From an uncultured Selenomonadaceae bacterium (GTDB lineage: Bacteria; Bacillota; Negativicutes; Selenomonadales; Selenomonadaceae): a DNA stretch of 64,000 nt. Every line of letters begins with the position of its first letter. Position 1 is the first letter of the stretch. Shown in pieces: positions 1-64,000 of the stretch. The stretch spans positions 35,057 through 99,056 of the forward strand of contig CAJOFR010000001.1 of NCBI GenBank assembly GCA_905234195.1, written 5' to 3'. Made by a program: the position numbers and the translations under genes. The notes beneath the pieces were generated by a model. That model had not been told where the DNA came from and did no database searches. It worked only from the letters and a program-made list of their open reading frames with translations.

Positions 1-1151
1 ATAAATTTATCGAGGCACAAAGAATCGAACAACGCACAAAGTTTGACCTCGAAATGATTAAAGAAATGGGATATTGTTCGGGAATTGAAAATTATTCGCG
101 GCATTTAACAGGTCGTGACGTAGGTGAGCCGCCAGATACTTTGATTGATTATTTTCCTGGCAATTTTTTGACGATAATTGACGAGTCGCATGTTACAATT
201 CCCCAAATTCGCGCAATGTTTGCCGGTGACCGTTCTCGCAAGCTTTCATTAATTGAGAATGGGTTCCGTCTTCCCAGCGCGTTGGACAATAGACCTTTGA
301 CTTTTGAAGAATTTAACGGTAAAATTTCACAGGTGATTTATGTTTCTGCGACCCCTGCTGATTACGAACTTAACCATTCCGACCAGGTTGTTGAGCAAGT
401 GATTCGTCCAACTGGTTTGCTTGATCCGGAAGTCGAAGTCCGTCCGATTAAAAATCAAGTCGACGATTTAATTGCTGAGATTCGTAATCGCGCAAAAGCT
501 AATGAAAGAGTTCTTGTTACAACCATGACAAAGAAATTTGCAGAGGAACTTACTGAGTATTTACATGGGGCAGGCATTCGAGTGAGGTACCTGCACTCGG
601 ATATTGTGACGATTGAAAGAGCAGAAATTATTCACGACTTGCGTATCGGGAAATTTGATGTTCTCGTCGGAATAAATCTTCTTCGAGAAGGGCTTGATAT
701 GCCCGAAGTTTCTCTTGTTGCTATCCTTGACGCGGACAAAGAGGGCTTTCTTCGTTCTGAAACTTCTTTAATTCAGACTATAGGGAGAGCTGCGCGAAAT
801 GTTCATGGCAAAGTTATTCTTTACGCAGAAAAAGTGACTGATTCGATGAAGAGGGCAATGGAGGAAACCGACAGAAGGAGGAAAATTCAAGAAACATACA
901 ACTTGAAAAATAACGTAGTTCCGCGTACAATTAGTAAGCCTATCGCTCCCTTGATCGAATTGCCAATAAAGAAATCCGATAATACGAAAAATAGGTCGGT
1001 GGGTGATTTATTAAAAAGATTGACCACTACACAGCGTAAAAATTTAATTAAAAGTTTGACATCTCAAATGCAGGAGGCCTCCAGGAATTTGGAATTTGAA
1101 AAGGCTACTGAACTTAGAGATATAATTTTAAGATTGGAGGATAATTTATGA
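1..1151 (+). CDS. uvrB: UvrABC system protein B, C-terminal part (5' end outside window)
   Basis: Frame open from the left edge ([35 protein letters not shown]...); helicase motifs ([49 protein letters not shown]) and C-terminal UVR domain. Confidence 0.97.
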
Positions 1152-1273
1152 TTGTTTGGGGTGGTGATATATGGCAATAGAGAGAGAATTATTTATTAAT
1201 TAATGTTTTTTTTGCAAAAATATCGAGTATTATACCAAGATTAATCGCAGTAGCAATTTAAGGAGAGGATTTC

Positions 1274-2098
1274 ATGAAAGAGGAAACAATTTTGGCTGAG
1301 CGAATTTACGAGTCGCGCAAGTTTCTGGGAATAACACAAGAGGTACTGGCTGACAAATTGGGGATAACTCCACAGTCAGTTTCGCGCTGGGAAAATGGTC
1401 AGAGCAGACCCGATGTTGATATGCTCCCAAAGTTGGCGGCAATTTTTGACATTAGTATAGATTCGCTTTTCGGTTATCATGCCGAAAATCTGAAGATTGC
1501 ACAATACGAAAACAGTTTTGAACAAAGTAATTATCATTTTGGTAATGAAATTAACAAAATGACTCGTGAAGTGCTGGGGTTCATGCCCCCAAATAAGCCA
1601 AGAACTCTTTTGGAAATCGGTTGCGGCGATGGTCAAACGGCTGTATTTTTTGCGAAGAATGGCTATATTGTTTCAGCTTTTGATATTTCAAATGAGTGTT
1701 TACAACGAGGTAGACAACTTGCAAACAAAGCTGGAGTTAATGTAAATTTTTTCCATGCAGATATTTTGAATTACAAAATCGGAGCGAATTTTGACGTCAT
1801 ATATTCTAACATGACAATGCATTATATTCCGATTACCGATAGGAGACGAATTTTCAACATTCTTCAGGAAAATACGGCTATTGGCGGGCTCAATGTCATC
1901 AATGTTTTTGTCGAAAAAAGTTTCGTTTCTGATTCGTTCAATTTGAAGAAAAAGGGACACTTTTATCAAGCGGCGGAGCTTTTTAGCTATTACGGACAGA
2001 ATTGGAAATTTGAAATGATGGAGGAAATTTATCCGACTGAAATTAATTCTAGCGTTCCTTGTTGTATGGACGTTATGATTGCGAGAAGAATCAATTAA
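1274..2098 (+). CDS. XRE-family HTH domain fused to SAM-dependent methyltransferase
   Basis: N-terminal HTH_3 (RKFLGITQEVLADKLGITPQSVSRWENGQSRPD), then methyltransferase motif I (LLEIGCGDGQTAVFFAKNGYIVSAFDIS); SD aggagagg. Confidence 0.88.
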   Translation: MKEETILAERIYESRKFLGITQEVLADKLGITPQSVSRWENGQSRPDVDMLPKLAAIFDISIDSLFGYHAENLKIAQYENSFEQSNYHFGNEINKMTREVLGFMPPNKPRTLLEIGCGDGQTAVFFAKNGYIVSAFDISNECLQRGRQLANKAGVNVNFFHADILNYKIGANFDVIYSNMTMHYIPITDRRRIFNILQENTAIGGLNVINVFVEKSFVSDSFNLKKKGHFYQAAELFSYYGQNWKFEMMEEIYPTEINSSVPCCMDVMIARRIN

Positions 2099-2149
2099 TC
2101 AAGGCGGGAAAGTAGCATTACCTGTTATTAACTTTAAGGAGGTATTTTA

Positions 2150-2449
2150 ATGGAAATACAAAAAGAATTGAACGGCACTACTTTGGTAGTAAAAATCATC
2201 GGGCGTCTCGACGCCTCAAATGCGCAGGAACTTACGAAAGAGCTTAATGCGTCTTTTAATGGCGTAAAAGATTTGATTTTTGATTTTTCCGGGCTCAAGT
2301 ATGTCGCTTCGGCGGGTTTGCGCGTTCTCCTTATGGCTCAGAAGCGCATGAATAAACAGGGCAGCATGAAGATTCGGCACGTGGATGAAACGGTCATGGA
2401 AGTTTTGGAAATGACAGGATTTGCCGACCTTATGAACATCGAAAAGTAA
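2150..2449 (+). CDS. STAS-domain anti-sigma factor antagonist
   Basis: 99 aa; DFSGLKYVASAGLRVLL STAS phosphoacceptor motif; SD aaggagg. Confidence 0.9.
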   Translation: MEIQKELNGTTLVVKIIGRLDASNAQELTKELNASFNGVKDLIFDFSGLKYVASAGLRVLLMAQKRMNKQGSMKIRHVDETVMEVLEMTGFADLMNIEK

Positions 2450-2462
2450 TGGAGAGTTCACG

Positions 2463-2870
2463 ATGGAGAAATTTACGGTCGAGGCATCGATTGAAAACTT
2501 GCCATTGGTGACCAGTTTTGTGATTGAACCTCTTGAAGAAAAAGGTTGCTCGATGAAAATCCTTATGCAAATGGAATTGGTAATCGAAGAAATTTTCGTC
2601 AACGTTGCGAACTATGCTTATCCGACTGGTCACGGAATGGCTACCATTTGCAGAGATTTTGAGGATACCCCGAGAGCTATTGAGCTGACTTTCATCGATT
2701 CAGGCATTCCTTACAATCCACTGGAACATGAGGATCCCGATATAAATCTCGAATTAGATGAGCGTGAAATCGGAGGACTCGGTATTTTTCTTGTGAAAAA
2801 AACTGTTGATGAAATTCATTATGAGTACAAAGATTCTCAAAACATCTTGACTATAAAGAAATTATTTTGA
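2463..2870 (+). CDS. RsbW/SpoIIAB-like HATPase (anti-sigma factor serine kinase)
   Basis: MELVIEEIFVNVANYAYP N-box and GGLGIFLVKKTVDEIHY G-box; directly follows the STAS gene. Confidence 0.88.
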   Translation: MEKFTVEASIENLPLVTSFVIEPLEEKGCSMKILMQMELVIEEIFVNVANYAYPTGHGMATICRDFEDTPRAIELTFIDSGIPYNPLEHEDPDINLELDEREIGGLGIFLVKKTVDEIHYEYKDSQNILTIKKLF

Positions 2871-2884
2871 GCAATTCAAGCCAC

Positions 2885-2925
2885 AAAAAAAGGCGCATAT
2901 CTTCAATGAGGTGTGTGCCTTTTTG
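2885..2925 (+). terminator. Rho-independent terminator
   Basis: AAAAAGGCGCA...TGTGCCTTTTTG hairpin with T tract after the HATPase gene. Confidence 0.75.
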
Positions 2926-3015
2926 TTTATCACTTTTTTCTTGTTAAGTTTATTAATTTCTCTTTTCTGTTAATATTTATAATGGATGGAACTATGGTTC
3001 ATAAATGGGGGCTTG

Positions 3016-3044
3016 TAGACTTTTTGTTAGAAAAATGCTATAAT
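3016..3044 (+). promoter_or_regulatory. Candidate sigma70-type promoter for gyrA
   Basis: TAGACT-17 nt-TATAAT 35 bp upstream of the gyrA start. Confidence 0.45.
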
Positions 3045-3078
3045 TGGCGCGTTTTTAGAAATTAAACGAGGTGAGAAT

Positions 3079-5523
3079 GTGGAAGAGTTGGAGTACATGC
3101 ACGGGAAAATAGTTCCTGTCAATCTCGAACACGAGATGAAATTTTCTTACATAGATTACGCGATGTCGGTCATTGTTGCGCGCGCCCTTCCCGACGTTCG
3201 CGACGGTTTGAAACCCGTCCATAGGCGAATTTTATACGCAATGCAGGAAGCCGGAATGACTAGTGGAAAACCGTACAAGAAATCTGCGCGCATTGTCGGT
3301 GAAGTTTTGGGTAAGTACCACCCACACGGCGATACTTCGGTTTACGACGCGATTGTTAGAATGGCGCAAGATTTTTCAATGCGTTATCAACTTGCGGATG
3401 GTCATGGCAATTTTGGTTCGGTCGATGGTGACCCTGCGGCAGCTATGCGTTATACAGAAGTTCGTATGTCAAAAATTTCCGAGCTGATGTTGCAAGATAT
3501 TGATAAAAATACCGTTGACTTTATGCCGAATTATGACGAATCTTTGCAAGAACCTTCAGTTCTTCCGGCGAAATTTCCGCAACTTTTGGTTAATGGCACC
3601 TCCGGAATTGCAGTTGGTATGGCGACGAATATTCCTCCACATAATTTGGCGGAGGTTATCAATGCGACGCTGATGTTAATTTCAAAGCCCGACGCAACCG
3701 TTGAGGAATTAATGACAAAAATTCAAGGTCCGGATTTTCCAACTGCCGGACAAATTATCGGGACTGAAGGAATTATCGAATCCTATCGGACGGGGCGCGG
3801 ATTAATCAAAATGCGTGCTACGACGAAGATTGAAACAATTTCAAATGGAAGACCAAGAATTATTGTTACTGAACTCCCGTATCAAGTGAATAAAGCTCGA
3901 CTTATTGAAAAAATTGCCGACCTTGCACGAGAAAAAATAATTGAGGGCATAACAGATCTGCGCGACGAATCAGATCGAGATGGGATGAGAATTGTCATTG
4001 ACCTTAGGCGCGAGATAAACCCGCAAATTATGTTAAATCAACTTTTCAAGCATACTCAAATGCAAGATTCTTTCGGAGTGACGATGCTGGCTTTAGTCAA
4101 TGGTGTACCACAGATTTTGAATTTGACCCAAATTTTGCAAAATTATATAAAGCATCATGAAGAAATAGTCACTCGCAGAACTCATTACGATCTTGGCAGA
4201 GCAAAAGCACGTGCTCATATTTTAGAAGGTCTTACAAAAGCTGTGGAAAATCTCGATTCCGTCATTAGCATTGTTAAACAAAGTTCAACGATAAATGATG
4301 CAAAATCTAGCTTAATGAAAAAATTTTTATTAAGTGACGTTCAAGCTCAATCTATTCTAGATCTCAAACTACAAAAACTAACCGGTCTTGAGCGCGAAAA
4401 AATTGAAGGTGAGTATCATCTTGTCAAGACTGCTATTGAAAAATTTACGGATATTCTTTCTGATGAAAGTAAAATTCTCGAAATAGTTAAAATTGAGTTA
4501 AATAATGTAAAGGAAAAATACGGGGATGCTCGTCGCACAAAAATTGTTCTGGAAGGTACGCTCACTAAATTTTCAAAAGAAGATTTAATTCATGACGATA
4601 ATATAGTTGTCACTTTAACAAGAGGTGGCTATATCAAAAGGATTAATCTCAGCATTTATAAAAGTCAAAGAAGAGGCGGCATTGGTGTAACGGGTATGAG
4701 CACTAAGGCTGAAGATGTAGTCGAACATATTTTAATCACAAGCAATCATCAAATTATTTTATTTTTCACAAATCGTGGAAAAGTATTTCCTCTTAAAGCT
4801 TATCAGATCGTCGAGTCAAACAGGATCGCGAAAGGTGTCCACATCAGTAGCCTGTTACCTCTGGAACAAGGTGAAATGATTACCGCGTTGATTAAAGTCA
4901 AAGAGTTCGATCCGACTCGTTACCTCTTTATGGCGACGCGAAGAGGAATTGTCAAAAAAACTCAACTTTCCGAGTTTAGTTCAATGGTTAAACGTGGTAT
5001 GATTGCGATCAGGCTCGGCAAAGACGACGAGCTTATAGGCGTGAAATTTACTGAAGGCGAGCGGTATATAATGCTCGGCACAGCAAAAGGAAAGGCGATC
5101 GCTTTCGCTGAAGAGGAAGTTCGTGCAACGAGTAGGAGTGCCCACGGAGTGCGCGGTATTAAGCTAAAAAAGGGTGATTATGTCGTCGGAATGGACAAAC
5201 TAAGCAAAGGCGCAGATGTTTTAACTGTCAGCGAAGGAGGTTACGGAAAGCGTACTCCAACTTCCGAGTATCGTCCTCAAGTGCGAGGTGGGCAAGGTAT
5301 TATAAATATGAAAGTCACCGAAAAAACCGGCAATGTTATAGGAATTAAAGTGGTTCGTCCCGATCGAGAGCTCATGCTCGTGACGACGGAAGGGCTTGTT
5401 ATTCGTACGGATGTTTCTGATATTTCTGTTGTCAGTCGTAATACTCAGGGTGTCATTCTTATGAAAACAAAACCCGATGACAAAGTTGCTGCTTTAGCTA
5501 CAGTTACACTTAAAAATGATTAA
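3079..5523 (+). CDS. gyrA: DNA gyrase subunit A
   Basis: [43 protein letters not shown] active-site Tyr region, C-terminal GyrA repeats; GyrA-box-like QRRGGIG. Confidence 0.93.
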
Positions 5524-5564
5524 TTTTTTGTAATTCAAAAAAATACAGCGGTATAGAAAATAAA

Positions 5565-5604
5565 AGACGCTCCGAAAGAGATAACGAAGCGTCTAAATTT
5601 TTTT
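5565..5604. terminator. Bidirectional terminator between convergent gyrA and hydrogenase operons
   Basis: AGACGCT...AGCGTCT stem followed by T-rich tract. Confidence 0.7.
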
Positions 5605-5618
5605 ATTTAATTAAAATT

Positions 5619-6317
5619 TTACTCCAGTTCATTTGCATCCTTAGGAGTATGAGCCAGAACTTTTTTACCCGAAAACATACTTGAAACTTCGCTCTCGCCT
5701 TCCATAAACTCTGCGCGAATAACCATATACAAATGACCTATCGCAAAGAGGATTATAAACCAAGCAACATAGTGATGAACATAGTGTGTCATCATTTCAC
5801 TACCAAGAATAGTATTTACCCAACCAAAAAGAATACCTCCAGTGGTCGACGGAGAAGTCATAAAATACATCGCAAACCCCGTTAAAATCTCAATCGCCAC
5901 TAAAACGTAAAGCCCAGCATAAGACATTCTTGCAAGAGGATTTCTCAAAAAAGGTGCGTGGTGTGGTTTCAGTAGCATGTAGTGCAGAGCCACATCAACC
6001 GTTTCGGAGTAAAAATGCCCCTCCCAAAATCGTGGAAAAAGTCTGTCGCCTTTATTTATTATAAAACCATAAATTCTTAAAATAAAAGCAACACAGAAAA
6101 TAAACGCAGCAGTAAAATGAATATCGCGCACCAGATCCATCGACGTAATCGAAAAAGTCGGCTCCGTCGTGGCAACATTCATCGGTTTTGTAATTAATAA
6201 TCCGGTAACAAAGAGAATTACAATCTGCGACGCCATGATCCAGTGAAAAATTCTCAGAAAAGGACTGAAAAGATAATACTCCTTCCGCTCAACATCTTTA
6301 ACAGACTTCACCGCCAT
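5619..6317 (-). CDS. Ni/Fe-hydrogenase b-type cytochrome subunit
   Basis: HWIMASQIVILFVTGLLI, multiple TM helices, conserved His; follows the large subunit. Confidence 0.92.
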   Translation of the reverse strand: MAVKSVKDVERKEYYLFSPFLRIFHWIMASQIVILFVTGLLITKPMNVATTEPTFSITSMDLVRDIHFTAAFIFCVAFILRIYGFIINKGDRLFPRFWEGHFYSETVDVALHYMLLKPHHAPFLRNPLARMSYAGLYVLVAIEILTGFAMYFMTSPSTTGGILFGWVNTILGSEMMTHYVHHYVAWFIILFAIGHLYMVIRAEFMEGESEVSSMFSGKKVLAHTPKDANELE

Positions 6318-8210
6318 TCACCTCCTATAAGGATCAGTCGAAATTATACTAATTTCCTCACCTTTTGTGTTATACATATGAGTCGCGCAAGCCATACACG
6401 GGTCAAAAGAACGCACCACTTTCGCAATTTCAAGCGGTTTATTTGCTATAGCGACATGAGTATCCATCATCGCCAATTCGTACGCGCCATGACCGGCTTT
6501 ATCGTCACGCGGACAAGCGTTCCAAGTTGTCGGCACAAGACACTGATAATTATCAATTTTCTCGTCCTTAATAACGACCCAATGGCTGAGACCGCCGCGA
6601 GGAGCCTCGTAAAGCCCAACGCCCATGCATTCTTTCGGCCAAGTGTCGGGGTACCACTTCTCGTTATTCATCGTGGTAGTATCGCCATTTTTCATATTTG
6701 CAATGAGCTTGTCAAAGAAAAATCTGTTAATTTCCGCCGCAAGCTGCGCGTCAAGGGCGCGACAAGCAGTGCGTCCTACCATAGTCGGCATCCAAGTTTC
6801 AGCAGAAACACCGAGAACCGTCGAAACAGCTTGAATCTGATCCAACATCATTTTTTCAGCCCAAGTCGGCTCCGGTAGCAGACCTTTTTGAGATTTCGTG
6901 TAAATGATAATGTAATGCGCCAGAGGACCCACTTCGCAAAGCTTACCTTTCCATTTCGGAGTCTTAAGCCAGGAATACTTGCCACTCTCATTGAGAGTCT
7001 CCCACATTGTCGGAGTGCCGGTTTTTGGACCGGTATAATTAGGCTTAGTAATTCCTTCCCAAGGATGCAGCAGGTCTTTGTGGTCAGGATATTCATACCA
7101 AGCGTGCTCTACGCCTTCAGAAACGGTATCATTCTTGAGATCATCAGCGGTAATTTCATAGAAACTCGCATTAGCAACGCCTTGACCAAAATTTTCAACG
7201 ACTCCATTAGAACGAATTAATAAATTATTAAAATAGCCATTGCCGTTTGAAGTGCCTTTATAACCGTCAAGAGGATAGTCCCCAAAAGCCATAACACGAG
7301 TTTTCGACAGCCCTCCGCCGTCAACACGACCTGCGCGAACGTAAATATTGCCGACTGCGATTAAATCCGGCAAATAATAATTGTTGACGAGCGAACGAGC
7401 GAAATTTATTGCGCGATCTACTATTGCAAGGCGCGCAGTATTAACAGGAGCATTACCGTCATTCAGAGAAATCGCGCAGGGTACACCACCCACAACGTAA
7501 TGCGGGTGTGGATTTTTTCCGCCAAAAACAACATGAGGCGTGACAATTTCGCGCTGTTTATCGAGCATTTCGAGATAATGCGCTACAGCCAGCAAGTGAA
7601 CTTCCGGTGGAAGTAATTTATAATCCGGATGATCCCACCACTGTGCAGCAAAAATTCCGAGCTGTCCGCTATCGACTATAGCTTTAACCTTCGCTTGAAT
7701 AGCCGCAAAATATTGGACAGTCGCGGCGGGAAAATCATGCGGATAAGCCTCTGTCGCTATTTCGTTCGGAACCTTCAAAGGTAACCGATACGCGTTTAAA
7801 AGAGAAGTTTGAAGTTCAGCCGTTTTAGCAGGATCTGCAGAAAGAGCCTCGACGGGACTCACCCAATCCAGAGCGTGCAAATGATAAAAATGAACAATAT
7901 GATCTTGAACCGTCAAAGTCGCCGCCATAATATTGCGGATATAATTTGCATTGTTAGGGATAGAAATTCCGAGCGCGTCTTCAACCGCGCGAACTGAAGC
8001 AAGAGCATGAGCCGTCGTACAAACTCCGCAAATTCTCTGAATATACGCCCAAGCATCGCGAGGATCGCGATTTTTCATGACAAGTTCAAGCCCACGCCAA
8101 GCCGTACCGCTAGAAATCGCGTCAGTGACTTTTCCGGCTTCATTTACCTCAATTTCAACGCGCAGATGCCCCTCAATCCTCGTAATCGGGTCTACAACCA
8201 CGTGTGCCAT
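6318..8210 (-). CDS. [NiFe] hydrogenase large subunit
   Basis: RICGVCTTAHALASVRAVE and C-terminal DPCMACATH motif with 19-aa cleavable tail. Confidence 0.97.
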   Translation of the reverse strand: MAHVVVDPITRIEGHLRVEIEVNEAGKVTDAISSGTAWRGLELVMKNRDPRDAWAYIQRICGVCTTAHALASVRAVEDALGISIPNNANYIRNIMAATLTVQDHIVHFYHLHALDWVSPVEALSADPAKTAELQTSLLNAYRLPLKVPNEIATEAYPHDFPAATVQYFAAIQAKVKAIVDSGQLGIFAAQWWDHPDYKLLPPEVHLLAVAHYLEMLDKQREIVTPHVVFGGKNPHPHYVVGGVPCAISLNDGNAPVNTARLAIVDRAINFARSLVNNYYLPDLIAVGNIYVRAGRVDGGGLSKTRVMAFGDYPLDGYKGTSNGNGYFNNLLIRSNGVVENFGQGVANASFYEITADDLKNDTVSEGVEHAWYEYPDHKDLLHPWEGITKPNYTGPKTGTPTMWETLNESGKYSWLKTPKWKGKLCEVGPLAHYIIIYTKSQKGLLPEPTWAEKMMLDQIQAVSTVLGVSAETWMPTMVGRTACRALDAQLAAEINRFFFDKLIANMKNGDTTTMNNEKWYPDTWPKECMGVGLYEAPRGGLSHWVVIKDEKIDNYQCLVPTTWNACPRDDKAGHGAYELAMMDTHVAIANKPLEIAKVVRSFDPCMACATHMYNTKGEEISIISTDPYRR

Positions 8211-8234
8211 TAAAATTCACCTCATTTGTTTTAA

Positions 8235-9317
8235 CTAATCTTTATGCTCTTCTTCCATTAAATTATCGCGGCGGTTTCGCTGAATAATACTTGCAACTGC
8301 ATGTGCACCGACACCAGCGGCGGTTAAAACTCCCAAGCCGACACCAATTTTATCTGCATCTCCGAGCTTACCGTATTTTGGCAAACGATCGGAAAAAGGA
8401 GCCTCATCCCAGAAATTTTTATTTGAACAACCAATGCAAGCCGCTCCCGATTGAATAGGATAACTCATGCCCTGCCACCAGCGCAAATTTCCGCAGGAAT
8501 TATAAGTTTCTGGACCGCGACAACCCAATTTATAGAGGCACCAACCAGCTTTTGAGCCGGCGTCGTCATAAGTTTCAGCGAACATACCAGCATCGAAAAA
8601 TGGACGACGATAGCAAGTATCATGAATTCTGTTTCCGTAAAACTGTTTCGGACGCCCGTCACCATCAAGCGGGGGAACAGTTCCGAAAAGTGCAACGTGC
8701 ATAACCACGCCCGTCATAACTTCCGGAATAGGAGGACAGCCGGGCACATTAACTACCGGTTTACCTCCGACAAAATTTGAAATTCCCGCAGAACCTGTAG
8801 GATTGGGACTTGCCGCTTGAATGCCGCCATAAGCCGCGCAACTACCGTAAGCGATTATTGCTGCTGCGCCTTTTGCAGCCTTCGACAGAAGATGAGTAAA
8901 CGTATGACCGCCTGACATACAATAAACTCCGCTATCTTTGGTAGCGACTGCACCTTCTACAGCGAGAATATATTGCCCGTTGTGTTTATTTATAACTTCA
9001 TCTAAATGAGCTTCAAAAGGTGCTCCACAAGCCGCACTAAGCAGATGGTCGTATTCAAGTGCAATATTCGTCAAAACAATATCTGACGCCAGAGGTGACG
9101 CAGATCTGATGAACGATTCATCGCAACCCGTACACTCATGACCGTGAATCCAAACAACCACAGGCAACGGCTTTGTCTCCGCTGCCTCGACAACTTTTGA
9201 CAGCATATCCGTGCTCAAACCCATAAGAGAAGTCAAAGCTACACAGCCCTTTAAAAAACTGCGACGACTAAAACCTCGTTTGAGATATGCTTCCCACAAA
9301 CTCTCCCTTTTATCCAA
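8235..9317 (-). CDS. [NiFe] hydrogenase small subunit, Tat-exported
   Basis: FSRRSFLKGC twin-arginine signal; WIHGHECTGCDESFIRS; C-terminal TM anchor. Confidence 0.96.
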   Translation of the reverse strand: MDKRESLWEAYLKRGFSRRSFLKGCVALTSLMGLSTDMLSKVVEAAETKPLPVVVWIHGHECTGCDESFIRSASPLASDIVLTNIALEYDHLLSAACGAPFEAHLDEVINKHNGQYILAVEGAVATKDSGVYCMSGGHTFTHLLSKAAKGAAAIIAYGSCAAYGGIQAASPNPTGSAGISNFVGGKPVVNVPGCPPIPEVMTGVVMHVALFGTVPPLDGDGRPKQFYGNRIHDTCYRRPFFDAGMFAETYDDAGSKAGWCLYKLGCRGPETYNSCGNLRWWQGMSYPIQSGAACIGCSNKNFWDEAPFSDRLPKYGKLGDADKIGVGLGVLTAAGVGAHAVASIIQRNRRDNLMEEEHKD

Positions 9318-9430
9318 TTTCCGCCCCTCCTAAAAAAATTTTTAACCCCTAGGATTTTGTTAAAAAATTCGCCGTAAGTCTACTTTTTCCTGCAACAAGC
9401 TATTTTTCGAGAAATAATAAAATATCGGGG

Positions 9431-9820
9431 TTAAATATGGAAATGATTCATCATTTTTTCGGTAAGAGTTTTTGAATTATCGGCTTTGTGTTTTAGCAGA
9501 TAATCTAAGGCAGATGCGTTAAAAAAGGACGTTATAGGGACATATCTATTATATTTCCTAAAGTCTCCCCACTCCATTAATTTTGAGTGCAATTTTGAAA
9601 TATCCTCTAAGCTGGCATTATTTTTCTTTAAAATCCTAGAGAGTAAAAAATCTTTGCTTATAAATTCAAATATTTCCTCAATTAACTCGTGACTATTTTT
9701 GTTATATTCATATTTATTGATTAATTCAACAGATTTTTTAGACATCACATGGGCACGTCTTATACCTAAAACAAAAATAACGGTAATGAAGATTAGAAAA
9801 AAAATAAGAATATAGTTCAT
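9431..9820 (-). CDS. Hypothetical protein with one N-terminal TM helix
   Basis: 129 aa ORF; MNYILIFFLIFITVIFVLGI TM segment; SD ggaggt. Confidence 0.6.
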   Translation of the reverse strand: MNYILIFFLIFITVIFVLGIRRAHVMSKKSVELINKYEYNKNSHELIEEIFEFISKDFLLSRILKKNNASLEDISKLHSKLMEWGDFRKYNRYVPITSFFNASALDYLLKHKADNSKTLTEKMMNHFHI

Positions 9821-9979
9821 TTTTAAACCTCCATATTCACAATTTTGACGATTTATGGTAACATTGCAACTCGTACAGATAAAATCGCAACAGAGAAAAA
9901 ATGCGTCGTGTATGAGCTTAGAAGGGAATCTTGTAAGGGAGTTTTTGTTTATTTTAGCACAAATGGAGGCATTAATGAA

Positions 9980-10705
9980 ATGGAGAGTAGCGCGTCAAAC
10001 ACGGCAGGGACATTTTATGGAGTTGGGGTGGGGCCTGGAGATCCCGAACTTTTAACGGTAAAAGCTATCAATGCCATAAAAAAGGTTGATGTAATTATTG
10101 CGCCGAAGACTGAAAAAAAAGAAGGTAGTGTCGCGTTGTCAATAGCAAAGCCTTATCTGCGGTCAGACGTTGAAATTGTTTATCAAACCTTCCCGATGGT
10201 TAAAGGTTTTGAGGATTTCCATAAAATTTTCGAGAACAACAAAAGAGAAATAATTAAGTTTTTAAACGATGGAAAGGATGTGGCGTTTCTCACACTTGGA
10301 GATCCAATGTTTTTTAGTACGTACATTTATATTTTTCGGCTTTTGAAAGATTGTGGTATAAAAATCAAAACCATTGCGGGAGTTCCTTCATTTTTGGCCA
10401 TTGCTAGTTATATCGGACTTCCTCTGTGCTACGGCAATGACATAATGACGGTAATTCCCGCGACAGCAGAGCGCGACCTTATTATCGGTGCAATAAGAAA
10501 TTCTGATGTTGCAGTTTTGATGAAAGTTTATAAAAACTTTGAAGAAGTTGTTGATATTCTTGAAAAAGAGAATATGTCCGAAGAAGCAGTGTTAGTTAGT
10601 CGTTGTGGATTAGAAGATGAAAAAATTATTAAGAATGTCATTGACCATAAATTAGAGGAAATAAATTATCTTTCTACTGTTTTAACGAGAAAAAAACGAC
10701 ATTAA
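9980..10705 (+). CDS. Tetrapyrrole methylase, precorrin-2/cobalt-factor II C20-methyltransferase-like
   Basis: FYGVGVGPGDPELLTVKAINAIKKVDVIIAPK; FLTLGDPMFFSTYIYI; start trimmed to the ATG with SD ggagg. Confidence 0.88.
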   Translation: MESSASNTAGTFYGVGVGPGDPELLTVKAINAIKKVDVIIAPKTEKKEGSVALSIAKPYLRSDVEIVYQTFPMVKGFEDFHKIFENNKREIIKFLNDGKDVAFLTLGDPMFFSTYIYIFRLLKDCGIKIKTIAGVPSFLAIASYIGLPLCYGNDIMTVIPATAERDLIIGAIRNSDVAVLMKVYKNFEEVVDILEKENMSEEAVLVSRCGLEDEKIIKNVIDHKLEEINYLSTVLTRKKRH

Positions 10706-10725
10706 AGAGAGGATGAAGTTTAGGT

Positions 10726-11670
10726 TTGAAAAAATTTTGCTTGATCGTTTTTGCCTTTGTAATGATATTTTTTATAGCCGGCTGTGACGGGTCAAGAGAG
10801 GATATTAACGGAGTTGAAACTATAAATTTCGCGGAATTAGAAGATGATCTCGGGCGTAAAGTTATTTTAAAAGATAAGCCGGAAAGGATTGCAGTGACTT
10901 CTGCATCATTTTTAGAACCTATCCACGAAATTGGAGGTAACATTGTAGCTCGTCCAGACTCAAAAAATAAAACACCCGATTGGGCGAAAGATATTCCAAG
11001 CATTGGACAAGTGTACAACATTGATGTAGAACGCCTTTTATCTTGCGATCCCGATATAGTGATAATTAATAAAGGCATGAATGAAAAAATAATAGATATA
11101 CTTGAGAAAAATAAAATTATTACAATTGTCATGAGCATGAAAACGCTAGAAGAAGTTCATCGAGGTATTCAGATATTTGCAAAGTTGAATGGTAATGTAG
11201 AAAAAGGTGAGGAACTCAACAAGAAAATTGACAATGACATTGCTGATATTGTGAATAAAGTGCCAAAGGAAATAAAAAATGTGGCAATTTTACATGTCAC
11301 TGCACAAGGGATAAATATCCAATCAGACGAAAGTATAGCAGGAAATATAGCAAAAATGTTTAGTTGGAAAAACGTTGCTTCAAATATGACTTTTATTGAC
11401 GAGAGCCCCGACACTGTGCCGTATAGCTTAGAAAAACTTGCCACACAAAACCCCGAAATAATTTTTATAACGAGTATGGGCAATCTTGAGGAAATAAAGA
11501 GAAGCACAGAAAATTTAATGAAAAATAATGAATCCTGGCAAGCAATTAGTGCTGCAAAGAATAACAAAGTGTATTTTCTGCCGCAGGATTTATTTTTGTT
11601 GAGTCCAGGTCTCCATTATCCTGAAGCTGTCAAAAAAATGGCGGAGTTGGTTTACCCAGATAATTTTTAG
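10726..11670 (+). CDS. ABC transporter periplasmic substrate-binding lipoprotein (iron/cobalamin type)
   Basis: Lipobox FIAGC; periplasmic-binding fold sequence (LLSCDPDIVIINKGMNEKIIDIL). Confidence 0.88.
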   Translation: MKKFCLIVFAFVMIFFIAGCDGSREDINGVETINFAELEDDLGRKVILKDKPERIAVTSASFLEPIHEIGGNIVARPDSKNKTPDWAKDIPSIGQVYNIDVERLLSCDPDIVIINKGMNEKIIDILEKNKIITIVMSMKTLEEVHRGIQIFAKLNGNVEKGEELNKKIDNDIADIVNKVPKEIKNVAILHVTAQGINIQSDESIAGNIAKMFSWKNVASNMTFIDESPDTVPYSLEKLATQNPEIIFITSMGNLEEIKRSTENLMKNNESWQAISAAKNNKVYFLPQDLFLLSPGLHYPEAVKKMAELVYPDNF

Positions 11671-11683
11671 TTAAATTGTAAAG

Positions 11684-11712
11684 TTGACATTGAAAATATT
11701 TTGTGTTAAAGT
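11684..11712 (+). promoter_or_regulatory. Candidate promoter of tRNA-Arg
   Basis: TTGACA-17 nt-TAAAGT ending 14 nt before the tRNA. Confidence 0.7.
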
Positions 11713-11726
11713 GACGTTTAATGGAT

Positions 11727-11798
11727 GTGCTCGTAGTCAAGTGGATAAGACGCTAGCCTCCGGAGCTGGAAGCGTGGGTTCGATTCCCACCGAGCGCA
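11727..11798 (+). tRNA. tRNA-Arg(CCG)
   Basis: Cloverleaf drawn by hand: acceptor GTGCTCG/CGAGCGC, anticodon loop CTCCGGA, T-arm GTGGGTTCGATTCCCAC; CCA not encoded. Confidence 0.95.
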
Positions 11799-11833
11799 CT
11801 AACTTTTGAGTTCGGTACCTTTTTGTCCATACT

Positions 11834-11876
11834 AAAAACCGGCAGCTTGTCCCCCGATGGAGTGCTGTCGGTTTTT
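11834..11876 (+). terminator. Rho-independent terminator after tRNA-Arg
   Basis: AAAAACCGGCAGC...GCTGTCGGTTTTTG hairpin. Confidence 0.75.
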
Positions 11877-11899
11877 GTTTGGGGTTTATATACACCTTT

Positions 11900-11944
11900 A
11901 AACTGTTTCACGAATACATAAAATTGTTGCACGTGAAACAGTTT
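11900..11944. repeat. 13-bp perfect inverted repeat
   Basis: AAACTGTTTCACG (11900-11912) / CGTGAAACAGTTT (11932-11944). Confidence 0.85.
11925..11940. promoter_or_regulatory. parS-like ParB-binding site
   Basis: TGTTGCACGTGAAACA, 15/16 match to consensus TGTTTCACGTGAAACA; intergenic; flanked by half sites TGTTTCACG (11904-11912) and GTGAAACA (11948-11955). Confidence 0.8.
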
Positions 11945-12016
11945 TATGTGAAACATTTTTTACTTTCTTTAAATTATACATTAAATAAAAATTTATAAGT
12001 CATAATAATAAGATTA

Positions 12017-12796
12017 TTAGTCTTCTACAATTTTTCTTGCTCCTAAAAATCTAGGTCTCCAATAATCATTATTTAGTGAATCTATACGTACACCACGACT
12101 TGATGAGGTATGCAGAAATTTTTCATCACCCACGTAAAATCCACAATGAGATGCGCCTTCCATGTACGTTGAAAAAAATACCAAATCACCGACGTTGAGC
12201 TGAGAAATTTTTGCAGAGTACCCAAGATTATATTGTTCGTCAGCAAGACGAGGAATTAAAAATCCGTGTTTTTTAAATACATATTGAAGAAAACCGGAAC
12301 AATCGAAACCTGAAGGGGTAGTACCTCCAAAAACATACGGGACTCCCATATACTCTTTCGCTGTCGCAATAATTTCGGTACCTTGCTGTCTCGTTATAAA
12401 AGTTTTTCCGTAGGATACTTGGTGCTGCTCAATCGTGCTATTCGGATTTTTAACAGTACTGATTGTTTTTATACTATTTATTGGTATAACTTTCAAATCT
12501 GACAAACTACGACCTTTTACAGGTTTTGCTTTTTTAAGAGCTCGCCAAGTAACATTTGTAACTATACCCGTCACATCAATCCTTTGATCATGTTGAAAAG
12601 CAGATACAGCACGTTCTGTTTCATTTCCAAAAACTCCGTCAAGTTCAGTAATTTCATAGCCTATAATGTAGAGCTTTTTTTGTAAAGTTAAAACATCTTT
12701 TCCTATTGAATTTCTTGAAAGAGTCGGCGAAGCAATTGCATTGGTATAAATCGGAATAGTGAGCATGGCAGTTAAAAGTAGGGTTTTAATTTTCAT
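12017..12796 (-). CDS. Secreted NlpC/P60 endopeptidase with peptidoglycan-binding domain
   Basis: Signal peptide; PG_binding_1 (DVLTLQKKLYIIGY...DGVFGNETERAVSAFQ); GTTPSGFDCSGFLQYVFKKHG, ASHCGFYVG. Confidence 0.92.
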   Translation of the reverse strand: MKIKTLLLTAMLTIPIYTNAIASPTLSRNSIGKDVLTLQKKLYIIGYEITELDGVFGNETERAVSAFQHDQRIDVTGIVTNVTWRALKKAKPVKGRSLSDLKVIPINSIKTISTVKNPNSTIEQHQVSYGKTFITRQQGTEIIATAKEYMGVPYVFGGTTPSGFDCSGFLQYVFKKHGFLIPRLADEQYNLGYSAKISQLNVGDLVFFSTYMEGASHCGFYVGDEKFLHTSSSRGVRIDSLNNDYWRPRFLGARKIVED

Positions 12797-12812
12797 GCAA
12801 TCAACCTCCGAT

Positions 12813-13862
12813 TTAAACAAATTTAAAAGAGAATTTTTGTCTTGGTTTCATATACCCAGTCAAAAAATTTTCTTCTTCGACGATGCGTGCGACGATATTT
12901 ACCCTTAAATCAGCTGGAAGAACATCTTCAATTATTTGAATTTCCCCGACGTATCTTCCAAAATTTTTATTATCAATCGTTATATCTCCAAAATTTCTTT
13001 CCGTAGCACAATTATCAGGAGAAATTGTCCCTCCAATGGATTTAAGAATCTGTCGTCCTTCAGCTGCGCGAATCACAGATTTTGAAATATCGGGGCGTCT
13101 GGTAAATTTATTCCCCAAGATTTTTATAGAAGTTGGATCACTCGTTAGAAGATTCGCATGAATTATTACCTCATCATCTACAATTTCCGCGACAGATCTG
13201 CACTCCTCGACGGTAGGCATGCCATCACCAATTATAATAAAATCAATACCAAGAGCGACTAAAAATCTAGCTGATAAATCTGTACTGAAATTGCGACAAT
13301 CTTCCAGTGTGGGCAGACCTTCGCCGAGTGGAGGTCTGCGACGCCCCTCGAGGCTTGGCACAAAAGCACCTACAGAAATTCCAAAATCGTGTAGTATTTT
13401 ATTTTGATTTTCAAAAAAGTATGTATCGAGCCCTGTATAAGGATGAGGATAAAAATTGTGAAGAGCAGTTATATTCGGAAAATTTGCTCCGAGATTCAAA
13501 AGTATTGTTAAAAATTCATTTGTGACGGTCGAAGCGTTCAACTGAATCTTGCGTGAATGACTAAGTTCAACGATTTGCGAAAAACTGAAACCATCGTCTA
13601 ATCTCAATGTTAAACCTTCCCAATCGAATCCGTCGATATTTTCGGGATTTACGTCAATAATGACCTCAAAGCCACTACGGATAGCACTAGTCAAAATAAC
13701 AGCAAAATCATCAAGAAATTTTTCCGGATCCTCAACTGCTTCAGGAATTTGAGTAGACGTAAAAATACGTTTCATACCCAGCGAAGCGGCCAATTCGATT
13801 AAGGCAAGATTTTCATCAAGCTCGTAACCGAGACCGGCATAAACAGATATTCCGTTCCGCAT
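12813..13862 (-). CDS. mupG: DUF871 family protein, MupG-like 6-phospho-N-acetylmuramidase
   Basis: MRNGISVYAGLGYELDENLALIELAASLGMKRIFTSTQIPE; HNFYPHPYTGLD; next to murQ. Confidence 0.85.
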   Translation of the reverse strand: MRNGISVYAGLGYELDENLALIELAASLGMKRIFTSTQIPEAVEDPEKFLDDFAVILTSAIRSGFEVIIDVNPENIDGFDWEGLTLRLDDGFSFSQIVELSHSRKIQLNASTVTNEFLTILLNLGANFPNITALHNFYPHPYTGLDTYFFENQNKILHDFGISVGAFVPSLEGRRRPPLGEGLPTLEDCRNFSTDLSARFLVALGIDFIIIGDGMPTVEECRSVAEIVDDEVIIHANLLTSDPTSIKILGNKFTRRPDISKSVIRAAEGRQILKSIGGTISPDNCATERNFGDITIDNKNFGRYVGEIQIIEDVLPADLRVNIVARIVEEENFLTGYMKPRQKFSFKFV

Positions 13863-13889
13863 TCTTATTGCTCCTTTCTAAATGAAATT

Positions 13890-14738
13890 TTAGGATATTA
13901 TTTGATTACTATTTTTTCTAAGAAAATTTATCGCGCTTTTAGCATGCCAATTGCAACTATTCAAAGCATCGATAGCTTCCAGTTCATCGCAATTTGTTGC
14001 AATCATGACAATTCTGCGCGCGCGATCACGCAATTTTTCATTTGTAGCGTGAACATCGACCATTAAATTTCCGTAGACTTTACCAAGCTTTATCATTGCC
14101 CCAGTGGTCAACATATTAAGAACCATTTTTGTAGCAGTACCAGCTTTCATACGAGTCGAACCAGTAATGACCTCCGCACCAGTTACAGGAGTTATATCAA
14201 TATCGACAATTTTTGCAAGAGCTGAATTTTCAACACAAGAAATGCCTATAGTGTAAGCACCGCATCGCTTTGCGTACTCTACACCGCTCAAGACATATGG
14301 CGTCCTTCCTGAAGTAGCAATTCCCACCAGAACATCCGAAACGCAGAAATTTTTATCCTTTAAATCAGAAACAGCAGCATCTCTATTATCTTCAGCCCCT
14401 TCGATAGAATTTACTAAAGCCGTGTTTCCGCCGGCAATAATTCCTTGAATCAAATCGGGCGACGTCCCGAAGGTTGGTGGACATTCTGACGCATCAAGCA
14501 CACCAAGTCTACCGGAAGTTCCCGCTCCAATGTAAAATAATCGACCTCCTTGGGAAATTTTTTTGGCAATAAGTTCAACTGCGTCTGCAATATTTGTCAA
14601 GGTTTTTTCAACAGCAACTGCAATTTTCTTGTCTTCGTCGTTGATAATCTTGAGCATTTCCAAAGTTGAACATTTATCTATTTTTTCAGAAGCGGGATTT
14701 CTAAGTTCGGTGGTGAGGTTGAAAAATTTTTCATCCAT
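13890..14738 (-). CDS. murQ: N-acetylmuramic acid 6-phosphate etherase
   Basis: [54 protein letters not shown]. Confidence 0.97.
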
Positions 14739-14767
14739 ACTATCACTCCCTTTCTTAGTAAAATTAT

Positions 14768-15604
14768 TTAAGGAATCCAGATAAAACTGGCAATTCCTTC
14801 GTTTCCGTCAGAAATTAACTTTTCTTTAAATCTGGAAAGCGGCGCGATTATCGGCGCAGCTTTTAATCTTAACTGAAATCGGAAAAAAGTGTGTTCATTT
14901 GAACCTAAAACCGGTATCCTGTTCAAGACATAATTTTGAGAATCATTGTGAGCTAGTCCATAGTCAACCGTAAAACCTGCGCGATATCCAACTGCCTTAC
15001 TCATCTCTTCAGCCTCACGTGTGTATTTTCCACCGGGATAGGCGATAAAATTTGCACTTTTCTTCAGATGCCATTCAATCGCTTGTTTTGAACCGTAGAT
15101 TTGTTCCCAAAGTTTGTCCCGAGAATAAATTTCAGTCAATATTTTATGGCTAAGCGTATGACTTTCAATATCTGCCAGACCACTACTTTGCATTTCGCGC
15201 GCCTGTTGCCAAGTTAAATAATTTGGGTACAGGTTAACGTTGTCCGTCACGATAAAAAATGTAGCTTTGACGTTGTATTTTTTGAGAATAGGAAAAACAT
15301 TTTTATAAATGTCAACGTGACCATCGTCAAAGGTTATTACTATCGGATTCGCAGGAAGTTCACTTTTATTTTCCCACGCGTTCAGAAGCTCGTCCGGAGT
15401 AATGATCGTATATCCACTGTCGACCAAGTATTTTATTTGCGTCTCAAATTGTTCGGTCGTTAAAGTAAATGCATTGTTATCAACGTCGTTGACCTGGTGA
15501 TAGCTTAAAATCGGCACACCGCCTTCATCGCGTTGAAAAAGCCATAGCAAAAAGCTAGAAATCGCCGCGACCAAAACGACCAAAAGTATTAGAATCCGTT
15601 TCAT
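14768..15604 (-). CDS. Polysaccharide deacetylase family protein, membrane-anchored
   Basis: [42 protein letters not shown] (NodB motif); N-terminal TM. Confidence 0.92.
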
Positions 15605-15809
15605 GGAAAATTCTCCTCTAGAGTCATAGAAAAATCTTTCAGCTAATTTTCATATTGCTTGTGATAATATATAACAACGTCTCGACTCTGTCAAGAATAA
15701 GCTGGACATTTTGAGGATAAATAGATAAAATGTTTTGGTAATCAGTCAAAGTTGTAGGAGTACTAATTTAAAGATGGTAAAAAAATTTTTTAAGGAGATG
15801 TTTCACTAC

Positions 15810-16682
15810 GTGAAAAGGAATAATTTATGCTGGTGTGGCAGCGGAAAAAAATATAAAAAATGTCATATTTTTTTTGATGAGCGCATTGAGGAAATGAAAT
15901 TTGACAGTTCAAAGGGGCAAATTCGACCTCCTCACAAAATAATCAACAATGCGTCAGATATTGAAGGAATTCGGCGCGCAGCGGTCATAAATTCCGGCGC
16001 ACTTGATTTAGCTGGAGAGCTTGTCGAAGAAGGGACTGATACTTTAAAAATCAATGACGCTGTCCATGAGTTTATCACTGAACGCGGTGCGCATCCAAGT
16101 TGTCTCAAATTTGAAGGTTTTCCTAAAAGTATTTGTATTTCTGTGAATAATGTTGTCTGTCACGGCATACCCTCGAAAAAAACTATTCTCAAAAATGGAG
16201 ATATTCTAAATATAGACATTACGACCGATTTGGACGGTTATTTCGCCGATGCTTCACGTATGTTTTTTGTCGGAAAAATTTCTCCGGAGGCCGAACGCCT
16301 CATTAGAATTACTCATGAGATTATGGAAGCAGGTATCAAAGCAGCTCAACCGTGGCATTTTGTTGGTGATATTGGAGCGGCTTGCGGCAAATATGCTCAT
16401 GATAACGGTTATTCTGTTGTGACTGATCTTGGCGGACATGGAGTCGGGAAAGCCTTTCACCTGGAGCCTTTTGTGAGTCATGATTGTAAAGCTGATACCG
16501 GCATGCTTTTGGTTCCTGGAATGGTTTTGACTGTGGAGCCGATGATCAATGTCGGGGCTAAAAATGTCACGATCGATAAATCTGACGACTGGACTGTACG
16601 CACTGCTGACGGTAGCCTTTCCGCGCAGTGGGAAAAAACTATCTTGATAACCGATACTGGCAATGAAGTTTTAGCAAGTTAA
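15810..16682 (+). CDS. map: Methionine aminopeptidase type I with N-terminal SEC-C zinc motif
   Basis: CWCGSGKKYKKCH; CVNN/VCHGIPS; TTDLDGYFADASRMFFVG; GTG start with SD aaggag (ORF open from 15735). Confidence 0.93.
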   Translation: MKRNNLCWCGSGKKYKKCHIFFDERIEEMKFDSSKGQIRPPHKIINNASDIEGIRRAAVINSGALDLAGELVEEGTDTLKINDAVHEFITERGAHPSCLKFEGFPKSICISVNNVVCHGIPSKKTILKNGDILNIDITTDLDGYFADASRMFFVGKISPEAERLIRITHEIMEAGIKAAQPWHFVGDIGAACGKYAHDNGYSVVTDLGGHGVGKAFHLEPFVSHDCKADTGMLLVPGMVLTVEPMINVGAKNVTIDKSDDWTVRTADGSLSAQWEKTILITDTGNEVLAS

Positions 16683-16784
16683 ATAGCGTTGCCCGCGAAA
16701 AAATATTACCAACATTGAAGGAAAAATAATATATTCGGCGAAAAATTAAGTACCACAAAAAATATTGTGAAGGGAGAATTTTTA

Positions 16785-18050
16785 ATGATTGGTGTAAGAA
16801 ATGTAGTGGCGATCGTGTGTGGAGGGGGTCCAGCACCTGGAATCAATGCGGTTATCAGCGCGGTTACCAACACTGCAAATCGCAACGGTTGGGACGTTTT
16901 GGGTATGTACGACGGTTTTTCTCATCTTGGACGCGGTGAGAAAAATTATATTCGTCTCGACGCCTCAAACGTCAATCGCATTCATTTGACTGGCGGTTGT
17001 ATCCTTAGAATGTCTCGTTTTAATCCGACGAAAAAAGAATCTGACCTGCGCACTGTTGTGGAAACTCTTACGGAACTCGGCGTCAATTACCTCGTGACAA
17101 TCGGTGGCGACGATACGGCATTCAGTTCTTCGGCTGTTTCCGAATATGCGCGTAAACTTGGACGCACGATTAATGTTGTTCACGTTCCTAAAACCATTGA
17201 CAATGATTTGCCGTTGCCGGAGGGAATTCCTACTTTTGGGTTTGAGACTGCGCGCGCGTTTGGTACGACAGAAATTCAAAATCTTATGGAAGATGCGCGT
17301 ACATCAAATAATCGTTGGTATTTCACGATTGCTATGGGACGTACGGCTGGGCATCTCGCACTTGGAATGGGACGTTCTGCCGGTGCGGCTTTAACGATTA
17401 TTCCTGAGGAATTTCCGCAACCCAAAATTCGTCTTCAACAGGTAGTGGATATTATTACCGGCTCAATCGTTAAGCGTTACCTGACCGGAAAAAATTATGG
17501 CGTTGCTGTTATTGCTGAAGGCGTTATTGAAAAAATTGCCGAGGAAGATTTTGCGGAACTCGGGAATGTGGTACTTGACGAGCACGGACATATTCGTTAC
17601 TCAGAACTTGATTTTGGAGAAATTCTCAAGCAAAAAGTACTCGCTGAAGTTAAACGCATAGGAATTAAAATTTCTATCGTCGACAAGGAGATTGGTTACG
17701 AACTTCGTTGTACTGCGCCAATTGCTTATGATATTGACTATGCGAGAAATCTTGGCTATGAGGCGATGCAGTTCCTTTTCCGTGGCGATAGCGGTGCGCT
17801 TATTACTATCCAAGACAACGAAGCCGTTCCCATGCGCTTTGAAAATATCCGTGATCCCGAAACCGGCAAGACTTTTGTCCGCAGAGTTAATATAGATTCT
17901 GTTCATTACAAGATTGCTCGCGGTTTTATGATGCGTCTTGAAAAAGCGGATCTCGAAGATCCCGGATTAGCGAACGCTTTTCGTATGGAACACGAGGAGT
18001 TCAAGAAACGTTACAGTTATCTTTTTGACGATGAACCTACACTCGACTAG
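16785..18050 (+). CDS. 6-phosphofructokinase, probably PPi-dependent
   Basis: IVCGGGPAPGINAVIS; TIGGDDT; VPKTIDND; IAMGRTAGHLALGMG. Confidence 0.92.
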   Translation: MIGVRNVVAIVCGGGPAPGINAVISAVTNTANRNGWDVLGMYDGFSHLGRGEKNYIRLDASNVNRIHLTGGCILRMSRFNPTKKESDLRTVVETLTELGVNYLVTIGGDDTAFSSSAVSEYARKLGRTINVVHVPKTIDNDLPLPEGIPTFGFETARAFGTTEIQNLMEDARTSNNRWYFTIAMGRTAGHLALGMGRSAGAALTIIPEEFPQPKIRLQQVVDIITGSIVKRYLTGKNYGVAVIAEGVIEKIAEEDFAELGNVVLDEHGHIRYSELDFGEILKQKVLAEVKRIGIKISIVDKEIGYELRCTAPIAYDIDYARNLGYEAMQFLFRGDSGALITIQDNEAVPMRFENIRDPETGKTFVRRVNIDSVHYKIARGFMMRLEKADLEDPGLANAFRMEHEEFKKRYSYLFDDEPTLD

Positions 18051-18080
18051 AACTTAAAGAGATAGAATAAGTATATAAAA

Positions 18081-18122
18081 AAATAAGCTACTTCTGAAAA
18101 AGTATGGGGTAGCTTATTTTTA
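18081..18122. terminator. Rho-independent terminator between convergent genes
   Basis: AATAAGCTAC...GTAGCTTATTTTTA hairpin. Confidence 0.75.
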
Positions 18123-18143
18123 TTGCTTTGAAAATTAATAATT

Positions 18144-19493
18144 TTATAATTTTATCGGTTTTAAATTTTTCATGTAAAATTTATAGGCGATAATAAGAAA
18201 AACCATTGTAAAAAACCAACTTACTCCGTATACGGTCATAAGAGTAGCATAAGTGGGAATTTTTGCAAAAACAGTGAATACCCAAGCGACTCTTATTCCA
18301 CAAACGAATATCAAAGTTATTATAGCAGGGGCGAGAGAAATACCGTATCCGCGCAAAGCTCCTGAAATAATTTCCATTATTACGCTGATAATTTCTGGAA
18401 CAATTATATACCAAATCCTAATGACTCCGAGTTCAATTACTTCTGGGTCTTCGTTAAAAAACTTTATCAAAGGCTCTGCAAGATATAATACAAAGGCAGA
18501 AAGTATCAGCATCAGGATTGTATTTATCCCTAGCGCGATCCAGGTAGCTTGTTTGCAACGCGGTAAATTTCCGGCACCATAATTTTGACTTACAAAAGTT
18601 GTTGCCGCCTGTCCAAATCCATTCGTTAAACAATAGACATTTATTTCTATCGTAAAAGCGGCGGCTGATGCCGCCATTGCGTCCGGACCTAGCGCATTAA
18701 TCGCGGACTGGATCAACAAGTTTGAAAGAGAAAAAACCATCCCTTGAATGCCCGCAGGAAGTCCTATTCTTACGATTTCTTTTAAGTAAGTTTTGTCAAT
18801 TTTTAGCGCAGTAATTTCTAAGCGAATAATTCCTTCTGCCTTGCGAAGTTTAAAAAACAAAAACGCCGCACTGATGAAATTTGCAATTACGGTAGCCCAC
18901 GCCACTCCGTTTACTCCCAAATCGAGATTAATTACAAAAATCAAGTTTAATGAAATATTACACAAACTTGCAATTATTAGGGATATTAACGGAGTTTGTG
19001 TATCGCCACGACTTCTAAAAATTGCTGCTTCGAAATTATAAATTCCCATTGCAGGCAGTCCTACGGCGTAAATTCGCAAGTAAGTTTCAGCCATAGGGGC
19101 AACTGAAGAAGGTACGACAAGCAGTTCAAAAATTGGATTTACCAGGATTTCTGCGATGATGCACAATACAAATCCGGTGATTAACGCCAACAAAAAAGCC
19201 GTATGTACTGCTTCGTGCACTCGTTCAAACTTTTCTGCCCCAATATTTTGAGCGATTACGACATTTGCTCCTAGGCTCAACCCTATAAATAGATTTACCA
19301 ATAATCCTATCAACGCTGTATTATTTCCGACTGCTGCCATTGCATTTTTTCCGACAAACTGTCCGAGCACAGCGACGTCTGCTGCATTTAAAAGTTGTTG
19401 CATTACTCCTGTTAAAGCTAGAGGCAGGGCAAATAAAATTATTTTATCCCACAACGAGCCGTGAAGCATGTCTATTTCACGAGTTTTTAACAT
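18144..19493 (-). CDS. MATE family efflux transporter
   Basis: 12-TM pattern; ALPLALTGVMQQLLNAADVAVLGQFVGKNAMAAVG. Confidence 0.93.
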   Translation of the reverse strand: MLKTREIDMLHGSLWDKIILFALPLALTGVMQQLLNAADVAVLGQFVGKNAMAAVGNNTALIGLLVNLFIGLSLGANVVIAQNIGAEKFERVHEAVHTAFLLALITGFVLCIIAEILVNPIFELLVVPSSVAPMAETYLRIYAVGLPAMGIYNFEAAIFRSRGDTQTPLISLIIASLCNISLNLIFVINLDLGVNGVAWATVIANFISAAFLFFKLRKAEGIIRLEITALKIDKTYLKEIVRIGLPAGIQGMVFSLSNLLIQSAINALGPDAMAASAAAFTIEINVYCLTNGFGQAATTFVSQNYGAGNLPRCKQATWIALGINTILMLILSAFVLYLAEPLIKFFNEDPEVIELGVIRIWYIIVPEIISVIMEIISGALRGYGISLAPAIITLIFVCGIRVAWVFTVFAKIPTYATLMTVYGVSWFFTMVFLIIAYKFYMKNLKPIKL

Positions 19494-19511
19494 TTTAGCA
19501 TCTCTTGTTTC

Positions 19512-21047
19512 TTAACGAACGTCCAAATCTAAGTCATTGCGGAGTTTGATCGCATCACCTATGTGTTTTTCTGAAATTAAATCCGCACCCCCGTCCAAAT
19601 CCGCTATCGTCCTTCCGACTTTTATTATTCTGTCATAAGATCGCGCAGATAATTTTTTCGACTCAAAAACATCTTTTAAAAGTTGCTCTGCTTTAGGCGT
19701 CATAGTACAAAGCTTTTGTAGCATAGCATGATTCATCTGCGCGTTACAAAAAAGGTGATATTTCTCAAGTCGCTGGGTTTGAATTTTGCGAGCAACAGAA
19801 ACCCTTTTCCTAATTTCGCTTGAGGATTCAGCCTTTCTTTTCGAGCTCAAATCTTCGTATTTCACGCGGGGAACGCGAATATGAATATCAATTCTATCCA
19901 AAAGAGGTCCCGAAAGCTTGCGAGTGTAACGTTTAATATCAAGCGAAGAACATTGACAATCGTGATCCCTATCTCCGTGCCAACCGCAAGGGCAAGGATT
20001 CATCGCACAAATTAGAATCATACTTGAAGGAAAAGTCAAAGTGCCATTCACCCTACTAATCGTAATTTGGCGTTCTTCGAGAGGTTCACGCAGGGCTTCA
20101 AGGACGTGTTTTTTAAATTCCGGCAATTCGTCGAGAAAAAGCACGCCGTGGTGAGCAAGTGTGACTTGTCCAGGTTTAGGATTTGAGCCACCGCCGATTA
20201 TTGCTGCCGTCGAGGCGTCATGATTAGGATGTTGAAAAGGACGTTTCGTGATCAAACCGCCGTTATGTCCAAGTTTTCCGGCCACGCTGTAGATTTTCGT
20301 AATTTCCAAAGCCTCTTCGCGGGTGAGTTCTGGCAGAATCGAACTCATCCTTTTCGCAAGCATAGTTTTTCCGGAGCCTGGTACCCCCACCATTAAGACA
20401 TTGTGACCGCCCGCTGCTGCTATTTCCAAAGCGCGTTTTGCCATGAATTGTCCCTGAACGTCCGAAAAATCGTCGACTATTTCTATGAATTCTTCAGAGC
20501 TAGCGACTAATTGTGGTTTCTCTGGTTCGAGTTTTATCTCACCCTCCAAAAATTCCACAAGATCTATCAAACTTTCTGGCGCGTAAACTTCCATGCCATC
20601 AACCAATAATGCTTCATTTATATTTTCTTTTGCGACAATTATCTTTTTTATCCCGGCATCTCTTGCGGCGATTGTCATTGGCAAAATTCCATGTACACCG
20701 CACAATTTACCTTCCAACGATAACTCCGCTATGAAGATACAGTCGTTACATTTTTCAGTTGGAATTTTCCCTTGAGCTGTCAGGAGCCCCATTGCTATTG
20801 GTAAATCGAGTCCCGCACTTTCTTTTTTTATTTCGGCCGGCGCAAGGTTTACTGTGATTTTTTCGGATCGAATCCTCAAGCCGGAATTTTTTATCGCCGT
20901 GCGCACTCGTTCTTTGGATTCTCGAACTGCAGTATTTGGTAAACCAACTATATCAAAAGTCGGCAAACCGTTTGCGCTATCTACCTCAACTGTTATTATT
21001 AGGCCGTCCACTCCCTGTGTGCTTGCCCCAAAAGTTCTGGCATACAA
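19512..21047 (-). CDS. YifB/ComM family Mg chelatase-like AAA ATPase
   Basis: GLPNTAVRESKERVRTAIKNSG; GVPGSGKTMLAKRMSSILP; HHGVLFLDELPEF. Confidence 0.96.
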   Translation of the reverse strand: MYARTFGASTQGVDGLIITVEVDSANGLPTFDIVGLPNTAVRESKERVRTAIKNSGLRIRSEKITVNLAPAEIKKESAGLDLPIAMGLLTAQGKIPTEKCNDCIFIAELSLEGKLCGVHGILPMTIAARDAGIKKIIVAKENINEALLVDGMEVYAPESLIDLVEFLEGEIKLEPEKPQLVASSEEFIEIVDDFSDVQGQFMAKRALEIAAAGGHNVLMVGVPGSGKTMLAKRMSSILPELTREEALEITKIYSVAGKLGHNGGLITKRPFQHPNHDASTAAIIGGGSNPKPGQVTLAHHGVLFLDELPEFKKHVLEALREPLEERQITISRVNGTLTFPSSMILICAMNPCPCGWHGDRDHDCQCSSLDIKRYTRKLSGPLLDRIDIHIRVPRVKYEDLSSKRKAESSSEIRKRVSVARKIQTQRLEKYHLFCNAQMNHAMLQKLCTMTPKAEQLLKDVFESKKLSARSYDRIIKVGRTIADLDGGADLISEKHIGDAIKLRNDLDLDVR

Positions 21048-21099
21048 TTTTAAACCTCCCAGTCCAAAAATTTAAATTTACTCCACAAAAAATTCTCTC

Positions 21100-21477
21100 C
21101 TAAAATTCAGAGTCCATTTCGAATGCATTTTCTATGTGACGAATTTTGAAGGCTACACCATCCGAATAAACCTCAATCACATCAAACCTACAACTATATT
21201 CAAAATAGTTTTCATTTTGCAAAAAAACGCTCGCCGCTTCGATAATTTTTCTTTGTTTACGTAGATCTACGGCTTCAGCGGGAAGACCGTGCAGATAATT
21301 GGATCGGGTTTTCACTTCTGTAAAAACTACTGTCTCGTTTAATTTAGCGACAATATCAATTTCTGCTGAACGGATTCGGTAATTTCGAGCAATAATTTCA
21401 TATCCATGATTTTTCAGATAATTTGATACATAATCTTCCCCAGCCTTGCCTAAACGCTTATTTCTATAATTATTCAC
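21100..21477 (-). CDS. YraN/UPF0102 family nuclease-fold protein
   Basis: GKAGEDYVSNYLKNHGYEIIARNYR..EIDIVAKLNETVVFTEVKTRS. Confidence 0.94.
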   Translation of the reverse strand: MNNYRNKRLGKAGEDYVSNYLKNHGYEIIARNYRIRSAEIDIVAKLNETVVFTEVKTRSNYLHGLPAEAVDLRKQRKIIEAASVFLQNENYFEYSCRFDVIEVYSDGVAFKIRHIENAFEMDSEF

Positions 21478-21986
21478 AGTTCTATTACCGCTTCAGAAAT
21501 TTTGCGCCGATCTTCGTGTCGATTGGAAGGTTTAGCATCTTCTGCGGGGTAACCTATCGGGAACATTGCAATTATCTCGTATCCTTTCATTTCTGGGATT
21601 AATTCTTGAAGTTTTGGCGTATCTATGTATCCAACCCAAGTAGTGGAAAGTCCTTCAGCTTGTACCGCGAGCATTATATGTGTTGCGACGATTGCGCCGT
21701 CAACCTGCGCAAAATTCATATTGTCAAAAGGTCTCACGAAGGCTTCTTCCTTTTTTATTCCGACGACAATTGCCAATTCCGCACCAAATGTAAAGTGAGT
21801 CGTCTGTTTAATTTTTTCCATATATTCTACTGAACTAATTTTCCAAATTTTATAAGGTTGGAGATTTTTTGCTGTAGGTGCAACTATTGCCGCTTGTAAA
21901 ATTCGCTCAATTTTTTCAGGTTCGATTTTTTTTGAAGTTAATTTTCTACAAGAATAACGCGATCTGACCAATTCTAAGAATGTCAT
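21474..21986 (-). CDS. Nitroreductase family protein
   Basis: MTFLELVRSRYSCRKL..; IVAPTAKNLQPYKIW; start trimmed from 22094 because of overlap with purF. Confidence 0.92.
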   Translation of the reverse strand: MTFLELVRSRYSCRKLTSKKIEPEKIERILQAAIVAPTAKNLQPYKIWKISSVEYMEKIKQTTHFTFGAELAIVVGIKKEEAFVRPFDNMNFAQVDGAIVATHIMLAVQAEGLSTTWVGYIDTPKLQELIPEMKGYEIIAMFPIGYPAEDAKPSNRHEDRRKISEAVIEL

Positions 21987-22020
21987 TTTTTTATCTCCTC
22001 TCAATATTAAAATTAAAAAT

Positions 22021-23454
22021 TCAATTGTCATATTCACCGCGAATATCTTCAATTGGCGGATTAATTGGATAATTGCCACTAAAACAAGCGTCACAAATTG
22101 GAAGATTACCAGACATTTCGTTTAAATACTCAATTGGAAGGTACCCTAGCGAGTCAGCACCAATTATTTTGCGAATCTCCTCAACTGTGCGTTTATGAGC
22201 AATTAGCTGATCCTCCTTCGGGATATCAATCCCAAAATAGCAAGGATGATAAAACGGAGGACTTGATATACGCATATGGACTTCTCTTGCCCCCGCGTCT
22301 TTCAACATCGTGATAATCTGATTGCTAGTAGTACCACGAACTATAGAATCGTCGACCATGACAATTTTTTTACCTTCTACAACATCACGTAAGACATTTA
22401 ACTTAATTTTTACACTTTTAACTCTAGTTGATTGTTTAGGTTTTATAAAGGTTCGACCGACATAAGTATTTTTATTAAAAGCAATTCCATATGGTATACC
22501 CGATGCCGCAGAATATCCTACAGCTGCCATATTCCCAGATTCCGGAACGCCTACAACCAGATCTGCTTCAACGGGATGAGTTTTTGCCAGAAGTTTTCCC
22601 GCAATGATTCTAGACTTTGTAACACTCATGCCATCAAAAGTCGTATCTGGTCTACAAAAATAAATATACTCAAAAATACAACGCGCAGTTTTATTGTGAG
22701 GCAAACTTAATTCCAAATTGGATTCAATATTTCCATCGGGAGTGACTGTAACTACTTCACCAGGTAAAACATCTCGAATAAATTTTGCGTTAATGGTTTC
22801 AAGCGCACAACTTTCGGACGTTATGATATAGGCATTATCCAATTTACCAATCACAAGAGGACGAAATCCCCAAGGATCGCGTGCGCCGATCAACTTTCGT
22901 GGACTCGCTATTACGAGCGAATATGAGCCCTGAACTTTCTGCAGTGCTTTAACAGTGGCTTCTTGTACTGAATTTGTGTGTATCCTCTCGCGTGCAATGT
23001 GATAAGCTATAGTCTCGGTGTCGGTCGTTGTTTGAAAAATTGCTCCGCTCATCGCCAGTTCGCGTCTTAATTGGGGAGTATTAACGAGATTTCCATTGTG
23101 TGCAAGCATCAAGGTTCCCTTTATATAAGCAAGCACTAGCGGTTGGGAATTTTCGCGATTTGAGGCACCTGCTGTCGAGTAGCGAACATGACCAACTCCT
23201 AAATTTCCTCTAAGGTTGAACATGTCGTCGCTATGAAAAACTTCATTTACGAGACCTAAATCTTTATGACAACGCACGGAATCTTTACCATCAAAAGTAT
23301 CAGTTACAGCTATCCCTGCACTTTCTTGACCGCGATGTTGTAAGGCATAAAGTCCATAGTAAATAGTGGGGGCTACGTCTTCCCCATCGAAATTATACAT
23401 ACCAAATACGCCACAAGATTCACCCACCGAATTTTCCATGACCCCCAAATCCAT
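22021..23454 (-). CDS. purF: Amidophosphoribosyltransferase
   Basis: propeptide then CGVFGMYNF; YALQHRGQESAGIAV; VDDSIVRGTTSNQII. Confidence 0.98.
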   Translation of the reverse strand: MDLGVMENSVGESCGVFGMYNFDGEDVAPTIYYGLYALQHRGQESAGIAVTDTFDGKDSVRCHKDLGLVNEVFHSDDMFNLRGNLGVGHVRYSTAGASNRENSQPLVLAYIKGTLMLAHNGNLVNTPQLRRELAMSGAIFQTTTDTETIAYHIARERIHTNSVQEATVKALQKVQGSYSLVIASPRKLIGARDPWGFRPLVIGKLDNAYIITSESCALETINAKFIRDVLPGEVVTVTPDGNIESNLELSLPHNKTARCIFEYIYFCRPDTTFDGMSVTKSRIIAGKLLAKTHPVEADLVVGVPESGNMAAVGYSAASGIPYGIAFNKNTYVGRTFIKPKQSTRVKSVKIKLNVLRDVVEGKKIVMVDDSIVRGTTSNQIITMLKDAGAREVHMRISSPPFYHPCYFGIDIPKEDQLIAHKRTVEEIRKIIGADSLGYLPIEYLNEMSGNLPICDACFSGNYPINPPIEDIRGEYDN

Positions 23455-23565
23455 CGGAGTGTCATCCTCCTTTTTTGTGCAATTGTTGAAAATTTTTATA
23501 AGAATTATAATTCAACTAGTTTTCTTTGTCAAAGTCTAATATTAATCAAATTAATAAAGGTGTGA

Positions 23566-25434
23566 CTATTTTTTTGGAATACTCTTTAACCATACAATCA
23601 AGACGGAGATATCTGCAGGAGAAACTCCAGAAATTCTAGTTGCTTGACCTATCGAGCATGGACGAATTTTCGACAGTTTCTCTTTAGCTTCAAATCTCAA
23701 ATTTTGAATTAAATTATAATTTATATCATCAGGAATTGATATTTTTTCTAAATTTAACATTTTATCTGCCAACTCTGATTGCTTTTGAATATATCCGCTG
23801 TAAAAAAGAGAAATTTCAATCTGTTTTGCGGAATTTCGAGATATATTTGGTAAATCAAATATTTTTCTTAGTTTTTCATAAGTAACTCCTGGTCGTTTTA
23901 TCAAATCGGCAATAGGCATAGTAGTATGGATTTCGCCTATGTCAACTGACTTTAATTTTTCGTTTATTTCTTTGCAAGGAGTAATTCTTGTTTCGTTAAG
24001 TTTATTAGATGCAACTTCAATTTCTGTAATTTTTGTTTTAAATTTTTCTACACGCTCAGGAGAAGCAAGACCTATCCTAATAGCGTGCGGGGTTAAACGA
24101 ATATCTGCATTGTCATGGCGCAGTAACAAACGGTACTCAGCTCTTGAAGTTAGCATCCGGTAAGGCTCATCCGTGCCTTTAGTTACTAGATCATCAATCA
24201 ATACTCCAATATATCCCTCGGAACGTTTCAAAATTAACGGCTCAGTGTTTTTTACAAACGCCGCTGCGTTTATTCCTGCTATGATACCTTGAGCAGCGGC
24301 TTCCTCATATCCTGAACTTCCATTCGATTGCCCCGCCGAAAAAAGACCGGCAATATTTTTAAATTCTAGAGTTTGTTTAAGTTGCAAGGGGTCAATGCAA
24401 TCGTACTCAATAGCATAGCCATGTCTCATAATTTTTACATTTTCTAATCCAGGTATAGTTCGTAAAAATTCAATTTGAACATCTGCCGGCATACTGGTAG
24501 ACATTCCCTGAACATAAAACTCTTGTGTACCCAAACCTTCGGGCTCAAGAAAAAGCTGATGTCTGTCCTTATCTGGAAATCTGATAATTTTAGATTCTAT
24601 CGAAGGGCAATAACGAGGCCCCACACCCTCTATTACTCCGTTCGCCATTGGTGCACGGTGGAGATTTTTCTTCAAAATGTCGTGAGTCCTTTTATTTGTG
24701 TATGTAAGATAACAAACAGCCTTATTTATTACAGGTGTCTCTGTAATAAAAGAAAAATTCTGATTTTCATCCACTCCACATTGAATTTCCATTTTACTGA
24801 AATCAATCGTACGTCCATCGACGCGAGCAGGTGTACCCGTTTTGAATCTCATTAGCCTTATACCGCAATTTTTTAGAGAATCAGACAGCTTATTTGCTGC
24901 TCTTTGTCCATTAGGCCCCCCGTTAAAAATACTTTCACCAATAATAATACGTCCGCCTAAATAGGTGCCTGATGCTAAAATTACCGCATTTGCCAAAAAC
25001 GTCTCATTTGTTTCTGTTGTAACCCCGATGATTTTATCGTTTTCTGTAATTATATCTTCAATAAGCAATTGTTTTAAGTCAAGGTTGCAAGTGTTTTCAC
25101 AAACAGATTTCATAAAGAACTGGTACATTCTCTTATCAGCTTGAGCCCGTAGAGCTTGAACAGCAAAACCCTTTCCAGTATTGAGAGTACGAAATTGTAT
25201 GCAGGTCTTATCGGCAGCGACACCCATTTCCCCGCCTAGTGCATCAACTTCACGTACTAAATTTCCCTTTGCTGGACCGCCAATCGATGGGTTACACGGC
25301 ATCATAGCTAAATTTTCAAGCGAAAGGGTTGCAAGTAAAGTTTTACAACCAAGCCTCGCTGTAGCAAGAGCAGCTTCAATACCTGCATGTCCAGCGCCAA
25401 TGACGATAACGTCATATCTATCCTCTAGAAACAT
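23566..25434 (-). CDS. mnmG: tRNA uridine-5-carboxymethylaminomethyl modification enzyme MnmG/GidA
   Basis: YDVIVIGAGHAGIEAALATARLG; CNPSIGGPAKGNLVREVDALGG. Confidence 0.98.
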   Translation of the reverse strand: MFLEDRYDVIVIGAGHAGIEAALATARLGCKTLLATLSLENLAMMPCNPSIGGPAKGNLVREVDALGGEMGVAADKTCIQFRTLNTGKGFAVQALRAQADKRMYQFFMKSVCENTCNLDLKQLLIEDIITENDKIIGVTTETNETFLANAVILASGTYLGGRIIIGESIFNGGPNGQRAANKLSDSLKNCGIRLMRFKTGTPARVDGRTIDFSKMEIQCGVDENQNFSFITETPVINKAVCYLTYTNKRTHDILKKNLHRAPMANGVIEGVGPRYCPSIESKIIRFPDKDRHQLFLEPEGLGTQEFYVQGMSTSMPADVQIEFLRTIPGLENVKIMRHGYAIEYDCIDPLQLKQTLEFKNIAGLFSAGQSNGSSGYEEAAAQGIIAGINAAAFVKNTEPLILKRSEGYIGVLIDDLVTKGTDEPYRMLTSRAEYRLLLRHDNADIRLTPHAIRIGLASPERVEKFKTKITEIEVASNKLNETRITPCKEINEKLKSVDIGEIHTTMPIADLIKRPGVTYEKLRKIFDLPNISRNSAKQIEISLFYSGYIQKQSELADKMLNLEKISIPDDINYNLIQNLRFEAKEKLSKIRPCSIGQATRISGVSPADISVLIVWLKSIPKK

Positions 25435-25476
25435 AAAATCTCCTTCATACTAGATTTTGTTGTACATCTTGTCGTT

Positions 25477-26847
25477 TTACTTACCTATACAAAATTTAGA
25501 AAAAATTTCATCAATAACGTCCTCGTCGACGGATTCACCGGTCAGTTTGCTAAATAGCTCTAGCGCGGAACGTAAATCAATAGAAACAAAGTCTAAACCT
25601 AAGTCGTGCTCAATAGCGTCTCTTGCTTCTTTCATGTGTTTAATGGAATCTGAGAGAATTATTGATTCTCTTTCATTACCTACAAACGACATTTCCAAGC
25701 TATCTTTTTCTATTTTTTTTGATATAAATTTAAAAATAGAATCAATTCCTGAATCTGTTTTTATAGAAATTGGAATTACTTCTTCTTTTGAGTACTCTTT
25801 TATGCGCATTGTATTGATTTTCGCTGGGAGATCCGATTTAGTTAGTAAGATCAGCACCTGACGGTTTCTAATTAGGTCAAGAATCCGAGAATCTTCATCC
25901 GAAAAAGATCTCGAGATATCGAAAAGGGCGAAAATAATATCTGCGTCTTCAATGTAACTAACAGCACGGTTTATGCCGATTTTTTCAATAGGATTATCGG
26001 TATCTCTTATTCCTGCCATGTCGATAAGTTTTAAAGGTATACCTCTAAAGTCTATAAATTCTTCTATGACATCTCTGGTTGTTCCAGGTATGTCAGTAAC
26101 AATAGCTCTTTCAGATTGAGTCAAGTAATTAAGAAGACTGGATTTACCAACATTTGGTTTACCAATAATAGCAACTTTCAAGCCTTCACGTAGAAGCTTT
26201 CCCCTATGTTGATTATTCAATATTTCTTGCGCTTCTTCTATTTGTAATTCTATTTTTTTGTCAATTTCGTTGATAACTATATCTTCTACATCATCCTCGG
26301 GGAAATCAATCAAAGCTTCAATATGTGCAACAATTTTCAAAATTTCTCTACGAATTTTCTTGATTTGACTGGAAGTTTTACCTAAAAGTTGATTTTCTGC
26401 GGCTTTCAACGCAGTCGGAGTCTTTGCTTGGATTATATCTAGAACCGCTTGCGCTTGTGATAAGTCTAACCTTCCGTTTAGAAAGGCGCGTTTTGTGAAC
26501 TCTCCGCGCTCAGCGGGTCTTGCCCCAGCCTCGAACGTTCGCCTTAAAACTGCTCTAAGTGCTTCAACTCCACCGTGACACTGAATCTCGACAACATTTT
26601 CCATCGTATAAGACTTCGGTGAACGCATAATCAAAACGATCGCTTCATCTATAATTTCACCGTTTGCGTCTTTTACATGACCAAAAATAACGCTTCGATC
26701 TGGAGCGGTCATTAGCGATTTATTGTTCATCGCGGTAAAAACCTTGTCGGCTATCGCTATGGAATTTTCCCCACTCATCCTTATAATTCCGATGCCAGCT
26801 GTGCCGAACGCCGTAGCTACCGCACTTATTGTGTCCCCTTGTTTCAA
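25477..26847 (-). CDS. mnmE: tRNA modification GTPase MnmE/TrmE
   Basis: GKPNVGKSSLLNYL, DIPGTTRD, C-terminal CIGK. Confidence 0.98.
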   Translation of the reverse strand: MKQGDTISAVATAFGTAGIGIIRMSGENSIAIADKVFTAMNNKSLMTAPDRSVIFGHVKDANGEIIDEAIVLIMRSPKSYTMENVVEIQCHGGVEALRAVLRRTFEAGARPAERGEFTKRAFLNGRLDLSQAQAVLDIIQAKTPTALKAAENQLLGKTSSQIKKIRREILKIVAHIEALIDFPEDDVEDIVINEIDKKIELQIEEAQEILNNQHRGKLLREGLKVAIIGKPNVGKSSLLNYLTQSERAIVTDIPGTTRDVIEEFIDFRGIPLKLIDMAGIRDTDNPIEKIGINRAVSYIEDADIIFALFDISRSFSDEDSRILDLIRNRQVLILLTKSDLPAKINTMRIKEYSKEEVIPISIKTDSGIDSIFKFISKKIEKDSLEMSFVGNERESIILSDSIKHMKEARDAIEHDLGLDFVSIDLRSALELFSKLTGESVDEDVIDEIFSKFCIGK

Positions 26848-26965
26848 ACTATCACCTCATTTTTATTATACACCATTTTCGAGATTTTTTATGTAAAAAT
26901 TTATTTCAATCTTACTTTAATTGGTATTTGTGAAAACTATATTTATAATAACTACATTATAAATA

Positions 26966-26994
26966 TTGCGAAAACTTTTATCGTGATATATAAT
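26966..26994 (+). promoter_or_regulatory. Candidate promoter of PTS IIB gene
   Basis: TTGCGA-17 nt-TATAAT. Confidence 0.65.
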
Positions 26995-27046
26995 CTGCGC
27001 GTTTAGAAGTCAATTTGGTTTTATTTAGGGGAAAGGTGGTATTTTT

Positions 27047-27538
27047 ATGGAGATTGCTTTTTGTCGAATTGACGACCGTTTGATTCATGGACAGGTCGCG
27101 ACAGTTTGGTCTAAGGTCACTGGTTGTAACCGTATCATGTGCGTGAGTGACGAAGTTGCAAAGGATGAATTGCGCAAGAAACTTCTCCTGCAGGTTGTTC
27201 CTCCTGGACTGAAAGGTTACGTCGTTTCCGTCGACAAAGCTTGCGAAGCGTACAAGAACCCCAAGTTCGACTCTTTCAAGACGCTGTTTTTGTTCACGAA
27301 TCCTACGGACGTCGTTCGCGCCGTAAAAGGTGGCATACCTTTTAAATCGGTAAATCTCGGCGGAAAGACTTTTAAAGATGGTGACACCATGATTTCACAA
27401 GCTGTTGGTGTGAGCCCTAAAGATGTCGAGTCTTTAAAGGAACTTGTAAACATGGGGATTGAGGTTGAGATGCGTAAACTTGCTAACGACACTAAAGTTA
27501 ATGTTGTTGACGCGCTCAAGGCAAAGAATCTCTGGTAA
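27047..27538 (+). CDS. PTS mannose/fructose/sorbose family IIB component
   Basis: MEIAFCRIDDRLIHGQVATVWSKVTGCNRIMCVSDEVAKD with active-site His. Confidence 0.96.
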   Translation: MEIAFCRIDDRLIHGQVATVWSKVTGCNRIMCVSDEVAKDELRKKLLLQVVPPGLKGYVVSVDKACEAYKNPKFDSFKTLFLFTNPTDVVRAVKGGIPFKSVNLGGKTFKDGDTMISQAVGVSPKDVESLKELVNMGIEVEMRKLANDTKVNVVDALKAKNLW

Positions 27539-27560
27539 CATGCCGAAAAATTTATAAGCT

Positions 27561-27597
27561 GTTGCAGGCGTTTAGGTTTATCTCGCCTGCAACTTTT
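27561..27597 (+). terminator. Hairpin with short T tract between PTS IIB and IIC
   Basis: GTTGCAGGCG-13 nt-CGCCTGCAAC-TTTT, 10 bp perfect stem. Confidence 0.65.
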
Positions 27598-27662
27598 GGC
27601 TTGTAAATCTTTAACAAGTATTACTTATCAAGTAAATTTCAAAGCATTTTTTCTTATTATTT

Positions 27663-27691
27663 TTGACAGATCCTTGAAAATTTAATATTGT
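27663..27691 (+). promoter_or_regulatory. Candidate promoter of PTS IIC-IID
   Basis: TTGACA-17 nt-TATTGT. Confidence 0.55.
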
Positions 27692-27703
27692 TAGCTAGAA
27701 GGG

Positions 27704-28519
27704 GTGTTTTGTGCTATGACAATTATACTGCTGTTTATAGTTGCAGCAATTACTGGTATGGCATCAGTCTTGGACGAAGCCCAATTTCACCGTCCGGTTG
27801 TGGCGTGCACGATGACGGGTGCGGTTCTTGGCGATATGACTACAGGAATTATTCTCGGCGGTACTCTTGAGATGATGGCTCTTGGCTGGATGAACGTCGG
27901 CGCGGCAATGGCTCCGGATGCTGCTTTGGCATCAGTTGTTTCTACAATTCTTGTAATAGTTGGTCATCAAAGCATCGGTGCGGGTATTGCGCTGGCGGTT
28001 CCGCTGGCTGCAGCAGGTCAAGTTCTCACTATCTTCGTCCGTACGATTACGGTTTTCTTCCAGCATTTGGCGGATAAGTACGCCGAAGAGGGAAGTTGTC
28101 GCGGTATAGAGATGTGTCACTTTGCTGGTCTCATTCTTCAAGCACTGCGCGTTGCGATTCCCGCAATTGCAATTTATTTGGTTGCAGGTACTGATACTGT
28201 AAACAATGCACTTAATTCTATTCCGGAAGTTATTACTCGCGGTCTTCAGGTTGCCGGCGGATTTATCGTTGTTGTAGGTTACGCGATGGTTATCAATCTG
28301 ATGAACGCCCAAAAATTGATGGTCTATTTCTTCCTCGGGTTCCTTCTTGCGGTTTTCACTGACATCAACCTTATCGGTTTTGGTGCTATCGGTGCGATTT
28401 GCGCTTACTTCCATATTAAAGGTATGCAAACCGAAATTCACATTGACGAAGTTGCAGCAAGTGGTGGCGGCGGTGCCAAGATTGAAGGCGACGACATTGA
28501 CGATTCTGAATTGATGTAA
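27704..28519 (+). CDS. PTS mannose/fructose/sorbose family IIC component
   Basis: GMASVLDEAQFHRPVVACTMTGAVLGDMTTGIILGGTLEMMALGWMNVGAAMAPDAALASV. Confidence 0.96.
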   Translation: MFCAMTIILLFIVAAITGMASVLDEAQFHRPVVACTMTGAVLGDMTTGIILGGTLEMMALGWMNVGAAMAPDAALASVVSTILVIVGHQSIGAGIALAVPLAAAGQVLTIFVRTITVFFQHLADKYAEEGSCRGIEMCHFAGLILQALRVAIPAIAIYLVAGTDTVNNALNSIPEVITRGLQVAGGFIVVVGYAMVINLMNAQKLMVYFFLGFLLAVFTDINLIGFGAIGAICAYFHIKGMQTEIHIDEVAASGGGGAKIEGDDIDDSELM

Positions 28520-28534
28520 GAGGAGGCGCACAAA

Positions 28535-29353
28535 ATGGAAAAGAAAGTTACAAAAGATGATCTGTTTTGGATGTTTGTCCGCTCAAATTTCCTGCTTGGA
28601 TCCTTCAACTTTGAGCGTATGCAGGCTATCGGATTCTGCGTTTCGATGATTCCAATTCTCAAGAGAGTTTATACCGGAGACGATTTGAAAGCCGCTCTTA
28701 GGCGTCACCTCGAATTCTTTAACACTCAGCCGTTTGTTGCTGCGGCAATTATGGGTATTATCGGTGCAATGGAGGAGAAAAAGGCTAACGGTGCTGACAT
28801 TAGCGAGGCCACGCTTTCCGGTGTTAAAGTCGGTCTTATCGGTCCTCTGGCTGGCGTTGGTGACCCTATATTCTGGGGTACACTTCGTCCGGTTCTCGCG
28901 GCTCTTGGTGCTGGCGTTGCTCTTACGGGCTCTTTAATTGGTCCGATGATATTTTTCATAGGTTTCAATGCGATTCGTCTTGCAACCCATTGGTACGGCG
29001 TTCAATACGGTTACGAAAAAGGTACCGCGCTCGTTGAAAATATTGGTGGTAATCAAATGCACTTCCTCACTGAAGGAGCTTCTGTTCTCGGTTTGTTGGT
29101 TATGGGCGCGCTCGTTGCAAAGTGGACGAGCGTTAACATGCCGTTAGTTATTTCCGAGTATACAAACTCTGCTGGCGAACATGTTGTAACAACGCTTCAG
29201 TCTATTCTTGACAGTTTGATGCCGAGTATTGTTCCTTTGCTGATGACTTTTGCGTGCATGTTCCTTCTCAAAAAGGGCGTCAATGCTTTGACGGTTATCG
29301 TCGGTTTGTTCGCGATTGGTATCATTGGGTACGCTGTTGGTCTTATGGCGTAA
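28535..29353 (+). CDS. PTS mannose/fructose/sorbose family IID component
   Basis: RSNFLLGSFNFERMQAIGFCVSMIPILKR; GPLAGVGDPIFWGTLRP. Confidence 0.97.
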   Translation: MEKKVTKDDLFWMFVRSNFLLGSFNFERMQAIGFCVSMIPILKRVYTGDDLKAALRRHLEFFNTQPFVAAAIMGIIGAMEEKKANGADISEATLSGVKVGLIGPLAGVGDPIFWGTLRPVLAALGAGVALTGSLIGPMIFFIGFNAIRLATHWYGVQYGYEKGTALVENIGGNQMHFLTEGASVLGLLVMGALVAKWTSVNMPLVISEYTNSAGEHVVTTLQSILDSLMPSIVPLLMTFACMFLLKKGVNALTVIVGLFAIGIIGYAVGLMA

Positions 29354-29377
29354 TTTAAAAATTTTGGGATTTTAAAT

Positions 29378-29408
29378 GGGCTTTGCAATTTGCAAGGTCT
29401 ATTTTTTT
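29378..29408 (+). terminator. Rho-independent terminator after PTS IID
   Basis: GGGCTTTGCAATTTGCAAGGTCT hairpin followed by T7. Confidence 0.65.
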
Positions 29409-29421
29409 CGGAGATGATTAA

Positions 29422-30597
29422 ATGAATTTGATAAATCGACCTTTGTACATAGAAAGACTAAAAAAATTGCGTGAACGTGACGAGATAAAAATTCTGGTCG
29501 GAGCGCGCGGTGTAGGTAAAACTTCAATTTTAGATTTATTTGCACAAAATTTATTAATGACCGGAATTAAGCGCGAAAATATAATCCGGATAGACCTCGA
29601 CACGCTGGAATTTCATAATTTAAAAAGGGAGGAGGAATTTTACGATCTCCTCATCACACAAATTTCAAAAAAAGAAAAAAATTTTTTATTGATAGATGAA
29701 ATAAGTAGAGTTAATAATTGGCAATTAGTTATTGATAAAATAAAAAAAGAATTTGAAACAGATATATACATTACCAGCTCTATAAAAATTTCAGATTTAA
29801 AATTTTCTTCAATATTATTAAATATTTTACCACTGTCATTTAGGGAATTTCAAACTTTCTATAAAACATCCGAGATCTTGACACTTCAAGATCAATTTGA
29901 ACTTTATCTAAAAATAGGGGGAATGCCAGCTACAATCCAAATGAGTTCCAATGCTTCAGCATTGGCATCGACGTTGACAAATAATTTTTCTTCATCACTT
30001 TTGCAAGACGTTTTCATTGGAAGCAAAATTACGGATTTTACCTTGATGACGAATTTGACAAAAAAACTCTCCGAACAAGCTGGAATAGTTCATTCGTTTA
30101 ATAGCATAAGTAAATTATTCAACGACAAGCCTGCCGTCCGTACGATAGAAAATTACACTGCCAATTTACTTCGATCTCATCTGTTTTACTCAATTCCTGT
30201 GAAGGATTTCAATAGTTCGCATGTTCTTTCTCGTTACACGAAATACTATCCTGTTGACTTCGGCTACAGAAATTTGATACTTGGCGATCAATTTTATACA
30301 CAAGAAATTTTGGAAACTGTCGTTTATTTTGAACTTTTACGTCTGGGAGTAGACGTATCCGGTTGCCGAATCGGTAAATCAATTGTTCTTCAAGCTGACC
30401 GTAAGGAATTAGATGACAAAATTTATATCAATGTCGTAAAAAATACAAACATTAAGGACAAAGGGGCACCATACTCACCACTTCGTTCAATTAAAAATTT
30501 ATTTGCAAAATGGGTTATTACTGCGGAAGAAAATATTTCAAATTCTGCAGATGGTATAAAAGTTACAAATATTTTAGATTTTCTCATGTCTGAATAA
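29422..30597 (+). CDS. AAA-like ATPase, AAA_14/DUF4143 family
   Basis: Walker A GARGVGKTS, Walker B FLLIDEIS, LPLSFREFQTF; paralogous layout to 32720..33922. Confidence 0.82.
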   Translation: MNLINRPLYIERLKKLRERDEIKILVGARGVGKTSILDLFAQNLLMTGIKRENIIRIDLDTLEFHNLKREEEFYDLLITQISKKEKNFLLIDEISRVNNWQLVIDKIKKEFETDIYITSSIKISDLKFSSILLNILPLSFREFQTFYKTSEILTLQDQFELYLKIGGMPATIQMSSNASALASTLTNNFSSSLLQDVFIGSKITDFTLMTNLTKKLSEQAGIVHSFNSISKLFNDKPAVRTIENYTANLLRSHLFYSIPVKDFNSSHVLSRYTKYYPVDFGYRNLILGDQFYTQEILETVVYFELLRLGVDVSGCRIGKSIVLQADRKELDDKIYINVVKNTNIKDKGAPYSPLRSIKNLFAKWVITAEENISNSADGIKVTNILDFLMSE

Positions 30598-30610
30598 CTT
30601 CCCGTTAAGC

Positions 30611-30648
30611 AAAAAACCTCAACAAATAAATGTTGAGGTTAATTTTTT
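30611..30648. terminator. Terminator between convergent genes
   Basis: AACCTCAACA-6 nt-TGTTGAGGTT perfect stem, then AATTTTTT. Confidence 0.8.
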
Positions 30649-30689
30649 ATAATTATGCACTTTAAAAATTATATTCTCTTTTAGAGCTT

Positions 30690-31568
30690 TCATTCTTCAA
30701 TAATGAAAGTGTACCCTGCATCAAAGGATTCGCTAACAAGAAGTTTGATTATACCATCTTTTTCAGCAATATCGCCCATGAAGTCATCAAAATCAGCATG
30801 ACCGAGCCAAGGTTCAATACAAAGAAACGGTGCTCCGCCTTGAGCCGGAGTCCAAATTCCCCAAAAAGGGAATCCCTTAGCTCGAATTTTTATAGATTTA
30901 CTACCTTTACGAGAGCAAAGCGAAATCTCATCAGATTTCAAATTATCGAAGACAAGAGCGTCGCTTTTGAAAATATCATAGTTCAAATTAAGCTCATTAC
31001 CATCAATCGTTGGAATTCTTTCATGTGAAAGAGTTCCAGAAGGAGATAATAAAATGCGGCTAGAATTTTCAGCAACATTAAATTTAAGATAATAGTCTTC
31101 GAAAGATTCGTTTTCCAAAATTGGGCATTTAAGTGCAGGATGGGCTCCAATTGAAAAATATATGTCTTTATCATCGACATTTCTAACTGTCCATATAACT
31201 TCAATTTTATTTGATTTTAGAATATAAGCTACTTCAAGCTGAAATTTATAAGGATATACCTTAAGAGTTTCACTACTCCAATTCAGTTGAAAAGTGATTT
31301 CGTCGACAGTTTCACGAATACATGTAAAATTTGAAATTCTTCCAAAACCGTGTTGAGGCAATTCAAATTCTCTACCTTCAGCACGGTATTTCCCACCTAC
31401 CAGCTTGCCGACAATCGGAAAAAGTACGGGAGAAGTATATCTCCACCATTTGGGGTCACCGTCGAAGAGATAGTCTGTGCCATTCATCGAACTTTTGATT
31501 GATTTTAACTCGGCTCCATAATCTTCGACAGTCACCGTGAGAATCTCATTTTTTAAGGTATGCAACAT
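30690..31568 (-). CDS. Aldose 1-epimerase family protein (GalM-like)
   Basis: LKSIKSSMNGTDYLFDGDPKWWRYTSPVLFPIVGKL; PQHGFGR; SIGAHPAL. Confidence 0.92.
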   Translation of the reverse strand: MLHTLKNEILTVTVEDYGAELKSIKSSMNGTDYLFDGDPKWWRYTSPVLFPIVGKLVGGKYRAEGREFELPQHGFGRISNFTCIRETVDEITFQLNWSSETLKVYPYKFQLEVAYILKSNKIEVIWTVRNVDDKDIYFSIGAHPALKCPILENESFEDYYLKFNVAENSSRILLSPSGTLSHERIPTIDGNELNLNYDIFKSDALVFDNLKSDEISLCSRKGSKSIKIRAKGFPFWGIWTPAQGGAPFLCIEPWLGHADFDDFMGDIAEKDGIIKLLVSESFDAGYTFIIEE

Positions 31569-31624
31569 ATCTATACCTCCCTAGAAATCAATTGATCTGA
31601 TTTAAAATTATAAAAACTTGCCGA

Positions 31625-32188
31625 CTATTCCTTGCCGTATGTTTTCTTAAAGGCATAACAATATCCGACCTCAAAACATTCCTCCAAGAAATTTCTACCT
31701 GCACTATTCTCCAGTTCATCCAAGTTATTCTTCCTCCGGGAAGAATTGTAAATATTTTCACCATCAAAGAAAAATGTTTGAATAGTTGCCTTCGAATTTT
31801 GGGGAGAAATATTTTTTCCAATCGGAAAAATGTGCTGTTCCCAGCTACATTCTTTTTTTGAGTTTTTTATAATTTTCAACGAATATCTATCCAGAAAGTA
31901 AGCATTTCCATTGAAAAAGGCAACAAAAACATGATTTTTATCATTGAAAATTCTCTTTGGGTCAGATGGCGACAAACGCTCACCCCTAAGAGATAAAAGT
32001 TTCATTTTTGTTTCAAACTCCTCAAACTCACTCCAATCGCTACCGATTGAAGTATTCTTTGCTGGATTTTCTTTTTCGATATTTTTTTCAATTTTGATTT
32101 TTGGCAAGTCGTACGCTGCCTCTACCATACCTGAAAAAAAGACCAACGAGACTAAAATAGCGTTTATTGTAAATCGTAACAATTCCAA
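31625..32188 (-). CDS. Hypothetical secreted protein
   Basis: Signal-peptide-like ELLRFTINAILVSLVFFSGMVEA; probable TTG start one base after the YopX-like stop. Confidence 0.6.
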   Translation of the reverse strand: MELLRFTINAILVSLVFFSGMVEAAYDLPKIKIEKNIEKENPAKNTSIGSDWSEFEEFETKMKLLSLRGERLSPSDPKRIFNDKNHVFVAFFNGNAYFLDRYSLKIIKNSKKECSWEQHIFPIGKNISPQNSKATIQTFFFDGENIYNSSRRKNNLDELENSAGRNFLEECFEVGYCYAFKKTYGKE

Positions 32189-32189
32189 C

Positions 32190-32672
32190 TCACTTCCTGT
32201 TATACGTAATCGATTCAACGATACCCACCTTTTGAAAATCATCGACATTATTTTTCGGAGCAGATATTTTTTTCAGCAAATGCGGATGCTCAAAGCAATT
32301 ACCTAAAATTTTCAATTTCCAATTTTTAATGTCATATAACGGTCGAATATCATCGCTCTTATCATGACGTACAACAAAACAGCCATGAAAAAATTCTACC
32401 AGCCCTATCTTGCCATCGTCGAACGAAATAATGTCATCTTCGTAAATTTCCAACCCTTCGCTGTCTAAAAGTCCGGTGAACTGACCTATGGTTTCAGCTT
32501 CAACACGATAACCTTCGTAACCATTTTCGTAAACAAAAATATGAGCCTGCGGACCGGGATCGCCGTAAGTTCCGCGCTTCAAATAAAAACCATAAATCCA
32601 AACTCTATTGGTTTCACCGCTAAATATTTGAAAAGTCTTTAGACCGCGATACTTAATCTCACGTTCAGCCAT
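32190..32672 (-). CDS. YopX family protein (phage-associated family)
   Basis: EIKYRGLKTFQ...VWIYGFYL; IGQFTGLLDSEGLEIYEDDIISF. Confidence 0.8.
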   Translation of the reverse strand: MAEREIKYRGLKTFQIFSGETNRVWIYGFYLKRGTYGDPGPQAHIFVYENGYEGYRVEAETIGQFTGLLDSEGLEIYEDDIISFDDGKIGLVEFFHGCFVVRHDKSDDIRPLYDIKNWKLKILGNCFEHPHLLKKISAPKNNVDDFQKVGIVESITYNRK

Positions 32673-32719
32673 AATAAACACTCCTCATTTAACAGTTTAC
32701 GCAATTTTACTACAGCTCA

Positions 32720-33922
32720 CTATTTACTTAACAAAAAATCCGTTATGGTGATGTTTTTAACGCTACCTTTTAATTTAACAGGTTTCAAAGAAATCAACAG
32801 TTTATTGGCACTTTCAGGTAATTTGTGTAGAGGTCTTAGCAACTTTCCTAGAGAAGATTTTTTATCTGTAGCAAGAACTTGAATGTAAATTTCTTCGTTT
32901 GCCGAAACAGCCAGAAAATCTATCGTCATTTTCCCAAGTCGAGCGCAATAAATTTCGTACCCGCGACTCCAAAGCTCCGTGAAAATAACATTTTTCATCA
33001 ACGCCATTTCATCAAAGCGGCTGAAATTCAACAACGCATTGCAAATTCCGGTATCCACACAGTAAAAACTCTCCGCGCCATTCAAAAAAGCGTCTTTTTT
33101 TATGTCATATCGACGAATTTTCTTAAAAAGACCTATCTCATCAGTCAATTTTAAATAATTTTCCAGAGTGAAAGAGGTAGTTTTGCGATTACTCTCAAGC
33201 AGATAATCGTTTATCGCATTAGGTCTTATGGGTTGCCCAATATTTAGCGCGAGGAATTGCATGATGGCGTTGAACACGTCGGAATCTCTTAGGGAATACA
33301 CTCTGATAATATCCTTGAAAATAGCTTCGTAATATAGCCCCGCCACTAAACGCTCTTTTATTTTTTTTGTTTCAGTACCTTCGGCAACAATCGGCATCCC
33401 ACCAAAATTCAAATAATCACGAAAAATCGCTAAATTAGCTACATCTGAATTTTCATAAACCTGAACGTTCTTTGAAGATATTTCTGCATACTCGCTGAAA
33501 GACAACGGGGACACGCGAATAATATCAAAATTGTCGGGCAAAAGCGGAGCTATCTTGTTCACTAGGACATTCTCGTTTGAACCGGTCAAGTAAATTTCTA
33601 CCGGTGCTCCCAAAAAGAACGCATTAACGGCCTTTTCCCATCCCGCGACAAGTTGAATTTCGTCAAAAAGAAGATACGCATGATCCAAATTTTCTATTTT
33701 TTCATTGACATACATGTATAACTGCTGGAAATTTGATAAACTCTCGGTCTCTTCAAAATTTATGAAGACAATCTCTTCTTCCGAAACTCCACTAAATTTT
33801 AAATGATCCATGAAAATTTTCAACAAGGTAGTTTTTCCCGTGCCGCGAAAACCCGTTATCAATTTAATCGAGAAATTTTTTTGAAGTTCCAACATCTTTT
33901 CTAAATATACTGCGCGATTCAA
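32720..33922 (-). CDS. AAA-like ATPase, AAA_14/DUF4143 family
   Basis: Walker A GFRGTGKTT; AYLLFDEIQLVAGWEKAVN; IYLTGSNENVL; VSPLSFSEYAEI. Confidence 0.9.
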   Translation of the reverse strand: MNRAVYLEKMLELQKNFSIKLITGFRGTGKTTLLKIFMDHLKFSGVSEEEIVFINFEETESLSNFQQLYMYVNEKIENLDHAYLLFDEIQLVAGWEKAVNAFFLGAPVEIYLTGSNENVLVNKIAPLLPDNFDIIRVSPLSFSEYAEISSKNVQVYENSDVANLAIFRDYLNFGGMPIVAEGTETKKIKERLVAGLYYEAIFKDIIRVYSLRDSDVFNAIMQFLALNIGQPIRPNAINDYLLESNRKTTSFTLENYLKLTDEIGLFKKIRRYDIKKDAFLNGAESFYCVDTGICNALLNFSRFDEMALMKNVIFTELWSRGYEIYCARLGKMTIDFLAVSANEEIYIQVLATDKKSSLGKLLRPLHKLPESANKLLISLKPVKLKGSVKNITITDFLLSK

Positions 33923-34036
33923 CTTTTCTCACCACACCGTCGAAAATTACTTTGGAGTATTTTACAACATTACATAATTATTTTCAAGGAATATAGCGAA
34001 ATAAACTTAAAATATTATTTATAATTGAAGATTTTT

Positions 34037-34056
34037 TTATTTCACGCACGAAATAA
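34037..34056. promoter_or_regulatory. Operator-like inverted repeat upstream of mreB
   Basis: TTATTTC-ACGCAC-GAAATAA, 7-bp perfect arms. Confidence 0.4.
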
Positions 34057-34147
34057 CTTTTATTGACATGTCCTTTACAAATTCTAAATCGGCTGATAAA
34101 ATAACCTTGTTGAAATATTTCAGACGCATTTTATATATCCGTTCGCA

Positions 34148-34175
34148 TTGCAAAGTAAAATAAATGTGGTAAAAT
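34148..34175 (+). promoter_or_regulatory. Candidate promoter of mreB operon
   Basis: TTGCAA-16 nt-TAAAAT. Confidence 0.45.
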
Positions 34176-34252
34176 GTTTCCGTTACAAGTCAGTTTGACT
34201 TTGACAGTAGATAGAAATTCCCACCGGTTTAATGAAGGGAGTAGTTAGGTAA

Positions 34253-35290
34253 ATGTTTGGATTGTTTGGTGGATCGCGAGACATGGGCATTGACCTTGGG
34301 ACGGCTAATACGCTCGTTCATGTTAAGGGTCGCGGAATTGTCCTGCGCGAACCTTCAGTCGTTGCTATAGAGCGTGATACAGGTGGAGTGTTGGCGGTCG
34401 GGGACGAGGCCAAGAGAATGATTGGTCGCACGCCCGGAAATATAATCGCCATTCGTCCTATGAAAGATGGCGTTATTGCTGATTTTGATGTGACGCAGAC
34501 GATGCTTAAGTATTTTATTCGGAAGGCGATGAACACAAAATCTTTCGTACGTCCTCGAGTGGTTGTCGGGGTTCCTTCCGGCGTTACTGAAGTCGAAAAA
34601 CGCGCCGTTATAGACGCTGCGCAACAGGCAGGTGCGCGAGAGGCCTATTTAATCGAGGAGCCTATGGCAGCGGCGATAGGGGCCGGTCTTCCCGTCGAAG
34701 AGGCAACGGGAAATATGGTAGTCGATATAGGCGGCGGTACAACGGAAATTGCAGTTATTTCGCTCGGAGGAATTGTGACAAGCCGTTCTATCCGAATTGG
34801 CGGCGACGAAATGGATTCTTCAATCGTTCAGTACATTAAGAGACTTTATAATTTGATGATTGGCGAGCGCACGGCTGAAGAAATTAAAATTAACGTCGGG
34901 ACAGCGATTGTGACGCCTAAAACCGAAAAAACAATGGAAATTCGCGGCAGGGATCTTGTGAGCGGTTTGCCCAAAACTTTGACGATTAAATCCAGTGAAG
35001 TTCGTGAGGCTTTGGGAGATCCAATTTACAAAATTGTTGACGCCGTGAAAGGAACTCTTGAGAAAACGCCACCCGAATTGGCCGCTGATGTTATGGATCA
35101 CGGAATTATGATGACGGGTGGCGGGGCTCTTCTTTCAAATCTCGACAAATTAATTTCTCAAGAAACCGGGATGCCCGTCCTTGTCGCCGAGGACTCTTTG
35201 AGTTGCGTCGGGGAAGGAACGGGCAGAGCACTTGAGGATTTAAATCTTTTGAAAAGAGTAGTAATGACTTCAAAGAAATTGAGACAATGA
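34253..35290 (+). CDS. mreB: Rod shape-determining protein MreB
   Basis: [45 protein letters not shown]. Confidence 0.98.
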
Positions 35291-36267
35291 GAAATTTTAC
35301 TCGTAAAAAAAATAACCCCGTAAGAAAAATTATCGCATTGATTGTAGTTTTCGTCGTGGTTTTTTGTTCTATTTTTTTGGCGTCGAAAGGGAAACTTGAA
35401 TTTAAAATTGCAGATAAGGCAACAATGGGCGTGCTTTCTCCTTTTCAGAATGGTTTTGCGTGGATTGGTAGCAAGATAATCCTTCTGAAAGATACGGTCA
35501 TAGAAATTCAGAATTTGCACGAACAGAACAATCAGTTGAGGAAAGAAGTTGAGCTTTTGCGCGCACAAAATCTTACTGCTTCGGAATTTGCCGCCGAAAA
35601 TCAAAGGCTTCGCGCATTGCTCGGCTACAAACAAGTCTCGACACAATTCGATCTTGTTGCCGCAAGTGTTGTTGGGCGTGAGGCTGCGACTTGGTCTAGA
35701 GTTATTTTGATAAATCGCGGCACAATCGACGGCATTGCGGACAACATGACGGTCGTCACCGAGATGGGGCTCGTCGGGCATGTGCTGGAGGCGGGCGTCA
35801 ATACTTCAAAAGTGCAACTTATGCTGGACGCGCGCTCTTCAGTCGGAACGATTATTCAAAGACCGGAATCGCGTGTGGCGGGGATTGTTGAAGGCGATAT
35901 GAATAATCCAAATAGTCCGCGCATGATCAATATCCCAAAAGACGCAGATGTGCAAGTAAACGATATTGTGGTGACTTCCGGTTTTGGCGGGATTTATCCG
36001 AAAGGGATTGTCGTCGGCAAAATTAAAGATATTCACAACGACGAAGGAGGCTTGCTGAAGTATGGAATTGTTGAGACTTCGGTAAATTTTGAAAAATTAG
36101 AGGATGTCGCCGTCATAGTTGCGTCACGCGAAGCACCACCTGAACCTTTGAAACCCCCCGAACAAACTCCAGGCACTGAAACAGATCTCGAACAAAATGC
36201 AGAACAGACTCAGGAGGAACAACGACAGGAATTTAGTTCGGATTTTGCCGGAGGTGACGAGGAGTGA
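35287..36267 (+). CDS. mreC: Rod shape-determining protein MreC
   Basis: N-terminal TM, coiled coil, MreC beta domain ([19 protein letters not shown]); P/E/Q-rich tail. Confidence 0.95.
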
Positions 36268-36758
36268 AAATGGTCGTCTCGTGGGCGATAATTATCGTGC
36301 TGTTGTACGCCGCACAAACGTCGCTCTTCACTTTCGTTGACTATAACGGGGTCAGCGTCAATTTAATGCTTTTACTGACGGTTTCAGTAGCACTTGTGCA
36401 CGGATATTGGAAGGGCGTCGCGATGGGCTTTGTAACCGGCTTAATACAGGATTTAACTATGGGGGATTTTTTTGGGTGCGCAATTTTTAGCTACATGATA
36501 ATAGGACTCGTCGCCGGAAGATTATCGCCCAGAATTTTTAAGGATCAATTCATTTTTCCGCTTTTGGGCGCGCCAATAGCCGTTGTCGTACATTTTTTTA
36601 TAATGATTGGATTTATATTTTTTCTTGGGTACCAAATTGATCTCCTGTACATGCTACAAGCGATTCTGTTACCGCTGATTTTTTATCAACTTGTATTCGC
36701 TATTCCGGTCTATAAAATTGTATTTGATTTTGATGAATTTACGCAACGTCACGGTTAA
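36264..36758 (+). CDS. mreD: Rod shape-determining protein MreD
   Basis: Multi-TM protein overlapping mreC by 4 bp. Confidence 0.88.
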   Translation: MKMVVSWAIIIVLLYAAQTSLFTFVDYNGVSVNLMLLLTVSVALVHGYWKGVAMGFVTGLIQDLTMGDFFGCAIFSYMIIGLVAGRLSPRIFKDQFIFPLLGAPIAVVVHFFIMIGFIFFLGYQIDLLYMLQAILLPLIFYQLVFAIPVYKIVFDFDEFTQRHG

Positions 36759-36837
36759 TTAAATTTCAAGTAAATAATTTTTTTACAGTCGGAAAAATTA
36801 GTTCTTGTTTCAAATTTTTGTTGAAAGAGGATTTTTT

Positions 36838-38625
36838 GTGATAGAAAATAAAGATGATGATGAGTATCTCGGACGACTAAAACCGCTCACTTTTTTAATG
36901 ACGCTGGTGATTATCGTGCTGATAGTTCGCGTCGGATATTTGCAGATTTACGAAGGGGAATATTACGCCAATCTTGCGGATGGAAATCGTATCAGAATTA
37001 TCCCCACCGTTGCTCCGCGCGGAACTTTTTTTGACAGGAACGGGCAGTTACTTGTTACCAATCGTCCTGGTTTTGCTGTATCACTTTTGCCTTTGACAGA
37101 GCCTATTTCTCCTGAAGTTGTCGGGAGAATTTCCAAACTTTTGAACGTTCCTGTGGAGGATATTCAGAAAAAAATCGACGCCCATGTTGGTTTCGACCCG
37201 ATAAGGATTAAACAGGATGTGACGCCGGATATTGTCACGATTGTTGAAGAGCAAAAAGATGCGTATCCTGGCGTCGTGATTGAAGTGCAGCCCATTCGGA
37301 ATTATATTCTCAAGCAGGAAGGTGCTCATACTTTTGGCTATGTGAGTGAGATTTCCGACGCTGAACTTGAAGCGAAAAAATCGGAAGGTTATCGCTCCGG
37401 AGATATGATTGGAAAATTTGGGCTGGAAAGAGTTTATGACAAAGAACTTCGCGGCGAAAATGGCGGCGAGCAGGTTGAAGTTGACGTCGCCGGAAAACCT
37501 GTCCAAATTTTGGGCAAAAAAGAACCTACGCCAGGTTACGATTTAGTTTTGACGATTGATCGCGATTTACAGGTTGCCACTGAACAGGCAGTCGACTCAA
37601 TTCTTGCTGATATTCAAGCTAACGCCGCCGCTGCTGTGGTTTTGAATCCGCAAAATGGCGAAGTTCTTGCTATGGTTTCGCGTCCCGCTTTCGACCCGAA
37701 TCTTTTTGCGCACGGAATATCAAACAAAGATTGGGACGCGATTAACACAAATCCTTTTCACCCTATGGATAACAAATCTATAACCGGCGAATATCCTCCA
37801 GGCTCGACTTTTAAAATCGTCACTGGGACTGCCGCGCTTGCTTCGGGAAAAGTTACCCCTTATGAGCAAATTTTTGACAGCGGACAACATTGGCTCATAC
37901 CTAAAGGCAATGCGAGTGGGGAGGCACTCGGCTGGCTAGATTTTCACGCCGCACTTGCGCATTCGGACAATGTCTATTTTTACGAGATGGGTAATCGGCT
38001 TGGCGTGGATCTTCTCGGTTATTATGCAAAAATGTTCGGGCTGGGCGAAGTCACCGGCATTGATTTGCCTTATGAATCTCCAGGGCTCGTTGCAAGCAAG
38101 GAATACAAAATGGAAGTTTACGGCGATGAATGGTACTTGTCGGAAACTTTCGACGCCGCTATAGGTCAAGGTTTTAATCTTGTAACTCCTCTTCAAGCGG
38201 CGATGGTTATGGGCGAAATCGCCGCAAATGGCAACAGATTTAAGCCGCATGTGGTCAAAAGAATCGTCACGCAAAATGGCGAAGTTATCAAGGAATTTCA
38301 ACCCGAACTTTCAGGGCGGCTTGACGTTGATCAAAGCATTATTCAGCTTGTTCAAAATGCCTTGCACGAAGTAACTAAAACCGGCACTGCCGCAAGAAAT
38401 TTTAGCGATTTTCCCTACGAAATAGCAGGCAAAACGGGTACCGCTGAAAATTCTCAAGGGCGCGATCACGGTTGGTTTGTGGCTTACGCGCCTTTTGAAA
38501 ATCCGACCGTCAGCGTTGCGGTTATCGTCGAGCAGGGTGGTTTTGGCGCATCCAGCGCAGTTCCTATTGGTAGAAAAATTCTTGAAGCGGCTTTTGAAAT
38601 TCAAGCTCAACGTGGTAATTTTTGA
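36838..38625 (+). CDS. mrdA: Penicillin-binding protein 2
   Basis: APRGTFFDRNGQLLVTNRPGF; GEYPPGSTFKIVTG (SxxK); AGKTGTAEN (KTG); start trimmed to GTG with SD. Confidence 0.95.
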   Translation: MIENKDDDEYLGRLKPLTFLMTLVIIVLIVRVGYLQIYEGEYYANLADGNRIRIIPTVAPRGTFFDRNGQLLVTNRPGFAVSLLPLTEPISPEVVGRISKLLNVPVEDIQKKIDAHVGFDPIRIKQDVTPDIVTIVEEQKDAYPGVVIEVQPIRNYILKQEGAHTFGYVSEISDAELEAKKSEGYRSGDMIGKFGLERVYDKELRGENGGEQVEVDVAGKPVQILGKKEPTPGYDLVLTIDRDLQVATEQAVDSILADIQANAAAAVVLNPQNGEVLAMVSRPAFDPNLFAHGISNKDWDAINTNPFHPMDNKSITGEYPPGSTFKIVTGTAALASGKVTPYEQIFDSGQHWLIPKGNASGEALGWLDFHAALAHSDNVYFYEMGNRLGVDLLGYYAKMFGLGEVTGIDLPYESPGLVASKEYKMEVYGDEWYLSETFDAAIGQGFNLVTPLQAAMVMGEIAANGNRFKPHVVKRIVTQNGEVIKEFQPELSGRLDVDQSIIQLVQNALHEVTKTGTAARNFSDFPYEIAGKTGTAENSQGRDHGWFVAYAPFENPTVSVAVIVEQGGFGASSAVPIGRKILEAAFEIQAQRGNF

Positions 38626-38771
38626 AAAAATATTTTTATTCGGAGCGGCACTTGTCGCTTTTTTTGTTTTATTGTCAACTGTCAATCCCTGAAAAAAAAC
38701 TGTAAAAACTCTGGAATTTCTTTGCAATTTATGTATAATATAACAGGAATTATCGATTTTTATTTAGGCGG

Positions 38772-39410
38772 GTGATTGATTTGAATGACATTGTTAAAAT
38801 TAAGGGGCTGAAATCGGGGCTTCAGCTCAGCTTTGCCAAAGGGGCAAGCTTTGACGATGTTCAGGCTAATCTTTTGGACAAGCTCGAAACCGGAAATAAA
38901 TTTTTTATACGCGGCACGACGGTTTTTGTCCCGAAAGATTTTTTTGCCGAAGAGCAAAACGAAAAACTTCGTCGAATGTTCCATCGGCATGGCATGCTTT
39001 TTAGCACCGAATTAAAGTCCCCGAGTTTTTCTGCACCTCCAAAAAATCCTGCGACTAAACCGAAAAGCGAGCCGGAAAAAGTTCAGCCGATGGTTGTTAT
39101 CAATCGGACAGTTCGCGGAGGGCAGGAGATAAAAACGGAGTCTTCAGTTCTGATTTTGGGGAATGTGAATCCCGGCGCGCAGGTTATTGCCGGCGGCAGT
39201 ATCGATATTCGCGGGACATGTCGCGGTATAGTCCACGCGGGTGCTTTCGGGGACGAGACTGCTTGTGTTGTGGCTGACAGGCTCATGCCGCTCCAGATTC
39301 GCATTGCCGACGTAGTTGCGCGTTCGCCGGATGAAATGGAAAAGGCCGACCACGCTGAACGAGCTTCCATTAAAAATGGACATATTGTTTTTGAACCGAT
39401 TATAAGGTAA
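38772..39410 (+). CDS. minC: Septum site-determining protein MinC
   Basis: C-terminal beta-helix (VLILGNVNPGAQVIAGGSIDIRGTCRGIVHAGAFGD); precedes minD. Confidence 0.93.
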   Translation: MIDLNDIVKIKGLKSGLQLSFAKGASFDDVQANLLDKLETGNKFFIRGTTVFVPKDFFAEEQNEKLRRMFHRHGMLFSTELKSPSFSAPPKNPATKPKSEPEKVQPMVVINRTVRGGQEIKTESSVLILGNVNPGAQVIAGGSIDIRGTCRGIVHAGAFGDETACVVADRLMPLQIRIADVVARSPDEMEKADHAERASIKNGHIVFEPIIR

Positions 39411-39428
39411 AATATCGGGGGTTTATTT

Positions 39429-40220
39429 ATGAGTGAAATTATAGTCATAACAAGTGGCAAAGGTGGCGTAGGAAAAACGACCACGACGGCGAATATCGGC
39501 GTTGGGCTGGCAATACGCGGGAATCGTGTTGCGCTTATCGATACTGATACCGGTCTTCGTAATTTGGATCTTCTGCTCGGACTTGAGAACAGGATTATGT
39601 ACGATTTGGTTGATGTTACGGGCGGGCGCGTTCCTTACAAAAAGGCTCTTGTTCGTCACAAAAAACACGAGACTCTTTATCTGTTGCCGACGTCGCAAAT
39701 TAAAGACAAGTCCGCAGTTAATCCCGAACAACTCGTTGACCTTTGCAAAGAGATGAGCAAAGATTTCGATTATATCATCATTGATTGTCCGGCGGGAATT
39801 GAGCAGGGTTTCAAGACTGCCATAGCTGCCGCTGATTGCGCGATTGTCGTGACTGTGCCGGAAATTTCCGCCGTTCGTGACGCGGATAAAATTATTGGCG
39901 AACTCGGGCGCGCAGATAAAGAGAATATAAAGTTAATTGTCAATCGTATCCGTCCGCAGATGATTGAAAAAGGCGATATGATGGATATGTCTGATATTAA
40001 CGAAATTTTGTCTATCGAATGCATAGGACAAGTTCCTGATGACGAAATGGTTGTGACTGCCACGAATAAGGGTGAGCCTGTTATTACCATGAAGGATTCA
40101 ACTGCCGGGCAGGCTTACAAAAATATTGTCGGCAGACTTTGCGGCGAAAGTATACCTTTTATGAAACCGCAAAAGGAGAGCTTTTTCACCAGACTCAAAC
40201 GCCTTTTCGGCTTACTATAA
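39429..40220 (+). CDS. minD: Septum site-determining protein MinD
   Basis: ITSGKGGVGKTTTTANIG deviant Walker A; C-terminal amphipathic FFTRLKRLFGLL. Confidence 0.98.
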   Translation: MSEIIVITSGKGGVGKTTTTANIGVGLAIRGNRVALIDTDTGLRNLDLLLGLENRIMYDLVDVTGGRVPYKKALVRHKKHETLYLLPTSQIKDKSAVNPEQLVDLCKEMSKDFDYIIIDCPAGIEQGFKTAIAAADCAIVVTVPEISAVRDADKIIGELGRADKENIKLIVNRIRPQMIEKGDMMDMSDINEILSIECIGQVPDDEMVVTATNKGEPVITMKDSTAGQAYKNIVGRLCGESIPFMKPQKESFFTRLKRLFGLL

Positions 40221-40227
40221 GGAGGAA

Positions 40228-40506
40228 ATGCTTATGCTGGATATTCTCATGAAAATTTTCGGCAGGTCTGAAAAAAAATCAGGGCAAATTGCTAAGGAAA
40301 GGTTGCAAGTGGTTTTGATTCATGATCGCGCGAGTGTTTCTCCCGAAATTATGGATCAGCTGAAAAACGATATAATCAGCGTTATTTCAAAATACATGGA
40401 CGTTAACAAAAGTGGTATGGAAATTTCTCTGGCTAATGACGCGGAGTCTGTCGCGCTTGTTGCGAATATCCCAGTCCATTCTCTCCGTCATGCTGTCAAA
40501 CATTAA
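40228..40506 (+). CDS. minE: Cell division topological specificity factor MinE
   Basis: RLQVVLIHDRASVSPEIMDQLKNDIISVISKYM. Confidence 0.95.
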   Translation: MLMLDILMKIFGRSEKKSGQIAKERLQVVLIHDRASVSPEIMDQLKNDIISVISKYMDVNKSGMEISLANDAESVALVANIPVHSLRHAVKH

Positions 40507-40546
40507 TTTTCTGACTTTGCATTTAATTGGAAAAGGAGGTTAAATT

Positions 40547-41323
40547 TTGGTTATCAAGCTGCTTGAAGCGGTCGGCAGATTTATCATTAACCGCTTGGCA
40601 GAATTTGGAACGATAGTTCTTCTTTACGTCGATACAATGAAGCAGCTCCGCCACAAACCTAGAATCGACCACATAGTCGCGCAAATGTCTCACTTAGGAG
40701 TAGATTCATTGCTAATTGTTTCGTTGACCTTACTTTTCACAGGAGTCGTTTTTACACTTCAAACGGCGCACGAGTTTATAAGATTTGGCGCGCAGTCGAC
40801 GGTTGGAGGAGTTATAGCTATCGCGATAGGGAGAGAGCTCGGTCCGGTGTTAGTCGGCGTAGTTTGCGCCGGAAGAGTCGGAGCCGCGATAACTGCGGAA
40901 ATAAGCACGATGAAAGTTACAGAACAAATCGATGCATTGCGGGTTATGGCGGTTAGCCCCGTTGATTATTTGATTGTCCCAAGAATGCTGGCTTGCATGA
41001 TCGTCGTGCCGATTCTTACGATTTTTGGCGATGTTATTGGGGTAGCGGGAGGCTGGCTGGTTGCTGTCCATTACTCGGGGATAAGTTCGTATCTTTTCAT
41101 GAATTCAATACAATCTTTCGCCGAAATGTATGATCTGACAGGTGGGCTTATCAAAGCGATATTTTTTGGAAATGTAATTGCAGTTTTGGGTTGTTACTAC
41201 GGACTTAATTGTCCTGACGGCGCGGAAGGAGTTGGGAAGGCGACAACGAAAACGGTTGTTGCATCGATAATTGTCATTTTCATTTTGAATGCGGGATTAA
41301 CTTTTGTAATTTACGGAAAATAA
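40547..41323 (+). CDS. mlaE: MlaE family ABC transporter permease
   Basis: AIGRELGPVLVGVVCAGRVGAAITAEISTMKVTEQIDALRVM. Confidence 0.97.
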   Translation: MVIKLLEAVGRFIINRLAEFGTIVLLYVDTMKQLRHKPRIDHIVAQMSHLGVDSLLIVSLTLLFTGVVFTLQTAHEFIRFGAQSTVGGVIAIAIGRELGPVLVGVVCAGRVGAAITAEISTMKVTEQIDALRVMAVSPVDYLIVPRMLACMIVVPILTIFGDVIGVAGGWLVAVHYSGISSYLFMNSIQSFAEMYDLTGGLIKAIFFGNVIAVLGCYYGLNCPDGAEGVGKATTKTVVASIIVIFILNAGLTFVIYGK

Positions 41324-41337
41324 GAAAGTTTGTTTAT

Positions 41338-42063
41338 ATGATTAAAATCAAAAATGTGAGTAAATCTTTCGGCACAAAATTGGCGTTGAAAAATATAAAT
41401 TTAGAAATTGCCGATGGAGAAACTCTTGCTATTATTGGCGGCTCGGGGAGCGGTAAATCGACTTTATTGCGTTTGATGATTGGTCTTATTAAACCGAGTG
41501 AAGGCGAAATTTGGATTGATAACGACGAAATTTCTCAAATGGACGAAGAAGAGATTACTCAGGTACGCTTGAAAATGGGAATGGTTTTTCAGTATTCAGC
41601 CTTGTTTGATTCAATGACCGTCGGCGATAATGTTGCTTTTGGGCTTGTCGAACACACTAATCTCAATAAAGATGAAATTTCTAAAATTGTCCGTGATAAA
41701 TTAAAACAGGTGGGACTTGAAGGAGTAGAAAATTTGATGCCAAGTGAGCTTAGCGGCGGTATGAAAAAAAGAGTTTCACTTGCGAGAGCGATAGCTTTTG
41801 GACCGAAGATAATTTTTTATGACGAGCCGAGCTCCGGACTCGACCCCGTGACTACAAACAAAATTGACGATTTAATTATTTCAACTCAACGTGCTTTGAA
41901 GGTGACAAGTGTGGTTGTCACGCATGATATGGTTAGTGCTTGTCGAATTGCAGATCGGATCGCGATGGTTTATAATGGCGAATTGATAGCCGTTGATACG
42001 GTTGATAATTTTAAAAATATTAATGACACTCGCGTTAGGGAATTTTTCCGCGTTGTAGATTAA
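41338..42063 (+). CDS. mlaF: MlaF family ABC transporter ATPase
   Basis: [45 protein letters not shown]. Confidence 0.97.
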   Translation: MIKIKNVSKSFGTKLALKNINLEIADGETLAIIGGSGSGKSTLLRLMIGLIKPSEGEIWIDNDEISQMDEEEITQVRLKMGMVFQYSALFDSMTVGDNVAFGLVEHTNLNKDEISKIVRDKLKQVGLEGVENLMPSELSGGMKKRVSLARAIAFGPKIIFYDEPSSGLDPVTTNKIDDLIISTQRALKVTSVVVTHDMVSACRIADRIAMVYNGELIAVDTVDNFKNINDTRVREFFRVVD

Positions 42064-42093
42064 AATTTTTATTTTATAAAAAGAGGTGATAAT

Positions 42094-43395
42094 TTGTCAG
42101 CTGAAGCAAAAGTAGGAGCGTTCGCGGTAGGCGGTATCATGATGTTGGGTGCAGCAATGTTTGCGTTGGGAAATATTCATCTCGGGTCAAGCGACGATTT
42201 GATTTTGTACGCAAATTTCAAGCAAGTCATCGGGCTGGAACCAAAAGCTACAGTCAGATTGCGCGGTGTGCCTATCGGAAGGGTCGAAGAAATTGAAAAT
42301 GAAATTGAGACTGTTTCTGTCATGCTTAAGGTAAATCCCGATATTCAAATTCCGAAGGATTCTATTGCAACTATTTCGACTGTCGGGGTTATGGGTGAGA
42401 AGTTTGTCAACATAACACCTGGAAAGGATATCAGCCAGTATTTGAATGATGGGGATCGTATTAAAGGCGTTGAGGAATCCGGTATGGACGCCATGTTTGC
42501 AGGAATGGAGAAAACTCTCGATAATGTTGACGAGCTTTTAAAGGCGATGCGATCTATAATTGGAGATGAAACTTTCAAAAAGTCTGTTGTGGATATGAGT
42601 AGCAATATGAAAGACGCCTCCGCTCACGTAAACGGGTTGGTAGAGTCACTTGAAAAAACGGCTAAGGGGAATGAAGATAGTATAAACCAAATGGTCTCCC
42701 AGATGCAGTCCGTTCTTTCAAAAATGGATGCGAGTATGTCGCACGTCGAGCACATGACCAGTAATATCGATAAATTTGCCGGCGATCCTCAAACTGCCGA
42801 AAATTTAAAAACTACTCTTCAAAATATTTCCGAAACTTCAAAAAGTGTTGCAGATATGGCACAAAATATAAATAAGTTCGCTGGGGATCCGAAAGTTGCT
42901 GAAGATATGAAAGCTACTGTCAGCAACGCAAGAAGTATAACTGAACGAGCTGATAAAATCCTAACTAAAGTTCAGGGAACAGCTGACAAAATTTCCAAAG
43001 TAGATGTGACGCCTTCTGTGGATTTACTTTATAGCGGCAAAAGATCTGATTGGAATGCAAATGTTAATGTGGAAGTAACTTCTGATAGAACTTCGTTGAA
43101 TCTTGGCGTTGAAGATGTAGGGGACGGTTCTAAAATTAATGCGCAAGTTGGAAAACGTTTCAATGACTTGGGAGCGCGCGCAGGTGTAGTTGCCGGTAAA
43201 ATCGGGCTTGGCGTCGATGCTTACGCCGGAAACAAATGGAAATTTTCTGCCGAGGCTTACGATCCGAATGATTTCACATTACGCTTAAAATCTCAGTATA
43301 AAGTTGCTGATTCGACGTACATTCTTGGCGAATGGCATGAAGTGAATCACAAAGATGATCGTGCCGTTTATGTTGGGATAAAGCAAGAATTCTAA
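42094..43395 (+). CDS. mlaD: MlaD/MCE-domain protein, long form with C-terminal beta-rich domain
   Basis: N-terminal TM + MCE (LYANFKQVIGLEPKATVRLRGVPIGRVEEI), helical stalk, beta-strand-rich C-terminus ending IKQEF. Confidence 0.93.
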   Translation: MSAEAKVGAFAVGGIMMLGAAMFALGNIHLGSSDDLILYANFKQVIGLEPKATVRLRGVPIGRVEEIENEIETVSVMLKVNPDIQIPKDSIATISTVGVMGEKFVNITPGKDISQYLNDGDRIKGVEESGMDAMFAGMEKTLDNVDELLKAMRSIIGDETFKKSVVDMSSNMKDASAHVNGLVESLEKTAKGNEDSINQMVSQMQSVLSKMDASMSHVEHMTSNIDKFAGDPQTAENLKTTLQNISETSKSVADMAQNINKFAGDPKVAEDMKATVSNARSITERADKILTKVQGTADKISKVDVTPSVDLLYSGKRSDWNANVNVEVTSDRTSLNLGVEDVGDGSKINAQVGKRFNDLGARAGVVAGKIGLGVDAYAGNKWKFSAEAYDPNDFTLRLKSQYKVADSTYILGEWHEVNHKDDRAVYVGIKQEF

Positions 43396-43449
43396 AATAA
43401 TAGAATTTTTAATTTATATTCTATTTCCGGATAAAGGGAGGAAAATCAG

Positions 43450-44934
43450 GTGAAAATTTGCAATCGTGTAAGAAAAAGTTTTTATTTAAAAAAATTAAGT
43501 GCCGCACTCGTTGCCAGCGCGGCAAGTTTTTCGCTCGGTTTAGGGACGGTGAATGCGGCTGAAGTCATAAATTTGGATATTGATGAGACGATTCAGCGCG
43601 CTTTAGTCAATAATCGTACAATTAAGCAATCTATAGCTGATCGTGAAGTTGCCTACTGGAATTTAAGGGAGGCTCGTCGCAGGACTGGTCCAACGGTTTC
43701 GTTGTCTTCACAAGCTAACGCTGTTGGTGGATCCGCTTATTCAAGTTACGAGGATCATCGACTTTTTAGCAATAGTATTAATCTCACGATGCCTCTTTAT
43801 GCTGGAAATCAATACAAAGAAGGTCGTATAGCGGCGCGTTATGGATTGAATGCGGCAGATCTTACTCTTGAAAATACCTTGCAAAATGTTCGTCTCCAGG
43901 CAACAAATTATTACTTCAGGGTTTTACAAACTAGAAACTATATTGAGGTCGGCGAAGAAAATGTTCGCACCTTACAGGAACACTTGAGTAATGTTAACGC
44001 GCAGTTTAAAGCAGGTACTGTTGCTAAGGCTGACGTTCTTGCCTCTGAGGTGCGTCTTGCCAACGCTCAGCAATCTCTCGTCAATTATCAAAATAATTAT
44101 GACATTGCGGTTGCTACTTTAAGTAATTATTTACTTTTGCCTGCTGACACAATTATTCTTGCCCAAGATCAATTCACGTATAACAAATATGATTTAAATC
44201 TTGCCAATTGTGTTGCTTACGCTTTGGAAAATCGTCCTGATGTTGCTGCTGCTGACATTGCGGTTAAAAGAGCAGAATCAGCGAAACGAGCGGCAAGGTC
44301 GGGTTATCTTCCCAGTGTAAGTGCAAATGCTACAGGTGGAATAAACGGCAAGGATCCCTTCAGCAAAAGTTATTCTGATTCGTGGACTGCAGGAATTAGC
44401 GCGTCGTGGAATATTTTTGATAGTGGAATAACAAAAGCTCAAGTTGAATCGGCAAAAGCGGAAGTTATAAAAGCTGAAGAAACTGCCTCAACTCTCCGTG
44501 AGCAAGTTCAACTTGAAGTTCAGAGTGCGTATTTATCGCTCCACGCTGCGGAAAAAAATATTTCGACAACTAGATTAGCTATCTCAAGCGCGGAAGAAGA
44601 TTATAAAATCGCGCAGGTTCGCTATGCTGCGGGCGTTGGAACTAACCTTGATGTTATGGATGCTTCGGATAAATTAACTCAAGCACGCTCGAATTATTTT
44701 GATGCTCTCTATAGTTATAACACGGCAAAAGCTGATTTGGACAAGGCTATGGGGATTCCTGTAGGCATTGATGTAACAAGGTACGTCGCTGCGCAGGAAG
44801 AAGGAAAATCTGCAGCGGAGGCTCGCGAAGATGCAGCTATAACAGACACCACAGCACAAGTGCCAAGATTGGAAGAAGCCGCGCCCGTTGTCACGATTGA
44901 TTTGTCTGAAGCAGAACCAATAACTATTGAATAA
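43450..44934 (+). CDS. TolC family outer-membrane efflux protein
   Basis: Signal peptide; OEP repeats (NNRTIKQSIADREVAYWNLREARRRTGPTVSLSSQ; PDVAAADIAVKRAESAKRAARSGYLPSVS). Confidence 0.94.
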   Translation: MKICNRVRKSFYLKKLSAALVASAASFSLGLGTVNAAEVINLDIDETIQRALVNNRTIKQSIADREVAYWNLREARRRTGPTVSLSSQANAVGGSAYSSYEDHRLFSNSINLTMPLYAGNQYKEGRIAARYGLNAADLTLENTLQNVRLQATNYYFRVLQTRNYIEVGEENVRTLQEHLSNVNAQFKAGTVAKADVLASEVRLANAQQSLVNYQNNYDIAVATLSNYLLLPADTIILAQDQFTYNKYDLNLANCVAYALENRPDVAAADIAVKRAESAKRAARSGYLPSVSANATGGINGKDPFSKSYSDSWTAGISASWNIFDSGITKAQVESAKAEVIKAEETASTLREQVQLEVQSAYLSLHAAEKNISTTRLAISSAEEDYKIAQVRYAAGVGTNLDVMDASDKLTQARSNYFDALYSYNTAKADLDKAMGIPVGIDVTRYVAAQEEGKSAAEAREDAAITDTTAQVPRLEEAAPVVTIDLSEAEPITIE

Positions 44935-44979
44935 TTTTATTTGTTGTTTATTTTCTATTTTTCAAAAGGAGCGTTGCAA

Positions 44980-47900
44980 GTGAATATTGCAGTTAAAGTA
45001 ATCGGCGGACTGCTCAGTGCAATCGCGTTGTCCGGTGGATTTTACGTGCATTCACAGCGCGAAGCTCTCTTTGAAAAAGCTTTGACATTAGCTGAAGAAA
45101 AAGCCGCAGAAGTTTTAGGTACTCAAATTAAAATTGGTGATGTGAAAATCGAAAAATTTAGTCTGTCATCGTTGAAAGATATAAATTCTATGACGATTTA
45201 TAACGTCGAAGTTTTTGATAAAAATTCTGAACGCATTGCTAAAATTGACAGAGCTAAAGTAAAACTCAAACTTTTAAGTCTTTATAATGACGGTGCGGGT
45301 TCAATTGATGAGGTTAATATAATCGGCGCGCAGGTTGATCTTAAAAAGAGAGCTGACGACTCTTGGAATTTCAACGACATTAATTTACAAAGTGGAGGCG
45401 AAAGTAACTTCAGCGCACAAATTACTATTGAAGAAAGTTTATTAAACGCGACATTTGATGAAAAAAATGTTTCTTTGAAAAATATTTCCGCAGATGTTGA
45501 TTGCTCTGATTTGGAAGCAATTGGTGCTGAAGTTAGCGCAGAAATTTTTGATAGACAGATTAAGGCAACGGGGATTATTGGCTCTGAAAGACAAATTATC
45601 AATACTTCGATGGACGCAATCGAATTTGAAAAAATTATTCCTTATTTGCCCGCAGATTTTTTGCCTGGAGCTGTAAAAATTGATAGTTGTGAAATTATAA
45701 ATCCTGAGTTGAACATTCTTAGACGCGGCGAAATTCTAAGTTATAGCGGTTCAGCAGAAATATCCGACGGTAAAATCAAGGTAGAAGATACGTATATCGA
45801 AAACATAAATGGCGTGGCAAATTTTACTGATGCCGAGATTTTTTTTGATGCTTCAGCAAGTTCAAATGGACAAGCTACCGAAGTCACAGGGGTTATTCGC
45901 ACGGAAACTGATGAGCCCTTTTTTGATATTTATGCCAAATCAGAAAAATTTTCTCCTTCTGCAATTATTAACAATTTGGGTATTTCAGGGGCAGTAGATT
46001 TTACAGCACATGTTACAGGTACCACTAAGAATCCGCAAATCGATGCGGATATTTTTTCTACTTTTTTAGCTTACGAGAATATCTCTGCAAATAATGTCAA
46101 AACACACCTAAAATATTTCGAGAATGCCGTATATCTTTCCAATCTGCAAGCTGAGACGTTTGGCGGAGAGGTTAGTGGCGAGATAGAAATTCAATCCAAT
46201 GATTTATCCTATAATGCCCATGTTGAGTCAAAAAATGTCGATGTTTCAAAATTAGAAAAATTTTTTGATCTTAATTTTGAAACGGGCGGGAAAATTTTTG
46301 CAGACATTAATCTAAGCGGATTAGGAAAGGATATTTCGCAACTTAAAGTTTATGGTGAAGCTACGATGACCGACTTGGACTATCAAGGATTGATTGTCAA
46401 TAATGTAAAATCTTCATTTTATTTAAATGGAGAAAATTTAATAATTGATAATTTAAATGCTCTTCTGCCCAATCGTGGAACTATCGGTGTGGATGGTACT
46501 GTTACTGGCTGGAATAATATTGATTTAAATTTTTACGGATCTCATGTCGATATGACTCAGCTACAATTTGTGGATAAAAGTCTAGATATTAGCGGACTCT
46601 CAGATTTTAATGGTTTCATTCGAGGTAGTGTAGACAATCCTCAAATTGATTTGAAACTCTCGGCTGTTGACAGTACCAAAAACGGTCGTGATAATTTCAA
46701 GGGAGTCTTTTTTCAACAACCATACGATTCGTTGAAACTTGCCGCTTCAGGGAGCCTCGACGGAATAAAAATCGATAAATTTGAACTTGAAAAAGATGGG
46801 AAAATTACTTGGACGGTTATTGACGGCACAATAGGATTAACTGGTGAAAGAAAAATTAATTTGAGATTGGATACTATAGGAGCAAGACTGGAAAATATTT
46901 TTGCTCTCATCATGCCAGATCAAAATATTACAGGTAATATTGACAATACGATTAGGATTACCGGTACGATTGATGACCCTCACATAGTTGGTTATGTGGA
47001 TTTCAAGTATGGGAGCTATAATGGAATGCTTTTGACCGGTGTACGCGGCGACTATTATCTTGACGGTGACAAACTGCGGCTGCAGGTTTTTAATATCACT
47101 TCGCCGATGTTTGACGTCGTCTTAAATGGAACTTTTGACACTTCCACCAACGATATGGATTTTGTAATAGAAGGTCGAGATATGGATCTGAAACGTTTTC
47201 AATCAAAATTTCCTAATAATTACTTTGTTGAGGGACATGGGACTTTTGAAGGGATTGTCAAGGGTAAGCCCGAAAATCCGATTTTTAGTGGGCAGCTTAA
47301 TGCTGACATATTGAATTTCAATGGAGTGGATATAAGAAACGTGCGAGGGCATCTTGATATTCATGACAGTCAATTGATTCTTGACGAACTCAACTTTAAT
47401 CAGGGAAATGGTCGATATGAAAGCAAAATTTCCACAAACATGATAAATCAGAAAATTAATGGCAGTGTTAAAGTCCAAAACGTGGATATTCCGGAACTTT
47501 TCTCTCTCGCCAACCAAAAAACAGAATTGATTGAAGGAAAATTAAATAGTGATATTGATATAGGAGGCACGATTGAAAATCCAACGGTAAAGATTAAAGG
47601 TGAAATTACGGGTGGAGAAATTGCCGGATACGACCTTCATGATGTAAATATCGATATTAACTTAATAAATAGAATATTTTATATCAACAAATTTGAAGGA
47701 CGACAAGGAAAGGACGGTATATTCAGTCTTTCGGGCACAGCGGGCGGAGATTTTAATGTTTTGGGGAATTTTGGGTTCAAAGGTCCAATTTCAATGGATT
47801 GTGTCGCAGAAAATTTGGAATTGGGAATGTTTGGCGCGACTCTAAATCTCGAATCCGAATTTGTTGGCACAACAAATCTCAATGCAAAAATTCAAGGCAG

Positions 47901-49407
47901 TGCGGATAATCCTGAAGCAGAAATTCTGGTAACCGCCAGTGGTGGGATAAGAGGTTCTACTTTTGATTTACTTCAGTCACACATTTTTCTAAAAAATTCT
48001 ATTTTTGACGTAAAAGAATTATTTGTTCAGCGAGTGATAGCTGATCAGCTGTACAAGGCGAGTGCTCAAGGAACTGTTCCCATAAAAGCTTTGTTTCCTG
48101 TTTCTAGGAAACTTGCGGCGGATGAACAGTTGAATTTAGTGGTTTCTCTCGATGATGCGGATTTAAGCCTTTTGCCAGTCGTCAGCGACTATATTGCTTG
48201 GGCTGTGGGAGACATGGACGGTAGCTTAAAAATTACAGGTACTGTAGCCACGCCGAATATTGACGGTAAAATTTCTGTGAATGACGGCTCCGTGAAAATA
48301 AGAAATGTAAAAAGTCCTATTGAGCATATAAATATTGCAACAATTTTTGACGGCAGTAAATTTTACATTGAAAAATTTATGGGCAATATTGGAGACGGTA
48401 CTTTTGAAGTCGGTGGAGGATTTAATTTTACAAATTTTGAATTTAATAACTACAATTTTAATTTAAATGCCAATGCACTGGACATTAAGAGTGATTTTTT
48501 TACGGGTCCGCTTAGTGCCGACATTACTTTTAGTGAAACCGTTCCTCAAAGAGGAAATTTGCGCGGGAAGAGCATACCAACTATTGCCGGTGAGATTAAT
48601 TTTGACAGATGCACTTTCAGTCTGCCGAGCATCCCAGATTCTGATGAACCACTTCCAGAATGGTTGATTAACATAAAAATTAATCTCGGTCAAAAAGTTC
48701 ATTTCTACAGTTCTCGTTTGTACGACATGTTTTTAACCGGATCTGCAGAATTTTCGGGAACTGCTCGTCATCCCATACCTTCCGGTTCGATAAATGTAAA
48801 AAGGGGCGGCACCGTAAATTATTTGCAGACTGTTTTTGATATTCGCGAAGGTGAGGCACTTTTTAACCAGATTGGGTCGTTTTTCCCGACGATACATTTC
48901 AACGCTGATACTAAGCTGAATAAGGCAAAAATTATCCTTTCTATTGATGGATCATTGAAGGATACGAAAATAAAACTAAGTTCTAGCCCTGAAATGAATG
49001 AAACCGAAATTATGCAGATGTTGACTTTTCGTGACGCTTACGGCAAGGATAAATCTGAATTTGACGAAATGGATATACTGGCAATAGGGCTCCAGATGAG
49101 TATTTTAGGTGACATTGAAGACGCAGTGAAACGCTCGCTAGGTTTTGATCAGTTCGTTCTCTCACGCGGTAATGGCTCCGCTTTCGATACTCACGCGCAA
49201 GAAGAAACTCCCAATCAAAACGAATTTAACGTCTTTTTTGGAAAATATATAACTGATAAGATAATGCTACGTTATACGCAAGGTATTAACGGCGATAAGA
49301 TATCCAGATATGGATTACAATATGACATAAATGATAGTCTTGGCTTTACGATTGAGCGTGAAAAAAGCGAATTTATTTTCGGTCTTGAAGCAAGATATAA
49401 ATTTTAA
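44980..49407 (+). CDS. tamB: TamB/AsmA-like translocation and assembly module protein
   Basis: ~1475 aa, N-terminal TM, many beta repeats (GTIDDPHIVGYVDFKYGSYNGM), C-terminal DUF490; GTG start with SD aaagga. Confidence 0.92.
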   Translation: MNIAVKVIGGLLSAIALSGGFYVHSQREALFEKALTLAEEKAAEVLGTQIKIGDVKIEKFSLSSLKDINSMTIYNVEVFDKNSERIAKIDRAKVKLKLLSLYNDGAGSIDEVNIIGAQVDLKKRADDSWNFNDINLQSGGESNFSAQITIEESLLNATFDEKNVSLKNISADVDCSDLEAIGAEVSAEIFDRQIKATGIIGSERQIINTSMDAIEFEKIIPYLPADFLPGAVKIDSCEIINPELNILRRGEILSYSGSAEISDGKIKVEDTYIENINGVANFTDAEIFFDASASSNGQATEVTGVIRTETDEPFFDIYAKSEKFSPSAIINNLGISGAVDFTAHVTGTTKNPQIDADIFSTFLAYENISANNVKTHLKYFENAVYLSNLQAETFGGEVSGEIEIQSNDLSYNAHVESKNVDVSKLEKFFDLNFETGGKIFADINLSGLGKDISQLKVYGEATMTDLDYQGLIVNNVKSSFYLNGENLIIDNLNALLPNRGTIGVDGTVTGWNNIDLNFYGSHVDMTQLQFVDKSLDISGLSDFNGFIRGSVDNPQIDLKLSAVDSTKNGRDNFKGVFFQQPYDSLKLAASGSLDGIKIDKFELEKDGKITWTVIDGTIGLTGERKINLRLDTIGARLENIFALIMPDQNITGNIDNTIRITGTIDDPHIVGYVDFKYGSYNGMLLTGVRGDYYLDGDKLRLQVFNITSPMFDVVLNGTFDTSTNDMDFVIEGRDMDLKRFQSKFPNNYFVEGHGTFEGIVKGKPENPIFSGQLNADILNFNGVDIRNVRGHLDIHDSQLILDELNFNQGNGRYESKISTNMINQKINGSVKVQNVDIPELFSLANQKTELIEGKLNSDIDIGGTIENPTVKIKGEITGGEIAGYDLHDVNIDINLINRIFYINKFEGRQGKDGIFSLSGTAGGDFNVLGNFGFKGPISMDCVAENLELGMFGATLNLESEFVGTTNLNAKIQGSADNPEAEILVTASGGIRGSTFDLLQSHIFLKNSIFDVKELFVQRVIADQLYKASAQGTVPIKALFPVSRKLAADEQLNLVVSLDDADLSLLPVVSDYIAWAVGDMDGSLKITGTVATPNIDGKISVNDGSVKIRNVKSPIEHINIATIFDGSKFYIEKFMGNIGDGTFEVGGGFNFTNFEFNNYNFNLNANALDIKSDFFTGPLSADITFSETVPQRGNLRGKSIPTIAGEINFDRCTFSLPSIPDSDEPLPEWLINIKINLGQKVHFYSSRLYDMFLTGSAEFSGTARHPIPSGSINVKRGGTVNYLQTVFDIREGEALFNQIGSFFPTIHFNADTKLNKAKIILSIDGSLKDTKIKLSSSPEMNETEIMQMLTFRDAYGKDKSEFDEMDILAIGLQMSILGDIEDAVKRSLGFDQFVLSRGNGSAFDTHAQEETPNQNEFNVFFGKYITDKIMLRYTQGINGDKISRYGLQYDINDSLGFTIEREKSEFIFGLEARYKF

Positions 49408-49430
49408 GGTAAAGGAATGAAGTCGCAAAA

Positions 49431-51398
49431 ATGATAAAAAAAAGAAAAGTTGCAATTTGTTTAACGGCAATGATCACTATGCCTCTTTTGTTCGGATTTA
49501 AATTGGAGAGTGACAAAGACTTCTCCAATTTGAAAAGTCATGCGGTCGACGATAATCAGCCTTCAGGGAGAGTTCTCGATAGACCTTTTGAGGACGTTAA
49601 TGCCGATAACAAATTAAAGGAACAAAACTCAAATGGGAATAACGCAGAAAAAAATCCCAGCGAAAATATTTTTAACAAAAGTATTTCAATGAATAACTCT
49701 CCTCAAGAATCGCAGGTTAATACGAAAATGCGCGAGTATTTGCGCCAATTTGAGGGGCTCACTATTGTTGACATAAAGCACGAGGGAGCAAGCGATTCAA
49801 CTCTTCCCACAGTCAAGGCCGCTATTATTCTTCATGTAGGCGACGAATTCAGCGCGGATGCTGCCATAAGAGATCGTGACGCTATCAGAAACACCGGTTA
49901 TTTTTACGACGCGTACCAGACTTTTGAAAAAGTCCCTGAAGGCGTTATTATAACTTATCATATGATGGAAAATCCTGTTTTGAAAAAAATTGTTATCAAT
50001 GGAAATAGTGTTATTAGTACTTCTGAACTGAACAGACTTTTGACAGTTAAACGAGGCTCTATTTTAAACAGTAATACTTTACATGATAACGTAAACGCAA
50101 TTCAAGAAAAGTATCACGGTGATGGCTATATTTTAATGAAAATCACAGATATATCTCTAGAGAACGACGGTACTTTGACTTTGAAAATAAATGAGGGCAT
50201 TCTTGAAGGTTATAAGGTTAAAGATAATAAAAAGACAAAAGATTATGTTATAACTCGTGAAATGCGACAAAAACCAGGTGAACCGTTTAACGCTAAAAAA
50301 GCAAGACGTTCCATGGAGAGAGTCTACAATCTTGGATTTTTTGAAGATGTGAATGTAAAAATGTTACCTGGGGTGGAGCCTAACGCTGTTGTTATGGAAA
50401 TTAACGTCAAGGAAAAAAGAACCGGGACGTTTGGTGTTGGCGCGGGATACAGCACGCGCGATGGACTCTTAGGCGTTGTGAGTATATCGGACACTAATTT
50501 TCGGGGAACGGGCGACGCCGTTTCTCTATCGTTCGAGAAAAATGCGGACGATAGCGACGCGCACGGATTTGCTTTTACTTATCGAAAACCTTGGCTTGAT
50601 CACCACGAAACGGCAGCTACCTTGAGGATTTATAATCGCACATACCAGTATTACGATTATGACACCGACGCTGAATTAAAAGAGCGGTACATGCGCAAGT
50701 ATTCCGGTGGTGAAATTACTTTAAGCCGTCCCATGAGTGAATATTCTACTAACTATATCACCTTGAAGAATCGTAAAGATAGGTATGTGCGGCACGTTTC
50801 CAGTGGAAAGTCCGGAGATCGTAGCGGGAGTAGCGGAGAATCTTGGCGTAACGATAATTTTGGAACGACACGCAGTATTGAGTTTCAGCATATAACCGAT
50901 ACTCGTGATAACGTTTTTAATCCGACAATTGGTGGAAAAGTTACGCTCGGCACTGAATTTGGTGGATTATTGGGGGGAGATTTTACTTTTCAGAAGTACA
51001 CGATCGACCATCAACAATATTTCAAAGCCGGTCATGCTCAAGTTTGGGCGTTTAAGACGGCTTATGGAATTGGTCATGGCGATTTGACTGAATTTAATCA
51101 GTTTAGGGTAGGCGGTCAAAATAGTCTTAGAGGCTATCGTGATGACCAATTTCGTGGCGATAGAATGATGCTTGCCGCTCTAGAATACCGATTCCCACTT
51201 GCTAGGAGGATTCAAGGTATAGTTTTCACAGATTGGGGAGGAGCTTGGGATTCGCGTTACTTGCCAAAGGGAAATGCCATTAATGGTAGTGTTGGTCTCG
51301 GTGTCGCGCTGAATACTCCTCTTGGTCCTTTGCGTTTGGATTACGGTCGTGGAAAACAAGGAGGAAGGTTCCATTTCAATATCGGAGGCGGATTTTAA
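49431..51398 (+). CDS. bamA: Omp85 family outer-membrane assembly protein (BamA/TamA-like)
   Basis: POTRA (VVDIKHEGASDSTLPTVKAAI; LKKIVINGNSVISTSELNRLL), barrel with GQNSLRGYRDDQFRGD, terminal HFNIGGGF. Confidence 0.93.
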   Translation: MIKKRKVAICLTAMITMPLLFGFKLESDKDFSNLKSHAVDDNQPSGRVLDRPFEDVNADNKLKEQNSNGNNAEKNPSENIFNKSISMNNSPQESQVNTKMREYLRQFEGLTIVDIKHEGASDSTLPTVKAAIILHVGDEFSADAAIRDRDAIRNTGYFYDAYQTFEKVPEGVIITYHMMENPVLKKIVINGNSVISTSELNRLLTVKRGSILNSNTLHDNVNAIQEKYHGDGYILMKITDISLENDGTLTLKINEGILEGYKVKDNKKTKDYVITREMRQKPGEPFNAKKARRSMERVYNLGFFEDVNVKMLPGVEPNAVVMEINVKEKRTGTFGVGAGYSTRDGLLGVVSISDTNFRGTGDAVSLSFEKNADDSDAHGFAFTYRKPWLDHHETAATLRIYNRTYQYYDYDTDAELKERYMRKYSGGEITLSRPMSEYSTNYITLKNRKDRYVRHVSSGKSGDRSGSSGESWRNDNFGTTRSIEFQHITDTRDNVFNPTIGGKVTLGTEFGGLLGGDFTFQKYTIDHQQYFKAGHAQVWAFKTAYGIGHGDLTEFNQFRVGGQNSLRGYRDDQFRGDRMMLAALEYRFPLARRIQGIVFTDWGGAWDSRYLPKGNAINGSVGLGVALNTPLGPLRLDYGRGKQGGRFHFNIGGGF

Positions 51399-51413
51399 TA
51401 GGAGTTGAATTTT

Positions 51414-52676
51414 ATGGGAAAAATTTATTCATACTTTCAGCCTAAATATGTGAGCAAGTTTAAATGCAATGGACAGGCTTGTTCTGCGCATTGTTGTAAA
51501 CGTTGGCGAATTGAAATTGATAAAAAAACTTACAAAAAATATTCTCATATTAAGCCTAAAAGTGCGGCGCGTGACATAATTCAAAATATCACAAGGGGGG
51601 GGGTAGATAATGATAAGTACTTTGTCATCCTTGACAGAAACTCTCGTTGTCCGATGTTGACAGAGGATAATTGGTGTTCAATTCAAAAAAATTATGGCGA
51701 AGATTTTTTATCTGTTGTTTGTGTGACGTATCCGCGCAGGACGTTTAATTTTGGAGATTTTTACGAACGTTCCTTAACGCTGACTTGTCCCGTAGTTGCT
51801 GCAGAAGTTTTAATTCCGAATACCCCTATAGAATTTGAGTGGACTGAAATTCCGGAAAGAATTCACAGCAATTTGGGCAGGATTAAACCGCAGTTCCCGA
51901 GCGTTCCTCAAAATTTGTGGGAGCACATTGTCGATATTCAATACATCGCAGTTTCAATATTGCAGGAACGTTCACTGACGATAGATCAACGATTGTTGAT
52001 ACTGGGAGTCTTTTTAGAAGAACTTAAAAATTTAACTTCAGACAACAAGCTTGATGAAATACAAAATTTAAAAGAAACTTATAAATCGGAAAATTTTTAA
52101 AAGGAGCAGATTGAAAGTTTCTCACAGGAAATTAAATTTAATGCAAATGAACACATGAAAATCATATTTGGAACTTTTGAATCTCTTTATGGCGGAGTTT
52201 CTTTTTTCAAAGCTGAAGATAAAAAATTTATCGATGCCGTAGTTGAAACTCTTCAGGTTCAAGTCGATGAAAACAAGCAGGTTTCTGTTAGTGCTTTAGC
52301 TAGAAAATATTATGAATTCAACGATTTTAGAAAAAATTTCACACAATATTTTTCTACTGTATTTGAAAATTACTTGGTGAATGAGTTTTTTTTAAATTTG
52401 TATCCTTGGAGATTTAAAGGGTCGATAATTTATAATTATGGAGTTTTTTTAACAATATACAAAATATTGGAATTAATAACCATGTCACTCGCGATTTCCA
52501 ATTTTAAGAAAGACAGAACAAAAACTCCACCGTTGGACAAAATAAATATGGTCGCCGCTGTAATGATGTTCGTCAACAACATTGACCATAATGACAGTTA
52601 TGTTGGAAAAATTTCTGATTATCTTAAAGGTAAAGAAAATATAGTCGAGATTGTTCAAGATTTGCTACAAATTTGA
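51414..52676 (+). pseudogene. fliB: FliB-like flagellin lysine-N-methylase, frame interrupted by in-frame TAA at 52098
   Basis: FKCNGQACSAHCCKRWRIEIDKKTYKKY; SRCPMLTEDNWCSIQKNYGEDFLSVVCVTYPR; SLTLTCP; same frame continues after TAA as KEQIESFSQEIKFNANEHMKIIFGTF... Confidence 0.8.
51595..51603 (+). repeat. Poly-G (9) homopolymer inside fliB-like gene
   Basis: ACAA-GGGGGGGGG-TAGATAATG read directly; longest G run noticed in the window. Confidence 0.95.
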
Positions 52677-52694
52677 TAAAAAATTAAATTTATA

Positions 52695-52728
52695 AAAAAG
52701 CCCATCCAAAACGGACGGGCTTTTCCTT
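52695..52728. terminator. Terminator between fliB-like gene and htpX
   Basis: AAAAGCCCATCC...GGACGGGCTTTTCC hairpin. Confidence 0.75.
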
Positions 52729-52736
52729 TATAGAGA

Positions 52737-53642
52737 TTAGTTCAAGAGTCGCAGTTCTCTTGCCTGCTCGTGAAGTCTTGAAATTCTGTCGTCAGTATCC
52801 GGATGTGTTGAAAAAAGACCTTTCAAAAATTTTGTAGAATTTTCCAGCGGATTTATAATGAACATGTGCGCTGTCGCTGTCGAAGAATGCTCTATTGGTA
52901 CTGAATTTTGGGCATAATATTCGATTTTTTTAAGAGCAGCAGCCAGATATTCGGGATTCCCACAAATTTCACCACCGGTTTTATCGGCATCGTACTCGCG
53001 CGAACGAGATATCGCCATTTGAATCAACATGGCGGCAAAAGGAGCAATTATAGCCGTAACAATAAGCCCTACAGCACCGCCTCTATTGTTATCGTCAGAA
53101 CGACCGCCGAAAATCGCACCCCATTGTGCAATTTGTGCTATCATAGAGACAACTCCCGCCATTGACGCGGCGATAGTTGATATCAAAATATCACGGTGTT
53201 TGACGTGCGCCAACTCGTGACCTAAAACTCCAGAAATTTCGTTATAATCCAAAGTCCTCATTATGCCTGTTGTGACTGCAACAGCGGCATGTTCAGGATT
53301 TCTACCAGTTGCAAAGGCGTTAGGAACCTCGCTTTCAATGACATAAAGTCTAGGCATTGGCAAATTAGCATTTTGTGCAAGTTTTTTTACTAAATTGTAA
53401 ATTTGTGGAGAATCGGATTCAAAAACTTCACGTGCATTGTAAGCTTTTAAAACCATTGTGTCACTGAACCAGTAACTTGCAAAATTCATACCCACTGAAA
53501 TTATCAACATGAAAAACGCACCTTCGGAACCATTTATCGCTCCTCCAACCGCAACCATTATCCCTGTTAGCAAAGCCATTAGAATGAAAGTTTTGAAAAT
53601 GTTCATAATAAACCCCCATTTGTTATTTTTATATAATTTCAA
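52737..53642 (-). CDS. htpX: Zinc metalloprotease HtpX
   Basis: VLGHELAHVKHRD HExxH motif; 4 TM; SREYDADKTGGEICGNP. Confidence 0.97.
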   Translation of the reverse strand: MKLYKNNKWGFIMNIFKTFILMALLTGIMVAVGGAINGSEGAFFMLIISVGMNFASYWFSDTMVLKAYNAREVFESDSPQIYNLVKKLAQNANLPMPRLYVIESEVPNAFATGRNPEHAAVAVTTGIMRTLDYNEISGVLGHELAHVKHRDILISTIAASMAGVVSMIAQIAQWGAIFGGRSDDNNRGGAVGLIVTAIIAPFAAMLIQMAISRSREYDADKTGGEICGNPEYLAAALKKIEYYAQNSVPIEHSSTATAHMFIINPLENSTKFLKGLFSTHPDTDDRISRLHEQARELRLLN

Positions 53643-54567
53643 GTTTGGCGTTTAGATCTTCAATTTCTTCCGACGTAAATTCAAGACGCATCGATTTCCA
53701 ACGATCATGTAGCCAAAACCATTCTTCAGGATACCGTCGGACGTGCTCTTCTATCAGCGTCGCAAGCTGTTGTGTCATTTTTTGAATATCGGAGCGTTTG
53801 TCTTTTGTATGCTCCGACCAAATAGGAGGGTATACTTCCAATGTATGAGTGCCATCTGAATTTCTGTGCATAAATGCTGGGAATATCGGGACTTTTTTAA
53901 ATCTAGACATAGATGCCGCACCAGTTACATAATTTGTTGCACGATTGAAAAATTTTACTACAATTCCGTCGTGACGTCCAATATCTTGATCCATAATAAG
54001 CCCTATAAAGTGACCATTTTCAAGCATTTTGTACATTTCCCGCACATCATTTTTGTAGGTTATATGCATACCCATTAGAGTTCGGTACTCATTGATAAAT
54101 TTATCGGCACTTTGGGATTTTTGTCTTTTTGCGACACCGACCAGAGAAATATTGTTTTGGGCGAAGGCTCCGCCCATCAATTCCCAGTTATCACTGTGAC
54201 AAGTAGCAATTATTGCTCCTCGTCCCTGACGCTCATTACGATTTATGTAACTCGTAAGGTTCTCAAGACCAACAATTCTAACGTGATTCCCCACGTGTTT
54301 TTTTAATTTAGGGAAACGCAAAACTTCTATGAATGTCCAGACAAGGTTTCTAAGACTGGCCTTAGAAATTTTTCTCGCTTCAATTAAATCAATATCAAGG
54401 CATTTTTGAATATTTTCTACAGCCATCTTTTTTCGCCTACTTGGAATAAACATCCACGATAATTTTGCAAGGAAAGATCCTATAAAAACGCAAATTTTCG
54501 ACGGAAAAATACAAATGAATTTACTTAGCAATTTTAATAAGAAGTACCCGATCTCAATGTCCTCCAA
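53629..54567 (-). CDS. Lysophospholipid/lipid A acyltransferase (LpxL/HtrB family)
   Basis: ATCHSDNWELMGGAFAQN; LIMDQDIGRHDGIVVKFFNR; EEWFWLHDRWKS. Confidence 0.94.
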   Translation of the reverse strand: MEDIEIGYFLLKLLSKFICIFPSKICVFIGSFLAKLSWMFIPSRRKKMAVENIQKCLDIDLIEARKISKASLRNLVWTFIEVLRFPKLKKHVGNHVRIVGLENLTSYINRNERQGRGAIIATCHSDNWELMGGAFAQNNISLVGVAKRQKSQSADKFINEYRTLMGMHITYKNDVREMYKMLENGHFIGLIMDQDIGRHDGIVVKFFNRATNYVTGAASMSRFKKVPIFPAFMHRNSDGTHTLEVYPPIWSEHTKDKRSDIQKMTQQLATLIEEHVRRYPEEWFWLHDRWKSMRLEFTSEEIEDLNAKLEII

Positions 54568-54580
54568 TCTGATTAAACAA

Positions 54581-54612
54581 AGAAAGCCCGAGAATTTACC
54601 CGGACTTTCTAA
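54581..54612. terminator. Hairpin between zinc-ribbon gene and lpxL-like gene
   Basis: AGAAAGCCCG...CGGACTTTCT. Confidence 0.5.
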
Positions 54613-54675
54613 GAGAATAACTTAACCTACAAACTTTTCAGCAGAATTTATACGTAAAACTACGCATGCACCATT

Positions 54676-54972
54676 TCATCCATTAGCTCGAGAAACGCGG
54701 TGTTTCAAAAAGCAATCACGGCAATAAACAGGGCGTTCGTTACGCGGCTCAAACGGAACTTCAGTTTCTTTGCCGCAATCCGCACAAACTACGGTAAACA
54801 TCTGACGATGCTCTCCTCCTTCACGGTTGCGACGACGCTTATCACGACAATCGCGACAACGCGTCGGTTCATTCTCGAATCCCTTTTCCGCATAAAATTC
54901 CTGCTCGCCTGCGCTGAAAGTGAACTCCTTGCCGCAGTCCTTGCACACGAGAGTTTTGTCTTCGAAATTCAT
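54676..54972 (-). CDS. Small protein with two zinc-ribbon modules
   Basis: CKDCGKEF...CRDCRDKRR and CADCGKE...CRDC; start trimmed to MNFEDK. Confidence 0.85.
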   Translation of the reverse strand: MNFEDKTLVCKDCGKEFTFSAGEQEFYAEKGFENEPTRCRDCRDKRRRNREGGEHRQMFTVVCADCGKETEVPFEPRNERPVYCRDCFLKHRVSRANG

Positions 54973-55115
54973 CAAAAAAATCTCCTCACAGAATAAAAAT
55001 TTCCCGTCACTGAGTTGAAACTCCAACCCAATACTCTAATATTATACCACGCTTTACGAAAAAATCAAGCAAATGTGATAAACGAAAGATTTTACAATAT
55101 ATTTCTACAAACTTC

Positions 55116-55144
55116 TTGTTAGAAAAAAATTTTTCTGATATTAT
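55116..55144 (+). promoter_or_regulatory. Candidate promoter of rodA
   Basis: TTGTTA-17 nt-TATTAT. Confidence 0.6.
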
Positions 55145-55161
55145 GTACACGCGGGAAGGGA

Positions 55162-56295
55162 GTGACACATTTGGCTATTATTTCACAAGATACCAAACGT
55201 TTTCTGAGGAGAGTAGACTTCGAACTTTTGATAGCCTCAGTAGCTATAGTGATATATAGTTTGATTATGATAAGTAGCGCAACGCATGTAAATACGCCAA
55301 GCGAAGAGCGGTTTTGGTTTGTCCAACGTCAAGGAATTTTTGCGTTGATTAATTTTGCAATTGCAATTTTATTTATGAATTTTGACTACAGAGGATTGCA
55401 ACAATACGGTTCTCGTTTGTACGTTTTTAATTTAATCATGCTTATCGCTGTTATGCTTTTCGGACATGCGGCACTTGGAGCACAAAGATGGATTCAGTTA
55501 GGACCGGTAAGTCTTCAGCCATCGGAATTTTCAAAATTAATAATGATAATTTGTATGGCATCTGTATTGGAGGGACGTATGGGGAAACTAAATTCCCTGC
55601 AAGACTTATTCGCAGTTGCCCTGTATGTCGGCGTACCATTTATCTTAGTTTTAAAACAACCTGATTTAGGGACATCGCTTGTATTTATGGCGATTTTCTT
55701 CGGAATGATTATTGCTTGTGGAGTTAAATGGAAAATTTTAGTGGCGATATTTTTGTCAGGAATTGCGGCGATGCCTTTTGTTTGGCAATTTTTAAAAGAT
55801 TATCAAAAAATGAGAATAATGGTTTTTATTGATCCAAATGTTGATCCGCTCGGATCAGGTTATCATATAATTCAATCAAAAATCGCAATCGGTTCCGGAA
55901 TGGTTTTTGGTAAAGGTTTGTTTGAAGGCACTCAAAGTCAACTGAATTTTCTACCAGAGAATCATACAGATTTTATTTTCGCTGTGGTCGGTGAAGAATT
56001 TGGATTTGTGGGAGCAGTTATTTTACTTCTTCTTTATTTTGTCGTCCTTTGGCGCGGAATGCAAATTGCTAGACATGCAAGTGATATTTTCGGACGACTT
56101 CTTGCCGTAGGGATAACGTCCATGCTAGCTTTTCATATCTTGGTCAACGTCGGCATGACGACAGGAATAATGCCGGTCACGGGGATTCCGTTGCCATTGA
56201 TGAGTTACGGAATAAGTTCATTGACGACAAATATTTTGTCTATAGCGATTTTAATGAATATTCACATGCGGAAACAGAAATTGATTTTATTCTAA
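55162..56295 (+). CDS. rodA: Rod shape-determining protein RodA (SEDS glycosyltransferase)
   Basis: SEDS motifs: GAQRWIQLGPVSLQPSEFSKL; KQPDLGTSLVFMAIF; PENHTDFIFAVVGEEFGFVGA. Confidence 0.97.
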   Translation: MTHLAIISQDTKRFLRRVDFELLIASVAIVIYSLIMISSATHVNTPSEERFWFVQRQGIFALINFAIAILFMNFDYRGLQQYGSRLYVFNLIMLIAVMLFGHAALGAQRWIQLGPVSLQPSEFSKLIMIICMASVLEGRMGKLNSLQDLFAVALYVGVPFILVLKQPDLGTSLVFMAIFFGMIIACGVKWKILVAIFLSGIAAMPFVWQFLKDYQKMRIMVFIDPNVDPLGSGYHIIQSKIAIGSGMVFGKGLFEGTQSQLNFLPENHTDFIFAVVGEEFGFVGAVILLLLYFVVLWRGMQIARHASDIFGRLLAVGITSMLAFHILVNVGMTTGIMPVTGIPLPLMSYGISSLTTNILSIAILMNIHMRKQKLILF

Positions 56296-56312
56296 ATGGG
56301 AGGAGAAAATTT

Positions 56313-58907
56313 TTGCAAATACAAGTACCTTATAAAATTTTACAAAGAGTAAGCAAGCCTGCAAGATATATAGGTGGGGAATTTAACAGCATTTTAAAAA
56401 ATTGGAGTGATGTTTCTTGCAGAATGGTTTTAGCTTTGCCAGATATTTACGAAGTTGGCATGTCTAATCTTGGTCTCGCGATTTTGTACGGAATAATTAA
56501 CTTACGTGAAGATACACTTTGCGAAAGAGTATACGCTCCTTGGATTGACATGGAAAATGAGATGCGCACGAATAATATTCCGCTTTTTTCACTTGAAACC
56601 AAACATGGTATTCGTGATTTTGATTTTTTTGGATTTTCCTTACAATACGAAATGATATTTACGAATGTGTTGAATATGTTGGATTTGGCAGGAATTTCTT
56701 TAAAATCGCAAGATAGATTGGATGACGAGCCTTTTATTATCGGTGGAGGACCGTGTGTTTATAATGTTGAGCCTATAACCGATTTTTTTGATTTTTTTAT
56801 CGTTGGCGAGGGTGAAGAAATCCTAAATGAAGTTGTCGATATTTTTATTTCTTGGAAAAATTTTAGTAAAATTAGCGGCAGAAAGGGTTTCTTGAAGGAA
56901 ATTTCAAGACTCAGGGGCATTTATGTACCTAGTTTTTACGAGCCTATGTACTTAGAGGAAAAATTTATCGGATGGAAAGTTACTGAATCAAGTGCTCCCA
57001 AAGTTGTTTATAAACGAGTCATAAAAGATTTAAATGATGTAAATTTTGTAAAAAATCCTATTGTTCCCTTTATCGATATAGTTCACAACAGATTAATGCT
57101 GGAACTTTTTCGTGGTTGTACTCGTGGCTGTCGATTTTGTCAAGCGGGTACTTGCTACCGTCCTGTACGTGAACGGTCAGAAAAAATTTTGCGTGAGATT
57201 GCTCGCGACCTAGTTGACGTTACAGGTTACGATGAAATGTCTTTGACATCTCTAAGCTCTGCCGATTATTCGTGCCTTAACCGACTAATTGACGATTTAA
57301 TGACGGACTTCAGGAATGAGCGCGTAAATTTTTCTTTGCCGTCACTTAGAATCGACAGCTTTTCTATTAATCTTGCCGATAAATTACAGACTGTAAGGAA
57401 AAGCGGATTGACATTTGCTCCGGAAGCAGGGACCCAAAGACTAAGAAATGTTATAAATAAAAATGTAACTGAAGAAGATTTGATCAATGCTTGTACTGCG
57501 GCTTTTCAAAAAGGCTGGAAAAATGTAAAACTTTACTTTATGATCGGTCTTCCGACAGAAACCGATGAAGATATTTTAGGCATTGCTGACCTTGCTCAAA
57601 AAGTTGTTGATTTGTATAAAAAAATAAAAAATAGGCGTGATGTTAAAGTCACTGTCAGCGTTTCCTGTTTTGTACCGAAGCCATTTACGCCTTTTCAATG
57701 GGTTAGACAAATTTCCATTGTTGAGTTTGAGCGTCGCCAAAAAATTTTGAAGAACGCCATTCACGACAAAGCGATAAATTATACTTATCACAATGCAAAG
57801 CTTTCAGTGCTGGAGGGTGTAATTGCTAGAGGAGATAGGAGGCTCGCAAAAGTTATTGAAACAGCTTGGCGAAATGGTGCTAAATTTGACGGATGGTCAG
57901 ATTTGTTTAACCCTGACATTTGGGACAATGCATTTAGAGAGTGCGGCATTAATCCAAAATATTTCAACGAATGCGAGAGAAATATCTACGACCCGTTACC
58001 TTGGGATCATACGTCTCCAGGTATAAGCAAAAATTTTTTAATTCGGGAATTTGAAAAATCTCAATCGGAAGAAACAACGCGGGATTGTCGGAATACTTCC
58101 TGCACCGGATGTGGCGTCTGCCAAAATTTAGGAGTAAGTATTATAAATTACACCGAAAATAAAAATTATGATTATCCAATTCAGCCACAAGAATCGACTA
58201 CCAAAATTTCAGCATCGAATAAAAATGTAATCTATCGTGCTCAAATAAAAAAAGGACGAGAAATCGCCTTTCTTTCCCATTTGGAGTATATGAACGTTTT
58301 TATGAGTGCTCTTCTGCGATCCAAATTGCCTGCAGTTTATTCACAAGGTTTTAATCCACATCTAAAAGTGTCCTTTGCAACCGCTTTAGGAGTCGGCGTT
58401 ACTAGCGAATGTGAGTATGTTGACTTTGAACTATCCGCGCGAACAAAAACATCGGAAATTGCTAAGAAATTGAATGAGCAATTCCCAAGAGGGTGTGAAA
58501 TTTTACGAATTAAAGAAATTTCAAAAAAAGTTCCGGCTTTAAATTCTTTGATAGATTTTTCGCGCTACAAAGTTTCGGTAGCATTCGACGGAGATTTTGA
58601 CTCGGCATTAAACGCAATAGAAAATTTCAATAATACGGAAGAAATTTTCTTTACAAGAGTTACTCCTAAAAGAAGTCGTGAACTTGAGATAAAGCAGTAC
58701 ATCACTGAACCGGTCAAAATTTCTGGGATTGGAAACGAGCTTTCGATGACTTTTGCTGTAAAAATTACTCAATCGGGCACAGTCAAACCAAGTGAAGTTT
58801 TAAAGATTTTACACGACAATTTTAACTTGCGAATAGATTTTCTTGCTGCAAAGATTAATCGTACGGAACTCTTGAGTAGAGGAAAAAATTTGCTTGATAT
58901 TATATGA
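56313..58907 (+). CDS. B12-binding-type radical SAM protein (TIGR03960-like) fused to DUF2344 (TIGR03936-like) domain
   Basis: FRGCTRGCRFCQAGTCYRPVRERS radical SAM CxxxCxxC; C-terminal YRAQIKKGREIAFLSHLEYMNVFMSALLRSKLPAVYSQGFNPH. Confidence 0.92.
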   Translation: MQIQVPYKILQRVSKPARYIGGEFNSILKNWSDVSCRMVLALPDIYEVGMSNLGLAILYGIINLREDTLCERVYAPWIDMENEMRTNNIPLFSLETKHGIRDFDFFGFSLQYEMIFTNVLNMLDLAGISLKSQDRLDDEPFIIGGGPCVYNVEPITDFFDFFIVGEGEEILNEVVDIFISWKNFSKISGRKGFLKEISRLRGIYVPSFYEPMYLEEKFIGWKVTESSAPKVVYKRVIKDLNDVNFVKNPIVPFIDIVHNRLMLELFRGCTRGCRFCQAGTCYRPVRERSEKILREIARDLVDVTGYDEMSLTSLSSADYSCLNRLIDDLMTDFRNERVNFSLPSLRIDSFSINLADKLQTVRKSGLTFAPEAGTQRLRNVINKNVTEEDLINACTAAFQKGWKNVKLYFMIGLPTETDEDILGIADLAQKVVDLYKKIKNRRDVKVTVSVSCFVPKPFTPFQWVRQISIVEFERRQKILKNAIHDKAINYTYHNAKLSVLEGVIARGDRRLAKVIETAWRNGAKFDGWSDLFNPDIWDNAFRECGINPKYFNECERNIYDPLPWDHTSPGISKNFLIREFEKSQSEETTRDCRNTSCTGCGVCQNLGVSIINYTENKNYDYPIQPQESTTKISASNKNVIYRAQIKKGREIAFLSHLEYMNVFMSALLRSKLPAVYSQGFNPHLKVSFATALGVGVTSECEYVDFELSARTKTSEIAKKLNEQFPRGCEILRIKEISKKVPALNSLIDFSRYKVSVAFDGDFDSALNAIENFNNTEEIFFTRVTPKRSRELEIKQYITEPVKISGIGNELSMTFAVKITQSGTVKPSEVLKILHDNFNLRIDFLAAKINRTELLSRGKNLLDII

Positions 58908-59646
58908 AAATCAGAATTAACGCGCCAAAAAATAAGACTATGCTGAAACTCCGCAAACCGCTCTGAACAGAGCGATTGTACTTGCCAAATAATCTTCCAA
59001 TTAGTGGACGCATTAAATGCGTAATCAGCGACACCGATAAAAAAAATAAAGGTTTGTCAAAAGTCGTAATGCTGTAGATTAACATTAATGTTGAAATAGT
59101 ACTTCCGGCGACTTCTGCACGAGTTAATTTTCTGTAAATATCATCATTAGAATTTTGAATGGAATTTTTAGGAGATTCTTGATTCTCTTCCTCTTGCGCC
59201 TCTTCCCATTTTTTCATAGCTTTGCTGTGATATACCGAGCTGTGCAGATTGTCTTTCTCAGATTTCGTTTTTTTTCTCTTTATAATCGTTGGCAAAGGAG
59301 GTTCGTCGAAAAATTCATCATCTGCCTCCGAAAAGATTTTTTCTTCAAATTTATCTTCAATTTTTTCTATTGAAGGTTCTTCCTGCTGTTTTGTTGGATC
59401 GGTTTTCAAAAGAGCAGGATTTTTTTCTTTTGAATTAGATTCGAGATTTTTCTGTATCAAAACTTCGGAAGGTTCCTTTTCGGGAATAAGTTCATCTTCA
59501 AATTCCTCTAAGAAAAGTTCGCCTTGATATTCGTCATTCTTTTTTGTATTTACAGTTTTATCGAAAATTTTCCTAGACGATAATTCTTTATTCAAAGCTT
59601 CGGTAAATTCATTTTTCTTTGGAGATTTTTCTTTGATGTTTTCCAT
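58900..59646 (-). CDS. Hypothetical protein: charged Glu/Lys-rich N-terminus, C-terminal TM segments
   Basis: 248 aa; LTRAEVAGSTISTLMLIYSITTFDKPLFFLSVSLITHLMRPL and SFSIVLFFGALILIFI. Confidence 0.65.
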   Translation of the reverse strand: MENIKEKSPKKNEFTEALNKELSSRKIFDKTVNTKKNDEYQGELFLEEFEDELIPEKEPSEVLIQKNLESNSKEKNPALLKTDPTKQQEEPSIEKIEDKFEEKIFSEADDEFFDEPPLPTIIKRKKTKSEKDNLHSSVYHSKAMKKWEEAQEEENQESPKNSIQNSNDDIYRKLTRAEVAGSTISTLMLIYSITTFDKPLFFLSVSLITHLMRPLIGRLFGKYNRSVQSGLRSFSIVLFFGALILIFI

Positions 59647-59660
59647 TTAAAAATTCTTCC

Positions 59661-60308
59661 TTACATGACACTCTGCACGATTTCGATAAATTCCGGCAGT
59701 AATGGATAGAAATTATCACCTGGACAAGATGTGTCGTTGAGATCCCTGTGACCAAAAATTGTCGTCGATTTCGGTGCAAATCCATACTCCTTACAAAGAG
59801 CAGCAACAAGTTGTTCTGTAGACAAAATTTGTTTTTTTGTTACGTTACCAATGGAAAAATTTCCCGTCATGCAAATTCCGATAGTAAATTCATTATTGCT
59901 GAGAGAATGCGCTCCAACAAGATGTTGAGGTCGTCCGCGTTCAATAGATCCATTTTTGTGAACAACAAAGTGGTACCCTATGCCAGACCACCCATTTTTT
60001 AAGTGCATTTCATGAATTTCTGCCGCGCTCGACTCACGATCTTCTTTTAATCCAGAATGGTGAATAATGATAGCACCAGTGTGAGTGCGGACATCCATTT
60101 CTCCAGTGAAGTTTAATTTGGTCTCTTTTATTTTTATTTTGTTAAGAGGTTTAAATTTTGATATAGCAGGAATTTTGAAATCATTTTTCTTGTGGCTTGC
60201 TTCACCATCACCTGGGAACAGATCAAATACGGTTACTGCCGCTATAAATTTCGCTATATCCTTTATAAAATTTCTTCTTGTTAAATTTTTTTCAAATAAA
60301 TTTTTCAT
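59661..60308 (-). CDS. N-acetylmuramoyl-L-alanine amidase (Amidase_2/PGRP fold), probable Tat substrate
   Basis: LTRRNFIKDIAKFIAAVTVF signal; AIIIHHSGL; GWSGIGYHFVVHKNGSIERGRP; IFGHRDLNDTSCPGDNFY. Confidence 0.93.
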   Translation of the reverse strand: MKNLFEKNLTRRNFIKDIAKFIAAVTVFDLFPGDGEASHKKNDFKIPAISKFKPLNKIKIKETKLNFTGEMDVRTHTGAIIIHHSGLKEDRESSAAEIHEMHLKNGWSGIGYHFVVHKNGSIERGRPQHLVGAHSLSNNEFTIGICMTGNFSIGNVTKKQILSTEQLVAALCKEYGFAPKSTTIFGHRDLNDTSCPGDNFYPLLPEFIEIVQSVM

Positions 60309-60438
60309 AACCTGCCTCCTAGATTTATTATAGCAGACCTCTAGGAAAAAATCACTTCGTTTAAATAATTTACTTTAAAAAATTAAAAAAAACTGCTATA
60401 ATCAATCTAAAATTACTGCTGGAAGGTGGATCTATAAG

Positions 60439-60987
60439 ATGCAAGGGGTTGTACTTTCTTACAAAGGCAAAACGCCACAAATTGCAGACGGAGTTTTTTT
60501 AGCACCAACTTCTTCGGTTGTTGGAGATGTAAGGATTGCTACGGGGTCGAGTATTTGGTTTGGGACAACGGTTCGCGGAGATTTTCAACCGGTGACGATA
60601 GGCGCGTTTACGAATATCCAAGATAATACCACCGTTCACGTTATGGGCGACGCGCCGACTGTCATTGGGAATTACGTTACGATCGGACACAACGCGATAA
60701 TTCATTGCAGTAAAATCGGCAACAACTGTTTGATCGGGATGGGTTCTATAATTTTAGGTTATTCAGAGATTGGCGATAATTGTATAATTGGAGCAGGTAC
60801 ACTTTTAACACAATATAAAAAAATTCCAAACAATTCACTCGTTTTTGGAAATCCTGCCAAAATCATGCGTGCAATTCGAGAAGATGAACTTGAGGCTCTC
60901 CGCGCTTCTGCAATGCATTATCATTCTTGCGCTAACGAGTATGTGCAATATTTGAATAAGAGAACTTTTATTGAGGAGCATGACTGA
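60439..60987 (+). CDS. Gamma carbonic anhydrase-like hexapeptide-repeat protein
   Basis: SSIWFGTTVRGDFQPVTIGAFTNIQDNTTVHV; TIGHNAIIHCSKIGNNCLIGMGSII. Confidence 0.95.
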   Translation: MQGVVLSYKGKTPQIADGVFLAPTSSVVGDVRIATGSSIWFGTTVRGDFQPVTIGAFTNIQDNTTVHVMGDAPTVIGNYVTIGHNAIIHCSKIGNNCLIGMGSIILGYSEIGDNCIIGAGTLLTQYKKIPNNSLVFGNPAKIMRAIREDELEALRASAMHYHSCANEYVQYLNKRTFIEEHD

Positions 60988-60999
60988 TAAAAATAAAAG

Positions 61000-61028
61000 T
61001 TGACAAAGATTTTCTTACGTGATAACAT
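61000..61028 (+). promoter_or_regulatory. Candidate promoter of tRNA-Gln
   Basis: TTGACA-17 nt-TAACAT. Confidence 0.6.
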
Positions 61029-61053
61029 TAGCACTGTTGATGGAAGTCAACAC

Positions 61054-61129
61054 AGGGGTATCGCCAAGTTGGTAAGGCACCAGACTCTGAATCTGGCATG
61101 CGTTGGTTCGAGTCCAGCTACCCCTGCCA
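61054..61129 (+). tRNA. tRNA-Gln(CTG), CCA encoded
   Basis: Acceptor AGGGGTA/TACCCCT, anticodon loop CTCTGAA, T-arm GTTGGTTCGAGTCCAGC, ends GCCA. Confidence 0.95.
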
Positions 61130-61159
61130 TCTTAGATTACCGATCACCGAAAAATAGAA

Positions 61160-61191
61160 GCCGACAGTCCTGAGATTGTCGGCGATTTTTG
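61160..61191 (+). terminator. Terminator after tRNA-Gln
   Basis: GCCGACA...TGTCGGC-GA-TTTTT hairpin. Confidence 0.8.
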
Positions 61192-61211
61192 TATCAAAGG
61201 AGGTTTTTTGG

Positions 61212-62198
61212 CTGACACTGAACACAATCTTGACTGAAGCTGTGAAGGTCGGGGCGTCCGATATTCATTTGACTGTCGGACAAAGAACTTTTTTCCGCGT
61301 ATCAGGCGAATTTTTGAAATTTGGCGAATTGCTGACCAAAGAGGAAGTTGAAAAATTTTTAGTCGAATTGGTGCCACCGCGATTGGTGGACGAGTTAAAA
61401 AATAACTTATCGGTAGATTTTTCTTACGTAGAAAAAAATATTCAACGCAGATTTAGAGTGAACGTTTATTATCAGAGAAATTTGCCGGCAGTCGCATTCA
61501 GGTTAATTTCAAATAAAATTCCAACACTTGAAGAAATCGGAGCACCTTCCGCTTTGAAAAAGTTTCTAAATTCGGCGCAGGGATTAATTTTGGTGACAGG
61601 GAGAACAGGTTCAGGGAAATCCACGACACTTGCCTCATTTTTACAACAACTTTGTAATGTAAGGTTATGTCATTTGCTTACTCTTGAGGATCCAATAGAA
61701 TTTGAGTACGACGCGCCAAACTCTTTCATAAGTCAACGAGAACTCGGACAAGATTTTTTGAAATTTGCGGACGCGGTACGCACGGCGTTGCGCGAAATGC
61801 CGGACGTTCTGCTGATAGGCGAAATTCGTGACGCGGAAACAATGCACGCGGCGTTGGAAGCTTCAGCGGCGGGAATTTTGGTTTTAGCCACGCTCCACAC
61901 AAAATCGGCGGCTGAGACGGCAATGCGCGTTGAAACAATGTTCCCGCTGGTACAGCGCGATTCTATCCGCGATTTATTTGCTGACGAATTCAGCGCAATA
62001 ATCTCTCAACAACTTTTGAGCACTTCGGACGGAGGACGAGTTTGTGCGGCAGAAGTTTTATTGGCAAATCCGGCGACTCGTTCGCTAATTCGGCAGGGAA
62101 AATACGTACAACTTCCAACAGTAATGATGAGTCACCAGTCGCAAGGTATGCAGACAATGGAAGGGGCTGTAAAAATTTTGAGGAGTAAGCTTTTATGA
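61212..62198 (+). CDS. pilT: Type IV pilus retraction ATPase PilT-like
   Basis: LTEAVKVGASDIHLTVGQ; GRTGSGKSTTLASF; LIGEIRDAETMHAALEASAAGILVLATLHT; likely CTG start (ORF open from 61176). Confidence 0.9.
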   Translation: MTLNTILTEAVKVGASDIHLTVGQRTFFRVSGEFLKFGELLTKEEVEKFLVELVPPRLVDELKNNLSVDFSYVEKNIQRRFRVNVYYQRNLPAVAFRLISNKIPTLEEIGAPSALKKFLNSAQGLILVTGRTGSGKSTTLASFLQQLCNVRLCHLLTLEDPIEFEYDAPNSFISQRELGQDFLKFADAVRTALREMPDVLLIGEIRDAETMHAALEASAAGILVLATLHTKSAAETAMRVETMFPLVQRDSIRDLFADEFSAIISQQLLSTSDGGRVCAAEVLLANPATRSLIRQGKYVQLPTVMMSHQSQGMQTMEGAVKILRSKLL

Positions 62199-63397
62199 TA
62201 AAATTTAAGTACAGAGGTTACGATGCCGAATCTGTCGCGCAGGTCGGCACGCTGGAAGCTGAAGATTATGCTGACGCCTACGCTGCGCTCCAGTATCAGG
62301 GTATAGTTGTTATCAGCCTTGCTCCCGCTAAAACGGACTATCTGAAGTTATTTTTGGATTACGTGCTGAAACTTAAACTAGGGCGTCGATGGTGCTCGGT
62401 GTTTTTTAGGGAATTAAGTGTGATGTTGAGAGTAATGACGCTCCATGAATCACTTCAAACTTTGACAAAAGCGGCCGAAGGTCATGTTTCAGAAAAAATG
62501 TTGCAAGAACTCGTCAAGTCGGTCGAATACGGAGAGAGGTTCAGCTATGCGTTGCGGAAATACGCGGTTATTTTCGACGGCGACATAATTCAATCGATAG
62601 AAGTTGGCGAACAAAGCGGAAAAATGCAGGAAATAACATTAAAAATTGCGAATCAGCTTGAAAGAAACTACACAACCGGACGAAAAGTTCAAGGTGCTAT
62701 GCGTTATCCGATGTTTGTATTTTTGGCGGCAATAATTGCGGCAGTGGTTATGATTAATGTGACTTTGCCTGTCTTTGAGTCATTTTATTCGGAAAACGGT
62801 GGAAAACTTCCATTAATAACTTTAAGCTTACTTAGCGGCGGAAGATTCTTAAATGAATATTTATTTCTGATTTTTATCTTTGCTTTAGTCGGAGCAGTTT
62901 CTCTGGTGGTAGCTTACCACGAAGTTGAGCACATAAGATACTCTATTGACAAATTAAAACTAGAAATGAAAATTTTACGTGAAATAGAGTTGAGGAATTT
63001 TTTCAGCCGTCTGGGATTTTTGCTTGAAAGCGGTGTAACTCTGAATGAATCGTTAAAATTAATCGTTGATTCAAGTAAAAATTCTCATATGTGTTATTTA
63101 TTAAATAAAATTCAAGTTTCGATAGAGCAAGGAGATAGATTTAGCGACACCCTAAAACGAGTATTTAAAGATTTTCCATCGCTATATCTTGGATTAATCG
63201 TAACAGGAGAATCAAGCGGAAATTTTGTGGAGATGTTACGGCAATGCGAATCAATAGCAGATTTTGAAATTGATGAAGTTTTGAAAGAATTACCAACAAA
63301 AGCTGAAATCTATGGCACGTTAGCGGCTGGAATAATCGTCGGCGCGTTGGTGTTTGCAATGGTGTTGCCAATTTTGAGCATGACAGATCTATTTTAG
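62195..63397 (+). CDS. Type II secretion/type IV pilus inner-membrane protein (GspF/PilC family)
   Basis: FFRELSVMLRVMTLHESLQTLTK; FFSRLGFLLESGVTLNESLKLI; overlaps pilT by 4 bp. Confidence 0.92.
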   Translation: MIKFKYRGYDAESVAQVGTLEAEDYADAYAALQYQGIVVISLAPAKTDYLKLFLDYVLKLKLGRRWCSVFFRELSVMLRVMTLHESLQTLTKAAEGHVSEKMLQELVKSVEYGERFSYALRKYAVIFDGDIIQSIEVGEQSGKMQEITLKIANQLERNYTTGRKVQGAMRYPMFVFLAAIIAAVVMINVTLPVFESFYSENGGKLPLITLSLLSGGRFLNEYLFLIFIFALVGAVSLVVAYHEVEHIRYSIDKLKLEMKILREIELRNFFSRLGFLLESGVTLNESLKLIVDSSKNSHMCYLLNKIQVSIEQGDRFSDTLKRVFKDFPSLYLGLIVTGESSGNFVEMLRQCESIADFEIDEVLKELPTKAEIYGTLAAGIIVGALVFAMVLPILSMTDLF

Positions 63398-63405
63398 GTA
63401 AAAAA

Positions 63406-64000
63406 ATGATTCATTTGAAAAATGTAACGAAAATTTATAAGGATAATGGTGTTGTCGCGCTGGAGGACATAACGATCGACATTGGCGAAGGTGAGTTTGT
63501 TTTTATCGTCGGGACGAGTGGTTCCGGAAAATCGACGCTCATTAAACTCTTGATTCATGAAGAAACTGCGACAGCTGGTGAGATTTTTGTTGATAATCGA
63601 GATGTGATTAAAATGAAAAGGACAGAAATCCCGTATCTTCGCAGATCTTTGGGTATGATTTTTCAAGATTATCGCCTTCTTGAAGATAGGACGGTTTATG
63701 AAAATGTTGCGTTTGCAATGCAAGTTATCGAGGCTCCTCAGCAGATTATTCGCCGAAGTGTTGATAACGTGCTGGAAATCGTCGGTTTGGGCGAAAAGAA
63801 AAATCATTTTCCGTCTCAACTTTCTGGGGGTGAGCGACAACGCGTCGCAATCGCGCGGGCTATAGTCAACGCACCAAAACTTGTTGTTGCTGACGAGCCA
63901 ACGGGCAATCTCGATCCCGACACGAGTCGTGATATTATGGATATTTTCAAGCGGATAAATGATGCCGGCACGACGATTGTTATGGCGACACACGACAAGC
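63406..64000 (+). CDS. ftsE: Cell division ATP-binding protein FtsE (3' end outside window)
   Basis: [26 protein letters not shown]...[14 protein letters not shown]...[36 protein letters not shown]; open to right edge, so absent from the ORF track. Confidence 0.95.

Follow-up and report, generated by a model that had tools for sequence, protein, structure and literature searches.

In Neisseria, homopolymer switches lie in promoter spacers, as at porA and opc. In Campylobacter, poly-G tracts lie mostly within open reading frames (ORFs), their lengths peak at nine (53%) and then ten (26%), and flagellin modifiers are the largest groups of target genes (PMC6321876). The genome of C. jejuni NCTC11168 holds 28-29 poly-G/C loci (PMC4965091). 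In the flagellin lysine methylase FliB of Salmonella, a CX4CX3CC motif holds a [4Fe-4S] cluster (PMC8598068).

Here we analyzed a G9 tract within a fliB-like gene in a 64,000-nucleotide stretch of DNA, hereafter the window (Table 1). From the sequence, we consider it highly probable that this tract is a translational contingency switch operating by slipped-strand mispairing, one of about 27 such loci in the genome. An earlier note on this DNA had placed a run of nine G in a fliB-like gene, and the position and length that it quoted were exact, the run at 51595-51603 being GGGGGGGGG. The gene assignment also stood, as both halves of the gene match the NF038110 family profile, covering positions 1-212 and 259-372 of its 373, and the 5' part does so above the curated cut-off. 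The predicted protein resembles Salmonella FliB in its membership of this family and in its N-terminal CX4CX3CC Fe-S motif (PMC8598068). It differs from Salmonella FliB in that there are several paralogs per genome here and in that a nonsense codon splits the present copy. We know of no poly-G switch in Salmonella FliB.

Table 1. Features in and around the fliB-like gene, in coordinates of the window.
Feature	Position	Strand	Basis
Omp85/BamA-like gene upstream of fliB, synteny marker	49431..51398	+	neighbor also in G004, G006, L124
AGGAG, likely ribosome-binding site of fliB	51400..51404	+	inferred from sequence, 9 nt before ATG 51414
fliB 5' part, 228 codons to in-frame TAA	51414..52100	+	NF038110, 196.1 bits, cut-off 85, 1.2e-57
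CX4CX3CC motif CNGQACSAHCC, residues 18-28	51465..51497	+	[4Fe-4S] motif of Salmonella FliB, PMC8598068
G9 homopolymer, putative slipped-strand switch, codon 62 of fliB	51595..51603	+	sequence, frame recomputation
TAG abutting tract, stop in G8 frame	51604..51606	+	frame recomputation
TAA, stop in G10 frame	51608..51610	+	frame recomputation
In-frame TAA, interrupts fliB at every tract length	52098..52100	+	homologs have I or L here
fliB 3' part, 191 codons, frame unchanged, still conserved	52101..52676	+	NF038110, 2.7e-5

To follow the consequences of slippage, we recomputed the products of fliB at different tract lengths. The gene yields 228 aa at G9, 63 at G8, 65 at G10 and 64 at both G7 and G11, which bears out the claim of the earlier note that a slip either way stops translation at once. 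Its further claim that the frame is open at G9 holds as far as residue 228 and fails beyond, at the in-frame TAA. Under the proposed mechanism, slipped-strand mispairing during replication would alter the tract by one G. Tracts of G9, and also G6 and G12, would preserve the fliB frame, and other lengths would end FliB near residue 63, past the Fe-S motif and ahead of most of the enzyme. Switching of tract length, its rate and its flagellin-methylation phenotype are what we infer; the difference in length seen at the fliB site is one between species only (G9 here, G7 in the related genome G004). Because MutL is present in the genome, a normal mismatch-repair background is likely, and we rejected a mismatch-repair defect as the cause of slippage, a point that tells against the switch reading in that no such defect would raise the slippage rate.

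The fliB tract is the sole G/C run of at least eight within the window. Dinucleotide shuffles of the window gave a mean of 0.28 8-mer matches and reached the observed two in 4 of 100. Counting G and C runs together, the genome as a whole contains six G7, three G8, 20 G9 and four G10; the 27 runs of eight to ten, 20 of which are G9, include those at loci L096-L115. The shorter runs fall off steeply in a 235-kb sample of the same genome, with 553 G4, 71 G5, 12 G6 and one G7, and no peak at nine was found among the A/T runs of the genome. Because the G/C spectrum peaks at nine and the A/T runs have no such peak, the fliB tract is not due to chance.

The larger finding is a genus-wide set of poly-G loci. 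Among 66 genomes of the genus there are 352 G7, 222 G8 and 527 G9 runs, with a maximum of 28 G9 per genome; elsewhere in the class, G9 runs number 0-7 per genome, mostly 0-3. The bacterium studied here is an uncultivated member of the Selenomonadaceae from the rumen, and its relatives, uncultured Selenomonadaceae too, come from rumen and reticulum samples of reindeer, buffalo, sheep, goat and deer. The genomes of the relatives are metagenome assemblies, as this genome probably is too, and homopolymers are error-prone, with two-color Illumina chemistry favoring false G, all of which would suit an artefact in which the tract or its length was miscalled in assembly. We find this extremely unlikely, since tracts are present in genomes from differing projects and hosts and fall at homologous codons across species, with homologous frames continuous on both sides. 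In this uncultivated rumen genus, a single genome can hold about 28 G9 loci, some coding and some in promoters, a case that can be tested in existing metagenome reads. The author of the earlier note was not aware of a description of switching flagellin methylation in a diderm Firmicute, and our limited search, confined to open-licence literature, likewise found no report of phase variation, poly-G or slipped-strand mispairing in Selenomonadaceae, Negativicutes or Selenomonas.

Full-length fliB products have about 420 residues, and the assembled G9 allele yields 228. An intact full-length frame is absent in this copy and present in G006, G074 and G049. That the assembled allele gives no full-length product at any tract length counts against the switch reading: the TAA at 52098 would leave no full-length enzyme even at G9, unless the stop is a minority variant or a consensus error. 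The 191 codons past the stop (52101-52673) show no frameshift relative to the 5' part, and the gene read through the stop scores 228 bits against NF038110. Identity to G004 and G006 is 56-61% 3' of the stop and 55-57% 5' of it. Since similarity to homologs does not drop beyond the stop, the TAA is best taken as a recent or consensus variant. The same stop, together with two further fliB-family genes that could make this copy dispensable, would also be expected if the homopolymer had arisen by chance in a decaying pseudogene, with fliB lost from the lineage and the G run neutral. This is improbable given that the genome has 20 G9 runs where about 0.1-1 would be expected by extrapolation from the fall of the shorter runs, that the gene is conserved equally well on both sides of the stop, and that a G tract occupies the same site in G004 and in-frame G9 or C9 tracts occur in other fliB-family genes.

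The earlier note had proposed comparing the tract in homologous fliB genes, and this comparison agrees with a switch. In G004, the syntenic fliB holds a G7 in the corresponding place, which leaves it out of frame, and a G9 there would restore a product of 419 aa. No G tract was found in the syntenic fliB of G006 and L124, which counts against the switch reading, and relatives lacking the tract do not keep Arg-Gly-Gly at this position. Because these orthologs do without it, the tract is dispensable for the protein. We also rejected the idea that the protein needs Arg-Gly-Gly, as homologs show other residues and varying loop lengths there. In a fliB-family gene of G074 (L259), a G9 lies within the CX4C motif, where it encodes CFGGGC in frame; the products are 407 aa at G9, 58 at G8 and 35 at G10. 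Similarly, a fliB-family gene of G049 (L211) has an in-frame C9 near codon 157, with products of 411 aa at C9, 173 at C8 and 177 at C10. The best reading of these comparisons is that fliB is a recurrent tract target, and we claim no enrichment of tracts in fliB genes, for which a rough estimate gives about 0.5 expected in some 120 genes, inspected in part. The genome-wide poly-G set, the out-of-frame ortholog in G004 and the G9 and C9 tracts in two more species all accord with the contingency-type layout that the earlier note had seen in a diderm Firmicute.

Which other genes carry tracts? The glycosyltransferases among them in this genome comprise GT2, GT8 (x2), GT9 (x2), GT11+2, GT61 and GT92. 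Alongside these are three FkbM methyltransferases, one GDP-fucose-synthase-like epimerase, hexapeptide acetyltransferases (with profile scores below cut-off), a 1275-aa RTX-repeat protein and a 1031-aa clostripain-type (C11 protease) protein. Our frame table lists about 11 in-frame and about six out-of-frame coding tracts for the genome. Tandem GT8 paralogs at L115:6258-8616, about 89-95% identical over aligned stretches, carry C8 and C10 and are both out of frame; by our frame arithmetic, a C9 would bring each of them into frame. In GT92 genes of three species (L111, L160 and L163), poly-G lies at one shared position and is out of frame in 3/3. Because the frame downstream of the GT92 tract is still homologous in all three although out of frame, selection is preserving a currently unread frame, as expected of a reversible switch. 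A set of about 27 poly-G/C loci, mostly in surface-glycan modifiers or surface proteins, adhesin-like ones included, would generate many surface variants per clone, and the varied traits would include flagellar methylation by the FliB copy studied here.

These loci are best read as a set of slippage switches of the Campylobacter kind, carried by a Negativicute of the rumen. Like the Campylobacter phasome as surveyed with PhasomeIt (PMC6321876), it has a similar number of loci, a peak at G9, mostly intra-ORF tracts, surface-glycan and flagellin modifiers as targets, and OFF states in the sequenced genome. The differences are that the lineage is unrelated (Negativicutes, of the rumen), that C-sense coding tracts are seemingly commoner here (several of the 27, versus 5% in Campylobacter), that the flanks follow a species-specific motif, and that a lysine methylase takes the place that glycan genes, maf and cj1295 among them, have as flagellar targets in Campylobacter. 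Flagellin lysine methylation thereby joins the list of traits predicted to switch.

The fliB tract, lying inside an ORF, is of the translational type. Tracts of the genus also occur in promoters: read along the G strand, 10 of 86 fall in the spacer of a strong -35/-10 box pair, where dinucleotide shuffles give 0.15, and along the C strand none of the 86 does. TTGACA occurs at most 22 bases upstream of 13 of the 86 tracts, versus 0.56 expected. Candidate transcriptional switches, which are G9 tracts with TTGACA-like and TATAAT-like flanks ahead of ORFs, are L158, L159, L161, L174, L179, L180, L182, L091, L094 and L097. Large ORFs often begin 38-70 bases beyond the promoter tracts; GT2 genes are among them, as are one gene for a clostripain-type and one for an RTX-repeat protein. 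Three species share one promoter tract, in each case ahead of a homologous gene (L097 in this genome, L182 in G004 and L161 in G006). Tracts of both kinds, transcriptional and translational, thus appear to be in use in the genus. In their placement between the -35 and -10 boxes, the ten tracts resemble the promoter-spacer switches of Neisseria; unlike these, the fliB tract is in an ORF, and in this genome only L097 is clearly a spacer tract.

A further point counting against the switch reading is that the bases flanking the tracts are non-random, which slippage alone does not account for. TA directly follows the tract on its 3' side in 50 of 84 cases, versus 4.3% after G3-G5 runs, and AAC directly precedes it in 21 of 84, versus 2.5%. 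The consensus is roughly AAC-G9-TAG in this genome and T-G8-YGTAG in G024, where T stands at -1 in 18/18 tracts and YGTAG comes after; in G049 the tracts are preceded by AA and followed by TA, and in G002 they are preceded by CCxA and likewise followed by TA. Such a consensus is common to mostly different gene families, in mixed frames and on both strands (L189-L248 included). As the tract genes span many families, we mostly rejected paralogy as the source of the shared flanks.

Part of the 3' flank can be related to stop codons and promoters. TAG lies directly 3' of 11 of the 27 tracts of this genome (p ~1e-8 versus G4 runs), and in G-sense genes it cleanly ends translation after a slip in one of the two directions; in G004 and G006, the TA after the tract starts many -10 boxes. 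We rejected selection for an immediate TAG as the whole cause of the 3' flank, as TAG is also found in the C-strand genes L099, L105 and L108, and as G002 often has TAYG, which is not a stop. Neither the TAG stop nor the -10 box accounts for the 5' flank or for the C-strand genes. In C. jejuni, flanks were reported to be without influence on slippage in a PCR assay (PMC4965091).

Tract and flanks together might form a motif recognized in DNA or RNA, as the site of a binding protein or the target of a mutator, and the homopolymer would then belong to that motif and be more than a slippage site. The species-specific consensus over unrelated genes in both orientations, with its TA and AAC excesses, is what such a motif would produce, as is the invariant T at -1 in G024 across mostly different families and mixed frames. 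Even so, we hold this to be very unlikely: lengths range from eight to ten with frames both open and closed, the classes of tract genes are those expected of slippage switches, and the immediate TAG stop and the TATAAT -10 box explain the consensus in part. It is conceivable, if rather doubtful, that a sequence-directed process seeds or maintains the tracts of the genus, with a flank motif particular to each species. If true, contingency tracts would be installed at recognized sites and not by random slippage plus selection; should the flank motif hold, it raises the question of how the tracts come about.

Finally, the earlier note had predicted ON/OFF switching of flagellin methylation. The layout of the switch agrees with this prediction; against it, the assembled allele is not ON at G9, owing to the TAA, and the genome holds two more fliB-family genes, three with this copy. 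Because of these two, loss of this copy need not abolish flagellin methylation, and its effect may be partial. The copy lies outside any flagellar cluster and is preceded by TamB and Omp85 genes. The genome (G000) has six Flagellin_N matches as putative substrates. On its contigs C4, C9, C10 and C14, flagellin-domain frames of about 740-1090 aa are far longer than usual flagellins, and one such long frame, on C14, has two tract genes (GT9 and FkbM) at a distance of about 6 kb.
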